Source: Nocardioides sp. Kera G14 (GTDB lineage Bacteria > Actinomycetota > Actinomycetes > Propionibacteriales > Nocardioidaceae). Taken from it: 64,000 nt of DNA. The DNA lies in NCBI RefSeq assembly GCF_020715565.1, contig NZ_CP085839.1, positions 1,798,001-1,862,000 of the forward strand, read 5' to 3'. Position 1 is the first letter of the stretch; each line of letters starts with the position of its first letter. The notes under the pieces are model-generated. The model had not been told where the DNA came from. It searched no databases and worked only from the letters and a program-made list of their open reading frames with translations. A program made the translations under genes and the position numbers. Shown here piece by piece: positions 1 through 64,000 of this stretch.

Positions 1-1473
1 TACCCCGGCCACGAGGTCCCTGCGCACCTCGCGTCGTACCTCGCCGTCAACGCCGACTACTTCGACTTCACCGGCGACCCGCCCGCCCCGGGCTACCCGC
101 CGGCCGCCGGACCGCGCGCCACGGAGCAGACCGAGCCGCTGCGGGTGGCCGTCATCGGGTCGGGCCCCGCCGGGTGGTACGTCGCCGACGAGCTGTCCAG
201 CAACCGCCGCGCCGAGACCGAGGTGACCGTGGTCGACCGCCTCCTCACGCCGGGCGGCCTGGTGCGGTTCGGGGTGGCCCCCGACCACCTGGACACCAAG
301 GGTGTGACCGGCACCTTCGACAAGATCGCCGCGCACCGCCGGACCCGGACCGCCTTCGGCGTCTCCGTCGGTACCGACATCTCCCACGCCGAGCTGCTCT
401 CCTGCTTCCACGCCGTCGTCTACGCCACCGGAGCCTCCGCGGGCCGCTCGCTCGGTCTGGCCGGTGAGACGCTGCCGGGTTCGGTCGCCGCCGCTGACCT
501 CGTGGGCTGGTACGCCGGCCACCCGGACCTCGCCTCGCTCGGTCCCGGGCTGTCGTCCCCACGGGCCGTCGTGATCGGCAACGGCAACGTCGGCCTCGAT
601 GTCGCCCGACTCCTGCTCTCCTCCCGCGAGGCGCTGGAGGCGTCGGACGTGACCGCCGAGGCCCTCGAGCTCCTCGACGGCTCCTCGGTCGAGGAGGTCG
701 TGGTGGTCGCACGCCGAGGACCCGCGGATGCGGCCTTCACCTCGCCCGAGCTGCGTGCCCTCATCGAGCACCCCGACTTCGACGTCGTCGTCTCGCCCTC
801 CGAGGTCGAGGGGCTCGAGGCGCTCCTCGACCCCGACGAGCGGAACCCGGCCACCTTCGCCGCCAAGGAGAAGGCGACGCTGCTGCTGGAGGCTGCCGCC
901 ACCGAGTCGGCTCCCGACCGGAAGCGGCTGGTCCTGCGGTTCGGCCTGACGCCCGAGGCGATCCTCGGCGACACCGCCGTGACCGGACTCCGGGTCGTGC
1001 CCACGTCGGGCGGTGAGTCCGAGGTCATCGAGGCGGGACTCGTCGTACGTGCGACCGGGTATCGCTCGACCGCGGTCGACGGCGTGCCCTTCGACGAGGA
1101 GCGCGGCACCTTCCACCACGAGGGTGGCCGCATCCTCGACCCGGCCGACGACAACATCGTCCCCGGCACCTACGTGTCGGGCTGGGCGAAGCGGGGACCG
1201 TCGGGCGTGATCGGCACCAACCGATCCTGCGCCGCCGAGACCGCCCGCGCCGTCCTCGACGACTACGTCGCCGGGCGCCTCGCCACGCCCGAGCGGGCCG
1301 GCGAGTTCGAGAGCCTGCTCGCCTCGCGGGGCGTCTCGGTCGTGGACCACTCCGGCTGGAAGCTCATCGACAACGCCGAGGTTGCGGCCGGCACCGCGGC
1401 CGGTCGTCCGAGGGTCAAGATCACCGACCCGATCGAGCAGCTGAAGATCGCCGGCGCGGCTCAGAAGGCCTGA
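1..1473 (+). CDS. fprB: FprB-like ferredoxin/ferredoxin-NADP+ reductase (5' end outside window)
   Basis: The reading frame is open from base 1, so the N-terminus lies outside the window. The visible part is an FAD/NADPH oxidoreductase of the adrenodoxin-reductase/FprA family. It has GSGPAGWYVADEL near the FAD site, VAPDHLDTKGVT, a second Rossmann motif GNGNVGLDVARLL and the C-terminal GWAKRGPSGVIGTN. The first 30 or so codons resemble the linker that follows the 7Fe ferredoxin domain in mycobacterial FprB, so a ferredoxin domain probably lies just upstream (inference). It would move electrons from NADPH to ferredoxins or P450s. Its 3' end overlaps the convergent sulfotransferase gene by 13 bases, with no room for a terminator. 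Confidence 0.85.
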   Translation, partial: YPGHEVPAHLASYLAVNADYFDFTGDPPAPGYPPAAGPRATEQTEPLRVAVIGSGPAGWYVADELSSNRRAETEVTVVDRLLTPGGLVRFGVAPDHLDTKGVTGTFDKIAAHRRTRTAFGVSVGTDISHAELLSCFHAVVYATGASAGRSLGLAGETLPGSVAAADLVGWYAGHPDLASLGPGLSSPRAVVIGNGNVGLDVARLLLSSREALEASDVTAEALELLDGSSVEEVVVVARRGPADAAFTSPELRALIEHPDFDVVVSPSEVEGLEALLDPDERNPATFAAKEKATLLLEAAATESAPDRKRLVLRFGLTPEAILGDTAVTGLRVVPTSGGESEVIEAGLVVRATGYRSTAVDGVPFDEERGTFHHEGGRILDPADDNIVPGTYVSGWAKRGPSGVIGTNRSCAAETARAVLDDYVAGRLATPERAGEFESLLASRGVSVVDHSGWKLIDNAEVAAGTAAGRPRVKITDPIEQLKIAGAAQKA

Positions 1474-2603
1474 CGGACCTCGTCCTCGGTGAGGCCGTAG
1501 TCGGAGAGCGTGTACTGGTGCGCCGGCTTGGCGCGCCCGGTGCGGGATTCGGCGTCGATCTCCTTGACCGCAGCCTGCGCCTCGGCGCTCCACTGGATGC
1601 CGAAGGCGTCATAGATCCCGGCCACGGTGCCGATGGGATCTGAGACGAAGGCGCGGTAGTCGACGTCGACGAACTGGCTCTGGTCGTAGCGCGGCCGCAG
1701 TTCGGTGAAGGTGCGCCACGAGCGCGCGAGCATCTCGAGCTGCGTGACGCCGATCGTCTCGCCGACGAAGGTCGTCGACATGCCCGCCGTGGCCTCGGCG
1801 CTCAGCGAGCACGCCGAGGCGATCGACGTGACGGGGTCGCGGTGGCAGACCACGACGAGCGCATCGGGATAGACCGTCATGAGGGCGTCCAGCGCGACGA
1901 GGTGACTCGGGTTCTTCAGCACCCAGCGCCGGTCCTGGTCGTTGAGGCCGACCAGCTGCAGGTTGGCCCGGTGCCGCTCGTAGGCGTCGGTCCAGTCCTG
2001 ACCCGCGAGCCACGCCGAGTAGCGCGGAACGTTGGCCAGCGACTCGAAACCGATCGACTTGCCGGTCTGCCGCAGCACCCGCCAGCACTCCTCGACGCTC
2101 GTCGCATCCATGTAGTGGATGCCCATGAACTCCGGGTTCTCGACGTGGTGCTGGGAGTACGCCGCCTGGAGGGCGTTGAAGATCGGGTCGGCCTCCCACG
2201 TCTCCCGCGGAGGGCGCGGCTGGGGGAACTCGGTCAGCCAGGCCTCGAGCCCCTGGTGGGCGGGGTCGGCGCAGAGAAGCCGGTGCAGCGCCGTCGTACC
2301 CGTGCGCGGGAGGCCGGTCACGAAGATCGGGCGCTCGATCGGCACCTCGGCGTGCTGCGGGAACTCCGCGAAGCGCGCCTGGGTCATGAGGCGCCCGACC
2401 AGAGCGCTCTTCACCTGGGCGCGGTGGAAGTAGTTGCCGACCGGCGTGAGGCCGGCCTCCGGCGAGGCCAGGTCGTCGACGAGGATCCGGAAGCCCTCCT
2501 CGTAGCCCGGGTCGCCGAAGTCGTCGAGCCCGGTGGTCCGCATCGCGGCGGCCTGGATGTCCTCGAACGTGCCGACGTCGGGGCGTTGGCGCTCAGTTGT
2601 CAT
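1461..2603 (-). CDS. Sulfotransferase family protein (Rv3529c-like)
   Basis: This 380-residue protein has both PAPS-binding elements of the sulfotransferase fold. The 5'-phosphosulfate loop GLPRTGTTALH is at about 97-107, and the 3'-phosphate motif HRDPVTSIAS is at about 254-263. It should be cytosolic; the acceptor is unknown, and a sterol or thioester-linked intermediate is only a guess from context. It is the last gene of a four-gene KstR-boxed operon (5407 to 1461) and overlaps the SDR gene before it by 11 bases. As I recall, the order hypothetical-SDR-sulfotransferase matches Rv3531c-Rv3530c-Rv3529c in the M. tuberculosis cholesterol region. Confidence 0.85.
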   Translation of the reverse strand: MTTERQRPDVGTFEDIQAAAMRTTGLDDFGDPGYEEGFRILVDDLASPEAGLTPVGNYFHRAQVKSALVGRLMTQARFAEFPQHAEVPIERPIFVTGLPRTGTTALHRLLCADPAHQGLEAWLTEFPQPRPPRETWEADPIFNALQAAYSQHHVENPEFMGIHYMDATSVEECWRVLRQTGKSIGFESLANVPRYSAWLAGQDWTDAYERHRANLQLVGLNDQDRRWVLKNPSHLVALDALMTVYPDALVVVCHRDPVTSIASACSLSAEATAGMSTTFVGETIGVTQLEMLARSWRTFTELRPRYDQSQFVDVDYRAFVSDPIGTVAGIYDAFGIQWSAEAQAAVKEIDAESRTGRAKPAHQYTLSDYGLTEDEVRQAF

Positions 2604-3378
2604 GGAACTCTCCGCAGTCGACGTTGAGGACGGTGCCGGTCACGGCGCTGGCGAGGTCACTGGCAAGGAAGAGCGCGGCGCGGGCGACCTCGTCGGGGGT
2701 GGCGAGCCGCTTGAGGTCGGTCGGCGCGGCCTTCTCGGCGTAGACCTCCGCATGCGTCCGGCCGGTCTCGCTGGCGATCCAGTCGAAGTAGGCCTTGTTG
2801 ACGTCCTCGTAGATGTAGGACGGCGCGACGGAGTTCACCCGGATGCCCCGCGGGCCGAGCTCCGTGGCGAGGCTGCTCGCGAGGTGTGCGAGCGCGCCCT
2901 TGGAGAGCTTGTAGCCGGCGTACTCCGGCTGGCTCGAGTAGAGGACGCACGAGTTGAGCATCAGGATCGAGCCCTGTGAAGCCGCGAGGGCGTCGGCGAA
3001 GAGTGCACTGAGCCGCAGCGGTGCGAAGACGTTCGTCTCCTGGGCGAGGCGCAGGGAGTCGAGGCTGAGTGTCGTGAGGGGATCCATCGGCGGAATTCCG
3101 AAGGCGTTGTTAATCAGGCAGTCGACACGTCCGAACTCCGCCAGCGCCGCCTCGACGAGCCGCTCACGTGCGGCCTCGTCCTGGATGTCGGTGGGCACGA
3201 CGAGGGCGCGACGCCCGTGCTCGCGCACCGTCGCGGCCATCTTCTCCAGCCGGCTCTCGGTGCGGCTCACCAGCACCAGGTCGGCGCCCATGAGCGAGGC
3301 CTGCTCCCCCAGTGCCCGCCCGAGCCCCGGGCCGACGCCGGAGAGCACGATGACCTTGTCCTGCAGCAATGGAATCAA
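2593..3378 (-). CDS. Short-chain dehydrogenase/reductase (Rv3530c-like)
   Basis: A 261-residue classical SDR. The NAD(P)-binding glycine motif GVGPGLG is at 14-20, LINNAFG stands in for the NNAG motif at about 89-94, and the catalytic residues are Ser143, Tyr156 and Lys160. The C-terminal NVDCGEFHDN replaces the usual VDGG end. The substrate cannot be told from sequence; the operon context points to a hydroxy/oxo group on a sterol intermediate (inference). The gene overlaps the upstream DUF1214-like gene by four bases (ATGA), so the two are probably translationally coupled. Confidence 0.88.
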   Translation of the reverse strand: MIPLLQDKVIVLSGVGPGLGRALGEQASLMGADLVLVSRTESRLEKMAATVREHGRRALVVPTDIQDEAARERLVEAALAEFGRVDCLINNAFGIPPMDPLTTLSLDSLRLAQETNVFAPLRLSALFADALAASQGSILMLNSCVLYSSQPEYAGYKLSKGALAHLASSLATELGPRGIRVNSVAPSYIYEDVNKAYFDWIASETGRTHAEVYAEKAAPTDLKRLATPDEVARAALFLASDLASAVTGTVLNVDCGEFHDN

Positions 3379-4535
3379 CTGATCATCCTTCGGGCGACGG
3401 CCCGCTGTCGGGCGGCGATACGGGTGGCATAGTCGGAGTCCGAGAGAGGTACGGCGTCAGGCAGTTCAGCCGGGACGTCGGCGAGCTTCACGTGCCGGAT
3501 CGTCGGTCCGTCGACGGCGGTCAGGTCGCGGGTCAGGTGCTGCCAGCGCAGCATGATCGAACCGGTCAGGTGACCGGTGGTCTCGAGCCAGTTGGCGATC
3601 GGTCGGCCGTCGAGCGGGGGCCGCTCCGAGATGACGAACCGCATCACACCGTCGGCATCGGTGACGGCCTGCGCCTTCGTGAGCGAGGTCTGGTGGGTCT
3701 CGTAGTCGGTGGAGGCGTACCAGTCCGAGCCGATCTGGAATCCCTGATACGCAGCGTCATCACAGCGGGGCACCTCGACGATCAGCGCCTCGTCCTCAGC
3801 GATCTCGTAGTGCCCGATCGAGGAGAACTGGCTCGAGAGCCCACCCGGCGTGGAGGCCGGGACCGTGAGGGTGTTGACCGGCTCCTTGTACTGGAAGAAC
3901 TGGGGGAAGGCGAACCACGTCTGGATGCTCGAGACCAGAGTGCGGGCGGCGACGTCGTACTTCTTCTGCAGCGTCTCGCGCGCATAGGGGCGGCGCGGCC
4001 GGCCGATCATGTCGGGGCGCTCGATGGTGAGGGTCCCGCGGGTCTCGGTGTCCCAGTCGTTGAAGACCTCCCGCACGATCAGCGTCTTCGCGCCCGGCTC
4101 GGCGACATAGCGGAGCTGGAAGGAGCCGTCCTGCGCGACAGAGAGCTCACGGTCGTCGAAGGCCATGAAGCTCGTCGCCACGCTGTCGGCGGAGTAGGCG
4201 CCTCCCATCACCTGGAAGCTCAGATCGGCACTGGTGCCGCGACGGCCGCGGACGACGTACTCCACGCCCTCACGGAGATAGGCGTTGAGGTAGATCGCGT
4301 CCGGGTTGTCGAGCCCCTGGCGGGAGAACTGGTGGGTCGGGTTGACGAAGAGCGGCTGCTCGAGGTCGTAGTCGAAGGCGTTCTGCATCGCCATCCGGAT
4401 GCGGCCGGCGAGGTAGTCGTAGCCCTCGAGCCTCATCGCCTCGGTGCGGATGAAGGGCGCGTTGGCGATCAGCTCCTCGGCCTCGGCGATCGCGTCCTGG
4501 AGCGGCTTTGTGTAGCCGAACGCCTCGCTCATCAT
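3375..4535 (-). CDS. DUF1214-like conserved protein (Rv3531c-like)
   Basis: A 386-residue soluble protein without a signal peptide or membrane segment. The C-terminal half (WYASTDYETHQTSL, then RFVISERPPLDGRPIANWLET) resembles DUF1214/DUF1254-type beta-sandwich proteins. No enzymatic motif is recognisable. It overlaps the LLM oxidoreductase start-to-stop by four bases upstream and the SDR by four bases downstream, so it is a core member of this KstR-boxed operon. Position and size fit Rv3531c of the mycobacterial cholesterol cluster (from memory). Function unknown. Confidence 0.75.
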   Translation of the reverse strand: MMSEAFGYTKPLQDAIAEAEELIANAPFIRTEAMRLEGYDYLAGRIRMAMQNAFDYDLEQPLFVNPTHQFSRQGLDNPDAIYLNAYLREGVEYVVRGRRGTSADLSFQVMGGAYSADSVATSFMAFDDRELSVAQDGSFQLRYVAEPGAKTLIVREVFNDWDTETRGTLTIERPDMIGRPRRPYARETLQKKYDVAARTLVSSIQTWFAFPQFFQYKEPVNTLTVPASTPGGLSSQFSSIGHYEIAEDEALIVEVPRCDDAAYQGFQIGSDWYASTDYETHQTSLTKAQAVTDADGVMRFVISERPPLDGRPIANWLETTGHLTGSIMLRWQHLTRDLTAVDGPTIRHVKLADVPAELPDAVPLSDSDYATRIAARQRAVARRMIS

Positions 4536-5407
4536 CCGACCTTCGAGATCACGTGCTCGGCGTAGTTGTTGAGGTGCTTGACCTTGGTCTCGAGGGGCTC
4601 GGTGTCGGGGCCGACGATGTAGGGCACGCGGAAGCCGACGATGCAGTCGGTGACGCCCTTCTCCTCCAACGCCTTCACGCCGTCGGGCGTGTAGGCGTCG
4701 TAGGAGATCACGTGCACCTCGAAGTCGTCTCGGGTGTCGCCCTCGGCCTTCCGTATCTCGGCGAGCCGCGCCAGGAGGCGATCGAGCTCCTCACCGTCGC
4801 CGCCGGCGTGCATCCAGCCGTCGCCCTTGAGCACGGCGCGCTTGAGCGCCGCGTCGGAGTGACCGCCGACGAGCAGCGGCACCGGCTTGGTCGGCGCCGG
4901 GCACTGCTGGATCGGCGGGAAGTCGTAGAACTCGCCGGAGTAGCCGAAGAACTCACCCGACGTGAGGCCGCGCAGGATGTCCATGCACTCGTCCATCCGC
5001 TTGCCGCGGCGTTCCCACGGCACGCCGAGGGCGAGGAAGTCGTCGGGCCACGGACTCAGTCCCACACCGAGGCCGAGTCGGTTGTCGCTGATCACCGCGA
5101 GGGACGACACCTGCTTCGCGAAGAGCACCGGCTGCCGGACGGGCAGCTTGACGACGAAGGGCGTGAGCCGGAGCGTCGCGGTGACGGCGAAGAGCTGGGC
5201 GCACAGCACGGTCGCCTCGATGAACTCCTTGCCCTGCAGGAACTCGCGGTCACCGGTCTCGGTGTAGGGATAGGTCGAGTCCGACTCCTCGGGATAGAGG
5301 ATCGAGTCGGCCACCGTCATCGACGTGTAGCCGGCCGCCTCGGCTGCTTGGGCCAAGGGGACGTAATAGGCCGCCTGCGTCATGGCCTCGGCGTACGTGA
5401 ACCGCAT
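4532..5407 (-). CDS. LLM-class F420-dependent oxidoreductase
   Basis: A 291-residue luciferase-like monooxygenase-fold protein, recognised by RLGLGVGLSPWPDDF and PVPLLVGGHSDAALKRAV. Members of this actinobacterial group use coenzyme F420. The open frame extends upstream to 5536, but I place the start at ATG 5407. Conserved homology begins there, and a TAGTGT -10 hexamer (minus strand, 5415-5420) inside the KstR box ends seven bases before it, as expected for a leaderless transcript. It is the first gene of the operon running to 1461. Three such F420 enzymes occur in the window, each next to a KstR box. Confidence 0.88.
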   Translation of the reverse strand: MRFTYAEAMTQAAYYVPLAQAAEAAGYTSMTVADSILYPEESDSTYPYTETGDREFLQGKEFIEATVLCAQLFAVTATLRLTPFVVKLPVRQPVLFAKQVSSLAVISDNRLGLGVGLSPWPDDFLALGVPWERRGKRMDECMDILRGLTSGEFFGYSGEFYDFPPIQQCPAPTKPVPLLVGGHSDAALKRAVLKGDGWMHAGGDGEELDRLLARLAEIRKAEGDTRDDFEVHVISYDAYTPDGVKALEEKGVTDCIVGFRVPYIVGPDTEPLETKVKHLNNYAEHVISKVG

Positions 5408-5418
5408 GCCCGCCACAC

Positions 5419-5432
5419 TAGAACGTGTTCTA
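5419..5432. promoter_or_regulatory. KstR operator 1, TAGAACGTGTTCTA
   Basis: Perfect palindrome matching TNNAACNNGTTNNA, extended to CTAG...CTAG at 5418-5433. It sits between the divergent genes at 5407 (minus) and 5454 (plus), 11 and 21 bases from their start codons. On the minus strand its edge supplies the TA of a TAGTGT -10 hexamer. Confidence 0.9.
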
Positions 5433-5436
5433 GAAA

Positions 5437-5452
5437 TGTGAAAGGGTTCACA
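5437..5452. promoter_or_regulatory. CRP-like palindrome TGTGA-N6-TCACA
   Basis: The 16 bases TGTGAAAGGGTTCACA fit the CRP/GlxR-type consensus TGTGANNNNNNTCACA at all ten defined positions. The site lies between KstR operator 1 and the ATG at 5454, and its centre contains the probable Shine-Dalgarno AAAGGG of that gene. Bound protein there would block rather than activate rightward transcription. A chance overlap with the ribosome site cannot be excluded. Confidence 0.45.
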
Positions 5453-5453
5453 C

Positions 5454-5939
5454 ATGCCCCTCTCCACGGAGCGCCCGCCCGGGCTCGACTCTCCCTGGGC
5501 GACGCGCCTGATCAAGTACGGCGCCATGGCGAACACCGCGATCTACCGCCTCACCCGTGGGCGACTGGGCGGCTCGTGGCGGATCATGTCGGGCTGGAAG
5601 AAGCCGGTGCCGATCCTCCTGCTCGACCATGTCGGGCGGAAGAGCGGGAAGAGCTTCACCGCACCCCTCGTCTATCTCGAGGACGACGATCGACTGATCG
5701 TCGTCGCCTCGCAGGGCGGTATGCCGGGCGACCCGCAATGGGTGCACAACCTCATGGCGCAGCCCGACACGACCGTCCAGATCGGCGGCGACCGGCGGAC
5801 CGTCCGAGCACGCGTCGCCACCGCCGAGGAGCGTGCCGAGCTCTGGCCGCGGATGACGGAGCTGTACGCCGACTTCGACACCTACCAGGCGTGGGCGACC
5901 GACCGACAGATCAAGATCCTCATCCTCGAGCCACGCTGA
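5454..5939 (+). CDS. F420H2-dependent nitroreductase/quinone-reductase family protein (Ddn-like)
   Basis: A 161-residue protein of the deazaflavin (F420)-dependent nitroreductase family. The signature PILLLDHVGRKSGK-x-FTAPL at about 64-82 is followed by VVASQGGMPGDPQWVHNL and the C-terminal TDRQIKILILEPR. Family members carry hydride from F420H2 to quinones, nitro compounds or enones. A steroid enone is plausible here because the gene is divergent from an F420 LLM oxidoreductase across KstR operator 1, but that is inference. AAAGGG lies seven bases before the ATG. It is co-transcribed with the SnoaL-like gene 16 bases downstream. Confidence 0.85.
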   Translation: MPLSTERPPGLDSPWATRLIKYGAMANTAIYRLTRGRLGGSWRIMSGWKKPVPILLLDHVGRKSGKSFTAPLVYLEDDDRLIVVASQGGMPGDPQWVHNLMAQPDTTVQIGGDRRTVRARVATAEERAELWPRMTELYADFDTYQAWATDRQIKILILEPR

Positions 5940-5955
5940 TCACCAAGGAGCCCCG

Positions 5956-6384
5956 ATGACCCAGCTCGACGCCCGCGCCGAGATCGTCGATGCACTGACC
6001 CGCTACACCCTCGCCGTCGACCGCGGCGACTGGGACCTGCTCGACACCGTCTTCACTCCCGACGCCGCGATCGACTACTCGGAGTCCGGCGGCATCGTCG
6101 GCAGCATCGCCGAGGCCAAGCCGTGGCTCGCCGAGAACCTCCCCGCCTTCTCCGCGAAGCGGCTCCACATGCTCGGCCAGATCGCCGTCGAGTTCGACAG
6201 CTGGCCCGGCGACTCGGCCCAGGTGACGGCGTACTTCCACAACCCGATGGTCATCAGCGACGGCGCCGGTGGTGAGCGTGTCGTCGAAGTGGGCGGCCTC
6301 TACCACCACCACTTCGTGCGTACGTCGACCGGCTGGCGCTCCAACAAGCTGCACGAGGAGCTCGTCTGGTCGAGGGGCTTCTGA
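5956..6384 (+). CDS. SnoaL-like / NTF2-fold protein
   Basis: A 142-residue nuclear-transport-factor-2-like protein. The N-terminus, EIVDALTRYTLAVDRGDWDLL, is followed by a Phe/Asp-rich segment and a C-terminal YHHHFVRT strand, typical of actinobacterial SnoaL_4 proteins. The fold covers ketosteroid isomerases, dehydratases and hydrolases. Catalytic assignment is not possible by eye, although a ketosteroid isomerase-type role would suit the setting (inference). AAGGAG precedes the ATG by five bases. The gene abuts the convergent methyltransferase with no intervening base. Confidence 0.75.
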   Translation: MTQLDARAEIVDALTRYTLAVDRGDWDLLDTVFTPDAAIDYSESGGIVGSIAEAKPWLAENLPAFSAKRLHMLGQIAVEFDSWPGDSAQVTAYFHNPMVISDGAGGERVVEVGGLYHHHFVRTSTGWRSNKLHEELVWSRGF

Positions 6385-7140
6385 TCAGCCGACGGTGCCG
6401 CGCGCGGCCCATGCGCTGAGCGTGAGCGTGAACGGTCCGTCGGGGAAGCGCGCTCGGGCGACGTCCTCCAGCCGTCGGCGGCCGACGGGGTCCAAGGCCG
6501 CGACGTAGTCGCCCGCTGGCCCGACGCCCAAGGTGTAGGGCTGCCACCAGTCGTCGAAGCTCGAGTGCTCGACGGTGACGGAGATCGGCATCGACACGAT
6601 GTCGCTCAGCCCCGCAGCGGCGAAGAGCTCGGCCAGATGACCCTCGCGAGCGCCGGCGTAGTTCTCCTCGGCCTCGGCCGCCGGGTCGATCTCATGAACG
6701 GCGTCCCAGAACGGCCCGACCGCCCCGGTCCTCCAGTCCCACACGCACGCGGCCACGGTGCCGCCGGGCACGCAGACGCGACCCATCTCGCGCAGACCGG
6801 CCACCGGGTCGGCCATGAAGTGGACGACGAGTTCAGCGAGGGCGAGGTCGAACTCGCCGTCGGCGTACGGGAGATGCTCGGCGGCGCCGAGCCGCACCTC
6901 GACGCCCGGACAGCGCGCAGTCGCGGCCGCGACGAACTGCTCCGACGGGTCGACCGCGGCGAGGCGCGAGGGCGGCGCATGCTCGAGGAGGTGGGCGCTC
7001 AGGGCACCCGGCCCGCAACCGACGTCGAGGACCGCTCGCCCCTCCGTCTCGCCCGCGACGTCGAGGAAAGGCGCGGCGAGGGGCTCGGAGTAGCGGCCCA
7101 TGAACTGCGCATAGGCCTCGCCGGGCACGTCGAAGCTCAT
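6385..7140 (-). CDS. Class I SAM-dependent methyltransferase
   Basis: A 251-residue Methyltransf_11-type protein. SAM motif I, VLDVGCGPG, is at about 37-45. It is followed by AVDPSEQFVAAA, the motif near LPYADGEFDLALAELVVHF, and the post-motif GLREMGRVCVPGG. The methyl acceptor is unknown. It is the fourth gene of the kshA operon, three bases after kshB, which is an unusual neighbour for a ring-hydroxylase reductase. Confidence 0.85.
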   Translation of the reverse strand: MSFDVPGEAYAQFMGRYSEPLAAPFLDVAGETEGRAVLDVGCGPGALSAHLLEHAPPSRLAAVDPSEQFVAAATARCPGVEVRLGAAEHLPYADGEFDLALAELVVHFMADPVAGLREMGRVCVPGGTVAACVWDWRTGAVGPFWDAVHEIDPAAEAEENYAGAREGHLAELFAAAGLSDIVSMPISVTVEHSSFDDWWQPYTLGVGPAGDYVAALDPVGRRRLEDVARARFPDGPFTLTLSAWAARGTVG

Positions 7141-7143
7141 CGC

Positions 7144-8208
7144 TCAGCTGTAGGTGATCTTCACCGAGTCGGTGGTCGGGAGCGACTGGCAGCCGAGGCG
7201 GATGCCGTCGGCGATGTCCTCGTCGTCGAGCACGTCGTTCTTGAGCATCTTGACATCGCCCTTGAGGAGGCGGAAGGCGCAGGCGGAACACTCACCCTCG
7301 CGGCAGGAGTAGGGGGCCTTGACGCCCTTGGACTCGAGGAAGGAGAGCAGGGTGGTGGAGGCTTCCCAGTCGTCGTACGTCCCGCTCTCGCCGTCGAGTT
7401 CGTACTCGAGGTGGGCGGGCGCCGCGCCGGATGTCGAGGGGTCAGAAGCCGGATCTGGCGGGGCGGTCTCCCGGATCTCGCCGAAGGGGTTTCCTCCAAG
7501 AGACACGAACTTCTCCTGGTGGCGGCGCTCGCGGGGGAAGCCGAGCTCCTTGAGGGCGTTCGTCGTCGCCTTCATGAAGGGCGCGGGGCCGCAGACGAAG
7601 GCGTCGTAGGTCGTGTAGGCGCTGGCGAAGGCCTTGAGCTGCTCCTGCGTGGGCAGTCCCTGGACGGACTCGAGCCAGTGGATCACCAGCAGGCGCTCGG
7701 GATTCTCCGCCGCCAGCTCGGCCCACTCGCGCGCGAAGATCACGGAGCGCTCGTCCCGGTTGGCGTAGAAGACGACGATCCGCCCCGAGCCCTCGGCGAG
7801 CGCATTCCGCACGATCGAGATGATCGGCGTGACGCCCGAACCACCGGCGAAGAGGAGCAGGTCCTGGTCGAGGTCGGCCGGGGTGAAGATGCCGCTCGGC
7901 ACCAGCACCTGCAGGCTGTCACCGGGCTTGAGCTCGCTGCAGATCCACTGCGAGGCATAACCGTCGAGCGTGCGCTTGACCGTGATGGCGAGCGGCCCCT
8001 CGAGGTGCGGCGAGGAGGAGAGGGAGTAGCACCGGGCGACGAGCCCGGTCCGCTCACTCGGGATCGCGACGGTGATGAACTGGCCGGCGCGATACCGGAA
8101 CAGCTCCGTGTGCTCGCCCGGGTCGAGCACGACCGTGCGGGCGTCGTCGGTCTCCTCGATGACGTCGAGGACCTTGAGGTGGAAGGACTCCTCCTGTGAC
8201 CCGGCCAT
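7144..8208 (-). CDS. kshB: 3-ketosteroid 9alpha-monooxygenase, ferredoxin reductase component KshB
   Basis: A 354-residue FNR-type reductase fused to a plant-type ferredoxin. It has the FAD motif RCYSLSS (59-65), the nucleotide-binding motif GGSGVTPII (122-130), and a C-terminal [2Fe-2S] cluster formed by Cys302, Cys307, Cys310 and Cys340. It would pass NADH electrons to KshA for 9alpha-hydroxylation of androstadienedione-type substrates. I start it at ATG 8208; an in-frame extension to 8340 overlaps the upstream gene out of frame. It is co-transcribed with kshA, whereas kshA and kshB are separated in M. tuberculosis. Other ring-hydroxylase reductases share this layout, but adjacency to kshA makes KshB likely. 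Confidence 0.9.
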   Translation of the reverse strand: MAGSQEESFHLKVLDVIEETDDARTVVLDPGEHTELFRYRAGQFITVAIPSERTGLVARCYSLSSSPHLEGPLAITVKRTLDGYASQWICSELKPGDSLQVLVPSGIFTPADLDQDLLLFAGGSGVTPIISIVRNALAEGSGRIVVFYANRDERSVIFAREWAELAAENPERLLVIHWLESVQGLPTQEQLKAFASAYTTYDAFVCGPAPFMKATTNALKELGFPRERRHQEKFVSLGGNPFGEIRETAPPDPASDPSTSGAAPAHLEYELDGESGTYDDWEASTTLLSFLESKGVKAPYSCREGECSACAFRLLKGDVKMLKNDVLDDEDIADGIRLGCQSLPTTDSVKITYS

Positions 8209-8507
8209 CAGTCGACACCGAGCCCGACCGGCAGCGAGCCGTCGGCGACCGCAGCCTCGATGGAGGCGGCCATCCGCGGGCAACCGCCCTGGATCGACCG
8301 GCGCGGCCCCTCGGGAATGCGTCGGGTGAGATCCGGGCACTGTGCCTCGGCCTCAGCGGTCCACTGGATGGAGGTCATGTGCTCACTGTTCTTCCTCACG
8401 CCGACGCGGGCAAGGCAGTCGAGGCACGCGACCTCCGTGAGTCCGGCGGCGGTGTAGCGCTCGCGGTCGGCCAGCGTCTCGGCGCTGGTCGGGGCGAAGG
8501 AGACCAT
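8208..8507 (-). CDS. Small cysteine-containing protein between kshA and kshB
   Basis: A 99-residue protein with four cysteines: a CLDC pair at 29 and 32 and single cysteines near 57 and 76. The rest is charged and soluble. The CxxC...C...C spacing could bind zinc or an Fe-S cluster, but I recognise no family. Its start and stop overlap those of kshA and kshB (ATGA at 8507; one shared base at 8208), so it is translated as part of the ksh unit. A role in electron transfer, cluster assembly or stability of the oxygenase is inference. Confidence 0.75.
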   Translation of the reverse strand: MVSFAPTSAETLADRERYTAAGLTEVACLDCLARVGVRKNSEHMTSIQWTAEAEAQCPDLTRRIPEGPRRSIQGGCPRMAASIEAAVADGSLPVGLGVD

Positions 8508-9652
8508 CAGTGAGCCGTGCCCTCGAGCTCTGCCTTGGCCTTCAGGTTCTCGGCGACCTCGGCGTGCCAGTACTCGTTGGCCTTGGTGGTGTCGACCTCG
8601 AACTCGAAGCGCGCGGTCATGTCGGGCTCGATGTCGGCGACGTCGACGTAGAACTGCTCGTACCAGCGGCGGAGCTGGTAGACGGGTCCGTCCTCCTCGC
8701 AGAGCAGCGGGTTCTGCACGGGGGCCTTGTTCTCCCAGATGTGGACGTCCTGGAGGAAGCCCGAGCCGAACATGTCGGTGTACTTCTTCGCGATGTAGTC
8801 CGCCGTGGCGTCGTCGAGCCCCTCCGGCTTGCGGACCGAGAGCCCGTAGTGGAGCGAGAAGGAGGTCGGGCCGGTCGGGATGTGGCAGTTGATCAGGATG
8901 ACCTCGGTCTTGAAGCCCTTGTAGTCGGTCTCCAGCCAGTTGATCATGTACGCCGGGCCGTAGTAGGTCGCCTCCGAGGAGAGGAAGAGGTCCTCGCCGG
9001 CGTACCCGCCCTGCTCGGCGGCCTTGTCGGGCCGGCCGACGGACTTCATGTACTGCGTGGCCTGGGTGCCCTCGAAGACGTTGCGGAAGTCGGTCGGGAA
9101 GGCGAAGTGCACGTAGTAGAAGTGCGCCATGTCCACGACGTTGTCGACGAGCTCGCGGCAGTGGGAGCCGTTGATCTCGACGACGTTCCAGTTGAACGGC
9201 GTGTACTCGCCGTCGGCCAGGCCGGGCAGCTCCGGCGGCAGGATGTCGTGGTCGGCGGCCGACCCCTCGGGGTCGTGCCAGAAGAGGATCTGGCCGTTGC
9301 GGACGACCGTCTCGTAGCGCTGCGTGCGGGCCCGGAGCGGGACCCGGCGCGCGTAGGGAATCTCCTTGCACTTCCCGTCGCCACCCCAGCGCCAGTCGTG
9401 GAACGGACACGCGATGTTGTCGCCCTTGACCGTGCCCTGCGTCAGGTCGCCGCCCATGTGCCGGCAGAAGCCGTCGAGCACGTGGACCTCGCCCTTCGAG
9501 TCGGCCCAGACGACGAGCTTGCCGCCGAACGCGGGCACCGCGTGGGGCTTGCCGTCGGCGAAGTCGGAGAGCAGCCCGATGCAGTGCCAACCGCGCGCAT
9601 AACGCTCCGGCGTGGTCCCCTTGTCGAGACTGCGTGACTCAAACTGCAACAT
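8507..9652 (-). CDS. kshA: 3-ketosteroid 9alpha-monooxygenase, oxygenase component KshA
   Basis: A 381-residue Rieske non-haem iron oxygenase. The Rieske ligands are Cys63, His65, Cys82 and His85 (CRHMGGDL, CPFHDWRWGGDGKC). The mononuclear iron motif is DMAHFYYVH, with Asp174, His177 and His182. The C-terminal YQLRRWYEQFYVDVADI is nearly identical to mycobacterial KshA. It hydroxylates C9 of 3-ketosteroids and so opens ring B. The ATG at 9652 lies inside a KstR operator, and a TAAAAC hexamer on the minus strand ends six bases before it, so the mRNA is probably leaderless. The KshB partner is two genes downstream. Confidence 0.95.
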   Translation of the reverse strand: MLQFESRSLDKGTTPERYARGWHCIGLLSDFADGKPHAVPAFGGKLVVWADSKGEVHVLDGFCRHMGGDLTQGTVKGDNIACPFHDWRWGGDGKCKEIPYARRVPLRARTQRYETVVRNGQILFWHDPEGSAADHDILPPELPGLADGEYTPFNWNVVEINGSHCRELVDNVVDMAHFYYVHFAFPTDFRNVFEGTQATQYMKSVGRPDKAAEQGGYAGEDLFLSSEATYYGPAYMINWLETDYKGFKTEVILINCHIPTGPTSFSLHYGLSVRKPEGLDDATADYIAKKYTDMFGSGFLQDVHIWENKAPVQNPLLCEEDGPVYQLRRWYEQFYVDVADIEPDMTARFEFEVDTTKANEYWHAEVAENLKAKAELEGTAH

Positions 9653-9658
9653 GTTCTA
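9645..9658. promoter_or_regulatory. KstR operator 2, TGCAACATGTTCTA, overlapping the kshA start codon
   Basis: It matches all eight fixed positions of TNNAACNNGTTNNA. kshA starts at 9652 within it and chsE4 starts at 9669, ten bases beyond it. The whole intergenic space is 16 bases. On the plus strand its edge forms TAGTTT at 9657-9662, a -10 hexamer ending six bases before the chsE4 ATG. Confidence 0.9.
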
Positions 9659-9668
9659 GTTTTATCAC

Positions 9669-10853
9669 ATGCGGGTAGCGCTGACACCAGACCAGGAGCA
9701 ACTTAGCCGCGAGCTCGACGGCTACTTCACCGAGCTCGTGACGCCCGAGCGACGGGCCTCGCTGTCGTCGGCCACGGGCGAGTTCGGCGAGGCGGGTGTC
9801 TATCGCGACGTGATCCGCCAGATTGGCGAGGACGGCTGGCTGGGGATCGGCTGGCCGAAGGAGTACGGCGGCCAGGACCGCTCCATGGTGGAGCAGCTGA
9901 TCTTCACCGACGTCGCCGCGGTCCACGGGGTCCCGATCCCCTACCTGACGCTCAACACCATCGGGCCGACGATCATGCAGTACGGGACGGATGAGCAGAA
10001 GGACTACTTCCTCCCCCGCATCCTCAAGGGCGAGCTGCACTTCTCCGTCGGCTACTCGGAGCCCTCGTCCGGCACCGACCTGGCATCGCTGCAGACGGGC
10101 GCCGTGCTGGACGGGGACCAGTGGGTGATCAACGGCCAGAAGATGTGGACCTCGCTCATCCAGTACGCCGACTGGATCTGGCTGGCCTGCCGCACCGAGG
10201 ACTCGGAGGCCGCGCCGCGTCACAAGGGCATCTCGCTCATCCTCGTGCCGGCGCAGGCACCCGGTGTGTCCTACACGCCGGTGCACACCGTCGCCGGCGT
10301 CGGCACGTCGGCGACGTACTACTCCGACGTCCGGGTGCCCACCTCCAACCTCGTGGGCGAGCGCGGCGGCGGCTGGCGGCTCGTCACCAACCAGCTCAAC
10401 CGCGAGCGGGTCGCGCTGACCTCCTCGGCCGCCACGGTGCACTCGCTCAACCTCGTGCGCGAGTGGGCGGCCTCGACGAAGCGCGCTGACGGCTCACGGG
10501 TGATCGACGCCGAGTGGGTGCAGGTGCTCCTCGGCCGGGCGCACGCCAGGGTCGAGGCGCTCAGCCTGATCAACTGGAAGCTCGCCTGCGAGATCGACAC
10601 CCTCTCCCCCGCCGAGGCGTCGGCGACGAAGGTCTACGGCTCCGAGCTCAACACGGAGGTCTATCGGACGCTGATGGAGATCGTCGGCCCGCATGCTGTG
10701 GTCGCGGACGGTCCCGGCGCGGTCCTCGCCGGGCGGCTCCAGCGCTACGCCCGCTCGTCGCTGGTCATGACCTTCGGCGGCGGCACCAACGAGATCCAGC
10801 GCGACATCATCGGCATGGTCGGTCTCGGCCTGCCTGCGGCGACCCGCCGCTGA
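9669..10853 (+). CDS. chsE4: Steroid side-chain acyl-CoA dehydrogenase, ChsE4 (FadE26) subunit
   Basis: A 394-residue acyl-CoA dehydrogenase. GWLGIGWPKEYGGQ, FSVGYSEPSSGTDLASL, VINGQKMWTSLIQYADWIWL and the C-terminal FGGGTNEIQRDIIGMVGLGLP closely match M. tuberculosis FadE26. In that system FadE26 and FadE27 form an alpha2beta2 enzyme that introduces the first double bond into 3-oxo-cholest-4-en-26-oyl-CoA-type thioesters. It begins leaderless behind KstR operator 2. The partner subunit gene follows after 14 bases. Confidence 0.92.
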   Translation: MRVALTPDQEQLSRELDGYFTELVTPERRASLSSATGEFGEAGVYRDVIRQIGEDGWLGIGWPKEYGGQDRSMVEQLIFTDVAAVHGVPIPYLTLNTIGPTIMQYGTDEQKDYFLPRILKGELHFSVGYSEPSSGTDLASLQTGAVLDGDQWVINGQKMWTSLIQYADWIWLACRTEDSEAAPRHKGISLILVPAQAPGVSYTPVHTVAGVGTSATYYSDVRVPTSNLVGERGGGWRLVTNQLNRERVALTSSAATVHSLNLVREWAASTKRADGSRVIDAEWVQVLLGRAHARVEALSLINWKLACEIDTLSPAEASATKVYGSELNTEVYRTLMEIVGPHAVVADGPGAVLAGRLQRYARSSLVMTFGGGTNEIQRDIIGMVGLGLPAATRR

Positions 10854-10867
10854 GAGGAGAGGTACCA

Positions 10868-11989
10868 GTGGACTTCATCTTCAGCACCGAGGCGGACGAC
10901 GCGGCGGAGCTTGCCGCCAGGATCGTGGCGGCCGAGGTGACGCCGGCGCGGCTCAAGGCGGTCGACGTGGCCGCGGCGGAGGGCGGCGCGAGGTTCGACA
11001 CCGCCCTGTGGGGGAAGCTCACCGAGGCCGGGCTCGTCTCGCTCACCGTGCCCGAGTCGTACGGCGGTGCCGGGCTCGGCCTGATCGAGGCGGGTCGCGT
11101 CCTCACCGAGGTCGGGCGTGCCGTCTCTCCTGTGCCTGCCACTCCCCACGTGGCCGCGCTCACGGTGCTCGCCGAGAGCGGCGCCGCGTCGTTGCTCGAC
11201 GCGGTGCTGCCGGAGGCGGTCGCCGGCCGGGCCATCGTCGCGGTGGCGACGGGCGAGGAGCACGAGCTCGCGCCGACCCATCCCGACGTGACGGCGTCCC
11301 GAGACGGGGACGACTGGGGGCTCACCGGGACCAAGTCCGTCGTCCGTGGGGGCACGGTCGCCCACGGCTGGCTCGTCACCGCCTCGACCGACACCGGCGT
11401 GGGGGTCTTCCTCGTCTGCGACGACGACCCCGGCGTGACGGTGACGGAACAGCTGCTGATGGACGGCGACCGTGCCGGCGTACTGACCCTGTCCGACACC
11501 CGCGTCCCCGGCGACCGCCTGATCGGGTCCGCCGACGGCAGCACCGCCAAGCGGCTCACGCAGGTCCACGACGTGCTCACCTGCGCCGAGCAGCTCGGCG
11601 TGACCGAGGGCGCCCTCGCGCTCACCTCGAGCTACGCCAAGGAGCGGGAGCAGTTCGGGCGGCCGATCGGCTCCTTCCAGGCAGTCGCACAGCGGCTGGC
11701 CGACGGCTTCATCGACACGCTCGGCCAACGGATGACGCTCTGGCAGGCACTCTGGCGACTCTCCGAAGGACTGCCGGCCGACGTCGAGGTGGCGACGGCC
11801 AAGCTCTGGGCCGCCGACGCCGGCCACCGTCTGGCCCACACGACCGTCCACGTGCACGGCGGCAACGGCATCGACCTCGACGGCACCGCGCACCGCTACT
11901 TCACCGCCGCCAAGCGGCTGGAGTTCGCCGTCGGCGGCGCCACCTCACAAGCCCTGGAGATCGGCGCGACCCTGGCGGTGACGGCATGA
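10868..11989 (+). CDS. chsE5: Steroid side-chain acyl-CoA dehydrogenase, ChsE5 (FadE27) subunit
   Basis: A 373-residue acyl-CoA dehydrogenase subunit starting at GTG 10868 after GAGGAGAGG. The N-terminus DFIFSTEADDAAELA and the later EQFGRPIGSFQAVAQRLADG and HTTVHVHGGNGIDLDGTAHRY follow FadE27, the non-identical subunit of the ChsE4-ChsE5 heterotetramer. Such paired, divergent subunits are a hallmark of steroid acyl-CoA dehydrogenases. The in-frame open region upstream to 10514 lies over chsE4 and is not coding. The stop overlaps the next ATG (ATGA at 11986). Confidence 0.9.
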   Translation: MDFIFSTEADDAAELAARIVAAEVTPARLKAVDVAAAEGGARFDTALWGKLTEAGLVSLTVPESYGGAGLGLIEAGRVLTEVGRAVSPVPATPHVAALTVLAESGAASLLDAVLPEAVAGRAIVAVATGEEHELAPTHPDVTASRDGDDWGLTGTKSVVRGGTVAHGWLVTASTDTGVGVFLVCDDDPGVTVTEQLLMDGDRAGVLTLSDTRVPGDRLIGSADGSTAKRLTQVHDVLTCAEQLGVTEGALALTSSYAKEREQFGRPIGSFQAVAQRLADGFIDTLGQRMTLWQALWRLSEGLPADVEVATAKLWAADAGHRLAHTTVHVHGGNGIDLDGTAHRYFTAAKRLEFAVGGATSQALEIGATLAVTA

Positions 11990-13077
11990 GGACGCGCGCA
12001 GCCGTCGTCGACTCCCCCGGCGCCGACTTCACACTGCAGCAGATCGAGCTCGACGAGCCCCGAGCCGACGAGGTCCTCGTCAGGATGGTGGCCACCGGGA
12101 TCTGCCACACCGACATCACACTCAAGGGCTTCCTGCCCGCGGAGATGTTCCCGAACGTCTTCGGTCACGAGGGCGCCGGCATCGTGGAGGCCGTCGGCGA
12201 GGAGGTCACGGGGATCAGGCCCGGTGACCATGTCGTGCTCAGCTTCCGCTCCTGCCGGACCTGCGCCAAGTGTCGCTCCGGCGAGGTCGGGCTGTGCGAG
12301 TCGACGCTGATGCTCAACTACATGGGCATGCGGATGGACGGCTCCACGACCTTCTCGCGCGACGGGTCGCCGGTCTTCGGAAGCTTCTTCGGCCAGTCCT
12401 CGCTCTCCCAGTACAGCTACGCCTACGCCGACAACTGCGTCGTCGTCGACCCCGCCGCCGACCTGACCAGGCTGGCGCCCTACGGCTGTGGTTTCCAGAC
12501 CGGAGCCGGCACCGTCTTCAACGTCCTGAAGCCGACCGCCGAGGACTCGATCGCGGTCTTCGGCGCCGGCGCGGTGGGATTGGCTGCCCTTGCTGCGGCC
12601 CAGACCGCCGGCGCGGGCACGATCATCGCGGTCGACCCGAACCCGGCGCGGTTGGAGCTCGCCTCGCGCTACGGCGCGGTCGGCATCGACCCGACCGCCG
12701 AGGATCCCGTCGCACGGATCAAGGAGCTCACGGGAGGGTCGGGGTCGACGTACACCATCGACACCACCGCCATCCCCGACGTCGTCCTTCAGGCGCAGCG
12801 CGCCCTCGCCGGCGGCGGCACCCTGGTGGTGCTCGGCCTCGGCGCCGAGACGTACACGATCGACGCCGTCGACCTGCTCCAAGGTGGCAAGAAGGTGATG
12901 GCCTCGATCGAGGGTGACTCCGACCCGCTGCAGATGGTGCCGCACCTGATCTCGCTCACCGAGCAGGGACAGTTCGAGGTCCAGCACCTGATCGCCACCT
13001 ACCCCGTGGAGCGGATCAACGACGCGGTCGCAGACGCACTCGCCGGCAAGGTCGTCAAGCCCGTCCTCGTCTGGTGA
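11986..13077 (+). CDS. Zinc-dependent alcohol dehydrogenase (MDR family, aryl-alcohol type)
   Basis: A 363-residue medium-chain dehydrogenase. Catalytic zinc ligands are Cys40, His61 and Cys168. Structural zinc ligands are Cys90, Cys93, Cys96 and Cys104. The Rossmann motif GAGAVG is at 193-198. FGQSSLSQY is typical of the benzyl/aryl-alcohol dehydrogenase branch. It would oxidise an alcohol to an aldehyde or ketone with NAD+. In this operon a side-chain or ring hydroxyl is the likely target (inference). Start and stop overlap both neighbours by four bases (ATGA and GTGA). Confidence 0.88.
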   Translation: MRTRAAVVDSPGADFTLQQIELDEPRADEVLVRMVATGICHTDITLKGFLPAEMFPNVFGHEGAGIVEAVGEEVTGIRPGDHVVLSFRSCRTCAKCRSGEVGLCESTLMLNYMGMRMDGSTTFSRDGSPVFGSFFGQSSLSQYSYAYADNCVVVDPAADLTRLAPYGCGFQTGAGTVFNVLKPTAEDSIAVFGAGAVGLAALAAAQTAGAGTIIAVDPNPARLELASRYGAVGIDPTAEDPVARIKELTGGSGSTYTIDTTAIPDVVLQAQRALAGGGTLVVLGLGAETYTIDAVDLLQGGKKVMASIEGDSDPLQMVPHLISLTEQGQFEVQHLIATYPVERINDAVADALAGKVVKPVLVW

Positions 13078-14048
13078 CGCAGCTCGTCCTGGGAGCCAGC
13101 GGCTTCCTCGGTTCCCACGTCGCACGCGAGCTCGCCGGGCGCGGCGAGCGGGTGCGGGTGCTGGCCCGGCCGACGAGCAACCTGCGCGCGCTCGCCGACC
13201 TCATCGACACGGGCGCCGTCGTCGTCAGCTACGGCGACGTCCACGATCCCGACTCCGTCCGTGCCGCGATGGAGGGCTGCGACGTCGTCCACCACTGCGT
13301 CGTGGATGCGCGCCCGTGGCTGCGGGACCCTGCGCCGATGTTCGCGACCAACGTCGGTGCTCTGCCGGGCGTCATGCGGGCGGCGCTCGACGCCGGCGTA
13401 CGACGCTTCGTCTTCACCAGCTCGATCGCGACGCTGCATCCATGGAAGGGCGAGGAGGGCGGTGCGTACGTCGCCTCACGGCTCCAGGCGGAGGCGTTGG
13501 TGCTGCAGTGGGCACATCGGGAGGGCCTGCCCGCGGTGGCGATGTGCGTGGCCAACACCTACGGTCCCGGCGACCACCTGCCGACGCCGCACGGCGGCCT
13601 GGTCTACGCCGCCGCCCTTGGCCGGATGCCCTTCTACGTCAGGGGCGCCAGCTCCGACGTCGTCGGGATCGACGACGCCGCCGTCGCGATGGTGCTTGCC
13701 GCCGAGCACGGCCGGGTCGGCGAGCGCTACGCGATCTCCGAGTCGCGGATGTCGATGCAGGAGGTGCTCGGTATCGGGGCGGCAGTCGGAGGTGTCGCTC
13801 CTCCGCGTCTCGCCGTTCCGCCAGCCGTGATGGCTGCAGCCGGACTAGCGGGCGAGGGCGCTGCCGCCGTACTCCGCAAGGACCTGCGCCTCACCCGCGT
13901 CAGTGCCCGCCTGATGCATGTGATGGATCCCGTCGACAACACCTCCGCTCTCGCCGACCTCCACTGGCAGCCGCGCCCTACTCGGGATGCCATCGCCGCG
14001 GGCACGGAGTGGTTCCTCGCGAGGGCACGGAGACGGAGCCACGGCTGA
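13074..14048 (+). CDS. NAD-dependent epimerase/3beta-HSD-like extended SDR with Lys-to-Arg change
   Basis: A 324-residue extended SDR with GTG start (GTGA overlap with the alcohol dehydrogenase). The nucleotide-binding motif GASGFLG is at 7-13, and TSSIATLH carries the catalytic Ser near 115-116. The expected YxxxK is Tyr131-V-A-S-Arg135, so the general-base Lys is replaced by Arg. Either the enzyme works with Arg or catalysis has changed. It is the last gene of the chsE4 operon and faces a repeat-rich region. Confidence 0.82.
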   Translation: MTQLVLGASGFLGSHVARELAGRGERVRVLARPTSNLRALADLIDTGAVVVSYGDVHDPDSVRAAMEGCDVVHHCVVDARPWLRDPAPMFATNVGALPGVMRAALDAGVRRFVFTSSIATLHPWKGEEGGAYVASRLQAEALVLQWAHREGLPAVAMCVANTYGPGDHLPTPHGGLVYAAALGRMPFYVRGASSDVVGIDDAAVAMVLAAEHGRVGERYAISESRMSMQEVLGIGAAVGGVAPPRLAVPPAVMAAAGLAGEGAAAVLRKDLRLTRVSARLMHVMDPVDNTSALADLHWQPRPTRDAIAAGTEWFLARARRRSHG

Positions 14049-14113
14049 GGGCAGGCCGGTAGGGCCGGTTTCAGATCCGAGGCACCACACCAAGGCGCTG
14101 TGCTGCCCGCCCG

Positions 14114-14231
14114 ACTACGCCTGTTGGACCACCCTGTTGGACCACCCTGTTGGTCCACAACCAGAAGCAGGATCCAGCGGCCTCTAGCGGTCCAATTGCC
14201 TGGTCCAACAGGGTGGTCCAATACGCGTAGT
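14114..14231. repeat. Long imperfect inverted repeat with tandem 13-mers
   Basis: The left arm 14114-14144 and right arm 14201-14231 pair over 31 bases with two mismatches around a 56-base loop. Inside the left arm the 13-mer CTGTTGGACCACC occurs at 14121-14133 and 14134-14146, and a third partial copy, CTGTTGGTCCAC, is at 14147-14158. The element lies between convergent stop codons (14048 and 14292). It could be a bidirectional terminator, a REP/BIME-like repeat, a remnant of a small mobile element, or a cluster of operator half-sites (TTGGACCA/TTGGTCCA). Nothing in it is coding. Confidence 0.8.
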
Positions 14232-14245
14232 GGGATTGCCGTAGA

Positions 14246-14280
14246 GGTTTCGGTCTCGAGGCTCGCTTCGCTCGCACCCC
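14246..14280. repeat. Possible dispersed repeat (GGTTTCGGTCTCGAGGCTCG type)
   Basis: A stretch with GGTCTCGAGGCTCGCTTCGCTCGCACC lies between the inverted repeat and the stop codon at 14292. Very similar CTCGAGGCTCGCTTCGCTC-type tracts are, as I recall, scattered many times in Nocardioides-like genomes. Only one copy is visible here, so this rests on memory rather than on the window. Confidence 0.3.
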
Positions 14281-14291
14281 AACCGGCGGGC

Positions 14292-15389
14292 TCAGAGCGC
14301 GTTGAGCCGCTTGACCGTCGCCTCGTACTCGGCGATCAGGTCGCGCATGACCTGCTCGACCGGCTTGACCTCGTTCATCCGGCCGACGATCTGACCGACC
14401 GGCATGGCGACGACGTCGGGGGCGCCGGCTGCGTTGATCCGGTTGTGGGCGTCGGAGACGAGCAGGTTCTGCAGCGGCATCGGCAGCGGCGACGGGGCGC
14501 CTTCCTCAGCCCAGGCTTCGGTCCACTTCGACTTGAGCAGCCGGGCGGGCTTTCCGGTGTAGATCTTTGCCCGGACCGTGTCAGACGATGTGGCGCGGGT
14601 GAAGGCGGGCTCCCAGCCGGCGTGGCTGTTGAGGGTGCGGTACTCCTCGGTGCCGAGCCAGATCGAGCCCGTCCACGCACCCTGCGCGCCCAGCGCCAGG
14701 GCCGCGGCGAGCTGACGGCCCGAGCCGATGCCGCCGGCCGCGAGTACCGGCACGCCGGGTCCGACCGCGTCGACGATGTCGGGGACGAGCACCATGGTCG
14801 CAACCTCGCCCGTGTGACCACCAGCCTCGTACCCCTGGGCGACGATGATGTCGACACCGTTGGCGACGTGGGACGCGGCGTGCTTCGCGGCGCCGGCGAG
14901 GGCGGCCACCTTCACGCCGTGCTCGTGGGCCAGCTCGATCACGTCCTGTGGCGGCGTGCCGAGTGCGTTCGCGATGAGGACCGGTCGGTGCTGCAGCGCC
15001 ACGTCGACGTGTGAGCGCGCGGTCGAGTGCAGCCAGCCGAGGACACCCTCGCGCCCCTCGCCCTCGGGCAGCGGCGGGACGCCGAGCTTGAGCAGGGTCT
15101 CGTCGACGAACTTCCGGTGCTCCTCGGGGATGTACGACGACAGGTCGGTGGACGTCCCCTCGGTCGGGATCTTCATCGGCATGACGACGTCGACGCCGTA
15201 CGGCTTCCCGTCGGTGTTGTCGTCCAGCCACGTCAGCGTCTCGTCGAGCTCGGAGGCGTCGTTGAACCGGACGGCACCGAGGACGCCGAGGCCGCCCATC
15301 CGGGAGACGGCGGCCGCAACCTGCTCGGACGGCGTGAACGCGAAGATCGGGTAGTCGATCCCGAAGAGCTCGCAGATGTCGGTGCGCAT
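14292..15389 (-). CDS. NAD(P)H-dependent flavin oxidoreductase (nitronate monooxygenase family)
   Basis: A 365-residue TIM-barrel flavoprotein of the 2-nitropropane dioxygenase family. FMN-binding features include GGLGVLGAVRF near the N-terminus, AQGYEAGGHTGEVATMVLVP with the family His, and VLAAGGIGSGRQLAAALALGAQGA. The steroid-ring enzyme IpdC belongs to this broad family, but this sequence is not close enough by eye to be called IpdC. It overlaps the fadD19 stop by one base and is probably co-transcribed with it. Confidence 0.83.
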   Translation of the reverse strand: MRTDICELFGIDYPIFAFTPSEQVAAAVSRMGGLGVLGAVRFNDASELDETLTWLDDNTDGKPYGVDVVMPMKIPTEGTSTDLSSYIPEEHRKFVDETLLKLGVPPLPEGEGREGVLGWLHSTARSHVDVALQHRPVLIANALGTPPQDVIELAHEHGVKVAALAGAAKHAASHVANGVDIIVAQGYEAGGHTGEVATMVLVPDIVDAVGPGVPVLAAGGIGSGRQLAAALALGAQGAWTGSIWLGTEEYRTLNSHAGWEPAFTRATSSDTVRAKIYTGKPARLLKSKWTEAWAEEGAPSPLPMPLQNLLVSDAHNRINAAGAPDVVAMPVGQIVGRMNEVKPVEQVMRDLIAEYEATVKRLNAL

Positions 15390-17026
15390 CAGACGCCCGC
15401 TCCCATCGAGGCCATGGCGATCTCCTTCGCCCGCGGATATTGCGCCTTGCCCGCGGCATTGCGCGGGATCTCGTCGACGAGCGTGAGGTAGCGCGGCAGC
15501 TTGTAGCCCGAGAGGTGCGCACGGAGGAAGGTGCGCAGCTCTTCGAGGTCGATCAGCGCCCCCTCCTTCGGCTGTACGACGGCAGCGACCGTCTGGCCGT
15601 ACTTCTCGTCCGGGAGGCCGACGACGAGGGTGTCGTAGACGTCGGGGTGGAACTTGATCGCGGCCTCGACCTCTTCCGGGAAGACCTTCTCGCCACCGGT
15701 GTTGATGCAGTTGGAACCGCGACCGAGGAGCGTGAGCCGCCCCTCGCCCTCGATCCGCGCCATGTCACCCGGGATGGCATAGCGCTCACCGTCGATCTCG
15801 ACGAACGTCCTGGCGGACTTCTCCGGATCGCCGTAGTAACCGATCGGCACATGGCCCTTGCGGGCGGTGCGGCCGACCTTGCCGACATTGGCGGGGTCGT
15901 GGATGTCGATGGTGTGACCGTCGTCATCGAGCACGGCGGTGTGGGCGCCGGCCGTGACCACAGGGCCATCGGTCGAGAGCGCGCTGGCGTCCTGGAGACC
16001 CGTGCCCTGGAAACCGGTCTCGGTGGAACCGACGGAGTCGGTGAAGACGGCGTTGGGGAAGTGCTTCATCCAGCGCTCCTTCACCGGCTTGGAGAAGATC
16101 GCCGCGCTCGACGCGATCGCGAAGAGGGTCTGGCCACTGAAGCCACCTTCTTCATAGGCGTCGATCAGCGGACGGGCCATCGCGTCACCGGTCATGAAGA
16201 GCATGTGGACGCCCTCGCGATCGATGATCTCCCAGGTCTTCACCGGGTCGAACTTCGGCTCGAGGATCGTGATGGTGCCGGCGAAGAGGTGCATGAGCAG
16301 CGCGGCCTGAGCACCGCCATGCATCAGCGGGCTCAGCGGCAGCGTGACGAGGCCGGGCTGCTTCGCTTTCTCGGCCTGGTCGAACTCCTCGAGGTACTCA
16401 CCCGTCATGAAGTCGATGCCCCCACCGAGAACCCGCCAGAAGTCCTCGTGGCGCCACATCACGCCCTTGGGGAACCCGGTCGTGCCGCCGGTGTAGATGA
16501 TGTGGACGTCATCGCCGCTCCGGGGCCCGAAGTCGCGGGCGTCGGACTGACCGGCGACGGCGTCGGAGAGCAGTACGCCGCCGTACCCCTTGATCAGGGT
16601 CAGCTCGTCCTCACTGATGTCGTCCATCGGGTTCGGGACGGCGACGATCGTCTCCAGCTTCGGGAACTTCGGGGCCACCTCCGCGACCAGTGGCGCGTAC
16701 ACCTCGTCGTGGATGAGACCGACGAGCTCGGCGTTGCCGATGAGGTACTCCAGCTCGCCGGCGACGTAGCGGTAGTTGATGTTGATCGCCACCGCACGGA
16801 TCTTGAAGATCGCGAGCAGTCCGATGACGTGCTCGGCGGAGTTCTTGGAGTACAGCCCGACATGGTCGCCCTCGCCGACACCGCGGGAGGCGAGGAAGTG
16901 GGCCAGCCGGTTCGACTCGGCCTCCAGCTCGGCGAAGGTCACCTGGCGATCACCCACCTGCAGTGCGGGCTTGTCCGGCGCGGCATCGACCGCGTGCTCG
17001 AAGAGGTCGGCGATATTCAGAGCCAT
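15389..17026 (-). CDS. fadD19: Steroid-CoA ligase FadD19
   Basis: A 545-residue ANL-family acyl-CoA ligase. The P-loop YTGGTTGFPKGVMWRHED starts at about 178 and is nearly identical to M. tuberculosis FadD19. ASSAAIFS, TDSVGSTETGF and the C-terminal lysine in RNAAGKAQYP complete the ANL motif set. FadD19 activates C26/C24 sterol side-chain acids, and in Rhodococcus it is needed for C24-branched sterols. The divergent echA19 partner across one KstR box is the same arrangement as Rv3515c/Rv3516. A TAGTCT -10 hexamer on the minus strand (17034-17039) ends seven bases before the ATG, so the transcript is probably leaderless. Confidence 0.9.
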   Translation of the reverse strand: MALNIADLFEHAVDAAPDKPALQVGDRQVTFAELEAESNRLAHFLASRGVGEGDHVGLYSKNSAEHVIGLLAIFKIRAVAININYRYVAGELEYLIGNAELVGLIHDEVYAPLVAEVAPKFPKLETIVAVPNPMDDISEDELTLIKGYGGVLLSDAVAGQSDARDFGPRSGDDVHIIYTGGTTGFPKGVMWRHEDFWRVLGGGIDFMTGEYLEEFDQAEKAKQPGLVTLPLSPLMHGGAQAALLMHLFAGTITILEPKFDPVKTWEIIDREGVHMLFMTGDAMARPLIDAYEEGGFSGQTLFAIASSAAIFSKPVKERWMKHFPNAVFTDSVGSTETGFQGTGLQDASALSTDGPVVTAGAHTAVLDDDGHTIDIHDPANVGKVGRTARKGHVPIGYYGDPEKSARTFVEIDGERYAIPGDMARIEGEGRLTLLGRGSNCINTGGEKVFPEEVEAAIKFHPDVYDTLVVGLPDEKYGQTVAAVVQPKEGALIDLEELRTFLRAHLSGYKLPRYLTLVDEIPRNAAGKAQYPRAKEIAMASMGAGV

Positions 17027-17037
17027 GCGCCCGAGAC

Positions 17038-17051
17038 TAGAACACGTTCCA
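17038..17051. promoter_or_regulatory. KstR operator 3, TAGAACACGTTCCA
   Basis: It matches all fixed positions of TNNAACNNGTTNNA and lies between fadD19 (start 17026, 11 bases away) and echA19 (start 17074, 22 bases away). On the plus strand TACCGT at 17061-17066 ends seven bases before the echA19 ATG and may be its -10. Confidence 0.9.
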
Positions 17052-17073
17052 GTTTTTCGCTACCGTCCGAATC

Positions 17074-17841
17074 ATGGCCGATGCACTGGTGGAGCAGGAC
17101 GGGCACAAGCTCGTCGTCACGATGAACCGTCCCGAGCGCCGCAACGCGCTCTCGCAGGAGATGCTCCGGATCATGGAGTCTGCCTGGGATCGCGTCAACG
17201 ACGATCCGGAGATCAGGGTCTGCATCCTGACCGGGGCCGGCGGAGCCTTCTGCGCCGGCATGGACCTGCAGAGCCTCGACTCCAACGGGGTCGGTGACGA
17301 CTACGACGCCTCGGTCATCAAGGCGCTGCTGAAGGGCTTCCGGCTGACGAAGCCGCTCATCGCGGCCGTCGAGGGACCGGCGATCGCGGGCGGCACCGAG
17401 ATCCTGCAGGGCACCGACATCCGGGTCGCCGGGGAGTCTGCGAGGTTCGGTGTCGCCGAGGCGCGCTGGTCGCTCTATCCGCTGGGCGGTTCGGCGGTCC
17501 GGCTCCCCCGCCAGATCCCCTACACCGTCGCGGCCGAACTGCTGCTCACCGGACGTACGCTGAAGGCTCCCGAGGCCAAGGAGCTGGGCCTCATCGGCCA
17601 CGTCGTCCCCGACGGCCAGGCCCTCGAGAAGGCGCACGAGCTCGCCGACATGGTCGCCGCCAACGGCCCCCTCGCCGTGCAGGCGATCCTCAAGACGATG
17701 CGCGACTCCGAGGGCAAGCACGAGGACGAGTGCTGGAAGGCCGACGCTGCCGTCGGCCTCGGGGTCTTCGCCTCCCAGGACGCCAAGGAGGGCCCCCGCG
17801 CCTTCCTCGAGAAGCGGGCGCCCTCCTTCACCGGGTCCTAG
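17074..17841 (+). CDS. echA19: Steroid enoyl-CoA hydratase EchA19
   Basis: A 255-residue crotonase closely matching M. tuberculosis EchA19 ([20 protein letters not shown]; the C-terminal [15 protein letters not shown]). Both catalytic glutamates are present, Glu109 in AGGTE and Glu129 in FGVAE, so hydratase activity is expected. It hydrates the double bond made by ChsE4-ChsE5 on side-chain thioesters. It is a single-gene transcript whose last four bases overlap the convergent CoA-ligase gene, with no terminator between them. Confidence 0.92.
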
Positions 17842-19394
17842 GCGGACCGAGCGCGGAGGGCCTTCTTGTCGGGCTTGCCGAGGGCGGTCATGGGGATGGC
17901 ATCGGCGGCGATGATCCGCTTGGGGACCTGGACCGAGCCCTTCTTCTCCTTCACCAGCGCCTGAAGCTCGGCGATCAGGTCGTCGGTGAGCGACGCGCCG
18001 TCACGGAGTACGACGACGGCGGTGACGGTCTCGCCCCAGCGCTCGTCGGGGGTGCCGATGACGGCCACCTGGCCGACGGCGGCGTGCGTCGCGACCACGT
18101 CCTCGACCTCGCGCGGATACACGTTGAAGCCACCGGTGACGATCATGTCCTTGGTCCGGTCGACGATGTACCAGTAGCCGTCGTCGTCCGCGCGGGCGAC
18201 GTCGCCCGTGTGCAGCCAGCCGTCCTTGAACGTCTCGGCGGTGACCTCAGGCAGGTTCCAGTAGCCGCCCGACAGGAGCGGGCCGGCGACGCAGATCTCG
18301 CCGGGCTCGCCCGGTGCGACGGGGTCGCCGGAGGAGTCGAGCAACGCCGTACGGAGGAAGGCCGACGGTCGCCCGCACGAGGTGAGTCGCTCCGGGGTGT
18401 GGTCGGCCTTGGCGAGATAGCTGATCACCATCGGCGCCTCGGACTGGCCGTAGTACTGGGCGAAGATGGGGCCGAAGCGCTCGATCGCCTCCGCCAGCCG
18501 GACCGGGTTCATCGCGGCGGCGCCGTAGTAGACGGTCTCGAGGCTCGAGAGGTCGCGGGTGTGGGAGTCCGGGTGGTCGAGCAGCATGTAGAGCATCGTC
18601 GGGACGACCATGAGCGAGTTGATCCGCTCCTCCTCGATCATGCGGAGGACTCCGGCGGGGTCGAACGTCGACTGCACGAAGAGGGTGCCGCCCTTGAGCA
18701 CGACGGGCACGAAGAAGGCCGCGCCGGCGTGTGACAGCGGCGTGCACATCAGGAACCGCGGCGTTTCCGGCCACTCCCACTCGGCGAGCTGGATCTGCGC
18801 CATCGTCGCCATCGTCTGCGCCGTCCCGATGACGCCCTTCGGCTTGCCGGTGGTGCCGCCGGTGTAGGCGATCGAGATGATGTGGTCGGGCGGCAGCAGG
18901 CGCGCCTCGACCGGCTTCGGCTCGTACGCCGCCGCCGCCTCGATGAGGTCGATGCCGACAGCCTCCAGACCGGCCGGGACCGGGCCGATGGTGAGGATCT
19001 GCTTGAGGCCGGGGCACCGGTCGAGGAGGTCGATGGCGCGCTGGGCGAAGACGGGGTCGACGATCAGGGCGGTGATGCCGGAGTCGTTGATGACGTAGGC
19101 GTGGTCATCGACCGAGCCCATCGGGTGCAGCGCGCTGCGCTGGAAGCCTTGGGTCTGGCCTGCGCCCTGGATGAAGAGCACCTCGGGGCGGTTCGGAGCG
19201 AGCAGCGCGGAGGCCGACCCCTCTCCGACGCCCAACGCCTCGAAGGCCTGGATGTACTGGCTCATCCGCTCCTCGACCTGGGCACCGGTGAGGGTGACGT
19301 CGCCCAGGTGGATGATCGGTCGGTCCTTGTGTCGCTTGAGGGCGGCGGCCATCAGGTGGCCGTTGTGGGTGCCCCAGCGCAGCGTGTCGTTCAT
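17838..19394 (-). CDS. Fatty-acyl/aryl-CoA ligase (FadD family)
   Basis: A 518-residue ANL ligase with P-loop [11 protein letters not shown], the second motif [36 protein letters not shown], and the C-terminal lysine in [12 protein letters not shown]. It resembles FadD8-type ligases more than FadD19 (impression only). It is the last gene of the operon 23257 to 17838 and overlaps the thioesterase gene by four bases. The pairing of a ligase and a thioesterase suggests control of a thioester pool (inference). Confidence 0.85.
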
Positions 19395-20122
19395 CGTGCT
19401 CCTTCATCTCCGATCGGTCCCATGGACCTGGACGTCTCTTCCAACTCCCTCGCCCAGCGGGGCAGGATCATGATTGCCTCGGCCTCGACGCAGAGCCGAC
19501 GCTCGCCGGGGTTGGCCGGATCGTCGACGTAGCTCCCGGCGCGGACGATCGCCTTGATCCCGTCCACCTTCTCCGTCCGGGCCTCGAGCCGGATCGGACC
19601 GAGCGGGGTGGGCGCGACGTAGCGCAGCTTGAGCGTGCCCGTCATGCCGGGCTTCCCCGCGGCCGACGCCGCGTGCCCGACGATCTGGTCGAGCAGCAGC
19701 GCGCTGATGCCGCCGTGCACCATGCCGGGAGGGCCCTCGAAGCGGGCGCCCAGGACGGTCTCGGCCCAGGCCGAGCCGTCGGACTCGTCGTGCTGAATCT
19801 CCAGCGGCGGGGACATGGCGTTGCGCAGACCGACGACCGGGTTGCCCCAGGCACGGTGGCGCCCCGAGGTGTCCGCGCGGACGCCGTACGCACCGGGGAT
19901 CTGCTTGGTGCGCAGGCGCGCAACCAGCGCGTCGACCTCGGACCGGATCGAATCGAGCTCGCCGGCGTCGACCTCGGAGCGGATGAGCGCATCGAGGAGC
20001 TCGCGCACCGAGTCGACGAGCGGCTCGACGGCCGCCGCCGTCCGCTCGACCTCCTCGGGGGTCAGGTCGTTCTCGACGAATCCGGTGCGGATCGAGGCAT
20101 AGTCACGGGAGTCGACGGACAT
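19391..20122 (-). CDS. PaaI-type hotdog thioesterase with N-terminal helical extension
   Basis: A 243-residue protein. The C-terminal two-thirds is a hotdog thioesterase domain with GPPGMVHGGISALLLDQIVG, which carries the HGG motif and the catalytic Asp on the central helix. The first 75 or so residues are an acidic helical extension not needed by the fold. It would hydrolyse acyl-CoA thioesters. It shares one base with the OYE gene upstream and four with the ligase downstream. Confidence 0.85.
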   Translation of the reverse strand: MSVDSRDYASIRTGFVENDLTPEEVERTAAAVEPLVDSVRELLDALIRSEVDAGELDSIRSEVDALVARLRTKQIPGAYGVRADTSGRHRAWGNPVVGLRNAMSPPLEIQHDESDGSAWAETVLGARFEGPPGMVHGGISALLLDQIVGHAASAAGKPGMTGTLKLRYVAPTPLGPIRLEARTEKVDGIKAIVRAGSYVDDPANPGERRLCVEAEAIMILPRWARELEETSRSMGPIGDEGAR

Positions 20123-21366
20123 CAGGCGCCTGCCTTCAGAAGGGGGTCATGGATCGGGAGGGGTGTGCCGTAGACGTGCTCGTCGTCGAGATGGCAGTGC
20201 GTGCCCGGATAGATCGTGGACATGCACAGGTTGCAGTGGATGCACTTCGAGACGACAGGAGCCCCGGAGTCAACGGTCGCGGCGATCCGGTTGATCAGGT
20301 CGGGCTCGCGCAGCAGCGCACGCCCCATCGCCACGAAGTCGAAACCCTCCGCCATCGCGGTGTCCATCGCCGCGCGGTCCGTGATGCCCCCGAGCAGGAT
20401 GATCGGCATGGACAGCGCGGTCCGGAACTTCTTCGCGTACTCGAGGAAGTAGAGCGGCTCCCACGGATACTCCTTGAAGAAGCCCTTGCCGACGGCCCGG
20501 ATGCCCAGCCGCAGCAGCGCCGGCATCGGCATGTTGGTCGCCATCTCCTTGACGGGCGCGCCGCCCCGGAAGAGGTACATCGGGTTCATCAGGCTGGAGC
20601 CGCCGGTCAGCTCCAGCGCGTCGAGATGCCCGTCGGCCTCGAGCATCCGGGCGAACGGGATCGAGTCGGGGATGTCGAAGCCACCGCGGTAGCCGTCCTT
20701 CATGTTGAGCTTGGCGGTCACCGCGATCTGGTCACCGGCCGCACGGCGTACGGCGGCAAGGATCCGCCGCGGGAACTCGGCCCGGTTCACGAGCGAGCCG
20801 CCGAAGGCGTCCTTGCGCCGGTTGAGCTTCGGCGAGAGGAAGGCGCTCGCGAGATAGTTGTGGCCCAGGTGCACCTCGACGGCGTCGAAACCCGCCTCGA
20901 TGGCCATCCGTGTCGCCTCGCCGTGGTCGGCCACGATGCGGTCGATGTCCGTCTCCGTCGGCGCACGGTGGAACCGCATGGCGAGCGGGTTGAAGCTCCG
21001 GCTGGGCGCGAGGCTCGGATGGCCGTACTGGCCGTTGGCGACCGGCCCCGCATGACCGATCTGGGCACTGACCTTGGCACCGGTCGCGTGCACCGCCTCG
21101 GTCAGGCGACGCAGGCCGTAGAGGGCCTCGGGCCGCCACCAGATCTGCTCGGCATGGGTGCGCCCCTCCGGGCTCACCGCCAGGTAGGCGACGGTCGTCA
21201 TGCCGACGCCTCCCTCGGCGACCGCGAGGTGGTAGTCGATCAGCCGGTCGCTCACCAGCGCCTCGGGGCTCGCACCCTCGAAGGTCGCCGACTTGATCAC
21301 GCGGTTGCGCAGCTGGACCGGACCCAGCGTCGCTGGCGCCAGTACGTCGGGAGCCGGGTCCGTCAT
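20122..21366 (-). CDS. NADH:flavin oxidoreductase, Old Yellow Enzyme family, with C-terminal Cys cluster
   Basis: A 414-residue TIM-barrel OYE protein. It has VIKSATFEGASPE, AQIGHAGP, the active-site region EVHLGHNYLASAFLSP, and GGSLVNRAEFPRRIL. Four cysteines at 375, 378, 381 and 391 (CIHCNLC...C) recall the [4Fe-4S] site of dienoyl-CoA reductase/trimethylamine dehydrogenase relatives, but the FAD/NAD domain of those enzymes is missing. Another protein must deliver electrons, or the cysteines bind something else. Reduction of a steroid enone or dienoyl-CoA fits the operon. Start at ATG 21366; upstream open frame overlaps the SDR gene. Confidence 0.87.
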   Translation of the reverse strand: MTDPAPDVLAPATLGPVQLRNRVIKSATFEGASPEALVSDRLIDYHLAVAEGGVGMTTVAYLAVSPEGRTHAEQIWWRPEALYGLRRLTEAVHATGAKVSAQIGHAGPVANGQYGHPSLAPSRSFNPLAMRFHRAPTETDIDRIVADHGEATRMAIEAGFDAVEVHLGHNYLASAFLSPKLNRRKDAFGGSLVNRAEFPRRILAAVRRAAGDQIAVTAKLNMKDGYRGGFDIPDSIPFARMLEADGHLDALELTGGSSLMNPMYLFRGGAPVKEMATNMPMPALLRLGIRAVGKGFFKEYPWEPLYFLEYAKKFRTALSMPIILLGGITDRAAMDTAMAEGFDFVAMGRALLREPDLINRIAATVDSGAPVVSKCIHCNLCMSTIYPGTHCHLDDEHVYGTPLPIHDPLLKAGA

Positions 21367-22211
21367 CGCCTGAACTCCTTCATCCGCTTGAGATAACCGC
21401 GCAGCCGCCGTGCCGGGACCCCGCGCGGCCAGTCGTCGGCGCGGAACCACGCGTCGGAGCCGCCGTCGACGAAGACGACGCTGCCGACGAGGAAGTCGGC
21501 CGCCGGGCCGAGCATGAAGACGACCCAGTCGGCGAGCTGGCCGGGGTCGCCGAAACCACCGGCGGGGATGGGGAACTGCCGGATCAGCTTCGCCTCGGCG
21601 GGCGTGGCGAGCTGGCGCTCCAGGAGCGGCGTCATGATCGCGCCGGGCGCGAGGGCGTTGAGCCGGATGCCGGCACCGATCCACTCCGGTGCCGTCGCGT
21701 TGCGGCGGATCCAGCGGGCGAGCGCGATCTTGGAGGCTGCGTAGGCGAAGGTCGGCGCCTGCCTGCCGGCGAGGTTGAGGACCCAGAGGGCCCGGTCACT
21801 GCGCCCTCGCAGGAGGGCGCTGATCGCCGGTGCGGGGACGAGCGGGACCGTCGTCGAGGAGTTGGAGCCGAAGGCGACGACCTTGGCGTTGCCGCCGGCG
21901 GCGAGCGCCGGCCGCCAGGCCTCGAGCAGCTCGACGACCCCGTTGTAGTTGACCTCGAGCACGAGCTTCGCGCGGCCGGGGACGAGCGCGGGGCCGAGAC
22001 CGGCGGCGAGTACGGCGCCGTCGAGTCGTCCCTCGGAGAGCTTGAGCACCTCGCGGCCGGCCCGGGCACGCCCTTCGGCGGTGGAGAGGTCCGCGACGAC
22101 GTCGGCGTCATGCTGGTCGACCGTGAGGACGTCGTGCCCGCTCCCCTTCAGGCGCTCGACGACGGCGGACCCCATGCCGCTCGCGGAGCCGGTGACGACA
22201 TAGAGGCTCAT
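21363..22211 (-). CDS. 3alpha-hydroxysteroid dehydrogenase/carbonyl reductase-like SDR
   Basis: A 282-residue SDR with GSASGMG at 8-14 and catalytic Tyr157 and Lys161, with Ser candidates at 116-119. The Ser-Tyr gap of about 40 residues is much longer than in classical SDRs. The same wide spacing (Ser114, Tyr155, Lys159) occurs in Comamonas testosteroni 3alpha-HSD/carbonyl reductase. The segment ADVVADLSTAEGRARA and the AAGLGP and NYNGVVELLEAW stretches also match that enzyme. It probably interconverts 3alpha-hydroxy and 3-oxo steroids. It overlaps both neighbours by four bases. Confidence 0.82.
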   Translation of the reverse strand: MSLYVVTGSASGMGSAVVERLKGSGHDVLTVDQHDADVVADLSTAEGRARAGREVLKLSEGRLDGAVLAAGLGPALVPGRAKLVLEVNYNGVVELLEAWRPALAAGGNAKVVAFGSNSSTTVPLVPAPAISALLRGRSDRALWVLNLAGRQAPTFAYAASKIALARWIRRNATAPEWIGAGIRLNALAPGAIMTPLLERQLATPAEAKLIRQFPIPAGGFGDPGQLADWVVFMLGPAADFLVGSVVFVDGGSDAWFRADDWPRGVPARRLRGYLKRMKEFRR

Positions 22212-23257
22212 GCGAGGGCCTCGGCGATCGTGCGCACCTCATCGGCACTGCGGAGGCTGAGCAGGAGCGTGGTGACACCGGTGGCCTCCCATTGGGCGAC
22301 CTTCTCCTTCACCTCGGCAAGGGTGCCGATGATGTGCATGTCATCGACGAGCTCGTTCGGGATGAGTGCCACCGCGTCCTCCTTGCGTCCGGACAGGTAG
22401 AGCTCCTGGACCTTGTCCGCCAGCGCGCCGTGACCCATCCGCGTGAAGACCTCCTTGTGGAAGTTCGCGTCCTTCGCGCCCATGCCCCCCATGTAGAGCG
22501 CGACATGGTGCTTCATGGTGTCGACGACCTGCTGCTTCTCGGCGGCGTCGCGGACGATCTGCAGGTGACAGGTGGCGGCGATCTCGAAGGTCTTACGCGT
22601 CTGCCGGGCGCCGGGCCGGGCGAAGCCCTCGTCGAGCCAGGGCTGGTACATGGCCGCGGTGTTGGGCGTGTAGAAGATCGGGATCCACCCGTCGGCGATC
22701 TCGGCGGTCTGGGCGACGTTCTTCGGCCCCTCGGCGCCGAGCCAGATCGGGAGGTCGGCACGCAGCGGATGCACGATCGACTTGAGCGGCTTGCCGAGGC
22801 CGGTCGCACCGGCCGCATCGGCGGGCAGGGGCAACGGATGGTGCGGGCCGTCGTTGGTGACCGCCCCCTCCCGGGCAAGGACCTGCCGGACGATCGAGAC
22901 GATCTCGCGGGTGCGGGCCAGCGGGCGGGCGAAGGGCTGGCCGTACCAGCCTTCGACGACCTGCGGTCCGCTGACGCCCATGCCAAGGATCATCCGTCCG
23001 CCCGAGAGGTGGTCGAGGGTCAGCGCGTGCATGGCGATGGAGGTCGGCGTACGACCTGACATCTGGACGATGCTCGTGCCCAGCCGGACGCGGGAGGTCT
23101 CGCGGCCCCACCAGGCCAACGGGGTGAAGGCGTCGCTCCCCCAGGCCTCGGCCGTGAAGATCGCGTCGAAGCCGGACTCCTCGGCCGCCGCGACCAGCTC
23201 GTCGATGCCGCTCGGGGGTTGGGCACCCCAGTAGCCCAGTTGCAGACCCAGCTTCAC
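22208..23257 (-). CDS. LLM-class F420-dependent oxidoreductase (Rv3520c-like)
   Basis: A 349-residue luciferase-like F420 enzyme: GLQLGYWGAQPPSG at the N-terminus, RLGTSIVQMSGRTPTS, and GGRMILGMGVSGPQVVEGW. I choose GTG 23257, because GGGAG lies five bases upstream and homology starts at KLGLQLGYW; the frame itself runs to 23344. KstR operator 4 is 35 bases upstream, and its TAGTCT -10 (minus strand 23289-23294) leaves a short leader carrying the ribosome site. The gene opposite, DUF35, keeps the Rv3520c/Rv3521 divergent order. Confidence 0.88.
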   Translation of the reverse strand: MKLGLQLGYWGAQPPSGIDELVAAAEESGFDAIFTAEAWGSDAFTPLAWWGRETSRVRLGTSIVQMSGRTPTSIAMHALTLDHLSGGRMILGMGVSGPQVVEGWYGQPFARPLARTREIVSIVRQVLAREGAVTNDGPHHPLPLPADAAGATGLGKPLKSIVHPLRADLPIWLGAEGPKNVAQTAEIADGWIPIFYTPNTAAMYQPWLDEGFARPGARQTRKTFEIAATCHLQIVRDAAEKQQVVDTMKHHVALYMGGMGAKDANFHKEVFTRMGHGALADKVQELYLSGRKEDAVALIPNELVDDMHIIGTLAEVKEKVAQWEATGVTTLLLSLRSADEVRTIAEALA

Positions 23258-23292
23258 GCGCACTCCCTTGTCACGGTGGTTGTCGGCAAGAC

Positions 23293-23306
23293 TAGAACAT
23301 GTTCTA
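23293..23306. promoter_or_regulatory. KstR operator 4, TAGAACATGTTCTA
   Basis: Perfect palindrome matching TNNAACNNGTTNNA, between the LLM gene (start 23257) and the DUF35 gene (start 23316, nine bases away). The minus-strand TAGTCT at 23289-23294 is a good -10; on the plus strand only the weaker TACTTC at 23305-23310 is seen. Confidence 0.9.
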
Positions 23307-23315
23307 CTTCCTGTC

Positions 23316-24263
23316 ATGGCCCGCACTCTCTCGGCACCGGTCACGGTCGCCTTCGACTACACCCGTTCGGTCGGCCCGGTGCTCGGCCGATTCCTCACCG
23401 GCCTCCGCGATGGCGTCCTGGTCGGCGCCCGGTTGAGCGACGGCCGGGTCGCCGTACCCCCGCCGGAGTTCGACCCCGCGACGCACGCGGCCGTCACCGA
23501 GTTCGTCGAGCTTTCCGACGGTGGCACGGTCGCCTCGTGGACCTGGGTGAGTGAGCCGGTCGAGGGACAGCCGTTCGACCGCCCCTTCGCGTTCGCACTG
23601 ATCCAGATCGACGGTGCCGACACCGCGTTGCTGCACGCGGTCGACGTCGCCTCTCCGGAGGGGATGTCGACCGGCATGCGGGTCCGAGCCCGGTGGGCGG
23701 ACGAGCGCACCGGCTCGGTGACCGACCTCGTCTTCGAGCCCGGTGAGCCCGAGCCCGGTGGTCAGCTGCTCGGTGACAGCGAGCCCGTGACCGGCATCGT
23801 GACGCCGACGTCGGTGAACTACCAGTACGCCGCCAGTCCCGAGGAGTCGGCCTTCTACCGCGGCCTCGCGGAAGGTCGCCTCGTCGGGCAGCGCTGCCCC
23901 AAGTGCGGCAAGGTCTACGTGCCCCCGCGGCCGGCCTGCCCCGTCGACGGCGTCCCGACGGCCGAGGAGGTCGAGCTCTCCGACGTCGGCACGGTCACGA
24001 CGTTCTGCATCGTCAACGTGCCGTTCCTCGGCCAGAAGATCACGCCACCCTACGTGTCGGCGTACGTCCTCCTCGATGGCGCGGACATCGCATTGCAGCA
24101 CCTCATCCTCGACATCCCGGCCGAGGAGGTCCGGATGGGCATGCGGGTGAAGGCGGTCTGGAAACCACGCGAGGAGTGGGGCACGACCATCGAGAACATC
24201 AGCCACTTCGCGCCGACCGACGAGCCGGACGCGGACTTCGACAGCTACAAGCACCACCTCTGA
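23316..24263 (+). CDS. Tandem DUF35 OB-fold protein (Rv3521-like), partner of Ltp3/Ltp4
   Basis: A 315-residue protein made of two DUF35/OB-fold units. The first, about residues 1-150, lacks a zinc ribbon. The second, about 170-300, begins with a rubredoxin-like zinc ribbon (CPKCGKVYVPPRPACP). DUF35 proteins pair with thiolase-fold lipid-transfer proteins; in the Ltp2-ChsH2 aldolase the DUF35 domain is needed for activity. Placement directly before ltp4 and ltp3, as in Rv3521-Rv3523, supports the same role here. ATG 23316 is nine bases after KstR operator 4. Confidence 0.87.
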   Translation: MARTLSAPVTVAFDYTRSVGPVLGRFLTGLRDGVLVGARLSDGRVAVPPPEFDPATHAAVTEFVELSDGGTVASWTWVSEPVEGQPFDRPFAFALIQIDGADTALLHAVDVASPEGMSTGMRVRARWADERTGSVTDLVFEPGEPEPGGQLLGDSEPVTGIVTPTSVNYQYAASPEESAFYRGLAEGRLVGQRCPKCGKVYVPPRPACPVDGVPTAEEVELSDVGTVTTFCIVNVPFLGQKITPPYVSAYVLLDGADIALQHLILDIPAEEVRMGMRVKAVWKPREEWGTTIENISHFAPTDEPDADFDSYKHHL

Positions 24264-24285
24264 TCCCCGGAAGGACGACGCGACG

Positions 24286-25344
24286 ATGCGTGACGTGGCA
24301 GTCGTAGGCTTCGCCCAGCGACAGATGCAGGACTATGACGGCTCCCCCACGATGGCCGAGATGCTCGTGCCGATCATCGGGGAGTGTTACGAGCAGACCG
24401 GTTGGACGAAGAAGGACGTCGGCTTCTGGTGCTCCGGCTCCTCGGACTACCTCGCCGGCCGCTCGTTCTCCTTCGTGTCAGCGATCGACGCGATCGGCGT
24501 GCTGCCGCCGATCAACGAGTCGCACGTGGAGATGGACGCCGCCTGGGCGCTCTATGAGGCGTGGCTGAAGATCCAGACCGGCGAGGTCGACACGGCCATC
24601 GCCTTCGCCTTCGGCAAGTCCTCGGCCGGCGTCCTTCGTCGGACGCTGACCCTCCAGCTCGACCCGTACACGATGACGCCGCTGTGGCCGGACACCGTGT
24701 CCCTCGCCGCCCTGCAGGCCCGCGCCGGCCTGGACGCCGGCCTCTGGGACGAGACCGCCATGGCGGAGGTCGTCGACCGGTCGATGACGGATGCCGAGAA
24801 GAACGAGTACGCCGTCCGGGCCGGTGGCTCCTCGGTGGCCGACCTGCTCGCGCGGCCGATGTTCGCCGACCCGCTGCGCAAGCACGACTGCGCGCCGGTG
24901 ACCGACGGTGCCGTGGCGCTGGTGCTCGCGGCAGACGACCGCGCCCGCGAGGTGCGGGAGCGGCCCGCGTGGATCACCGGCCTGGCACACAACACCGACG
25001 GACTCCAGCTCGGACTGCGCGACCTGACGACGTCGCCGTCGGCCTCGCGGGCCGCCTCGGCCGCAGGAGACCTGTCCCGCGTCGACCTGGCGGAGCTGCA
25101 CGCACCCTTCTCGCACCAGGAGCTGATCCTCCGCTCGTCGCTGGGGCTGCGCGACGACGTACGACTGAACCCCTCCGGTGGGGCGCTCTCCGGCAACCCG
25201 ATGTTCGCCGGCGGTGCGATCCGCATCGGTGAGGCGGCGCGCCGTGTCTGGGACGGCTCCTCCGACGTCGCCCTCGGCCACGCCACCAGCGGACCGGCCC
25301 TGCAGCAGAACCTCGTGTGCGTCCTGGAAGGAAACCTCAACTGA
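24286..25344 (+). CDS. ltp4: Thiolase-fold lipid-transfer protein Ltp4 (steroid side-chain aldolase subunit)
   Basis: A 352-residue SCP-x/thiolase-like protein. The nucleophilic cysteine of true thiolases is absent, since the equivalent region reads NESHVEMDAAWALYEAW. GGALSGNPMFAGGAIRIGEA replaces the C-terminal thiolase motif. Ltp4 with Ltp3 was shown in Rhodococcus to be needed for degradation of C24-branched sterol side chains, probably as a retro-aldolase. GGAAGG precedes the ATG. It overlaps ltp3 by one base. Confidence 0.87.
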   Translation: MRDVAVVGFAQRQMQDYDGSPTMAEMLVPIIGECYEQTGWTKKDVGFWCSGSSDYLAGRSFSFVSAIDAIGVLPPINESHVEMDAAWALYEAWLKIQTGEVDTAIAFAFGKSSAGVLRRTLTLQLDPYTMTPLWPDTVSLAALQARAGLDAGLWDETAMAEVVDRSMTDAEKNEYAVRAGGSSVADLLARPMFADPLRKHDCAPVTDGAVALVLAADDRAREVRERPAWITGLAHNTDGLQLGLRDLTTSPSASRAASAAGDLSRVDLAELHAPFSHQELILRSSLGLRDDVRLNPSGGALSGNPMFAGGAIRIGEAARRVWDGSSDVALGHATSGPALQQNLVCVLEGNLN

Positions 25345-26504
25345 TGAGCAAGGCCCCCGCCGCCGTCGTCGGCATCGGACAGACCCACCACCGCGCCGCG
25401 CGCAAGGACGTCTCGATGGCGGGCCTCTGCCGCGAGGCGATGGACCGCGCCCTCGCGGACGCCGACATGACGCTCGACGACATCGACGCGATCGTGATCG
25501 GCAAGGCCCCCGACCTCTTCGAGGGCGTGATGATGCCCGAGCTCTTCCTCGCCGAGTCGCTCGGTGCGGTCGGCAAGCCGCTGCTGCGCGTCCACACCGC
25601 CGGCTCCGTCGGAGGCTCGACCGCGATCGTCGCGGCCTCGCTCGTCCAGTCCGGCGTCCACCGCCGAGTACTGACCGTCGCCTTCGAGAAGCAGTCGGAG
25701 TCCAACGCGATGTGGGCGCTCTCGGTGCCGGTGCCGTTCGTGATGCCGGTCCACGCCGGAGCCGGCGGCTACTTCGCCCCGCACGTCCGCTCCTACATCC
25801 GCCGGGCCGAGGCGCCGTCGCACATCGGAGCGATCGTCGCGGCCAAGGACCGCAACAACGCACTCAAGAACCCCTACGCGCACCTCCACAACGAGGGCAC
25901 GACCGTCGAGTCGGTGCTCGCCTCGCAGATGCTCTGGGACCCGATCCACTACGACGAGACCTGCCCGTCCTCCGATGGCGCCTGTGCGATGGTCATCGCC
26001 GACGCCGATACGGCGAAGGCGTTCACGAACCCCGCGTGGATCCACGGGACCGCGATGCGCTCCGAGCCGACCTCGGCCGCCGAGCGCGACCAGGTCAACC
26101 CGCACGCGGGTCGCCAGGCCGCCGCCGCCGTCTTCAAGCAGGCCGGCATCACCGACCCGCGCAAGGAGATCGACTGCGCGGAGATCTACGTGCCGTTCGC
26201 GTGGTTCGAGCCGATGTGGCTGGAGAACCTCGGCTTCGCCGGCGAGGGCGAGGGGTGGAAGCTCACCGAGGCCGGCGTCACCGCGCTGGACGGAGACCTC
26301 CCGGTCAACATGTCCGGCGGCGTGCTCTCCTCGAACCCCATCGGTGCCTCCGGCATGCTCCGCTTCGCCGAAGCCGCCCTCCAGGTCCGCGGCCTGGCCG
26401 GCGACCACCAGGTCGACGGCGCACGCCGCGCCCTCGGGCATGCGTACGGCGGCGGCTCGCAGTTCTTCGCCATGTGGGTCGTCGGCTCGGCACCCCTCAA
26501 CTGA
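25344..26504 (+). CDS. ltp3: Thiolase-fold lipid-transfer protein Ltp3 (steroid side-chain aldolase subunit)
   Basis: A 386-residue thiolase-like protein with AVVGIGQTHH at the N-terminus, HTAGSVGGSTAIVA at about 84-97 where a thiolase would carry its Cys, DCAEIYVPFAWFEP, and NMSGGVLSSNPIGASGMLR. Loss of the nucleophile fits aldolase rather than thiolytic chemistry (family knowledge). The start is ATG 25344, sharing the A of the ltp4 TGA; the longer frame from 25317 lies inside ltp4. Confidence 0.88.
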   Translation: MSKAPAAVVGIGQTHHRAARKDVSMAGLCREAMDRALADADMTLDDIDAIVIGKAPDLFEGVMMPELFLAESLGAVGKPLLRVHTAGSVGGSTAIVAASLVQSGVHRRVLTVAFEKQSESNAMWALSVPVPFVMPVHAGAGGYFAPHVRSYIRRAEAPSHIGAIVAAKDRNNALKNPYAHLHNEGTTVESVLASQMLWDPIHYDETCPSSDGACAMVIADADTAKAFTNPAWIHGTAMRSEPTSAAERDQVNPHAGRQAAAAVFKQAGITDPRKEIDCAEIYVPFAWFEPMWLENLGFAGEGEGWKLTEAGVTALDGDLPVNMSGGVLSSNPIGASGMLRFAEAALQVRGLAGDHQVDGARRALGHAYGGGSQFFAMWVVGSAPLN

Positions 26505-27325
26505 TGGGCGCCGACCCGCGCGACTTCGTGCTCGTCGAGCGGCCTCGCCCCGAGGTCGCCGTCGTCACGCTCAACCGTCCCGAGCGGATGAACTCGATGG
26601 CGTTCGACGTCATGGAGCCGCTGCGTGATCTCCTGCGGGAACTGTCGGACGACAACTCCGTGCGGGTCGTCGTGCTCACCGGCGCCGGTCGTGGCTTCTG
26701 CTCCGGCGCCGACCAGAGCGGTGACCGTCCGCAGCTGGACAACCTCGCCGGACTCACCCGGATCGGCGTCGCGCTGCGACTGATGGAGCTGCTCGAGGAG
26801 ATCATCACGACGCTCCGATCGATGCATCAGCCGGTGATCGCCGCGGTGAACGGCGCGGCCATCGGGGGCGGGCTCTGCCTCTCGCTGGCCTGCGACATCC
26901 GGATCGCCGGCGAGTCGGCGTACTTCCGTGCGGCCGGGATCAACAACGGCCTCACCGCCTCCGAACTCGGCCTCTCCGCACTGCTCCCTCGTGCTGTCGG
27001 GTCCTCCCGGGCGGCCGAGTGGATGTTGACCGGCCGCGACATCGAGGCCGCCGAGGCGGCGAGCACCGGCCTGGTCTCGCGGGTGGTGCCCGACTCGCAG
27101 TTGCTCGAGTCGTGTCTCGAAACCGCTGACGCGATCATCGGATGGAGCCGCCCCGGCATCGAGCTGACCAAGCGCACCCTCATCGACGCGCAGTCCGCCG
27201 GCTCCGTCGAGTCCCACATGCACGGCGAGGGCCTCGGCCAGCTCCTCGTCCGCCTCCTCACCCAGAACTTCGAGGAGGCGGTCACCGCGCGCAAGGAGAA
27301 GCGGCCGGCGGTCTTCCGGGACTAA
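26504..27325 (+). CDS. Crotonase-fold protein lacking both hydratase glutamates
   Basis: A 273-residue enoyl-CoA hydratase/isomerase-family protein with NRPERMNSM, TGAGRGFCSGAD (oxyanion loop) and VNGAAIGGGLCLSLACDIRIA. Where EchA19 has Glu109 this protein has Cys (GGGLCL), and where it has Glu129 this protein has INNG, so classical hydration is unlikely. Related chemistry such as isomerisation, hydrolysis or aldol cleavage is possible. It shares one base with ltp3 and so belongs to the DUF35-ltp4-ltp3 unit. Confidence 0.83.
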   Translation: MGADPRDFVLVERPRPEVAVVTLNRPERMNSMAFDVMEPLRDLLRELSDDNSVRVVVLTGAGRGFCSGADQSGDRPQLDNLAGLTRIGVALRLMELLEEIITTLRSMHQPVIAAVNGAAIGGGLCLSLACDIRIAGESAYFRAAGINNGLTASELGLSALLPRAVGSSRAAEWMLTGRDIEAAEAASTGLVSRVVPDSQLLESCLETADAIIGWSRPGIELTKRTLIDAQSAGSVESHMHGEGLGQLLVRLLTQNFEEAVTARKEKRPAVFRD

Positions 27326-27335
27326 GGTCCCGGTC

Positions 27336-27989
27336 ATGAAGTGGGTCGGGCACCCGGTGGCCCTCGTGGCCGGGCTTCTCCTCGGGGCGTACATCTTCTC
27401 GCAAGGCCTCCTCAACGGGTCATCGTTGGTGATGCTGCTCGGCATCCTCCTGACCGGCGTCACGGCGGTGTCGCTCTGCGCCCTGGTGCTCCGCTGGCAT
27501 CCCGAGCATCCGCCGGAGCCGGCCGAGGCTGCGGAGGGATCCACCCAGGCAGCGCCCGCGGCGCCTGAGGTCGAACCCCTGCTGGACCTCACCCTCGCGG
27601 ATGTCGACTGCCCTGCTGCGCGTGACATCCTCGCCGGTGGTCCCGGGCTGTGGGAGCCGCTGGTGCCGGGCACCGCACCGCCGATGGTCGCCGCCACCGT
27701 CGCGAGCCATGTCTGGATCACCTGCTTCGGCGAGGATCGCCGTGGCTCGACCTGGACCGTCTCGCTCGAGGAGCTCGACGGCCTCGTCGACCTCGACGCC
27801 GAGGAGGACCAGGACCCCTTCATCGCCAACGTACGGCGCCACCTGCTGGTGAACGAGGTCTGGCGCGAGGAACGCGGCCGCTACGGCCTCACCGCCTCCC
27901 CGGAGTTCGACCTCGAGGCGATGGCCAGGATCACCGCCCGCGCCACCCTGGCGGCCCGGCTCGTGGCCTCACCCCTCCGACGCCCCTGA
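27336..27989 (+). CDS. Small membrane protein with cytosolic/soluble C-terminal domain, unknown
   Basis: A 217-residue protein with two N-terminal transmembrane segments (about 6-24 and 30-53), a Pro/Ala/Glu-rich linker to about 85, and a soluble alpha/beta C-terminal domain with WITCFGEDRRGSTWTVSLEELDG. I do not recognise the family. It begins ten bases after the crotonase gene with no clear Shine-Dalgarno and is followed by a strong hairpin, so it could end the ltp transcript or be separate. Confidence 0.7.
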   Translation: MKWVGHPVALVAGLLLGAYIFSQGLLNGSSLVMLLGILLTGVTAVSLCALVLRWHPEHPPEPAEAAEGSTQAAPAAPEVEPLLDLTLADVDCPAARDILAGGPGLWEPLVPGTAPPMVAATVASHVWITCFGEDRRGSTWTVSLEELDGLVDLDAEEDQDPFIANVRRHLLVNEVWREERGRYGLTASPEFDLEAMARITARATLAARLVASPLRRP

Positions 27990-28002
27990 CCCCGGAGCTG
28001 CC

Positions 28003-28055
28003 CAGAACGACGAGACGGCCCTTCCGGAGTGTCCGGAAGGGCCGTCTGGTCGGTC
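28003..28055. repeat. 53-base direct repeat, copy A
   Basis: Identical at 51 of 53 positions to copy B at 29158-29210. It contains the hairpin at 28013-28047. The two copies flank exactly one gene (28115-29152). Confidence 0.92.
28013..28047 (+). terminator. Hairpin terminator A (15-bp stem)
   Basis: Stem AGACGGCCCTTCCGG (28013-28027), loop AGTGT, perfect complement at 28033-28047. No U-tract follows, as is common in high-G+C actinobacteria. It ends the ltp/crotonase/membrane-protein transcript. Confidence 0.8.
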
Positions 28056-28114
28056 CTGCAAGGGGCTGTGGAGAGCCACCGACGTGATCCATCTTGGTGG
28101 GCCACGCTCGACCT

Positions 28115-29152
28115 ATGGCTCGCTCACCCCATGCTGAACCCTTCCCCGTCCATCAGAACCGCCCGGGTCTCGTGTGGCCCAGCCCGATCGACCCCGACGG
28201 CGTGCTTGGCCCGACACCGAAGCAGGCACGAGGGCCCCGCTGGCGACGGGCCTCCTACGGCTACTACGTGCCGACCGACCTGCCGGAGAACCTGGCTGTC
28301 GAACAGAGAATCGCCATCGCAGCTCACCAGGTCGTTGACAAAGGGGCGGTCACAGGATGGGCGGCTCTGCGGTGGCGCGGCGCCAAGTTCCTCGATGGCC
28401 GGAGGGTCTCCGTCGTCGTTCCCCGCGGCGTCGTTCGCCCGACCTCGACACTCCGGGTCACGGCAGAGCAACTACCCGACTCTGCCATCGAGGAGGTCGA
28501 CGGCATTCCGCTCGTCAGTGCCGTCCATGCCGCGCTGTTCGCAGCAGCCCACGCCGCTGGCCTCGGCAGCGCCGTCAACGCCATCGATCGCGCAGCCGCA
28601 GCAGACCTCATCTCCCTCGACGAGCTTGCGGGTCATGCCCTGGAGCGGGCCGGGAGACCAGGGATCCGTCAGGTGCGCGACGCCATCGCGCTCGCCTCGG
28701 AGAACAGCTGGTCGCCCATGGAGACGCAGATGCGGCTCCTGTGGCGGACCATCGGTCTCACGGAGGTCGTCTGCAACACGCCGATCTTCGACCCCGACGG
28801 ACGACACCTCGGCACGCCGGATCTCTTCCATCCGGCGTCGGGGCTCGTCGGCGAGTATGACGGCGCTGACCACCTGACGGGCGGACAGCGGGCGAAGGAC
28901 ATCCGTCGGGAGGGCGCCTTCCGCCGCGTCGGTCTGGAGTACGTCGAGATGGTGGCCGCCGATCGTCGCAATCCGTCGGACTTCCTCCGCCGGACCAAGG
29001 ACGCGCTGACCCGGACGGAACGGGGTCCATCCCCGGAACCGCGCTGGACCCTGACACCGCCGCCGTGGTGGACCGACACCACGACCGTCGACCGTCGCAG
29101 GGCCCTGACCACCCGCCAACGTGAGCGCCTCCTGCGATGGCAAGCGGCCTGA
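28115..29152 (+). CDS. DUF559-like nuclease-fold protein with AbiEi-like N-terminal region
   Basis: A 345-residue protein. Residues 20-180 resemble the AbiEi-type/winged-helix region of actinobacterial DUF559 proteins (YGYYVPTD, AVTGWAALRWRG, VSAVHAALFAA). The C-terminal part, GEYDGADHLTGGQRAKDIRREGAF followed by GLEYVEM, resembles the Vsr/restriction-endonuclease-like fold with Glu-x-Asp-Gly and Arg-x2-Arg. A nuclease or orphan toxin-antitoxin role is inferred. ATG 28115 is preferred over TTG 28094. No steroid link is evident. It is bracketed by two copies of a terminator repeat, so it looks like an inserted cassette. Confidence 0.72.
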   Translation: MARSPHAEPFPVHQNRPGLVWPSPIDPDGVLGPTPKQARGPRWRRASYGYYVPTDLPENLAVEQRIAIAAHQVVDKGAVTGWAALRWRGAKFLDGRRVSVVVPRGVVRPTSTLRVTAEQLPDSAIEEVDGIPLVSAVHAALFAAAHAAGLGSAVNAIDRAAAADLISLDELAGHALERAGRPGIRQVRDAIALASENSWSPMETQMRLLWRTIGLTEVVCNTPIFDPDGRHLGTPDLFHPASGLVGEYDGADHLTGGQRAKDIRREGAFRRVGLEYVEMVAADRRNPSDFLRRTKDALTRTERGPSPEPRWTLTPPPWWTDTTTVDRRRALTTRQRERLLRWQAA

Positions 29153-29157
29153 GTCGC

Positions 29158-29210
29158 CAGAACGATGAGACGGCCCTTCCGGAGTGCCCGGAAGGGCCGT
29201 CTGGTCGGTC
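29158..29210. repeat. 53-base direct repeat, copy B
   Basis: Second copy of the repeat at 28003-28055 with two substitutions, one of them in the hairpin loop. It lies just after the stop codon of the DUF559-like gene and before the cyp125 stop codon. Confidence 0.92.
29168..29202. terminator. Hairpin terminator B (15-bp stem), bidirectional
   Basis: Same stem as terminator A with loop AGTGC (29168-29182 pairing with 29188-29202). It lies between the convergent DUF559-like gene and cyp125 and can serve both. Confidence 0.8.
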
Positions 29211-29224
29211 TGGGCGAAGGGCCG

Positions 29225-30463
29225 TCAGGCGTAGGTGACCGGGAGTTCCTTGATGCCGTTGATCCACGAGTGGCGGAGGCGGCTGGCCTCGCCGGCCTGC
29301 TTGATGTTCGGGACCTTGTCCGCGATGGCGTCGAAGATGATCTTGATCTCGAGGCGGGCGAGGTTGGCGCCGATGCAGTAGTGGGCGCCGTGACCGCCGA
29401 AGGCGAGGTGCGGGTTCGGGTCGCGCAGGATGTTGAACTGACGCGGGTTCTCGAAGACCTCTTCGTCGTTGTTGCCCGAGGCGTAGAAGAGGGCGACACG
29501 ATCGCCCGCCTTGATCTGCTGGCCGCCGAGCTCGAGGTCGTTCTTCGCGGTGCGCTGGAAGACGGAGACGGGGGTGGCCCAGCGGATCGCCTCGTCGATC
29601 ATCGTGTCGGGGCGCTCCTTGACCCAGAGGTCCCACTGGTCCGGGTTGTCGAAGAAGGCCATCATCGCGTGGGTCGTCGCGTTGCGGGTGGTCTCGTTAC
29701 CGGCGACGGCGAGCAGGATGACGAAGTAGCCGAACTCGTCGTCGGTGAGGCTGCCGTGGCCGTCGAGGTCTGCCGTCACCAGCTTGGAGATGATGTCGTC
29801 GCCCGGGTTCTCCTTGCGCTCGGCGGCGAGACCCATCGCATATCCGAGGATCTCGGCGGCCGCCGTCTCGGGGTCGCCGGGGACGTCGGGGTCGTCGTAG
29901 GAGAGCATCTGGTTGGACCAGTCGAAGAGCTTGCCCCGGTCCTCCTGCGGCACGCCGAGGAGCTCGGCGATGGCCTGGAGCGGCAGCTCGGCCGCGATGT
30001 CGTGGACGAAGTCGCCCGAACCCTTCGCGAGGGCGTCGGAGACGATCCTGTCGGCACGCTCGCGCAGCGACTCCGCAAGGGCACCGATCGCGCGGGGCGT
30101 GAAGCCGCGGCTGATGATCTGGCGCAGCTTGGTGTGGTCGGGGGCGTCCTGGTTGACCATCATGACCCGCTGGAGCTCCACCTGGTCGCGCGTCATGTCC
30201 GGCGCGAACCGGATGATCACGCCGTCCTCGCTGTTGGAGAACTCGGCAGCGTTCTTGGAGACGGCCGCGATGTCGGCGTGTCGCGTGACCGCCCAGTACC
30301 CCTCGTCCTCGAAGCCGGCCGCGGCATCGGGCGTCTGGGCCACCCACCACACCGGCGCCGTCTTCCGCAGCTGGGCGAACTCCTTGAGCGTGATGCCAAT
30401 CTGCCGGAGCCCGGGGTCCGTCGGGTCGAATCCGGTGGGAAGATCCAAGTCAAGCGCGGTCAC
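29225..30463 (-). CDS. cyp125: Steroid C26(27)-monooxygenase CYP125
   Basis: A 412-residue cytochrome P450 closely matching CYP125A1. It has the I-helix AVAGNETTRNATTHAMM, ExxR in DEAIRWATP, FQRTA, and the haem loop FGGHGAHYCIGANLAR with Cys363. CYP125 oxidises the sterol side-chain terminus to alcohol, aldehyde and acid. I start it at GTG 30463, where AAGGAG lies five bases upstream; an open frame extends to 30520. KstR operator 5 is 62 bases upstream. Divergence from fadA5 matches Rv3545c/Rv3546. Electrons must come from a ferredoxin encoded elsewhere (one is at 40408). Confidence 0.95.
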   Translation of the reverse strand: MTALDLDLPTGFDPTDPGLRQIGITLKEFAQLRKTAPVWWVAQTPDAAAGFEDEGYWAVTRHADIAAVSKNAAEFSNSEDGVIIRFAPDMTRDQVELQRVMMVNQDAPDHTKLRQIISRGFTPRAIGALAESLRERADRIVSDALAKGSGDFVHDIAAELPLQAIAELLGVPQEDRGKLFDWSNQMLSYDDPDVPGDPETAAAEILGYAMGLAAERKENPGDDIISKLVTADLDGHGSLTDDEFGYFVILLAVAGNETTRNATTHAMMAFFDNPDQWDLWVKERPDTMIDEAIRWATPVSVFQRTAKNDLELGGQQIKAGDRVALFYASGNNDEEVFENPRQFNILRDPNPHLAFGGHGAHYCIGANLARLEIKIIFDAIADKVPNIKQAGEASRLRHSWINGIKELPVTYA

Positions 30464-30525
30464 TGCGGCTCCTTCAGGTCGGGCAAGCACTCCGTCCATG
30501 CTGCCCCACCACTCTTGCACAAATC

Positions 30526-30539
30526 AAGAACACGTTCTA
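30526..30539. promoter_or_regulatory. KstR operator 5, AAGAACACGTTCTA (one mismatch)
   Basis: It matches TNNAACNNGTTNNA at seven of eight fixed positions (A instead of the first T). It lies ten bases before the fadA5 ATG and 62 bases before the cyp125 GTG. TAGTTT at 30538-30543 is a -10 hexamer ending six bases before fadA5. Confidence 0.85.
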
Positions 30540-30540
30540 G

Positions 30541-31712
<1,172 letters not shown>

Positions 31713-31713
<1 letters not shown>

Positions 31714-33365
31714 TGCCCCGGTCCCGCGCCACCGTGCGCTCCGGTGCCGTGGTCACCGAGGCCGAGTACGTCGTCGTCGGCGGTGGCTCCGCGGGCTGTG
31801 CCGCGGCGGGGCGCCTGGCCGCCGCCGGGAAGTCCGTCCTCCTCATCGAGGCGGGCAAGAGCGACGCCAAGAACCTCATGGTCAACATCCCCGGGATGAT
31901 CGGGCCGATGCACGCCGAGCCGAGGCTCAAGCGGCTCGTGGACTGGGGATTCCACACCGTGCCCCAGCGCCATGCGCTCGAGCGCGAGTTGCCGCAGCCC
32001 CGAGGCAGGATCCTGGGTGGTTCGAGCGCGATCAATGGTGTCCTGTGGGTGCGCGGCAACCGGGCGAACTACGACTCGTGGGCCCACGAGATGGGTGACG
32101 CGGGCAACGCCTGGTCCGCGGACAGCGTCAACACGGCGTACAAGCGGATCGAGGACTTCGAGGACGGGGCCACCGACTACCGCGGCGCGGGCGGGCCGAT
32201 CAAGGTCACCCGCCACACCCAGCCGACCGAGGCGGGCCGGGCCTTCAAGGAGGCGGCCGCACAGACGCTCAACGTCAAGGTCCTCGCGGACTACAACGCC
32301 GAGGAGCAGGAGGGCCTCTCGGTCTTCCAGCAGAGCGCGTCGGCGGGCCTTCGCTACTCGGCCGCCCGCGGCTACCTCCACAACCAGGACCTGCCGACCC
32401 TCTCCGTCCTGGTCAACCTCCACGCCGCCCGCGTCGTCATCGAGAACGACAGGGCCACCGGCGTCGAGGTGATCGACGCCAAGGGCACCCGGCACGTCAT
32501 CCGGGCGACGGCCGAGGTGATCCTGAGCGCCGGCGCCTTCGGGTCGCCCCAGCTGCTCCAACTCTCCGGTGTCGGCCACCCCGACGAGCTGACCAAGCTC
32601 GGCATCGAGGTCGTCGCCGACCTGCCGGTGGGCGACAACCTGCACGACCACATGTTCGTACCGACCACGTGGCTGATGCCGACGGCGCTGCACCACGGCA
32701 CGGCGCCGTACTTCGCTCGCGGCTTCGCCAAGGAGGTCACGCGCGGTGGCTCCTTCCTGGAGAACACCGTCTTCGAGACGGTCGGATTCGTTCGTACGTC
32801 GCTCGCGACCGACGTGCCCGACCTGCAACTGCACGTGCTTCCGTGGGCCTACCCGTCGCCCAACCAGGACGCCCCGATCCGGCACGAGGTCGACAAGCGC
32901 TCGGCGCTGACGGTGATGAGCTCGCTGATCTACCCGAAGTCCCGCGGCACCCTCCGGCTCAGGTCCGCCGACCCGTTCGCGGCCCCGTTGATCGACTTCA
33001 ACTACTTGAGTGAGCCCGATGACCACACGGTGCTCCTCGAGGGGGTGCAGATGATCCGCGACATCATGGAGAACCCGCTGATCAAGGCCAAGGTCACCGG
33101 TGAGCTCCATCCCGGGACGGCGATCAGCGCCGACCAGATGAAGTCCGAGGTGCGCAACCGCGCCACCTCGATCTACCACGCCGTCGGCTCGTGCCGGATG
33201 GGCGTGGACGACCGGGCAGTCGTCGGGCCCGATCTCACCGTCCACGGAGTCGACGGCCTTCGGGTCGCCGACGCCTCCATCATGCCGTCGATCATCGGCG
33301 GCAACACCAATGCACCCTCCGTGATGATCGGCGACCGCGTCGCCGAGTTCATCCTCGGAACCTGA
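31713..33365 (+). CDS. GMC-family FAD alcohol oxidase/dehydrogenase
   Basis: A 550-residue glucose-methanol-choline oxidoreductase. FAD motif GGGSAG is at 23-28, GMC signature 1 is PRGRILGGSSAINGVLWVRG, signature 2 is GSPQLLQLSGVG, and the catalytic pair is His489 (YHAVGSCRMG) and Asn531. No signal peptide is seen. Between fadA5 and an ALDH and opposite cyp125, it plausibly oxidises the 26-hydroxysterol made by CYP125 (inference). A close paralog lies at 57469-59091. A GTG at about codon 14 is an alternative start. Confidence 0.88.
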
Positions 33366-33376
33366 GGAGACCGACC

Positions 33377-34960
33377 ATGACCATGACGCCCGCACCCCCG
33401 GCCCGGCCCACGCGGCCCGGCACGCTCTCCGACTCCCTGCTGCGGCAGCTGGTGGCACGTGTCCCCTCCACCGCAGGCGGCACCTGGAAGCTCACCGAGG
33501 TCTACACGGGCGAGGTCCTGGTCGAGCTCCCGCAGACCACGCCCGACGACGTCATCGCCGCCGCGGGCAAGGCACGCGCCGCCCAGAAGCAGTGGGCCGC
33601 CACACCGCTCAAGGAGCGGCTCGCGGTCTTCGCGCGGGCCCACGAGCTGATCCTCAGCCACCAGCACCAGATCGCCGACCTGATCCAGGCCGAGTCCGGC
33701 AAGGCGCGCCGCATCGCCTTCGAGGAGGCGTGCGACCCCGTCATGGTGATCAGCCACTACCTCAGGCGCGCCCCCAAGCTGCTCCGCGACCGCAAGCACG
33801 CCGGCCCGGTGCCGGTCGTCTCGTACTCGAAGGAGGTCCACCCTCCACGCGGCCTCGTCGGGATCATCGCGCCGTGGAACTTCCCCTTCGCGACCGGCCT
33901 CTCCGACGCCATCCCCGCCCTGATGGCGGGCAACGCCGTCCTGCTCAAGCCGGACAACAAGACCGCGCTCTCGCCCCTGTACGGCGTCAGCCTGCTCGAG
34001 CAGGCGGGGCTGCCCCAGGGCCTCTTCCAGGTCATCTGCGGTGAGGGCCCCGACGTCGGGCCGACGATGCTCGACCACATCGACTACCTGATGTTCACCG
34101 GCTCCACCGCGACGGGCCGGCGGCTCGGCGAGCAGGCCGGTCGCAACCTGATCGGCGCCTGCCTGGAGCTCGGCGGCAAGAACCCGATGATCGTGCTCGA
34201 CGACGCCGATCTCGACGAGACCGTGCAGGGCACGCTCTTCGCGGTCTTCGGCAACACCGGGCAGATCTGCATGCACATCGAGCGGATCTACATCCACGAC
34301 TCCCAGTACGAGGCCTTCCGCGACAAGTTCGTCGCCGCCGCCGGCGCGATGAAGCAGTACGCCTCCTACGACTTCGGTCCCGAGCTGGGTGCACTCATCT
34401 CCGCCGACCACCTGGAGCGGGTCCGCTCCCATGTGGAGGACGCCGTGGCCAAGGGCGCCCGCGTGCTGCTCGGCGGCAAGGCCCGGCCCGACCTCGGCCC
34501 GACCTTCTTCGAGCCGACGATCCTCGAGGGCACCACCTCCGACATGCTGCACGGCACCATCGAGACCTTCGGTCCGGTCGTCTCGCTGCACCGCTACGGA
34601 TCGGTCGAGGAGGCGATCGCCCTGGCCAACGACACCGACTACGGCCTCAACGCCTCCATCTGGACCACCAACTTCAAGCGGGCCGAGAACATCGCGCGCC
34701 GGATCGAGTCCGGCAACGTCAACATCAACGACGGCCTGGCGACGGCGTACTCCTCGAAGGGAACGCCGTCGGGCGGGATGAAGCAGTCCGGCGTCGGCGC
34801 ACGTCACGGCGACCAGGGGCTGCTGAAGTACACCGAGACGCAGAACGTCGCCGTACTCAAGAAGCAGGTCATGGGCCCTCAGGGCAAGCAGACGTACGAG
34901 CAGTACGCCAAGCAGATGCAGAGCTCGCTGCGCTGGATGCGCCGGCTCCGTCTGCGCTGA
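33377..34960 (+). CDS. Aldehyde dehydrogenase (succinate-semialdehyde DH-like branch)
   Basis: A 527-residue NAD(P)-dependent ALDH with PWNFPFATGLSDA, Glu264 (LELGGKNP) and nucleophile Cys298 (GNTGQICMH). An extra C-terminal tail of about 40 residues is basic and ends in RWMRRLRLR, which could touch the membrane. GAGGAG lies eight bases before the ATG. It would turn the aldehyde from the GMC enzyme or CYP125 into the acid used by FadD19 (inference). It ends at a hairpin shared with the convergent operon. Confidence 0.87.
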   Translation: MTMTPAPPARPTRPGTLSDSLLRQLVARVPSTAGGTWKLTEVYTGEVLVELPQTTPDDVIAAAGKARAAQKQWAATPLKERLAVFARAHELILSHQHQIADLIQAESGKARRIAFEEACDPVMVISHYLRRAPKLLRDRKHAGPVPVVSYSKEVHPPRGLVGIIAPWNFPFATGLSDAIPALMAGNAVLLKPDNKTALSPLYGVSLLEQAGLPQGLFQVICGEGPDVGPTMLDHIDYLMFTGSTATGRRLGEQAGRNLIGACLELGGKNPMIVLDDADLDETVQGTLFAVFGNTGQICMHIERIYIHDSQYEAFRDKFVAAAGAMKQYASYDFGPELGALISADHLERVRSHVEDAVAKGARVLLGGKARPDLGPTFFEPTILEGTTSDMLHGTIETFGPVVSLHRYGSVEEAIALANDTDYGLNASIWTTNFKRAENIARRIESGNVNINDGLATAYSSKGTPSGGMKQSGVGARHGDQGLLKYTETQNVAVLKKQVMGPQGKQTYEQYAKQMQSSLRWMRRLRLR

Positions 34961-34962
34961 GC

Positions 34963-35016
34963 GCGCCGGGGCGCTCCCGCTGTCAGCCGTTGACCAACAG
35001 TGGGAGCGACCGGCGC
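34963..35016. terminator. Imperfect hairpin between convergent operons
   Basis: The left arm GCGCCGGGGCGCTCCCGCTGT (34963-34983) pairs with 34997-35016, with one bulge and one mismatch and a 13-base loop. It follows the ALDH stop and overlaps the last codons of the convergent gene at 34983, so it probably terminates both transcripts. Confidence 0.65.
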
Positions 35017-36218
35017 TTCTCGAAGGCGAAGCCCGCGCCGAGACTGATCTTGGTGACCGCCACCTCGTCCGTCTCCTTGGTCTCCTCGTCGCGTACGACG
35101 ACCCGGGCGACCCACTCGTCGTCGGCACCGGTGACGGTGACGTCGAAGTGCGGGTCGAGCTCACGCACCGCTGCGGCGAGCGGGACGGCCCAGTCGGGGC
35201 CGATCAGGCTGACCCAGGCGGCGTCCTCGTGAGCCGGACCGGGTGAGACGGCGAGGGTGCCTGCCTCGCCCCTCGTGCGGACGTACGCCGCCGGGTTGAG
35301 CATCGGGTGCAGCCGGAGCAGTTCGAGCGCACCCTCCGGGGTGGCCGGGAGATCGAGCGCCCTGGCGACACGCATCGCCGCGATGCCCGCGAAACCGGTG
35401 AGCTGCTTGCGCCGGAGCCGGAGCAACTGCTCGGTGTCCGCGCGGGCCTTCAGGGCGAGGACGAAGGCACGGTCGAGCAGCGCCATCTGGAGGCAGACCT
35501 CGTCGGCGATCCGGACGAGCGCCGAGTGGGAGAACGCGGCGAAGTCGAGATCGGCGAGCAGCGGACCGCGGTAGTCGGAGACACCCTCGTCGGTCGCGTC
35601 GATCGGCTCGAGCTCGAGCGTCGCGGCCCGGGAGCGCTCGTTGACGGCGAGCGCGGGGATACCGACCGCGTCGGGGTAGCTCTCGTCGATGATCACCGTC
35701 CAGGAGCAGACCGGAACACGTCCTGCCGGCACACGGGGCGGGCGGTGGACCGGGCGGACCTGCGCCTTGGGGTTCGTCGCGACCGCGGTCGCGTCGAAGG
35801 TGGGGTCCTCGATCGTGTGGCACATGCCCTTGACGTAGGCGTCGCCCATGCCCTCGACGTCAGCCAGCGCGCCGCAGAACGGCAGGCTGAAGCCGCCGTG
35901 CCAGGGGTCGTCGACGGTGAAGCGGAAGTCGAGGAACTGCGGCGGCGCACCGATGTCGAGCTGGAGTCCCTTGAAGATGGTGACGATGTCGCCCTTGCCG
36001 GGCTCGGCGGGCTCGTAGGCGAGCGCGGCCTGCATCCGGCGGGTGTAGATCGGGCTGGCAGCGGCCCACTCCTCGATCGCGATCTGGAGCATCTCCTCGC
36101 GGCCGAACTCGCTGATGCACCAGGCCATGCCGGAGCGGTCGATCATCTGTCCCACGAGCAGCAGCTCCGGCACGAGCGCGGCGAGCTGCTCGCGGGTCAG
36201 GGTGGCGTAGTTGCTCAC
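34983..36218 (-). CDS. Conserved protein of unknown function, end of the CYP51 operon
   Basis: A 411-residue soluble protein. The N-terminal third has an ISEFGREEMLQIAIEEWAAA helix. The middle is alpha/beta (CSWTVIIDESYPDAV, EPIDATDEG), and the C-terminal third has HFDVTVTGADDEWVARVV. I recognise no catalytic motif or named family. It overlaps the carboxymuconolactone decarboxylase-like gene by four bases and is the last of eleven genes in the operon, so it should act with CYP51/CYP123 products. Nothing more can be claimed. Confidence 0.75.
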   Translation of the reverse strand: MSNYATLTREQLAALVPELLLVGQMIDRSGMAWCISEFGREEMLQIAIEEWAAASPIYTRRMQAALAYEPAEPGKGDIVTIFKGLQLDIGAPPQFLDFRFTVDDPWHGGFSLPFCGALADVEGMGDAYVKGMCHTIEDPTFDATAVATNPKAQVRPVHRPPRVPAGRVPVCSWTVIIDESYPDAVGIPALAVNERSRAATLELEPIDATDEGVSDYRGPLLADLDFAAFSHSALVRIADEVCLQMALLDRAFVLALKARADTEQLLRLRRKQLTGFAGIAAMRVARALDLPATPEGALELLRLHPMLNPAAYVRTRGEAGTLAVSPGPAHEDAAWVSLIGPDWAVPLAAAVRELDPHFDVTVTGADDEWVARVVVRDEETKETDEVAVTKISLGAGFAFEKRRSLPLLVNG

Positions 36219-36622
36219 TGTGCGGCCTCCTGGGCTGCCTTCTTGGCCGCGCGGGCCGCCTTGCCGATGGTCTCCTCGACGACGCTGTTGAGCTTGGCAC
36301 CGTCCGGCCAGCCCGCGTAGTGGGTCAGGAAGACGACGACCTCCCGCAACTCGGCATCGGAGAGCTCCCCGTTGGCATGGGCCGCGGGGACCTGGATGCC
36401 GAGCACGTCGGCGTACCCCTTGGCGGTGAGGAGGCCGATCAGCAGCAGCCGTCGGTCACGGTCGGAGAGGCCGGGTCGGTTCCAGATGTCGCCGAAGAGG
36501 TGATCGGCGGTGTAGCGGAAGAAGTCGCCCTCACCGTCGCTCATCTCGAAGCCGTAGACCTTCTCCATCGTGCGCAGCCCTTGGGCGCGCAGCTCCGGCA
36601 GGTCTTCGAACTTGTCACTCAC
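36215..36622 (-). CDS. Carboxymuconolactone decarboxylase/AhpD-fold family protein (Rv0771-like)
   Basis: A 135-residue all-helical CMD-domain protein (DRRLLLIGLLTAKGYADVLGIQVPAA, then ELREVVVFLTHYAGWPDGAK). It has no cysteine, so the AhpD peroxidase CxxC is absent. His41 and His101 are possible functional residues. GTG start at 36622 overlaps the dehydrogenase stop by eight bases. The same family member closes the aldA-Rv0771 block of M. tuberculosis (from memory). Confidence 0.85.
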   Translation of the reverse strand: MSDKFEDLPELRAQGLRTMEKVYGFEMSDGEGDFFRYTADHLFGDIWNRPGLSDRDRRLLLIGLLTAKGYADVLGIQVPAAHANGELSDAELREVVVFLTHYAGWPDGAKLNSVVEETIGKAARAAKKAAQEAAQ

Positions 36623-37490
36623 GCGGCAGCCCCAGTCCCGGCGCGAGCCGGTCCAGTGCCAGCCGAGCCAGAGGTACGTCGACCCCCAGCTGGTCCGCCA
36701 GCGCGACCGCGAAGGTGAGGTCCTTCTCCCCCAACGCGACGACGTGGCTGAAGACGCCGTGCCAGAAGTCGTCGGCGGCGATCGGTGCGGTGGTCTCACG
36801 ATGGAGGATCGCGCCGGGGCCGCCCGTGATGGCGTCGGTGTGACGCACCACGTCGCCGAGTGAGCGGAGGTCGAGGCCGGCGGCCTCGGCAAGTCGCGCG
36901 GCCTCGGTGGCGGCCGTGAAGGAGACGAAGTGGAGCAAGTTGCGGGCGAGCTTGAACTCCGTGCCCTTGCCGGGCTCGCCGGCGTGGATGACCTTCGTGC
37001 CCATCCGCGACAGCACGGGCTCGACCGCCTTGAAGGCGCCGTCGGAGGCGCCGACCATGATCGCGAGCGAGCCGTCGGCCGCGCCCATCGGACCACCGGA
37101 GACCGGGGCGTCGACGACCTCGATGGCGAACCCGCAGACCTTCGTCACCTCCGCCTGCAGCTCGGCCGGCGTCGACGGCGAGACCGTCGAGTGCACCACG
37201 AAGGAGACCGGCACCATGTCCTCGCGCGGCTTGAGCTCGGCGAGGACCTCGCCGAGCACCGAGCGGACCTGGGCGTCGTCGCGCACCATCACGCAGATGA
37301 CGTCGGCCCAGTTGCCGAGCTCGGCGACGTTCGCTGCGATGGTGGCGCCGGCCGCCTCCAGCTCCGTGAGCGGCTGTTCCGCCACGTCGAAGACGCGCAG
37401 GTCGATGCCGTCGGCCTGCGCCAGCCGCAGCGCCATCGGCTTGCCGATGTTGCCGAGCCCGACGAAGCCGACCCGTGTCGTCCCTGCCAT
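36615..37490 (-). CDS. 3-hydroxyisobutyrate dehydrogenase-family oxidoreductase (Rv0770-like)
   Basis: A 291-residue beta-hydroxyacid dehydrogenase with NAD(P) motif GLGNIG at 11-16, the substrate loop DAPVSGGPMGAADGSLAIM, and catalytic Lys180 with Asn184 (GTEFKLARNLL). It would oxidise a 3-hydroxy acid or reduce an aldehyde acid. In this operon a C4- or C14-derived group on a sterol is possible but unproven. It sits two bases after the SDR gene. Confidence 0.87.
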   Translation of the reverse strand: MAGTTRVGFVGLGNIGKPMALRLAQADGIDLRVFDVAEQPLTELEAAGATIAANVAELGNWADVICVMVRDDAQVRSVLGEVLAELKPREDMVPVSFVVHSTVSPSTPAELQAEVTKVCGFAIEVVDAPVSGGPMGAADGSLAIMVGASDGAFKAVEPVLSRMGTKVIHAGEPGKGTEFKLARNLLHFVSFTAATEAARLAEAAGLDLRSLGDVVRHTDAITGGPGAILHRETTAPIAADDFWHGVFSHVVALGEKDLTFAVALADQLGVDVPLARLALDRLAPGLGLPRE

Positions 37491-37491
37491 G

Positions 37492-38241
37492 TCAGGGCCT
37501 GAAGGTCTGGCCGCCGTCGACCGCCACGATCTGGCCGGTCACCCACGACGACTCGTCGGAGAGCAGGAAGGTGGCAGCACCGACCATGTCCTCGGGCTTG
37601 CCCATCCGCTTGATCGCGAGGTTCTTGACCAGCTCCTTCGAGGCGTCGCCCGCCTGGGTGCGGGTCGCCTCGGTGTCGGTGGGACCAGGAGCGATGGCGT
37701 TGACCCGGATCCGCTGGCCACCGAGCTCGTGGGCGAGCTGCTGCGTGAGGCCGTTGATCCCGCTCTTGGCCAGGCCGTAGAAGCCGGAGTAGAGGTAGGC
37801 CGCGGTCGAGGACTGGTTGACGATCGAGCCGCCGCCCCGCTTGGCGATCTCGGGGTAGACGGCGCGGGTCATGACGAGCGCGCCGTCGAAGTTCACGGAC
37901 ATGAACTTCTTGTAGTAGTCCCAGTCGACGGTGATGAGCAGGTCGAACTGCATCGCGCCGTAGATGGCCGCGTTGTTGACGAGGCCGTCGATGCCGCCGT
38001 ACGTCGCCACCACCTGCTCGACGAGCGCGGCCGCGGACTCGGCACTCGAGACGTCGACGGAGACGAAGAGTGCGCTCCCGCCGTCGGCCTCGATCTGCTT
38101 GGCGACCAACTCGCCCTTCTCGGTGTTGAGGTCGGCGACGACCACCTTGGCGCCCTGGGCGGCGAAGCCCTTGGCGTAGGCCTCACCGATGCCCTGCGCG
38201 GCGCCGGTGACGACGATGACCTTGTCCTGAAGACGTCCCAT
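37492..38241 (-). CDS. Short-chain dehydrogenase/reductase (Rv0769-like)
   Basis: A 249-residue classical SDR with GAAQGIG at 13-19, NNAA near 89-92, Ser144/145, Tyr155 and Lys159, and the C-terminal VDGGQTFRP. Start at ATG 38241; the longer open frame overlaps the ALDH gene. It lies between the ALDH and beta-hydroxyacid dehydrogenase genes of the CYP51 operon, the same order as aldA-Rv0769-Rv0770. The substrate is unknown. Confidence 0.88.
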   Translation of the reverse strand: MGRLQDKVIVVTGAAQGIGEAYAKGFAAQGAKVVVADLNTEKGELVAKQIEADGGSALFVSVDVSSAESAAALVEQVVATYGGIDGLVNNAAIYGAMQFDLLITVDWDYYKKFMSVNFDGALVMTRAVYPEIAKRGGGSIVNQSSTAAYLYSGFYGLAKSGINGLTQQLAHELGGQRIRVNAIAPGPTDTEATRTQAGDASKELVKNLAIKRMGKPEDMVGAATFLLSDESSWVTGQIVAVDGGQTFRP

Positions 38242-38258
38242 GTCTGTGCTCTCTCTTC

Positions 38259-39743
38259 TCACGCCGGCTCTGCGACGAGCTTGGTCTCGAGGTACTCCTC
38301 GAAGCCGGCGACGCCCATCTCGCGTCCCAGCCCCGACTGCTTGTAACCGCCGAAGGGTGCGTCGGCAGCGAACCACTGGCCGCCGTTGACGCCGATGGTG
38401 CCGGTCCGGATCCGGTTCGCGACGGCCTTGGCCCGCTCCAGCGAGCCGGACTCGACGGCGCCGGAGAGGCCGTACGGCGACTCGTTGGCGATCCGCACGG
38501 CGTCGTCGTCGCCGTCATGGGCGATGACGACCAGCACGGGGCCGAAGATCTCTTCCTGCGCCACCCGCGCGGTGTTGTCCAGGCCCGCCACGACGGTCGG
38601 CTGGATCCAGTAGCCGTCGGCCAGCTCACCCTCCTGGGTGGCGAGGTCGCCACCGGTGGCGAAGGTGCCGCCCTCCTCGATCGCGAGGTCGAGGTAGGAC
38701 TTCACCCGGTCACGCTGCCGGAGGGAGATCACCGGTCCGCAGATCGTGCCGGGGTCGGCAGGGTCCTTCGCACCCAGGGCCTCGAAGGTCGAGGCGGCGG
38801 AGGTCACGGCCTCGTCGTACCTGTCCCGAGGTACGACGAGGCGAGTGGTGAGGGCGCAGCCCTGGCCGGCGTGCACTGCGACCGCGAACGCCGTCGTGGC
38901 GGCAGCGGACGCGACGTCGGCGTCGTCGAGCACGATCGAGGCGGACTTGCCGCCGAGCTCGAGGAAGACCTTCTTCAGCGTGGGCGCGGCGGCGGCCATG
39001 ATGGCCCGCCCGGTGTTGGTGGAGCCGGTGAACGAGACCAGGTCGACCCGCGGGTCGCTGGTCAGCTGCGCGGCGACCTCGTTGTTCTGCGGGGTGACGA
39101 CGTTGAAGACGCCGGCCGGCATGTCGGTGTGCTCGGCCACCAGGCGGCCCAGCTCCGCGGCCAGCCACGGGGTGTCGGGAGCCGGCTTGAGCACGACCGT
39201 GTTGCCGGCGGCGAGCGCGGGACCGACCTTGGCGAGGTTGATCTGGTTGGGGAAGTTCCACGGCGTGATCGCCGCGACGACCCCGACGGCCTCGCGGCGG
39301 ACGGTGCGACGGGACGTGATGCCCATCGTGACGCCGAGGCCGAGGTCGGTCTCCCACTGGTAGCCCTCGGCCATGTCGATCGTCCACTTGAGCGTCTCGA
39401 CGGGGGTGTCGAACTGCGGGCCGGCCACGAGGAACGCCGGCGCGCCGACCTCCGCCGTGGTGAGGTCGCGCAGCTCCGGCGCGTGGTCGACGAGCGCCTG
39501 GTGGAGCTGGCGCAGCACCCGGATGCGGAGCTCGACGTCGGTCGACCAGTCGGTCTCGTCGAAGGCGCGACGGGCTGCGGCGATGGCCGCGTCGACGTCG
39601 GCGGCGGTGGAGTCGGGCGCCTGGCCGATCACCTGTCCCGTGGCGGGATTGAGGATCGGGTACGTCGCCCCGTCGCTGGCAGGGCCGAGCTTGCCGTCGA
39701 CGTACTGCTGGGCGGGCGGGTTCGAGGGCTGGCGGGCGCTCAT
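38259..39743 (-). CDS. Aldehyde dehydrogenase (AldA/Rv0768-like)
   Basis: A 494-residue NAD-dependent ALDH with PWNFPNQINLAKVGPAL, Glu262 (LELGGKSA) and Cys296 (HAGQGCALTT). It oxidises an aldehyde to an acid. In M. tuberculosis aldA lies on the opposite strand from cyp51. Here it is in line, downstream of the NTF2-like gene, with which it overlaps by four bases, which strengthens the link to the P450s. Confidence 0.9.
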   Translation of the reverse strand: MSARQPSNPPAQQYVDGKLGPASDGATYPILNPATGQVIGQAPDSTAADVDAAIAAARRAFDETDWSTDVELRIRVLRQLHQALVDHAPELRDLTTAEVGAPAFLVAGPQFDTPVETLKWTIDMAEGYQWETDLGLGVTMGITSRRTVRREAVGVVAAITPWNFPNQINLAKVGPALAAGNTVVLKPAPDTPWLAAELGRLVAEHTDMPAGVFNVVTPQNNEVAAQLTSDPRVDLVSFTGSTNTGRAIMAAAAPTLKKVFLELGGKSASIVLDDADVASAAATTAFAVAVHAGQGCALTTRLVVPRDRYDEAVTSAASTFEALGAKDPADPGTICGPVISLRQRDRVKSYLDLAIEEGGTFATGGDLATQEGELADGYWIQPTVVAGLDNTARVAQEEIFGPVLVVIAHDGDDDAVRIANESPYGLSGAVESGSLERAKAVANRIRTGTIGVNGGQWFAADAPFGGYKQSGLGREMGVAGFEEYLETKLVAEPA

Positions 39744-40402
39744 GCGCTGGCTCCTTGGGTTTCGACAGCCTCAACCGACGGCGCGGCCTGGGTGATGTAG
39801 TCGCCGCGCTCGACGGGCGGGGGCCAGACCGTGCTGGGCAGGTCGGCGAGGTGGTAGTGGCCGGGCACCTCGTGACCGGTGACGGACATCCGCTTGAGCA
39901 GGGTGTCGGGCGCCTTGCCGGCGCTGAGGATGTCCATGAAGGTCTTGGCGGTGGAAGGCATGTCGAACCAGTCGCGCTGCCAGTCGATCTTGATCGTGCC
40001 CTCGTCGGCACCGGAGGTGACGCGCTTGACGCCGAACCACGAGCCGCCGAGGCCGACGATCTCGTACTCCTGACCGGTCTCCTCATTGATGATCCCGGAG
40101 CGCTGCTTCCAGAAGCCGATGACCATCGCCTTCTGCTCGTCGATGACGGAGCAGACGTAGTCGTAGTGCCAGCCGTCGAGGCCGTCCATCTCGATGCCGA
40201 TGGCCCAGTCGCGGATCTGGTCGCGGCCGACGGCCATGAAGTGCTCGTCGGGCGAGTACATCCAGCCGTACGTCGCGTCCTCGGCGTACCACTCGGCCAT
40301 CGGCCGCCAGTCGCCGGTGATCTCGACCTGGCGGTTGATGTCGAGCCAGGTCTCCCAGAACTCTTCGATCTCGGCCCTGGTCAGGGTGGTGCTCTCGCTC
40401 AT
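39740..40402 (-). CDS. NTF2/SnoaL-like protein in the CYP51 operon
   Basis: A 220-residue protein with an NTF2-like fold (EEFWETWLDINRQVEITGDW, the Tyr/Trp-rich WYAEDATYGWMYSP) and a C-terminal extension of about 80 residues containing VWPPPVERGDYITQ. It may be a binding or isomerase-type protein for a hydrophobic substrate. It sits five bases after the ferredoxin gene and overlaps the ALDH. It occupies the place of Rv0762c next to the ferredoxin (from memory). Confidence 0.75.
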   Translation of the reverse strand: MSESTTLTRAEIEEFWETWLDINRQVEITGDWRPMAEWYAEDATYGWMYSPDEHFMAVGRDQIRDWAIGIEMDGLDGWHYDYVCSVIDEQKAMVIGFWKQRSGIINEETGQEYEIVGLGGSWFGVKRVTSGADEGTIKIDWQRDWFDMPSTAKTFMDILSAGKAPDTLLKRMSVTGHEVPGHYHLADLPSTVWPPPVERGDYITQAAPSVEAVETQGASA

Positions 40403-40407
40403 GCGGG

Positions 40408-40605
40408 TCAGTCCTCCTCGACTGAGAGTGCGAATGCGGGGCAGTACTTCACGGCGCGCGTCACGTCGGCGCGACGGGATTCGTCCGGGTGGTCCTCGAG
40501 GAGGACGACCTTGTCGGCGTCGTCGTCGAAGTCGAAGACGTCGGGGGCCTCGCCCTGGCAGAGCTGGTGGCCCTGGCAGAGGTCGAGGTCGGCGATGACC
40601 TTCAT
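40408..40605 (-). CDS. 3Fe-4S-type ferredoxin with CxxHxxC variant, CYP51 partner
   Basis: A 65-residue P450 ferredoxin. Cluster ligands are Cys10, Cys16 and Cys55 (CQGHQLC...CP), with His13 at the position of the second cysteine, a known variant in actinobacterial ferredoxins and in the one beside mycobacterial cyp51. It would deliver electrons to CYP51 and perhaps CYP123. Start at ATG 40605, whose T is the first base of the reverse-strand CYP51 stop. Confidence 0.92.
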   Translation of the reverse strand: MKVIADLDLCQGHQLCQGEAPDVFDFDDDADKVVLLEDHPDESRRADVTRAVKYCPAFALSVEED

Positions 40606-41975
40606 CAGGCCTCCTTCACCCGCCGCCGGTACTTCGCGCGGCAGGGCTGCTTGAGCTGGATCACCATCTTGGTGAAGTCGTCGTCGTAGGAGTCGAGCGG
40701 CTGGGCCGCCTCGAACTCGAAGTCGCGCAGGATCACCGAGAAGATCGCCTTCATCTGCATGAGGGCGAAGGCATTGCCGACGCAGCGGTGCCGGCCGGCG
40801 CCGAAGGGGATCCACGTCCAGCGGTTCTGCAGGTCCTCCTGGCGCGGGTCGATGTAGCGCTCGGGGTGGAACTCGTCCGCCTTCGGGAAGTCCTCCTCGA
40901 TCCGGTTCGAGACCCGCGGCGAGGCGGCGATGACGGTGCCCGGCGGGATGTCGCGCCCGAGGATCTGGAACTCCTCCTGGACGAGCCGCATCAGGATGAT
41001 CAGCGGCGGGTGCAGCCGCAGCGTCTCCTTCAGGGCCGACTCGAGGACGGGGATCTCGCGGAGGGCCTGGAAGGAGACCTCCGACCCGTCCTTGTAGAGC
41101 TCGTCGAGCTCCGCGACGACGTCGGACATGACGTCCGGGTTGCGGAGCAGCTCGATCATCGCCCAGCTGGCCGTGCCCGACGACGTGTGGTGACCGGCGA
41201 ACATCAGCGAGATGAAGATGCCGGTGACCATGTCGGGCTCGTAGCCGACCGCGATCAGCACGTCGAGCAGGTCGCGCTCCTCCTTGGGGATCTCGCCCTT
41301 GGCGATGCGCCGGTCGATGATCGCCTTCACCTTCGCGACGAGCTCCTCGCGGGCCTCGTCGCGCATCCGGAAGGACTCGATGTCGGCGTACGGGTCGACG
41401 TAGGCGATCGCGTCGGTGCCGTGCTCGAGACGGTGGAAGATCTGGGCGAAGGAGACGTCGAGCTCCTCACGGAAGCCCTTGCCGATCAGGCAGCTCGAGG
41501 TCGTGTAGATGGTGAGCTCGGCGAAGAAGTCGAGCAGGTCGATCTCGCCCTCGTCACCCCAGCCGGCGACGAGGCGCCGGATCTCGGCCTCGATGGTCTG
41601 GGCGTGACCGCGCATCATGTCGCCGCGCAGGGCCTGGGACTTGAGCATCTGCTGCCGCTCGTGCGGCGAGGCGTCGAAGACCACGCCCTTGCCGAAGACC
41701 GGCGTCATGAACGGATAGGCCGCCGCCTGGTCGAGTACGTCGTCGGGGGCCCGGAAGAACTCCTCGTTGGCCTCCGCGCCGGAGACGAGGACGACGTCCT
41801 TGTCGGCGATCCGGAACCGGCCGAGGTCGCCGCACTCCTCGCGGACGCGGGTGAAGAGGCCGATCGGGTCGATCCGCATCTCGGGCAGGTGGCCGGTGCC
41901 CTTGAGCAGCGGCTCGAGGTCCTCGGCCTGGTCGTCGACGACCAGGCTGACCTCAGGGATGTCGGCGAGGCTCAT
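40605..41975 (-). CDS. cyp51: Sterol 14alpha-demethylase CYP51
   Basis: A 456-residue P450 closely matching M. tuberculosis CYP51. It has AYPFMTPVFGKGVVFDASP (B'-helix region), the I-helix FAGHHTSSGTASW with the CYP51-specific His-Thr, KETLRLHPPLIILMR, and the haem loop WIPFGAGRHRCVGNAFA with Cys398. The enzyme removes the 14alpha-methyl of lanosterol-type sterols. No sterol biosynthesis genes are seen, so a catabolic or scavenging role is likely. An adjacent ferredoxin, SDR and CYP123 complete the mycobacterial-type block. Confidence 0.95.
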   Translation of the reverse strand: MSLADIPEVSLVVDDQAEDLEPLLKGTGHLPEMRIDPIGLFTRVREECGDLGRFRIADKDVVLVSGAEANEEFFRAPDDVLDQAAAYPFMTPVFGKGVVFDASPHERQQMLKSQALRGDMMRGHAQTIEAEIRRLVAGWGDEGEIDLLDFFAELTIYTTSSCLIGKGFREELDVSFAQIFHRLEHGTDAIAYVDPYADIESFRMRDEAREELVAKVKAIIDRRIAKGEIPKEERDLLDVLIAVGYEPDMVTGIFISLMFAGHHTSSGTASWAMIELLRNPDVMSDVVAELDELYKDGSEVSFQALREIPVLESALKETLRLHPPLIILMRLVQEEFQILGRDIPPGTVIAASPRVSNRIEEDFPKADEFHPERYIDPRQEDLQNRWTWIPFGAGRHRCVGNAFALMQMKAIFSVILRDFEFEAAQPLDSYDDDFTKMVIQLKQPCRAKYRRRVKEA

Positions 41976-42757
41976 GCTTCCTCCGTGCTCTGGATGGGTG
42001 CTTCGGGGTTGACGTCGATGAGACTGAGATGGACGCCGCGGGGCGCCGTGACGATGGTGGTGATGGCCTCGGCGTGGGCCGAGGCCTTGAGGAAGTGCGG
42101 GTGTCGGGCGAGTCCGAACCGGATCCACTGGTTGAGGACGAAGCTGCCCTCGTCGGCGTCCCAGTCCGAGCCCATCCCGCTCCAGGTCGGCCCCGGGCGG
42201 ATGACGGAGGCCCGCACGCCGGTGCCCTCGAGCTCCATCTGCAGCGCACCGACCAGGCCCTCCAGGCCCCACTTGCTGGCCGAGTACGCCGCCATGAAGG
42301 GCCGGGGCCGCACGGCGACGTCGGAGGAGACGAAGACGAGGTCGCCACGCTGGCGGGCGACCATGCCCGGGGCGAAGGCGCGGACGACGCGGTGGGCGCC
42401 GACGAGGTTGACGTCGAGCTCGCCGCCGAAGCGCTCGGAGGTGATCTCGACCAGGGTGCCGGGCGCCACGACGCCGGCGTTGCTCACGACGACCTCCACC
42501 TCACCGAGCTCGGCCGCCACCTTGTCCGCGAACTCCGCGACGGAATCGTCGGAGGTGACGTCGAGCGGGTGGGCGAACGCCTCTCCCCCGGCGGCCCGGA
42601 TCTCGGCGGCGACCTCGGCGCAGGCGTCGATCCGTCGTGCTCCGAGGGCGACGGGCAGGCCCGCAGCGGCGAGGGCGCGGGCGGTCTCGGTGCCGATGCC
42701 CGACGAGGCTCCGGTGACGACAGCGGGACGGCGGTCGGGGTGGGTGAGCCTGGCCAT
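41972..42757 (-). CDS. Short-chain dehydrogenase/reductase (Rv0765c-like)
   Basis: A 261-residue SDR with GASSGIG at 16-22, SNAG near 92-95, Ser144/145, Tyr158 and Lys162. The C-terminus after RPGPTWSGMGSDW is not the usual VDGG but a substrate-cap-like segment with NQWIRFGLARHPHFLKASA. It overlaps CYP51 by four bases and CYP123 by one, and occupies the cyp51-cyp123 slot of Rv0765c. A 3-keto-reductase-like step of C4 demethylation is conceivable (inference). Confidence 0.87.
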   Translation of the reverse strand: MARLTHPDRRPAVVTGASSGIGTETARALAAAGLPVALGARRIDACAEVAAEIRAAGGEAFAHPLDVTSDDSVAEFADKVAAELGEVEVVVSNAGVVAPGTLVEITSERFGGELDVNLVGAHRVVRAFAPGMVARQRGDLVFVSSDVAVRPRPFMAAYSASKWGLEGLVGALQMELEGTGVRASVIRPGPTWSGMGSDWDADEGSFVLNQWIRFGLARHPHFLKASAHAEAITTIVTAPRGVHLSLIDVNPEAPIQSTEEA

Positions 42758-44004
42758 CACGCCTCCCTGACGGTGAACGTGGTCGGCAGGGCGGCGAAGC
42801 CCCGCACGCTGGTGGAGTGCACGCGGACGGCGCGCTCGGCGTCGACCTCGAAGGAGGCCACCCGCCGGACGAGCTCGGCGAGGACGATCCGCGCCTCCAG
42901 CCGCGCCAGGTTGGCGCCGAGGCAGAAGTGGCGGCCGTTGCCGAAGCTGAGGATCTGCGAGAGCTCCTCCTCGTCGCGGGAGAGGTCGAAGGTCGTCGGC
43001 TCGGTGAAGAGGGACTCGTCCCGATTCGCCGACCCCAGCAGGAGCAGCAGCTTGGATCCGGCGGGGACGGTCTGGCCGTGGAGTTCGACGTCCTCGGCGA
43101 CGTACCGGGCGAGCATCTGGCTCGAGGTGTCGTGCCGCAGGGTCTCCTCGATCCACGGGCGCACCGCCTCCTCGGCCTGCTCCGGATCGGCGAAGACGCG
43201 CGCCAGCTGGTCCGGGTGGGCGGACAGGTGGAAGAGCGCGTTGCCGAGCAGCTTCGTGGTCGTCTCGTTGCCGGCGACGACCATGAGGAAGAGGAAGCCG
43301 ATGATCTCCTCGTCGGTGAGGTGGTCCCCGGCCACCTCGGCCTCGATCAACGCGGAGGTGAGGTCCTCGCTGGGCTGCTCGCGCCTCTGGTGGACCATCG
43401 CCTGGTAGTAGGCGATCAGCTCGAACGCGGCCTCTACCCCGGTCGCGGGCACGTCACGAACACCGTCCTCCCGGTGCACCACGAGGTCGGCCAGGCGGCG
43501 CACCTCGTCGCGATCGGCGGACGGGACGCCCATCATCTCGGAGATGACGTCCATCGGGAGCTTGCCGGCGAACTCGGCGATCCAGTCGACCTCCTCCCCC
43601 TTGCTCGCGCGGGCGAGCATCAGGTCGAGGTAGTGGTCGGTGAGCTCCTGGATCTGGGGCGTGAGGGCGAGCACGCGCCGCGGCGTGAAGCCCGCCGACA
43701 CCAGCCGGCGCAGCCGGGTCTGGGCGTCGCCGTCCAGGGCGAGGAAGCTCATCACGGTGTGGGCATGCTCGTTCCACGCGCTCGCGTCGAGGGAGACACC
43801 CATCCGGTTGGAGAAGCGGACGTCGTCCTTGAGCGCGGCGAGGATGTCGGCGTGCCTGCTCAGCGCCCAGAAGCCATCGGCCTCGGAGTGGTAGAGCGGC
43901 GCCTCTGCACGCAGGCGGGCGTACGTCGGGTACGGGTCCTCGTGGAAGTCGTAGTCGTACGGGTCGAAGACCAGGTCGCCTGCGTGCGGCACGGTTGCGG
44001 TCAT
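42757..44004 (-). CDS. cyp123: Cytochrome P450 CYP123-like
   Basis: A 415-residue P450. DPYDYDFHEDPYPTYARLR, GKLPMDVISEMMGVP, the I-helix FLFLMVVAGNETTTK, EETLRHDTSSQ and the haem loop FGNGRHFCLGANLAR (Cys361) match CYP123, the orphan P450 beside CYP51 in mycobacteria. Its substrate is unknown in the literature I know. The start overlaps the TetR stop by four bases. Confidence 0.9.
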   Translation of the reverse strand: MTATVPHAGDLVFDPYDYDFHEDPYPTYARLRAEAPLYHSEADGFWALSRHADILAALKDDVRFSNRMGVSLDASAWNEHAHTVMSFLALDGDAQTRLRRLVSAGFTPRRVLALTPQIQELTDHYLDLMLARASKGEEVDWIAEFAGKLPMDVISEMMGVPSADRDEVRRLADLVVHREDGVRDVPATGVEAAFELIAYYQAMVHQRREQPSEDLTSALIEAEVAGDHLTDEEIIGFLFLMVVAGNETTTKLLGNALFHLSAHPDQLARVFADPEQAEEAVRPWIEETLRHDTSSQMLARYVAEDVELHGQTVPAGSKLLLLLGSANRDESLFTEPTTFDLSRDEEELSQILSFGNGRHFCLGANLARLEARIVLAELVRRVASFEVDAERAVRVHSTSVRGFAALPTTFTVREA

Positions 44005-44591
44005 GAGTTCCCCCTGAGGATCACGGCGATCGACGCTTCCAGCCGCGAGGCCATCTCGTCGTAGGTCATCAGCCCCATGCCCGCCTGGAGCAGTCCGCCC
44101 GAGAAGGCGAGCAGCAGGGTCTCGAGCACCGCCGGGTCGGGCTCGTGGTCGTCGGTGGCCAGCGCCGCCCGGATCCGGCCGAGCAGCTCGGCACCGATCT
44201 TGAGTCGCAGCCGGTCCACGTCGGGGTCGGTGCTCAACAGCGCCGGCGTCACCGCTGCAGCCAGGGCCGGCTCGTCGGTGATCTGCTCGGTGAGCTCGCG
44301 CACGGCGTGCTGGACCCGGGCCGTCACGGTGGCGTCGGCAGCGGCGGCCGTGGACGGCCGGGCGGCGAGCTTGCGCGAGAAGAGCTCGGCGAAGAGGTGG
44401 TTCTTCGAGGCGAGGTAGGTGTACGCCGTGGCCGGCGAGACCCCCGCCCGCTGGGCGACGTTCCGGATCGTGAGGGCCTCGTGGCCCGTCACGCGGAGCT
44501 CGGCCAGGCCCGCCGTGAGCAGTCGGTCGACGGTCTCGGCCTGGCGGGCGTTCAGGCCCTGCCGCGGGATCTCAGACACCTGACTGGACAT
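44001..44591 (-). CDS. TetR-family regulator of the CYP51 operon (Rv0767c-like)
   Basis: A 196-residue TetR protein. The N-terminal helix-turn-helix at about 41-60 reads TIRNVAQRAGVSPATAYTYL and is followed by ASKNHLFAELF; the C-terminal ligand domain is all-helical. It is the first gene of the operon. A perfect TGGACA-NN-TGTCCA palindrome overlaps its ATG, which indicates autoregulation. The same palindrome recurs at 54763, so it probably controls at least one distant promoter. The ligand is likely a CoA thioester or sterol (inference). Confidence 0.9.
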   Translation of the reverse strand: MSSQVSEIPRQGLNARQAETVDRLLTAGLAELRVTGHEALTIRNVAQRAGVSPATAYTYLASKNHLFAELFSRKLAARPSTAAAADATVTARVQHAVRELTEQITDEPALAAAVTPALLSTDPDVDRLRLKIGAELLGRIRAALATDDHEPDPAVLETLLLAFSGGLLQAGMGLMTYDEMASRLEASIAVILRGNS

Positions 44592-44598
44592 ATGTCCA
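44585..44598. promoter_or_regulatory. Palindromic operator TGGACATATGTCCA at the TetR start
   Basis: A perfect 14-base palindrome containing the start codon of the TetR gene (ATG, minus strand, 44591). A half-site GTGTCCAGA follows at 44619-44627. It is a probable autoregulatory site for the TetR protein and the whole CYP51 operon, which runs to 34983. Confidence 0.75.
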
Positions 44599-44631
44599 AC
44601 TTAGACCAGCCAGAGGTGCGTGTCCAGACCC

Positions 44632-45234
44632 TCATTCACCGTTGGGCAGGCAGAGTCGGCAGGGCGCGAGCCCGCCGCGGTTCGGGCCGGCAGGGCTCAG
44701 GTCGTCACGACCCGCCAGCAGGTCACAGTCGGCACGGTGGAGCGTCGTGCCGGCACCGGCGACGACGAGGACCGAGCCCGGATCGACCTGGGCCGCCGGA
44801 GTCGCCGCAGGCGCCGCGCTCGTCCGTGCCACGGCGTCGGCGAGCACGAGGAGGGTGTCGGCCAGTCGCTTCGAGGCCTCCTTCTGGTCCGCTGCCACGC
44901 GGGCCATCCAGGCACCGAAGTACAGGAACCCGCCACACAGGGTGAGGCCGAGGCCCAGGATGCCACCCGACACCAGATAGGAGAGCTGGTCGTACTCGTA
45001 CGGCGTGTGGGCGATCCCGTACCACCCCAGGCCGATGACGATGAGGCCCAGCGGCAGCAACAACGCGCCCCCGACGAACAGCGCCTGGTGGAGGAGCTGC
45101 GCGTTGTTGCCCCGGAGCGGGGCGACGCCGCTCCCACTCCCGGCCCGCGGGAGGGCATACGTCGGCGGCGGCTGCGCCGGCCCTGCATGGCTCGGCACCG
45201 CGAGCAGCGACCTTGTCTGATCCGTCGTCATCAC
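44632..45234 (-). CDS. Two-TM membrane protein with C-terminal Cys/His motif, last gene of the ABC operon
   Basis: A 200-residue protein. A Pro/Gly-rich N-terminus of about 45 residues is followed by transmembrane segments near 51-71 and 86-108, a heptad-like helix at 110-140, and a C-terminal HRADCDLL...PCRLC segment with His166, Cys170, Cys192 and Cys195. The last resembles small metal-binding motifs seen at the ends of actinobacterial membrane proteins. I know no function. The start overlaps the stop of the surface-protein gene (ATGA), so it is the sixth gene of the Liv-type ABC operon. Confidence 0.7.
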   Translation of the reverse strand: MMTTDQTRSLLAVPSHAGPAQPPPTYALPRAGSGSGVAPLRGNNAQLLHQALFVGGALLLPLGLIVIGLGWYGIAHTPYEYDQLSYLVSGGILGLGLTLCGGFLYFGAWMARVAADQKEASKRLADTLLVLADAVARTSAAPAATPAAQVDPGSVLVVAGAGTTLHRADCDLLAGRDDLSPAGPNRGGLAPCRLCLPNGE

Positions 45235-46855
45235 GACACCTTTCGGAGGTCCGGCAGGCCCGATCTGAGCCCGTGACTACACGCACCGGCACCGCCGAAG
45301 ACGGCACCGAACCCCTTGCGCAACCACCAGGCCGCGCCGGCCGCCAGGGCGAGTCCGCCCAGCAGCAACGCTCCGGGCACACTGCCCAGGGCGGGAAGCC
45401 CGGGCGCCGCACTGACGGGCGTGAGCGTGGTGGCGCCGACAGGCGCAGCACCATCCACGGCGGAGCTGTCCGGCACCGCGGCCACACCCGTGTCGACGGG
45501 ACCGCTCGCGGAGGCGGGCCCGGCGGCCGCGGCTCCTGCGGCCACCGGCGCAGGGGCTGCCGGTGCGGCCGTCGACGCCCCGGCGCCGTCGGCGGTGAAC
45601 GGCGCCGCGATCTGCACCTTGGACGAGACCTCGCCGAGCTTCACCACGAGCTTGGGATGCGCCTCGAGCGCCGCCAGCAGGAGGCCCTTGGCCTGCCCGG
45701 CCGAATCGGGCAGCTGGTTGACCAGGTCGGCGAGCGGAAGCTTGTTCAAGGAGAGCAGGCTCACCACCGGCTCGCTGTCGAGCGTGAGCGTCGGCCCGGC
45801 CGCGGACGAGGAGGCCGTCGACCCGTCCACGCTCCTCGTGGGCTTGGGCAGCTCGAGGCTGATGCCGAGCTGCTTGAGCGCCGACAACGGGTTGTCGGAG
45901 AGGCCCGGGATGGCAGTCGTGGAACCGGCGGCCACGATGCCGTCGGAGGTGAACTCGAACGGTGTCCCGAGGATCGTCATCCGGCCATAGGTGGACGTGG
46001 GCGTCGTGGTGGCCGCCCCCACCTTGCCGACGGTCGTCGACGACACGGTCAGGCCCTCCAGCTTCACCAGCCCGCCGAGCAGGGTCACCTGGCCGATCTG
46101 GCCGACGGCGGTCGCCGTGACGCTGTCGGCGGCGTACGTCGCCCGCGAACTGCCGCTCATGCCGCCCACGTCGACGAGGATGCTGAGGGCGCCGAGCGGG
46201 TTGCTCGAATCGGTCGGCGCAGGACCGTTCGTCTTGCCGCTCAGGGCGTTGCCCAGCGCAGCGAGGCCGTCACCGAGTGAACCGAGCGGGTTGGAGGTGC
46301 CGGCCGAGGTGCTCGGGCTGGCGCTCGCAGACGGCGTGCTGCCGGTCTCGTCGCCTGCCACCGTGCCCGAGGGCGAGTAGCCGGCCCGCGCCACCGCTCC
46401 CGTCTCGCTCGCGCTGACCCGGCCGACCATGCCGGGGAAGAACTCTTGGGAGCTCGAGCTGGCGTCACCGGGGAAGGCGGCGTTGACCTGGGCCGGATAG
46501 CCGTTGGCCGGCGCCAGCTGTGGAGGCAGGCCCGCCTGGCTGATGATCGTGGTCAGGCCCTCACCGACGGCCGCACCGGGCCAGAGCGACGAGGCCCGGG
46601 CCGAGGACGTCGGGCCGGAGGCCCCCTCGACGTGGGTGTAGGAGAAGTTGAGCTCGGCCTGCGGCGAGGCCGGGATCGGGATCGCGGGCTCGTAGACCTC
46701 GATCCGGAACGGCGTCGACGTCGCAGAGGCGGCGAAGCCGCCGTACGACGGCGCCGGGGCGGTGTCGTCCGCGAACGCGGGCAGGGCCGCGGCCGGCCAG
46801 ACCAGGCCGGCGCAGGCGAGCGCGGCAGCCGTCCGGCGGATCGGCGTGGTGATCC

Positions 46856-46859
<4 letters not shown>
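45231..46859 (-). CDS. Exported, membrane-anchored protein of unknown function in the ABC operon
   Basis: A 542-residue protein with a Sec signal peptide (cleavage likely after AFA at about 30). A beta-rich region rich in Ser/Thr/Gly includes repeat-like stretches (VGQIGQVTLLGGLVKLEGL; VGKVGAATTT). A long Ala/Pro-rich linker spans about 430-490. One C-terminal transmembrane helix (GALLLGGLALAAGAAWW) is followed by a basic tail. It should stand on the outer face of the membrane. Start and stop overlap those of the ATPase gene and the small membrane protein gene by four bases each, which argues for a joint function with the transporter. I do not recognise the family. Confidence 0.75.
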
Positions 46860-47559
<700 letters not shown>

Positions 47560-47563
<4 letters not shown>

Positions 47564-48297
47564 GACGCAGCTCCTTCGACATAACCGAGGTAGGCCTGCT
47601 GGACCTTGGGGTCGGTGCGGATCTCGGCCGGCGGACCGGAGGCGATGATCGAGCCGAAGTCGAGGACGTGCAGCGTGCTGCAGACCGACATCACGAGATC
47701 CATGTCGTGCTCGACCATGAGGACGGTGCGCCCCTCGTCCGCGAGCTCGAGCAGCAGGTGCCCGAACTCCTTCGTCTCCTGCTCGTCGAGACCCGAGGAC
47801 GGCTCGTCGAGGAGCAGGAGGCGCGGGTCACACGCGAGGGCCCGGGCCAGCTCCAGGAGGCGGGCCGTGCCGGTCGGGATCGCGTCGGCACGCTGGTCGG
47901 CGTGCGCGGCGATGCCGACCCGCTCGAGGAGCCGGTCGGCGGCGGTGTCGGTGGAGCGCCGCCAGCCGAGCATGCCGTGGTGGATGTCGAGCGCCGCCCG
48001 GACGTTCTCCCGCACGGTGAGCGAGCCGAAGGCCTCGAGCCGCTGGAACGTCCGGCCGATCCCCCGTCGTGCGCGACGACTGACGGCGGCGCGCGTGACG
48101 TCGTGGCCGTCGAGGAACACCCGCCCGGACGTGGGCGTCTGCAGGCCCGTGATGACGTTGAAGCAGGTGGTCTTGCCGGCACCGTTGGGGCCGATCAGGC
48201 CGGTCACGGTGCCCGCGTCCACCGCGAAGTTCGCGTGGTTCACGGCCGTCACGCCGCCGAACTGCACCGTGACGTCATCGACCGACAACAGCGACAT
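47560..48297 (-). CDS. ABC transporter ATP-binding protein, LivG type
   Basis: A 245-residue ATPase with Walker A GPNGAGKTT (36-44), RRARRGIGRTFQRLEAF typical of LivG, and Walker B LLLLDEPSSGLDE. The ABC signature is degenerate: IPTGTARLLELARAL where LivG proteins have LSYGQQRRLE. One ATP site of the LivFG pair may therefore be non-canonical. I start it at ATG 48297; an in-frame extension to 48327 lies inside the permease gene. It overlaps the permease by 23 bases. Confidence 0.88.
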
Positions 48298-50203
48298 CGC
48301 GCTCCTCCTTCGTCGGGAAGTGCGCACTCAACTGGGGGAACTGCCTGTTGAAGAACGGCACGAGCCGGTTCGAGATGACCGGTCGGAGGCCGAAGAGCCG
48401 GTTGGCCAGGCCGTTCGGGTCGCGGCCGAGTGCCACGGCGCCGAAGCCGAGCACGACGAAGCAGAGCCCGGCGATCGCCGGGTGGTCGGACTGGGCGACC
48501 GGCAGGTACATCAGGAAGAGCCCGCCCAGGAGCGCTCCGGTCACCGACGTGGCACCGAAGACGACGGCGGCCAGGAGGAGCAGCAGGCTGTTGAAGAACT
48601 GGAAGTCGCCCGCCCCGATGGTGCCCCGCAGTCCGGCGAAGAGCGCGCCGCCCAGCCCTGCGATCCCGGCCGACGCGGCGAAGAGTCCGACGCGGAACCA
48701 ACGCAGGTCGAGCCCGAGGGTGCCGCACGCGGCCTGGCTGTCGCGGCTGGCGATCAGGACCCGGCCCAGCGGCCCGCGGCGCAGCGCGAGGACCCCGAGG
48801 CCGACGAGTACGAACGCGAGCATCATCACGCCGACGTACGCCCCGAGGTCGGAGAACCGGATGCCGAAGACGGAGAGTCGCTCGGCCGCCAGCGTGCCGC
48901 CCGGCTTGAAGGCCCACGAGGCCGCGAAGATGAGCTTGTCCATCAACTGCGCAAACGCGAGCGTGCTGAGGGCGAGGTAGAGGCCGGTCAGCCGGAGGGT
49001 CGGCAGCGCGACCAGGCCACCGGCCAGGGCGGCGACCAGCGCCGCGATGAGCACTCCGAGCAGGTTCGGCTGATCGATCTTGGCGTAGGTGAGGGCACCG
49101 ACCCCGGCGAACGACAGCTGGGCGAGGGAGACGTGGCCGCCGTACCCGGTCAGCAGGACCATCGAGAGCATCACGATGGCGTACGCCGCCGCCGTGCCCC
49201 ACCGTAGGAGGCTGACGTCGGAGAGGAAGGCGACGAGGAGGAGCGAGAACCCGATCGTGCCTGCGGCCCAGGCGAGGCTCTTCCGAGCACTGGGAACCGG
49301 GGCGGCGAGGAGCCCGCGGACCTGGCCGATCCGCAGCGAGGCCTGGGGCACCAGGAGGATCACGGCGAAGAGGAAGAGGGTCGGCATCACGGCCCGCAGC
49401 CCGCTCAGGTCGCCGGTGCCGGGCAGGTAGCCCACCGCGTAGGACTGCAGGAGCCCGAGCGCCATGGCGCCGGCGTAGGTGAGCGGGAGGCTGCGCAGCC
49501 GGCCGAGCATGGCGGCCGCATAGGCGCTGATGACCAGGAGGGTGAGGTCGTAGTACTGCAGGCCGATCACCGGGGTGAGCATGATGCCGGCGAGGGCGGC
49601 GAGGGACATCCCGACGGCCCACGCGAGGGCCGCCACGACCTGCGGTCGACCGCCGTACAGCCGCAGGAGGTCGGGGTTGTCGACGCTGGCCCGCATGGCG
49701 GTGCCGATCCGGGTGCGGTTCAGCAACAGGTAGAGCCCGCCTGCGACCACGCCGGAGAGGACGATGGTGATCACCTCGTGCCAGGTGATCAGGACGCTGC
49801 CGAGATGGATCAGGTGACCGTCGAAGAACTGGGGGACGTTGCGGGCCGCCGGCTTCCAGACCTGGGTGGCCAGGCCGATCAGGCCGACCAGCAGTCCGAC
49901 CGTGACCACGAGTGAGACCCCGACCGGGGCGGAGCCGAGGCCGCGGGCGACGAAGCGCTCGACCACGATGCCCGCGATCGGTGCGACGACGAGCAGGACC
50001 AGGGCAAGCGCGAGCCAGCCGGGAAGGCCCTGTCGCTGGCTGAAGTCCCAGTAGACGAAGGCGAAGACCATCCCGAACGCGCCGTGGGCGACGTTGAAGA
50101 CCCGGGTCGTGTTGTAGGTGAGCACCAGCCCGCTCGCCGCGATGGCGTAGGCCGCCCCCGTGAAGAGGCCGATGACGGTGTAGGAGAGGAAGGCGCCCAT
50201 CAC
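48275..50203 (-). CDS. Fused LivH-LivM ABC permease
   Basis: A 642-residue protein. Residues 1-300 form a LivH-type permease (GLVLTYNTTRVFNVAHGAFG, NRTRIGTAMRASVDNPDLL). Residues 310-620 form a LivM-type permease (LLTGYGGHVSLAQLSFAGVGA, GPLGRVLIASRDSQAACGTLG). The two permeases are usually separate genes. The fusion supplies the whole membrane pore of a HAAT-family importer, with about 16-18 hydrophobic segments. It begins one base after the binding-protein stop codon. Confidence 0.88.
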   Translation of the reverse strand: MMGAFLSYTVIGLFTGAAYAIAASGLVLTYNTTRVFNVAHGAFGMVFAFVYWDFSQRQGLPGWLALALVLLVVAPIAGIVVERFVARGLGSAPVGVSLVVTVGLLVGLIGLATQVWKPAARNVPQFFDGHLIHLGSVLITWHEVITIVLSGVVAGGLYLLLNRTRIGTAMRASVDNPDLLRLYGGRPQVVAALAWAVGMSLAALAGIMLTPVIGLQYYDLTLLVISAYAAAMLGRLRSLPLTYAGAMALGLLQSYAVGYLPGTGDLSGLRAVMPTLFLFAVILLVPQASLRIGQVRGLLAAPVPSARKSLAWAAGTIGFSLLLVAFLSDVSLLRWGTAAAYAIVMLSMVLLTGYGGHVSLAQLSFAGVGALTYAKIDQPNLLGVLIAALVAALAGGLVALPTLRLTGLYLALSTLAFAQLMDKLIFAASWAFKPGGTLAAERLSVFGIRFSDLGAYVGVMMLAFVLVGLGVLALRRGPLGRVLIASRDSQAACGTLGLDLRWFRVGLFAASAGIAGLGGALFAGLRGTIGAGDFQFFNSLLLLLAAVVFGATSVTGALLGGLFLMYLPVAQSDHPAIAGLCFVVLGFGAVALGRDPNGLANRLFGLRPVISNRLVPFFNRQFPQLSAHFPTKEERDVAVVGR

Positions 50204-50204
50204 G

Positions 50205-51701
50205 TCAGCCCTTCGTCACGCCGTCGCACTCATAGCCGCCCAGCGAATTCCACTTGCCGCCCTTGAGCTGGATGAAGCGCCAACAGGAGCCGTTCATCTT
50301 GCCGCCGACGTTCTGCGGGGCGGTCATCCCTCCGGCCGTCCAGTTGGTGACGCTCTTGAGGGAGTTGAGGAAGCTCGCCCGGGTGAGCTTGCCGCCGAGC
50401 GCCTGCGCCTGCTTGACGAAGAGCGCCGCCGCCGACCACGCCATCACGCCGTAGAAGGTGGGATTCGCCCCCGGCGCCACCTGCTGCAACCACTTCAGGT
50501 ACGTGCTCATCTCCGGGTTCGAGGACGCCTGGGAGAACGGCACGAAGTTCATGTAGACGTAGGTGCCCTCACCGGCCGCGCCGGCCTGCGAGACGTAGGA
50601 CGGGTCATAGATCGTGGGGTCCTGGATGAAGATCTCCGGCTTGAAGTCCGCCTGCTGCATGGCCTGCTGCAGCCGCACCGTGTTCTGGTAGGCACCGAAG
50701 AACCAGACGTACTTCACGCCCTTGCTCTTCATCGCCTGCACGTAGGGGCCGTAGTTGAACTCCGTGACGCCGATGCCGGCGTTGTAGACCCACTTCATGC
50801 CGAGCTTGGTCCCGACCTTCACGACGGTCTGGGCGTTCTGCGCGGCACCGCCAGCGTCGAGGTAGACCATCGCCGCAGCCTGGGTGGCCGCCTTGTTCGT
50901 CTTGATGAAGTGGGTCATCGGGGCGTTCTCGAAGTACGCCGCGTTGCTGCCCATCGAGGCGTAGCAGGTGGTGCAGGCCGCACGCTCGTTGGTCGTCGAG
51001 CCCGCGCGCAGGTCCGGAAGGCCGCAGCTCTGGGCTGTGGCGGCACCGCCGGAGTCGAAGGCCGACATCGAGCCGATCGCGGCGAAGGACTTCGAGCACA
51101 GGGTCTGGTAGGCCTGCTGGTCGCCGCCACCGTCGGTGCGGGTGTCCTGGGCCTCCAGCGCGAGCTTGCGGCCGCAGATGCTCGAGGTCGAGTTGAAGTA
51201 GGCGATGTACGCCTTCACCGCCTGCTGCGCGGCGGTGAAGAGGCCCGGCACCGGGCCGCTGATGTCGGAGGCGTTGCCGAGCGTGATCGTCGAGCTCGTG
51301 ATCCCGGGGCCGTTCGCGAACCCGGCGCATGACCCCACGGCGCCTGCGGCCGCCCCGCCGGCCTTCCCCGGTGCCGCTGCGCCTGCCTTGGCGCCGCCGG
51401 TCCCCCCGGCTGCCGCTGCCGCTCCTCCTCCGGAGGCGGCGGGAGCTGCGGCTCCGCCACCGGAGGCCGCGGCGGCGCCGGACCCGGCCGTGGGATCCGT
51501 GACGCCGCCCGCCGCGGTTCCGTCCGTGGTCGTGCCGCCCGCAGCGTCGGCGACGGCGGCTCCGCCGGCCGTGCCACCGGCGACCGCGTCGTTCGCCGCG
51601 CGCACGGCCTGGGGACTCATCTGGGAGCCGCCGCAGGCGGCCGGGACGAACAGGATCAGTAGCAGCAGAGCGACCCGGAGGTAGCGGAGCATCGGTCGCA
51701 T
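50205..51701 (-). CDS. ABC transporter substrate-binding lipoprotein (Liv type) with Gly/Ala linker
   Basis: A 498-residue lipoprotein. The signal peptide ends in a lipobox VPAAC with Cys23. An Ala/Gly/Thr-rich unstructured linker of about 90 residues comes next (35-123). A type I periplasmic-binding fold then follows (ITLGNASDISGPVPGLF, YVWFFGAYQNTVRLQQAM, FYGVMAWSAAALFVKQA). Cysteine pairs in the binding domain (CTTC, C-terminal C...C) suggest disulfides. The long linker would carry the domain across the thick envelope. First gene of the operon; KstR operator 6 lies 85 bases upstream and GAAGGG precedes the start. Confidence 0.87.
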   Translation of the reverse strand: MRPMLRYLRVALLLLILFVPAACGGSQMSPQAVRAANDAVAGGTAGGAAVADAAGGTTTDGTAAGGVTDPTAGSGAAAASGGGAAAPAASGGGAAAAAGGTGGAKAGAAAPGKAGGAAAGAVGSCAGFANGPGITSSTITLGNASDISGPVPGLFTAAQQAVKAYIAYFNSTSSICGRKLALEAQDTRTDGGGDQQAYQTLCSKSFAAIGSMSAFDSGGAATAQSCGLPDLRAGSTTNERAACTTCYASMGSNAAYFENAPMTHFIKTNKAATQAAAMVYLDAGGAAQNAQTVVKVGTKLGMKWVYNAGIGVTEFNYGPYVQAMKSKGVKYVWFFGAYQNTVRLQQAMQQADFKPEIFIQDPTIYDPSYVSQAGAAGEGTYVYMNFVPFSQASSNPEMSTYLKWLQQVAPGANPTFYGVMAWSAAALFVKQAQALGGKLTRASFLNSLKSVTNWTAGGMTAPQNVGGKMNGSCWRFIQLKGGKWNSLGGYECDGVTKG

Positions 51702-51735
51702 CTCGTGGCGTATCCCTTCAAGACCGGACAGTCCT

Positions 51736-51751
51736 TATGACCTACATCACA
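51736..51751. promoter_or_regulatory. CRP-like site TATGA-N6-TCACA upstream of the ABC operon
   Basis: TATGACCTACATCACA fits TGTGANNNNNNTCACA at nine of ten defined positions. It lies 35-50 bases before the start of the substrate-binding lipoprotein gene, between that gene and KstR operator 6. Confidence 0.4.
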
Positions 51752-51785
51752 TAACCGCGGAACGGCGGGAGGGTTACGCCGAAAG

Positions 51786-51799
51786 TGCAACTTGTTCTA
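51786..51799. promoter_or_regulatory. KstR operator 6, TGCAACTTGTTCTA, upstream of the ABC operon
   Basis: It matches all eight fixed positions of TNNAACNNGTTNNA. It overlaps the stop codon of the DapB-like gene (51797-51799) and lies 85 bases upstream of the substrate-binding lipoprotein start. It is the only box here not between divergent starts, and the transcription start it serves is not obvious. Confidence 0.7.
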
Positions 51800-52876
51800 C
51801 TTCTTGAAGCGCCCGGCGAAACCGCGGAGCGGCAGGTCCGCACTGGTGAGGACGCCGGGCGCCGCCGCGACCACCGCGCGGATGGAGTTGAGCGCCGGAA
51901 GGCCGGTGACCGTCATGCCGATCGACGCGAAGTCCTCGGCACGGGAGAGGTCGACGCCGGGCGCAGGGAAGATCATGTGCTTGTTGTAGATCTGCGGGTC
52001 GCCGATGATCTGCGTGATGTAGCAGCCCTTGATGTCCCAGCTCGGGCTGGTGTGTGGCGTCATCTGCCACTCGATGTGCGTCTCGATGCGCGGCACGCCG
52101 TCGACGGTGCCGACGTACTTCACGTAGCTGCCCCCGAGGGAGCCCTCGGGCAGCTGGTACCAGCCGAGGTCGACGTCCTTCGTGCAGGCGCCGAGCTCGT
52201 ACTCGAACCGGACGTCGTCGAGCTCGAGGTCGAAGGCGTCGGCCATCATCCAGACGGAGTCGGCGAAGACCTCGGTGTACTTGCGCAGCATCGAGGGCAA
52301 CTCCGGGTCGTCGACAGGACGGCCGTAGCCGACCTCGCGCCAGGTCGCCGAGGAGTGGTGGCAGGAGACGTCCACCGACTCGATGGTCGTGATGTGCTCG
52401 ATCTCAGCGACGTCGGCGGAGCTGACGACACCGAGGATCTGGTTGAGGCCCGGGTTCATCCCCGTTCCGTAGAAGGTGACGCCGCCGCGCTTGGCCGCCT
52501 CGTCGAGGATCTCGGTCCAGGGCCGGCCCGTCTCGGACGGATGGTTGGCGTTGCGGTGATGGCCGGTGATCCAGTCGGCCGTGGTGACGATGTTGATCCC
52601 GGCCTCGAGCACCCGGATGTAGAGGTCCTCGTCGGGGAAGACGCCGTGGAAGGTCACGACGTCGGGCTTCGCCTCGATGATCTCCTCCACCGTGCCGGTG
52701 GCGCGGATCCCGACGGGGTCGAGGCCGGCGAGCTCGCCGACGTCGCGTCCCACCTTGTCGGGGGTGTAGACGTGGACGCCGATCAGCTCGAGGTCGCGGT
52801 GCCGGCCGATCCTCTTGATCATCTCGCTGCCGACGTTGCCGGTCGCGACCTGGAAGACGCGGATCGACTGGCTCAT
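51797..52876 (-). CDS. DapB-like NAD(P)-dependent oxidoreductase, paralog 1
   Basis: A 359-residue protein of the dihydrodipicolinate reductase-like/amine-dehydrogenase group. The Rossmann start VFQVATGNVGSEMIKRI is followed by VGVHVYTPDKVGRDVGEL-like segments, GINIVTTADWITGHH, and GGVTFYGTGMNPGLNQIL. The paralog at 59980-61083 has the same plan. The true substrate in steroid clusters is unknown. Start at ATG 52876, overlapping the Rieske gene stop by four bases; the frame upstream to 52918 lies within that gene. Confidence 0.82.
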   Translation of the reverse strand: MSQSIRVFQVATGNVGSEMIKRIGRHRDLELIGVHVYTPDKVGRDVGELAGLDPVGIRATGTVEEIIEAKPDVVTFHGVFPDEDLYIRVLEAGINIVTTADWITGHHRNANHPSETGRPWTEILDEAAKRGGVTFYGTGMNPGLNQILGVVSSADVAEIEHITTIESVDVSCHHSSATWREVGYGRPVDDPELPSMLRKYTEVFADSVWMMADAFDLELDDVRFEYELGACTKDVDLGWYQLPEGSLGGSYVKYVGTVDGVPRIETHIEWQMTPHTSPSWDIKGCYITQIIGDPQIYNKHMIFPAPGVDLSRAEDFASIGMTVTGLPALNSIRAVVAAAPGVLTSADLPLRGFAGRFKK

Positions 52877-53892
52877 GACTTCTCCTGCTCGTTGCTGGGG
52901 TAGAACTGCTGGGCCCACGCGCGGAGTGCGGTGAAGCCGGGGTACTCGCCGCGCGACAGGGCCGCCGGGTCGGCGTACTTCTGGTGGGACCAGATCACGA
53001 GGTCGGCCTCGACCTGCTCGATCACGAACCGGGCGGCCTTGGCGGCCGCCTCGACGTCCGCCTCGCCGCCGCCGGACGGGTCGTTGCCGATCCAGACCGA
53101 GAAGCGGACGTCACAGGTCGCGTCGTCGACCGGCGTGACGGCGAGCATCGTGCGGTTGTCGACCATGCCGTGACTCTTGGTGATCGCGAACCCGAGGCCG
53201 ACGTTGATCGCCTCGACGCCGGAGTCGATCTCCTCGATGCTGCCCGGCTCGCCCTCGAAGGCGACGGTGAAGTCGACGTAGGAGAGGGGCTGGTCGAAGT
53301 CCTGACGGGTGAACTGCGGGATGATCGGGACCTGGTGCACGTACTTGAAGTGGGCGAAGTCGACGCCGTTCTCCAGGACGTACTGGGGATGGAGCTCCTG
53401 CGCGGGATCGAAGAGGACGTTGCCGGGATAGCTGCGGTGGTAGTCGTCCGCCGACCGGCCGTCGTCCCAAGCGGTGAAGATCTCCGGCACGTCGAAGTAG
53501 GGCTCGCGATGCTCCCCCGACGCGTCGTGCCACAGGTAGATCGACTCGTTCACCTCACGCACCGGGTAGGTGCGGATCTTCTTGCCGATGTTGGGCCGGT
53601 CCTCGTACGGGATGCAGACGTTGCGCCCCGCCGCATTCCACTGCCAGCCGTGGAACGGGCACTGGATCGCGTCCTCACCGTCGCGCTCGACCACGGTCCC
53701 GCCGTAGCCGAGGTGGGCGCCGAGGTGCTCGCAGTAGGCCTCCATGATCGTGACCCGTCCGGAGACGCCGCGCCAGGCGATGAGGTCATGACCGAAGTAG
53801 GTCATCCGATGGACGCCGCCGACCGGGACCTCCTCGGACCAGGCGACCTGGAACCACCCCGTAGGGCGCATGTTCAGTGTGGGCTTGACCAT
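52873..53892 (-). CDS. KshA-like Rieske oxygenase, second copy type
   Basis: A 339-residue Rieske oxygenase. Cluster ligands are Cys54, His56, Cys78 and His81 (CEHLGAH, CPFHGWQWN). The iron site is in NGVDFAHFKYVH with Asp178, His181 and His186. It is shorter than KshA and only distantly similar, and belongs to the KshA/cholesterol-desaturase-like (DAF-36/Neverland) side of the family by general appearance. No reductase lies next to it, so it may share KshB (inference). It lies in an isomerase-Rieske-DapB-like operon behind KstR operator 7. Confidence 0.85.
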   Translation of the reverse strand: MVKPTLNMRPTGWFQVAWSEEVPVGGVHRMTYFGHDLIAWRGVSGRVTIMEAYCEHLGAHLGYGGTVVERDGEDAIQCPFHGWQWNAAGRNVCIPYEDRPNIGKKIRTYPVREVNESIYLWHDASGEHREPYFDVPEIFTAWDDGRSADDYHRSYPGNVLFDPAQELHPQYVLENGVDFAHFKYVHQVPIIPQFTRQDFDQPLSYVDFTVAFEGEPGSIEEIDSGVEAINVGLGFAITKSHGMVDNRTMLAVTPVDDATCDVRFSVWIGNDPSGGGEADVEAAAKAARFVIEQVEADLVIWSHQKYADPAALSRGEYPGFTALRAWAQQFYPSNEQEKS

Positions 53893-53916
53893 CGGACTCT
53901 CCTCATGACAGCGGGG

Positions 53917-54708
53917 TCACCAACCGGGTGGAAGTGCGGTGAAGTCGGCGGGACGGCCCTCGGCGAAGGCGGTGAGCGCCTCCATGTTGGCCGGGCCGCC
54001 CATGAGCCGGACGAAGCCGTCGTTCTCCCGTTCCCGGGCCGCGGCGACCGCCTCGCGCAGCGGCGCCACGATGTCGGCCTTCACCTCACGCAGGCTCGAG
54101 ATCGGCCGAGCGGCGAGGACCGCCGCGTGTCGCCACGCCTCGGAGACCAGCTCCTCCGGCGCACAGAGTCGCCAGACCAGGCCCATCTCCTTCGCCTCGA
54201 CGGCACCGATCCACTCGGCGGAGAGCAGGATCCACGCCGCGTTCTGCCGCCCGACGAGTCGCGGAAGCAGTTCACTCGAGGCGGCTTCGGGAGCCACGCC
54301 GAGGGAGGTGAAGGGCGCCTTGAGGCGCGCCTCGGTCGACATGAAGACGAGGTCCGCGAAGCCGACGATCGTGAGCCCGATGCCGAGGCCGAGCCCGTTG
54401 ATCGCCAGCACCAGCGGCTTGCCGAACGCCTCGAGGGCATCGATCAGGCCGACGAAGCCATGCACTCCGGGGACGAAGTCCGGATTGGAGATCCGCTCCC
54501 CCATCTCCATCAGGTCGGTGCCGGCACTGAAGGCCCGCCCGGCGCCGGTGAGGAGGACGACCGCGACATCCGGGGCCTGATCGGCCTCGAACAGCGCCTC
54601 CGTCAACGCGTCGTAGAGCGCCTCGTTGAAGGCGTTGAGGGCCTCGGGACGATTGAGCGTGATCGTGCGGACCCGGTCGCGGTCCTTGATCAGCAGCAGG
54701 TCACTCAC
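53917..54708 (-). CDS. Enoyl-CoA isomerase-type crotonase
   Basis: A 263-residue crotonase-fold protein with NRPEALNAFNEALYD and TGAGRAFSAGTDLMEM (oxyanion loop). The hydratase Glu pair is absent (GIGLTI at the first site). The later PFTSLGVAPEAASS matches the Delta3,Delta2-enoyl-CoA isomerase motif, whose Glu is catalytic. GTG 54708 is the conservative start. TTG 54720 is possible and would lie nine bases from KstR operator 7, the spacing seen at other genes here. First gene of a three-gene operon. Confidence 0.83.
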   Translation of the reverse strand: MSDLLLIKDRDRVRTITLNRPEALNAFNEALYDALTEALFEADQAPDVAVVLLTGAGRAFSAGTDLMEMGERISNPDFVPGVHGFVGLIDALEAFGKPLVLAINGLGLGIGLTIVGFADLVFMSTEARLKAPFTSLGVAPEAASSELLPRLVGRQNAAWILLSAEWIGAVEAKEMGLVWRLCAPEELVSEAWRHAAVLAARPISSLREVKADIVAPLREAVAAARERENDGFVRLMGGPANMEALTAFAEGRPADFTALPPGW

Positions 54709-54729
54709 ACGCGCACTCAACCACGGAAC

Positions 54730-54743
54730 TAGAACGTGTTACA
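54730..54743. promoter_or_regulatory. KstR operator 7, TAGAACGTGTTACA
   Basis: It matches all fixed positions of TNNAACNNGTTNNA, between the isomerase operon (minus) and the CoA ligase at 54798 (plus). A second palindrome of another type begins 19 bases away at 54763. Confidence 0.85.
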
Positions 54744-54762
54744 AGATTTTCAGCACAAACTC

Positions 54763-54776
54763 TGGACAGGTGTCCA
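54763..54776. promoter_or_regulatory. Palindromic operator TGGACAGGTGTCCA, same type as the CYP51-operon TetR site
   Basis: Perfect 6-2-6 palindrome, extended to CTGGACA..TGTCCAG at 54762-54777, 21 bases before the GTG of the CoA ligase. The half-sites are identical to those at 44585-44598. No other copy was noticed in the window. Confidence 0.7.
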
Positions 54777-54797
54777 GTCGGTTGAGACCCTCGCAGT

Positions 54798-56393
54798 GTG
54801 ACCCAGGACACCCGCCCCTTGAACCTCGCCGACGTGCTCGAAGCGATGGCCGACGCCGTACCCGACCGCACCGCCGTGTTCACCATGGCCCGCCCCTACA
54901 CCTTCGCCGAGCTCGACGAGCGCGCGACGCGCTTCGCCAACCACCTGGTCTCGGAGGGCATCCAGCCCGGTGAGCACGTGGCCGTCCACTCCCGCAACCG
55001 GATCGAGTGGGTCGAGGCCTACTACGGCTGCTTCAAGGCGCGCGCGGTGCCGATCAACATCAACTTCAAGTACCTCCACGACGAGCTGACCTACCTCTAC
55101 GACAACGCCGACATCGTGGCGACGATCGTCGCGCCCGAGCACGTCGAGGCCGTCAAGGGGCTCGTCGTGCCGGGCCTGCGGCATGTGCTCGTCATGGGCG
55201 AGGAGTACGAGGCGGCCATGGCGGCAGCCTCCACCGATCGTGAGCTCGGGGGCCGCGCGGCCGGACGCACCGGCGACGACCATTACGTGCTCTTCACCGG
55301 CGGCACGACCGGTCGTCCCAAGGGCGTCGTATGGCGCAACGAGGACATCATTCCGGCGGCGATGAACGAGGTGCGCTTCAAGGCGCCGATCGAGTCGGTC
55401 GAGAAGCTCGCCGAGGAGGCGATCGCCCTCGAGACGCCGATGACCATCCTGGCCTGCGGCCCGATGATGCACGGCGGCTCGCAGTGGATCCTCGGCAACG
55501 GCCACCTCGGCGGTCACACCGTCGCCCTCTACACCGAGCCGTCCTTCTCCGCCGAGACCCTGCTCGACCTCGTCCAGGCGGCCGGGGTCGTCTCCCTCAC
55601 CTTCCTCGGTGACGCGATGGGCCGGCCGGTCGCCGACGCCCTCGAGGCCGAGCCCGACCGGTGGGACCTCTCGAAGCTCGTCGCGATGTCCAACGGGTCC
55701 GCGCCGCTCTCCGACGGGGTGCGGGCACAGTTGCGGAAGGTCCTCCCCGGTCGCTTCATCCTCGACACGGTCGGCGCCTCGGAGTCCGGTGCGACGGCCA
55801 AGCGGATCGACGACGGCCAGGACGCCGGTGCCGGAGCGCCCCGCTTCGATCCCGACCCCGATGCCGCCGTCCTGCGCGCCGACGGCACCCTCGCCGAGGT
55901 CGGCGAGGAGGGCCTGCTCGCGCGCACGGGCCCGCTCCCCCTCGGCTACTACAAGGACCCCGAGAAGACGGCAGCGACCTTCAAGGAGTACGACGGCAAG
56001 CGCTGGACCATCCCCGGCGATGCTGCGCGCCTGGAGGCCGACGGCTCGATCTCGCTGCTCGGCCGCGGCTCGGTCTGCATCAACACCGGCGGGGAGAAGG
56101 TGCACCCCGAGGAGGTCGAGGCCGCCCTGCTGCGGCACGACGACATCTTCGACGCCGTCGCCGTCGGCGTACCGCACCCGCGGTGGGGGCAGCAGGTGGT
56201 CGCCCTCGTCCAGGCACGCGAGGGTCACGACCTGACCGCCGACGACGTGCGTGCGCACTGCCGCGCGCTGATCGCGAACTACAAGGTGCCCAAGGAAATC
56301 ATCTTCGTCGACCGCGTGCCCCGCACGCCGGTGTCGAAGGTCGACTACCCGGCCAGCCGCGCGCTGGCCACCGGGCTCCTCGACACGCCGTAG
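54798..56393 (+). CDS. Steroid/fatty-acyl-CoA ligase (FadD17/FadD19-like)
   Basis: A 531-residue ANL ligase, GTG start. The P-loop FTGGTTGRPKGVVWRNED starts at about 172, and TVGASESGA, GDAARLEADGSISLLGRGS and INTGGEKVHPEEVEAAL follow, with a C-terminal lysine in PVSKVDYP. It is clearly related to the FadD19 at 15389 but diverged, so it may act on a different side-chain length. Its promoter carries both a KstR box and a TGGACA-NN-TGTCCA site, and no clear Shine-Dalgarno is present. Confidence 0.87.
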   Translation: MTQDTRPLNLADVLEAMADAVPDRTAVFTMARPYTFAELDERATRFANHLVSEGIQPGEHVAVHSRNRIEWVEAYYGCFKARAVPININFKYLHDELTYLYDNADIVATIVAPEHVEAVKGLVVPGLRHVLVMGEEYEAAMAAASTDRELGGRAAGRTGDDHYVLFTGGTTGRPKGVVWRNEDIIPAAMNEVRFKAPIESVEKLAEEAIALETPMTILACGPMMHGGSQWILGNGHLGGHTVALYTEPSFSAETLLDLVQAAGVVSLTFLGDAMGRPVADALEAEPDRWDLSKLVAMSNGSAPLSDGVRAQLRKVLPGRFILDTVGASESGATAKRIDDGQDAGAGAPRFDPDPDAAVLRADGTLAEVGEEGLLARTGPLPLGYYKDPEKTAATFKEYDGKRWTIPGDAARLEADGSISLLGRGSVCINTGGEKVHPEEVEAALLRHDDIFDAVAVGVPHPRWGQQVVALVQAREGHDLTADDVRAHCRALIANYKVPKEIIFVDRVPRTPVSKVDYPASRALATGLLDTP

Positions 56394-56446
56394 ACCGATT
56401 TCCTCAAACCGGTTGCAATTGCCCCCGCGCGGGCGCATGGTTTCGA

Positions 56447-56462
56447 CGTGACGTGAGTCACA
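56447..56462. promoter_or_regulatory. CRP-like site CGTGA-N6-TCACA before the DUF3068 gene
   Basis: CGTGACGTGAGTCACA fits TGTGANNNNNNTCACA at nine of ten positions and ends 23 bases before GTG 56486. The inner core GTGAC-STGAG-TCAC is shared with the site at 63600. Confidence 0.4.
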
Positions 56463-56485
56463 TGGACACATCCTTGGGAGGGAAT

Positions 56486-57418
56486 GTGCGCATCATCAAG
56501 TTCGTCTGCCTCATCGTCGGCGGGTTCCTCGTCACCGCCGGCGTGCTCGTCCAGGCCTGGCTTCCGGGCCAGGTCCTCAAGACGCCGCTCGACGTCGACT
56601 CCAAGATCCACATGACGGGGACCGCGGAATCCGGGCTGCTCTTCTCCGGAAGCCAGAAGGTCAACATCTTCAACCAGACCACGGCCGTCGCCGGGCTCTC
56701 CGACGACTCCAACGTGGCCTGGGGCACCTGGAAGTGCGTCGTGATCGCCGCCCCGGGTGCGCCCGACTGTGTGCAGGCCGACGACCCGACGTACAAGCTC
56801 GTCAACGCCTCGTCCGACACGTACCTCGCCTCGCGGACCTCCGGTCTTGCGGTCTCCGACACGCATTCCCTTCCGGCCGGGGTCAAGAGCGCGACGGGGC
56901 TGGTCAACAAGTTCCCGTTCAACTCCAAGAAGACGACCTACCCCTACTGGGACTCGACCCTGCAGAAGGCAGTGCCCGCGGCCTACCAGCGCACCGAGAA
57001 GCTGGACGGCCTGACCACCTACGTCTACGAGCTCTCCATCCCCGACACGGTGGCCGAGATCTCCGACGGGGTGCAGGGCACCTACCGCAACACGATGCAG
57101 ATCTACGTCGAGCCGCTCACCGGCGCGGTCGTCAACCAGGTCGCCGACACCAGCACGACGCTGTCGGACGGCACGGTGGCCCTGGCGGTGAAGGCCGCGT
57201 TCACCGACAAGCAGATCGCGACCAGCGTCAGCGAGGCGAAGGACAACCGACGCCTGCTCGTGCTGATGCTCGACGTCGCCCCGTTCGTCCTCTACGCGCT
57301 CGGCGCGTTGCTCCTGGCCGGCGGGCTCGTGCTGGCGGTGCGCTCAGCGCGGCGCCAGCGGCCGGTCGACCGGGAGGCATCGGTGCCGCAGATGCCGCTC
57401 CGCGGCGCACACGCGTAA
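56486..57418 (+). CDS. DUF3068 (PorA-family-like) membrane protein
   Basis: A 310-residue protein with an N-terminal membrane helix (FVCLIVGGFLVTAGVLVQAWLP), a large extracytoplasmic domain (about 30-270), and a second helix near the end (FVLYALGALLLAGGLVLAV) before a short basic tail. This layout and the TYPYWD and GVQGTYRNTMQIYVEP segments identify DUF3068, annotated as PorA family in some databases. GGAGGGAA is immediately upstream of GTG 56486, which I prefer over ATG 56462. Envelope lipid or porin-like roles are speculative. It ends at a perfect palindrome. Confidence 0.83.
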   Translation: MRIIKFVCLIVGGFLVTAGVLVQAWLPGQVLKTPLDVDSKIHMTGTAESGLLFSGSQKVNIFNQTTAVAGLSDDSNVAWGTWKCVVIAAPGAPDCVQADDPTYKLVNASSDTYLASRTSGLAVSDTHSLPAGVKSATGLVNKFPFNSKKTTYPYWDSTLQKAVPAAYQRTEKLDGLTTYVYELSIPDTVAEISDGVQGTYRNTMQIYVEPLTGAVVNQVADTSTTLSDGTVALAVKAAFTDKQIATSVSEAKDNRRLLVLMLDVAPFVLYALGALLLAGGLVLAVRSARRQRPVDREASVPQMPLRGAHA

Positions 57419-57420
57419 TG

Positions 57421-57462
57421 CATGACTGAGCCCCGGGCGCATGCGCCCGGGGCTCAGTCATG
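57421..57462. terminator. Perfect 42-base palindrome, bidirectional terminator
   Basis: Every base from 57421 to 57462 pairs with its mirror (CATGACTGAGCCCCGGGCGC and its complement). It lies between the convergent stop codons of the DUF3068 gene (57418) and the GMC gene (57469), so it can terminate both. No U-tract is present. Confidence 0.8.
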
Positions 57463-57468
57463 CCCTGC

Positions 57469-59091
57469 TCAGGCCAGTAGGAAGTCGGCCGCGCGGTGGC
57501 CGATCATGATCGACGGCGCGTTGGTGTTGCCGCCGGTGATGGTCGGCATCACCGACGCGTCGGCGACACGCAGGGCGTCGATGCCCTTGACCCTGAGGTC
57601 CGGTGTGACGACGGCGCGCGGGTCGGAGTCCTGGCCCATCCGGCAGGTCCCGACGGCGTGGTAGACGCTGTGCACGATGTTGGGCAGGACCTCCCGGATC
57701 GCCTGCGGGCTGCTGTACTCCGGGCCGGGGGTGATCTCGCCCTGGCTGTCACCCAGCCCGGCCATGACCTCGCGCATCTTGGCGATGCCGTCGAGGAGCA
57801 CCTCGGCATCGCGGCCCACGGTGAGGTAGGCCGGGTCGATCAGTGGCTTGTCGGCCGGGTCCGAGCTGCGCAGCCGGACCGTGCCACGGCTCTCGGGATA
57901 GATCAGCGTCGGCAGGATGCACAGGCCCGGCTTGGTGGTCGCCGGACGGACCGGCTTGTCACCGTCCTGGTTCGGGAACGGGTAGACCCAGTAGAGGACG
58001 TGCATCTGCAGGTCCGGGATCGACTGCGCGAACTGGGACTTCACGAACGCGAAGGCCTCGAACTGGGAGCCTGCGGCCCAGCCGCTCCGGTTGAGCCGCG
58101 CCTGCGCGAGGCCCTTGAGGAAGTAGAGCGGAGTGGGCCGTCGCTCGGCCGAATCCATCCGGAAGGAGACCGGCACGAAGAGGTGGTCGTGCAGGTTGTC
58201 ACCGACCGGCAGGTCCGCACGGGTGTGGACGCCCACCTCGCTGAGGTGGTCGGACGGGCCGATCCCACTGAGCATCAGGAGCTGGGCGGAGCCGAAGACA
58301 CCGGCGGAGACGATCACCTCGCGGCTTGCGGAGATGACCTGCTTCTCCCCCTTCTTGTCCCGGACCTCGACACCGGTGGCGCGCTCACCGTCGAGGACGA
58401 CGCGAAGTGCCGTCGCCTCGGTGAGGATCACGAGGTTCTCGTAGGTCTTCGCCTTGTCGTCACGGAGGTAGGCCTTGGCCGTGGAGTAGCGCATCCCGTC
58501 GGCAGCACTGAGCTGCATGATCGAGACGCCCTCCTGCTCCTTGCCGTTGTAGTCGTCGATCAGGTCGACGCCGAGCCGGCCGGGGGCGTGCTCGAGGAAC
58601 GACTGCGCGGCGCCGGTCAGGTTGACCTGTCGGCGTACCTTGATCGGGCCGCCGGCACCGCGGAGGTCGGACTCGCCGTCCTCCCAGTCCTCGATGGCCT
58701 TGAAGGAGTCGCGGACGTCGTCCCACGCCCACCCCGTGGCACCGTCGGCGGCCCAGTCGTCGAAGTTCTGCTGGTTGCCACGGACCCAGAGCATGCCGTT
58801 GATCGAGCTGGAGCCGCCGAGCACCTTGCCGCGCGTCATCGGGATGACGCGGTCGAGGGCGGCGGTCTGGGGGACGGACTTGAAGCCCCAGTCGACGTAC
58901 TTCTTCAGCTGCGGCGTCGCGAGCATGACCGCGACGGCGCCTGGAAGTTCGAGGAGGTTGCGGATGCCGAGTTTGGTGTCGGGACCCCCGGCCTCGATGA
59001 GGATGACACTTGCACCCGACTCGGCCAGGCGGCGGGCGATCACACACCCTGCGCTACCGGCACCGACGATGACGTAATCAGCGGAGACCAT
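57469..59091 (-). CDS. GMC-family FAD alcohol oxidase/dehydrogenase, second copy
   Basis: A 540-residue GMC oxidoreductase. The FAD motif GAGSAG is near the N-terminus, signature 1 is MTRGKVLGGSSSINGMLWVRG, signature 2 is GSAQLLMLSGIG, and the catalytic His is in YHAVGTCRMGQD with GGNTNAPSIM following. It is clearly paralogous to the enzyme at 31713 with the same length and motifs, but they diverge in the substrate region. A TAGATT -10 (minus strand 59098-59103) in KstR operator 8 ends six bases before the ATG, so the transcript should be leaderless. It is a one-gene transcript ending at the 42-base palindrome. Confidence 0.9.
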   Translation of the reverse strand: MVSADYVIVGAGSAGCVIARRLAESGASVILIEAGGPDTKLGIRNLLELPGAVAVMLATPQLKKYVDWGFKSVPQTAALDRVIPMTRGKVLGGSSSINGMLWVRGNQQNFDDWAADGATGWAWDDVRDSFKAIEDWEDGESDLRGAGGPIKVRRQVNLTGAAQSFLEHAPGRLGVDLIDDYNGKEQEGVSIMQLSAADGMRYSTAKAYLRDDKAKTYENLVILTEATALRVVLDGERATGVEVRDKKGEKQVISASREVIVSAGVFGSAQLLMLSGIGPSDHLSEVGVHTRADLPVGDNLHDHLFVPVSFRMDSAERRPTPLYFLKGLAQARLNRSGWAAGSQFEAFAFVKSQFAQSIPDLQMHVLYWVYPFPNQDGDKPVRPATTKPGLCILPTLIYPESRGTVRLRSSDPADKPLIDPAYLTVGRDAEVLLDGIAKMREVMAGLGDSQGEITPGPEYSSPQAIREVLPNIVHSVYHAVGTCRMGQDSDPRAVVTPDLRVKGIDALRVADASVMPTITGGNTNAPSIMIGHRAADFLLA

Positions 59092-59101
59092 TCCCGAAAT
59101 C

Positions 59102-59115
59102 TAGAACGTGTTCTA
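59102..59115. promoter_or_regulatory. KstR operator 8, TAGAACGTGTTCTA
   Basis: Perfect palindrome identical to operator 1, extended to CTAG...CTAG at 59101-59116. It lies ten bases from the GMC start (59091) and eleven from the LLM start (59127). Its edges form TAGATT on the minus strand and TAGTCT (59114-59119) on the plus strand, so both divergent promoters overlap the operator. Confidence 0.92.
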
Positions 59116-59126
59116 GTCTCCTGTCT

Positions 59127-59963
59127 ATGCGAAACGGGATCGTCCTCTTCACCTCCGACCGCGGCATCCGCCCTGCCGAACTCGCCAAGGCTGCGGAGGA
59201 GCGGGGCTTCGACACCTTCTACGTGCCCGAGCACACCCACATCCCGGTCAAGCGCGAGGCGCTGCATCCGACGGGTGGCGAGGAGCTGCCCGACGACCGC
59301 TATCTGCGGACCCTCGACCCGTGGGTCGTGCTGGGCGGCTGCGCGGCGGTGACCTCCCGGATCGGGCTCTCCACCGCGGTGGCGCTGCCCGTCGAGTCGG
59401 ACCCGATCACCCTGGCCAAGACGATCGCCTCGCTGGACTTCCTGTCGGGCGGCCGCGTCTCGCTGGGTGTCGGCTTCGGCTGGAACACCGATGAGCTCGC
59501 CGACCACCACGTGCCGGCGGATCGCCGTCGCACCGTGCTCAAGGAGTACCTCGAGGCGATGCGGTCGATCTGGACCGAGGAGGAGGCGTCGTACGACGGC
59601 GAGTTCGTCTCCTTCGGACCGAGCTGGGCCTACCCCAAGCCGACGGGATCGATCCCGGTGGTGGTCGGCGCTGAGCTCGGCCCCCAGACGGCCCGCTGGA
59701 TCGCCCGCCACGCCGACGGCTGGATGAGCACACCGCGCTCGTCCGGCGTCGGCGAGAAGATCAAGCAGCTCCAGGTCGAGTGGGAGGCCGCCGGCCGCGA
59801 CGGCAAGCCCGAGGTCCGGATCCTCGTCGCCAAGCGTCCGACGCCGGAGGATCTGGCCGAGTGGTCGGTCGCCGACGAGCTGATCTGGGGTGTCCCCGAC
59901 GCCGAGCCGGATGTGGTGCTCCCCTACCTCGACAAGCTCGCCGGCCGCCTCGGCCTGGCCTGA
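59127..59963 (+). CDS. LLM-class F420-dependent oxidoreductase
   Basis: A 278-residue luciferase-like F420 enzyme: ERGFDTFYVPEHTHIP, GLSTAVALPVESDPITLAKTIA, GRVSLGVGFGWNTDEL, and WIARHADGWMSTPR. It belongs to the Rv2161c/Rv3079c-like F420 subfamily by general look. TAGTCT ends seven bases before the ATG, indicating a leaderless start. It leads a five-gene operon with a DapB-like protein, SDR, hydrolase and SDR. Confidence 0.88.
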   Translation: MRNGIVLFTSDRGIRPAELAKAAEERGFDTFYVPEHTHIPVKREALHPTGGEELPDDRYLRTLDPWVVLGGCAAVTSRIGLSTAVALPVESDPITLAKTIASLDFLSGGRVSLGVGFGWNTDELADHHVPADRRRTVLKEYLEAMRSIWTEEEASYDGEFVSFGPSWAYPKPTGSIPVVVGAELGPQTARWIARHADGWMSTPRSSGVGEKIKQLQVEWEAAGRDGKPEVRILVAKRPTPEDLAEWSVADELIWGVPDAEPDVVLPYLDKLAGRLGLA

Positions 59964-59979
59964 GCTGACGGGCCGCGTC

Positions 59980-61083
59980 ATGCCGCTCAAGGTCCTCCAC
60001 GTCGCCACCGGCAACGTCGGCACCATCGTCCTGCGCCACCTGCTCACCGACCCGCGCTTCGAGGTCGTGGGCGTCGTCGTCTCGACTCCGGAGAAGGTCG
60101 GCCGGGACGCCGGTGAGCTCGCCGGCACGGGCACGACCACCGGGATCAGGGCGATCGACTCGCTGGACGCCGGCATCGCGCTCGGCCCGGACGTCGCGAC
60201 GTACTGCGCGATCGGCGAGACCCGGTTCTTCGAGGCGCTCGCCGACGTGCAGAAGCTCGCCGAGGCGGGCATCAACGTCGCCGCGACGTCACCGGTCACG
60301 CTGATCTGGCCGTGGGGCACGCTGCCCGACTCCATGATCGATCCCATCGACGAGGCCGCCCGGAAGGGCGGCGTCAGCGTCTTCGCGACCGGCGTCGATC
60401 CCGGCTGGGCCAACGACCTGCTCCCGTTCGCCATCGCGAGCACGTGCCAGCGGATCGACCGGGTGGTCTGCTCGGAGATCGCGGACTACGCGACGTACGA
60501 CGGCGCGCCGGTGATGTTCGACGTGATGGGCTTCGGGCGCGAGGTCGGCGATCTGCCGATGCTCTTCAAGCCCGGGATGCTCACCGCTGCCTGGGGTGTG
60601 ACGCTGCGCCAGCTGGCGACCGGGTTCGGCATCGAGCTCGACGAGATCCGCGAGTCCGTCGAGCAGGAGCCCGCACCCGAGGCCTTCGACATCACCGCCG
60701 GTCACATCCCTGCCGGCGGCGTGGCCGCGCTGCGGTTCAAGATCATCGGGGTGGTGGACGGCGAGGAGAAGCTCGTCATCGACCACACCACCCGGCTGCG
60801 CCCGGACCTGCGTCCCGACTGGCCACAGCCCGCGCAGGACGGCGGCTCCTACCGCGTGGAGATCACCGGCGAGCCGTCGTACCGCGTCGACGTCTGCCCC
60901 ACGAGCGAGATCGGCGACCACAACTACGTCGCCATCGCGACCGCGGCCGGCCGCCTCGTCAACGCGATCCCCGACGTGGTGGCGGCCGAGCCCGGCCTGC
61001 GCACCTTCTTCGATCTGCCCTTCAACACCGGTCGTGGCGCCTTCGCAACGACCTTCGGAAAGGAAACCCATGGGACGCGTTGA
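59980..61083 (+). CDS. DapB-like NAD(P)-dependent oxidoreductase, paralog 2
   Basis: A 367-residue protein with the same build as the one at 51797. VLHVATGNVGTIVLRHLL is followed by VSTPEKVGRDAGELAG, GINVAATSPVTLIWPWG, and FATGVDPGWANDLLPFAI. The shared GVD/GMNPG..N motif and the VGRDxGEL stretch mark one subfamily. It begins 16 bases after the F420 enzyme and overlaps the SDR gene by 14 bases, so it is part of that KstR-boxed operon. The frame upstream to 59890 lies in the preceding gene. Confidence 0.83.
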   Translation: MPLKVLHVATGNVGTIVLRHLLTDPRFEVVGVVVSTPEKVGRDAGELAGTGTTTGIRAIDSLDAGIALGPDVATYCAIGETRFFEALADVQKLAEAGINVAATSPVTLIWPWGTLPDSMIDPIDEAARKGGVSVFATGVDPGWANDLLPFAIASTCQRIDRVVCSEIADYATYDGAPVMFDVMGFGREVGDLPMLFKPGMLTAAWGVTLRQLATGFGIELDEIRESVEQEPAPEAFDITAGHIPAGGVAALRFKIIGVVDGEEKLVIDHTTRLRPDLRPDWPQPAQDGGSYRVEITGEPSYRVDVCPTSEIGDHNYVAIATAAGRLVNAIPDVVAAEPGLRTFFDLPFNTGRGAFATTFGKETHGTR

Positions 61084-61807
61084 CGACAAGGTCGTCCTCA
61101 TCAGCGGCGGCGCCCGCAACATCGGCGGCGCCAGCGCCCGGATGCTCGTCGCCGAGGGCGCCAAGGTGGTCATCGGCGACCTCCTCGACGACGAGGGCAA
61201 GGCACTCGCCGACGAGCTCGGCGATGCGGCGCGTTACGTGCACCTCGACGTGACCTCCGAGGAGGACTGGGCGGCCGCGGTCGCCCACACGCTCGACGAG
61301 TTCGGGACGCTCACCACGCTCTTCAACAACGCCGGGATCTTCAACGGCGGCCAGCTGCAGCGCTACAAGCGCGAGCAGTGGAACCAGATGCTCGAGGTCA
61401 ATCTCACCGGCGCCTTCCTCGGCATGAAGGCCTCGGCCGACGCGATCATCGCCGCCGGGGGCGGGTCGATCATCAACACCTCGTCGATCGAGGGCCTGCG
61501 CGGCACCCCCTGGGCGCACGGGTACGTCGCCTCCAAGTGGGGACTCCGCGGACTGACGAAGTCCGCAGCCATGGAGCTCGCGCCCCAAGGCGTCCGGGTC
61601 AACTCACTGCACCCCGGACGGATCAGCACGCCTGCCACGGACGCCATGCCCGAGGACCTGATCCCGATCCCGCTCGGCCGCCCCGGCCAGCCTGACGAGG
61701 TCGCCTCCTTCGTGGTCTTCCTGACCAGCAACGAGTCCTCCTTCGTCACCGGCGCGGAGTTCGTCATGGACGGCGGCACCGTGACCGCCATCCCGACCAA
61801 GATCTGA
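61070..61807 (+). CDS. Short-chain dehydrogenase/reductase
   Basis: A 245-residue classical SDR (3alpha/20beta-HSD-like class): GGARNIGG near 12-19, NNAGIF, catalytic Ser in NTSSIEG, YVASK with the Tyr-Lys pair, and C-terminal VMDGGTVTAI. AAAGGA precedes the ATG, which lies within the end of the DapB-like gene. Likely a steroid hydroxyl/oxo converter, with substrate unknown. Confidence 0.88.
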   Translation: MGRVDDKVVLISGGARNIGGASARMLVAEGAKVVIGDLLDDEGKALADELGDAARYVHLDVTSEEDWAAAVAHTLDEFGTLTTLFNNAGIFNGGQLQRYKREQWNQMLEVNLTGAFLGMKASADAIIAAGGGSIINTSSIEGLRGTPWAHGYVASKWGLRGLTKSAAMELAPQGVRVNSLHPGRISTPATDAMPEDLIPIPLGRPGQPDEVASFVVFLTSNESSFVTGAEFVMDGGTVTAIPTKI

Positions 61808-61817
61808 GCTGCGGCTC

Positions 61818-62714
61818 GTGGACCAGCTCGCGGAGCCGCGAGCCTCCTCGATCGAGCTCACGGGGCTCGGCCTCGGCCTGCTCGAGTGGGGCCCGCCGGG
61901 CGGCCCGCTGCTGCTGGCCGCCCACGGGTTCCCCGACACGGCGTGGACCTGGCGCCGCGTGGCGCCAGGTCTCGCGGCCGCGGGCTGGCGGGTGGTCGCA
62001 CCGGCGCTGCGGGGCTATGCGCCGTCGACGCTGCCGGCCGACGGCGACCTCTCGATCTATGCGGTCGCCGAGGACCTCGTGGAGCTGGCCGACCGGCTCG
62101 GCGCCGACGAGCGGTCCGTCCTGGTCGGCCATGACTGGGGCGCGATCGCGGCGAGCCTGCTGGCCGGTCGCGCGGAGTCACCGTTCAGCCGCTACGTGCT
62201 CGTCGCCATCCCTCCCCTGGCCCACCTCAACCCACGACGCGGGACGCTCCGGCCCTGGACCGCCGCGGTCATCCGGCAACCGGCGCACTCCTGGTACATC
62301 GCCTTCAACCAGCTCCGCGGCCTCGCCGAGCGTCGCTTCGACTGGCTCGCCCGCCGGCTGTGGGCCTCCTGGGCACCCGGCTACGACGCCACCGAGGACC
62401 TGGCCCACCTCGCTGAGGCGGTGCCCGACGTCACCCACGCCCGGGCGGTGATCTCCTACTACCGCACGGCACTCGGCTCCCGTATGTCCGCGCTGTCAGC
62501 GGAGCCTGTGCACCCTGTGCTCTTCCTGCAGGGTGACCACGACACCGCGCTCGACCCGCGCTTCTTCGAGGTGGTCGCTCCGCAGCTGGCACCGCCCTCG
62601 CGCGCCGTGCTGGTCGAGGGCGCCGGCCACTTCCCGCACCTCGACCGCCCCGAGGTCGTCCTCACCGAGATGCTCGCCGAGCTCGGCCGGCCGGACGCGG
62701 CGGTCGGCCGATGA
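61818..62714 (+). CDS. Alpha/beta hydrolase (epoxide hydrolase/haloalkane dehalogenase-like)
   Basis: A 298-residue alpha/beta hydrolase. HGFPD at 36-40 forms the oxyanion turn, the nucleophile elbow is GHDWG with Asp106, and the catalytic His is near 271 in GAGHFPHLD. An Asp nucleophile points to epoxide hydrolases or dehalogenases rather than esterases. GTG start, 10 bases after the SDR stop. It overlaps the next SDR by four bases. The substrate is unknown. Confidence 0.85.
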   Translation: MDQLAEPRASSIELTGLGLGLLEWGPPGGPLLLAAHGFPDTAWTWRRVAPGLAAAGWRVVAPALRGYAPSTLPADGDLSIYAVAEDLVELADRLGADERSVLVGHDWGAIAASLLAGRAESPFSRYVLVAIPPLAHLNPRRGTLRPWTAAVIRQPAHSWYIAFNQLRGLAERRFDWLARRLWASWAPGYDATEDLAHLAEAVPDVTHARAVISYYRTALGSRMSALSAEPVHPVLFLQGDHDTALDPRFFEVVAPQLAPPSRAVLVEGAGHFPHLDRPEVVLTEMLAELGRPDAAVGR

Positions 62715-63604
62715 GCGCCGGACCGCTGACCGGTAGGAGGGCGCTCGTCACCGGAGCCAGCCGCGGCATCGGTCTCGCCGTCGCCCATCGCCTCGTGGCC
62801 GAGGGCACGGGTGTGGTGGTGGTGAACGGCCGCGACCCCGAGGCACTGGACGAGGCCGTCGCCGCCCTGCGTGCCATCGCCACTTCCGAGCAGCAGGTCT
62901 CGGGGATCGCCGGCTCGGCCTCCGACGCCGACGTCCTCGCGGCGATGGTCGAGTCCGCAGGCGAGCCGGACCTCCTGGTCACCTGCGCCGGCACGGCCGA
63001 ACCGCCCGGCTCCTCGATCCTCTCGATCACGCCGGACGAGTGGCGCGACCTGATCGAGGCCCACCTCGACTCCACCTTCATCGCCTGCCGAGCCGTCGTG
63101 CCGGGCATGGTCGAGCGGCGCCGCGGCACGATCGTGACCACCAGCTCCCACGCCTTCACCGGCGCCTTCGGTGGCACCGGGTACGCCGCCGGCAAAGGTG
63201 GCGTCAACAGCCTCACCTACGCCTTGGCCGCCGAGCTCCGCGAGCACGGGATCCGCGTCAACGCCGTGACGCCGGGTGCGCGCACACGGCTCTCCACCGG
63301 CGAGGACTACGAGCAGACGATCGGCGAGCTCAACCGTCGCGGCCTCCTCGACGACCTGATGCGCGAGGGTGCCCTCGCTCCTGCGCCACCGGAGTATGTC
63401 GCCAGCCTCTACGCCTTCCTGGCCAGCGACCTCTCGGCCCCGATCACGGGCGAGGTCTTCTCCGGGTCGGGAGGCTACGTCGGCCGCTGGGAGCGGCCGA
63501 CCGAGACGTTCCTGACCTGGCGCGACCACGCCACCGAGCCGCCGTGGTCGCTCGACGACCTCGCCGGACTCATCTCGCCGAAGACCGACTCCGCACGGGC
63601 GTGA
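62711..63604 (+). CDS. Short-chain dehydrogenase/reductase with C-terminal extension
   Basis: A 297-residue SDR with GASRGIG near 15-21, CAGTAE in place of NNAG, Ser in TTSSHAF, and YAAGK. After the core there is an extra C-terminal segment of about 45 residues (VGRWERPTETFLTWRDHA) not found in classical SDRs but seen in multidomain or MaoC-linked ones. It ends the F420-enzyme operon. A CRP-like site overlaps its stop codon. Confidence 0.85.
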   Translation: MSAGPLTGRRALVTGASRGIGLAVAHRLVAEGTGVVVVNGRDPEALDEAVAALRAIATSEQQVSGIAGSASDADVLAAMVESAGEPDLLVTCAGTAEPPGSSILSITPDEWRDLIEAHLDSTFIACRAVVPGMVERRRGTIVTTSSHAFTGAFGGTGYAAGKGGVNSLTYALAAELREHGIRVNAVTPGARTRLSTGEDYEQTIGELNRRGLLDDLMREGALAPAPPEYVASLYAFLASDLSAPITGEVFSGSGGYVGRWERPTETFLTWRDHATEPPWSLDDLAGLISPKTDSARA

Positions 63605-63615
63605 CCTGAGTCACA
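63600..63615. promoter_or_regulatory. CRP-like site CGTGA-N6-TCACA
   Basis: CGTGACCTGAGTCACA fits the CRP consensus at nine of ten positions and differs from the site at 56447 at one base. It overlaps the SDR stop codon and ends 18 bases before the ATG of the secreted protein gene. Confidence 0.4.
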
Positions 63616-63633
63616 CTCGTCAGTTGGTCCGAC

Positions 63634-64000
63634 ATGACCCCCGCTCGCCGTCATCCGGTCCGACTGATCGCCGTCTTCGCCCTGGCCGCAGCCCTGGTCG
63701 GCGCGGCCGCGGTGACGTCGAGGAGCACCAGCCATGCGGCCGACTCGCTCGCCGGCGTACCTCGGGCGACGTGCGGGCCGGGCTCGAGTCCGGAGACCGG
63801 ACTCCAGGGGCAGGTCCCGAAGGCGGACGACACGTCAGGGCGGGCCGCCCAAGGTTACTGGTGCAACGTGGCCGTGGTGGGACACACCGGCACCTCGGGC
63901 GGCTTCAAGGTCCAGCGGTACGTCGACCCGGCAGGTCACGTCTGCGCGTACTACGACACCGCCACCATGCTCGGCCTCACGCTCCCGAACCTCACGAAGG
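63634..64000 (+). CDS. Secreted protein, unknown (3' end outside window)
   Basis: An open frame of 122 codons running off the window. It begins with a basic N-terminus and a hydrophobic signal peptide (LIAVFALAAALVGAAAV) followed by a Ser/Thr region. The mature part has ATCGPGSSPETGLQGQVP, QGYWCNVAVVGH and a Cys near HVCAYYD, which resembles the start of secreted beta-propeller/LVIVD-repeat proteins of actinobacteria (weak impression). No steroid link is evident except the position after the operon. Confidence 0.65.
   Translation, partial: MTPARRHPVRLIAVFALAAALVGAAAVTSRSTSHAADSLAGVPRATCGPGSSPETGLQGQVPKADDTSGRAAQGYWCNVAVVGHTGTSGGFKVQRYVDPAGHVCAYYDTATMLGLTLPNLTK

Follow-up and report, generated by a model that had tools for sequence, protein, structure and literature searches.

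The window analysed here is a stretch of 64,000 nucleotides that covers positions 1798001-1862000 of the 3.47-Mb single-contig genome of Nocardioides sp. Kera G14. Six genes on its minus strand (44632-51701) encode a substrate-binding lipoprotein (SBP), a fused permease, LivG, LivF and two envelope proteins, and they are joined by a gap of one base or by overlaps of 4 to about 50 bases. The initial annotation of the locus had described a six-gene operon with this content (SBP lipoprotein, fused LivHM, LivG, LivF and two envelope proteins), and both the Pfam/NCBIfam assignments and the junctions agree with it. Judged from the sequence, the six genes are one operon for a HAAT-type ABC importer, in which a Peripla_BP_6 binding protein of the HAAT fold is combined with LivH/LivM permease domains and LivG/LivF ATPases.

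The SBP (50205..51701, minus strand; 498 aa) was assigned to the HAAT type by Pfam (Peripla_BP_6) and alignment. By eye it carries a lipobox-like PAAC, followed by a low-complexity linker at about residues 40-121, and the eight cysteines past the linker are invariant in an alignment of 19 proteins. The fused LivH-LivM permease (48275..50203, minus strand; 642 aa) contains two BPD_transp_2 stretches, the front half being UrtB/LivH-like and the back half UrtC/LivM-like. The LivG-type ATPase (47560..48297, minus strand, with an alternative start at 48327) matches ABC_tran and BCA_ABC_TP_C, and the LivF-type ATPase (46856..47563, minus strand) matches ABC_tran. No NCBIfam model matches the SBP, and none of the NCBIfam models for LivF, LivG, LivH and LivM reaches its cut-off on the operon proteins. 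The last two genes, also on the minus strand, encode a beta-rich protein of 542 aa (45231..46859) and a 200-aa protein with hydrophobic stretches seen by eye (44632..45234). Neither has a Pfam match, and homologues of both are present at each of the 50 loci tested. By eye, the start of the 542-aa protein looks like a signal peptide. Its C-terminal part includes a helix (494-521) and a conserved tail, and the protein shows a weak likeness to choice-of-anchor P (22.5 bits against a cut-off of 27).

Within its family, the SBP is annotated as an ABC-type branched-subunit amino acid system, and for most of its structural neighbours the ligands are amino acids, urea, amides or aromatic acids. Its best VIA and sequence-profile match is 4n03, with 17% identity over 366 residues, whereas Foldseek ranks 4n03 third, behind 3hut (a branched-chain amino acid binding protein) and 3td9 (LivK).

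The window as a whole is a steroid catabolic cluster, with two KshA-type oxygenases (8507-9652 and 52873-53892), a ChsH2-type protein, thiolase-like proteins, AMP ligases and P450s. The second oxygenase, whose best solved match is KshA, lies two genes upstream of the operon, and the P450 at 42757 is nearest to chains named CYP125MRCA. A KstR orthologue with a KstR box at 1900874 is encoded at 1901043-1901606 of the same genome; it is matched by NF033703 with 267 bits, under the cut-off of 280, and scores below this cut-off are found in 26 of 27 KstR matches, the host's own among them. The TetR gene at 44001-44591 was considered as KstR itself and rejected, since it reaches only 47 of the 280 bits and the orthologue lies at 1901 kb instead.

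Upstream of the operon, the sequence TGCAACTTGTTCTA at 51786..51799 (unstranded; TAGAACAAGTTGCA when read on the minus strand) is an exact match to TnnAACnnGTTnnA, the KstR palindrome as published in PMC1995591. The exact KstR-type operator named in the initial annotation is thus found at these positions, and its location before the SBP gene holds as well, although the spacing to the start codon (51701) is 84 bases rather than 85. In the 3.47-Mb genome there are 33 exact KstR-motif sites, compared with 11 for the reversed motif used as control, and 17 of the 33 fall inside 1797781-1913419, which is 3.3% of the genome. The window holds 8 exact motifs, while about 0.2 are expected at the control rate. 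Scored with a matrix built from other sites of the cluster, sites 51786 and 56404 being left out of training, the operator reaches 29.6 bits and ranks seventh in the window; the best background place there has 10.4 bits when exact motif matches and a AGAACACGTTCT core at 30527 are set aside. Another exact match to the KstR pattern, at 56404-56417, scores only 5.2 bits and is probably due to chance.

Relatives of the SBP occur in Nocardioides, Marmoricola, Pimelobacter, an Aeromicrobium MAG and unclassified relatives; the loci named here are the best 80 of 113 matches, 76 of them distinct. In the scanned genomes there are 34 SBP matches, distributed over 16 of 58 genomes, host included. The SBP loci fall into 109 chains, each with one to three SBP genes, and a fused permease adjoins 74 of these. 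Leaving out 6 with incomplete upstreams and 6 with identical upstreams gives 62 distinct operons, a set that keeps upstreams which are similar but not identical. A KstR-like site was defined as at least 17 bits from -350 to +60 of the SBP start; these starts are predictions, and distances to the operator are approximate. By this definition, 57 of the 62 distinct operons have a site before the first gene, compared with 0 of 62 for the reversed motif and 6 of 604 for internal windows of 410 bases, which take in gaps between tandem genes. When upstreams more than 85% alike are merged, the count is 54 of 59. The five permease-linked operons in which no KstR-like site was found are L042, L047, L068, L070 and L087. 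All 50 loci for which sufficient sequence was available have homologues of the six genes in the same order. Conservation of the KstR box and the gene order in relatives had been suggested as a check on the locus, and both are conserved in these counts. The link to the regulon is therefore stronger than first claimed, as operator and gene order recur and, as shown below, presence of the SBP tracks that of KstR.

Of the best sites in these 57 operons, 23 are exact, 28 carry TAC in place of AAC in the left half, and 6 deviate in some other way; most of the non-exact sites are one base off the motif. All the non-exact forms are candidate KstR sites. The TAC-for-AAC variants (for example before L020-L023, L025-L028, L057, L062 and L085) lie mostly closer to the start codon than exact sites do. 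Tandem arrangements are also common: two or three SBP genes precede one permease in 27 of the 62 distinct operons (L033 and L038, for example), and 26 of these 27 have a KstR-like site. Among SBP chains without a permease, a KstR-like site was found in 6 of 22 distinct chains, 3 with incomplete upstreams and 10 duplicates being left out. A midpoint-rooted tree of the permeases (61 rows) places exact sites to either side of its deepest drawn fork, and the site label is clustered in it; L047 is labelled 'variant' there although it has no site. Outside the promoter, the flanks of 60 loci (668,517 bases) contain 18 exact motifs and no reversed one, so neighbouring genes are often also in the regulon.

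A CRP-like palindrome may add a further control. TGTGATGTAGGTCATA (51736..51751, minus strand), located between the box of KstR and the SBP start codon, is what we take to be a CRP-like site, with one mismatch to TGTGAN6TCACA. Palindromes of this kind with at most two mismatches were found in 44 of the 62 distinct upstreams, compared with 2.9 expected in shuffles, and those with one mismatch in 11 of 62, compared with 0.1 expected; the shuffles preserve base composition only. The operon may thus be jointly controlled by steroid and carbon status. Another palindrome of the region, TGGACANNTGTCCA, lies at the start codon of the TetR gene mentioned above (44586-44597), and a second copy is found at 54764-54775, beside the KstR box at 54730. 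It also occurs near the homologous TetR gene in L017, L068, L070, L087 and L120. The TetR-P450-ALDH-SDR block presumably resembles the Rv0767c region. For the Rv0767c orthologue, PMC6593523 describes a 'motif X' located at the start codon of the orthologue's gene and, in some cases, next to KstR sites; by its position, TGGACANNTGTCCA may correspond to it.

In order to compare the distribution of the SBP with that of KstR, presence was called at E 1e-50 for the SBP and E 1e-40 for KstR. In the 37 genomes of the genus, KstR is present in 16 of 16 genomes with the SBP and in 11 of 21 without it (p = 0.0017, Fisher's test, relatedness ignored). Because these 11 KstR-positive genomes have no SBP match at E 1e-50, the operon appears dispensable for some KstR regulons.

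The host genome contains 18 MCE (MlaD) domains in three groups of six. One of these groups, at 1905-1912 kb, begins about 44 kb beyond the window end. The KstR box of this group, at 1913406, lies 1.8 kb upstream of the first MCE domain; this gap, we assume, is room for two YrbE genes. No site of at least 14 bits was found for the other two groups in the 18-kb stretches scanned. Within the window, Pfam scans of 50 ORFs gave no MCE match, and the operon has no MlaD/MCE domain protein by which it could be counted as an Mce4 sterol importer. The initial statement that Mce4 is missing from the window is therefore right for the window itself, but a KstR-boxed Mce operon lies about 44 kb beyond it, and in the host the HAAT system is an addition to Mce.

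Among the 27 KstR-positive genomes, 21 have at least 12 MCE domains, and the SBP is present in 13 of these; the other 6 genomes have six MCE domains or none, and 3 of them contain the SBP. These three (G013, G018 and G035) contain KstR and the operon, with sites of 26.7, 23.6 and 23.6 bits (L094, L103 and L099), and six MCE domains only. The sole MCE group of each (L158-L160) best matches the host Mce operon at 259 kb, and no site of at least 14 bits was found in the 20 kb around each. One or two genes flanking each group best match the KstR-type Mce operon; they are probably YrbE genes, for which the query set lacked the counterparts from 259 kb. A fourth genome, G021, contains KstR, this same core Mce operon and at most six MCE domains, with no SBP match. 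The idea of a route different from Mce4, raised in the initial annotation, is thus half right: no KstR-linked Mce operon was found in three relatives that have the HAAT operon, but in the host such an operon exists as well. As a general rule, plain replacement of Mce4 by the HAAT system was rejected, because 13 of 21 genomes with at least 12 MCE domains also have the SBP and G021 has neither. In some genomes, MCE domains are very numerous (66 in G032, 60 in G033, 54 in G034 and 48 in G014), which would be eight to eleven Mce operons per genome at six domains each.

A KstR motif was found in the scanned flanks of 1 of 6 Peripla_BP_6 loci in the host and of 1 of 14 in Pimelobacter (Nocardioides) simplex, both of the window type, and none was found in the flanks of the five other host loci. 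Two P. simplex strains have the homologous operon with an exact KstR motif (L066 and L081). P. simplex also contains a second HAAT operon (L142 and L152; G058:C2:244764-249583) with two KstR2 boxes, at C2:244764 and 244812, the motif being taken from PMC3068626. It fits cluster C, with a CoA-transferase pair near and an agreeing layout, and an orphan SBP, 76% identical, lies besides at C2:276340. As reported in PMC7807495, the gene of N. simplex most induced by phytosterol (59-fold) is KR76_25195, which is called an ABC amino acid transporter there. From gene order, we infer that the KstR2-boxed operon is the KR76_25195 operon. KR76_25195 was rejected as an orthologue of the window SBP, since the P. 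simplex homologue of the latter lies on contig C4, without any of the genome's 8 CoA-transferase matches, and the cluster C region carries a different, KstR2-boxed SBP. Together this suggests that HAAT operons join steroid regulons in the genus, and the 59-fold figure belongs to KR76_25195, not to the window-type operon.

From the above, the operon very probably belongs to the KstR regulon. We propose, with a probability of roughly 0.55, that it encodes a KstR-repressed importer for steroid acids, serving uptake or re-uptake beside Mce4. In this model, KstR bound at 51786-51799 would repress the operon, and oxidation of the sterol side chain would yield the CoA-thioester effector of KstR, by which the operon would be switched on together with the upper steroid pathway. 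The lipoprotein would capture an amphipathic carboxylic acid on the outer side of the cell membrane, either a side-chain-oxidised steroid acid or a seco-steroid acid, coming from outside or from leakage, and pass it to the fused LivHM permease, with LivG and LivF driving transport. The two envelope proteins may help by presenting the ligand, or they may anchor the complex in the cell wall. The importer would work beside Mce4, whose cargo would be the hydrophobic sterols.

Several alternatives should be weighed against this model. A purely chance occurrence of the motif, with no connection between operon and KstR, might be suspected from the operator itself, which shares bases with the stop codon (51797-51799) of the co-directional gene upstream and departs on one side from the full TAGAACNNGTTCTA palindrome. 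This is improbable in the extreme given the genome clustering and the matrix score, and it was rejected on the reversed-motif genome control and the recurrence before homologous operons. Another possibility, which overlaps with the preferred explanation, is that the system serves reassimilation only, retaking leaked ring or side-chain intermediates during growth on sterols instead of being a primary entry route. By analogy, CamABCD is a precedent for cholate metabolites (PMC8399759, PMC6678751), the same genome has the KstR-boxed Mce operon, and the reported KstR effector is a pathway intermediate (PMC6678751); three genomes, however, keep the operon without a KstR-type Mce operon, and we consider this restriction possible but doubtful. 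As it overlaps with the preferred explanation, the probabilities given to the several readings do not sum to one.

The remaining alternatives concern the cargo. The mycobacterial KstR regulon is described in PMC1995591 as one of lipid degradation, and if it also covers general lipid use, fatty, methyl-branched or terpenoid acids could be imported, as the title of 4n03, a fatty acid binding protein, would suggest. The operon stands in a steroid cluster, though, with the KshA-type gene two genes upstream, and such a cargo seems unlikely. The same title, as that of the best VIA and profile match, argues against an ordinary small substrate (branched-chain or other amino acids, or aromatic acids) that is needed or available in steroid growth and makes the regulon link a logistic one. 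Such a substrate is suggested by the annotation and by the majority of structural neighbours, among them the two that Foldseek ranks highest, but the SBP lacks an NCBIfam match, the four Liv models stay under their cut-offs, and the host's five other Peripla_BP_6 loci have no KstR motif in their flanks; we consider this about as unlikely. Import of steroid acids remains our preferred reading.

A wider interpretation is offered tentatively, at somewhat less than even odds: Nocardioidaceae may have a typical non-Mce steroid uptake system, in which a KstR-controlled HAAT importer is combined with its own beta-rich membrane-anchored surface protein and a small membrane partner, and in some species (G013, G018 and G035) it may replace Mce4 as the only KstR-linked importer identified. 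In 2016, steroid uptake in actinobacteria outside the mycolic acid bacteria was stated to be unidentified (PMC4810484), and later work on N. simplex put forward an Mce operon (PMC7593942). If the proposal is true, transporters labelled as amino-acid importers can serve steroid catabolism. The operon is conserved and KstR-linked and has a soluble, assayable binding protein, which makes ligand-binding and knockout tests feasible. The homologous operon in two strains may also be relevant to the biotechnologically used P. simplex. The literature listings searched contained no report of a KstR-controlled operon of the HAAT or branched-chain type; PMC7807495 refers to previous work in which 71 operons of N. 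simplex were predicted to have KstR sites upstream, and the homologous operon may be one of these, so that an earlier prediction of its site may exist.

The window system resembles LivKHMGF and UrtABCDE in its SBP fold, LivHM-type permease and LivG and LivF type ATPases, and differs from them in the fusion of LivH and LivM, the 498-aa SBP with a long linker, the two extra envelope proteins and the KstR-type operator. 4n03, from Thermomonospora curvata and titled a fatty acid ABC transporter SBP, is comparable by fold and profile, its ligand being taken from the title, and PDB also names its molecule as 'branched-chain amino acid' type. The cluster C operon of P. simplex is likewise a HAAT operon in a steroid regulon, but has two KstR2 boxes instead of a KstR box, with LivH encoded separately and LivM fused to an ATPase, and no tblastn match at E 1e-3 linked its SBP to that of the window. 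CamABCD of Rhodococcus jostii RHA1 corresponds to ro04885-ro04888. It is reported as an ABC importer for uptake of cholate metabolites (PMC8399759) and is likened here by its described role alone, as an ABC importer serving steroid catabolism. In N. simplex, according to PMC7593942, orthologues of bile-salt transporters were not activated by lithocholate, whereas expression of a KstR-boxed Mce operon rose on cholesterol and on lithocholate. Mce4 is likewise a KstR-boxed uptake system of the same regulon as the window system, although their protein families are unrelated.
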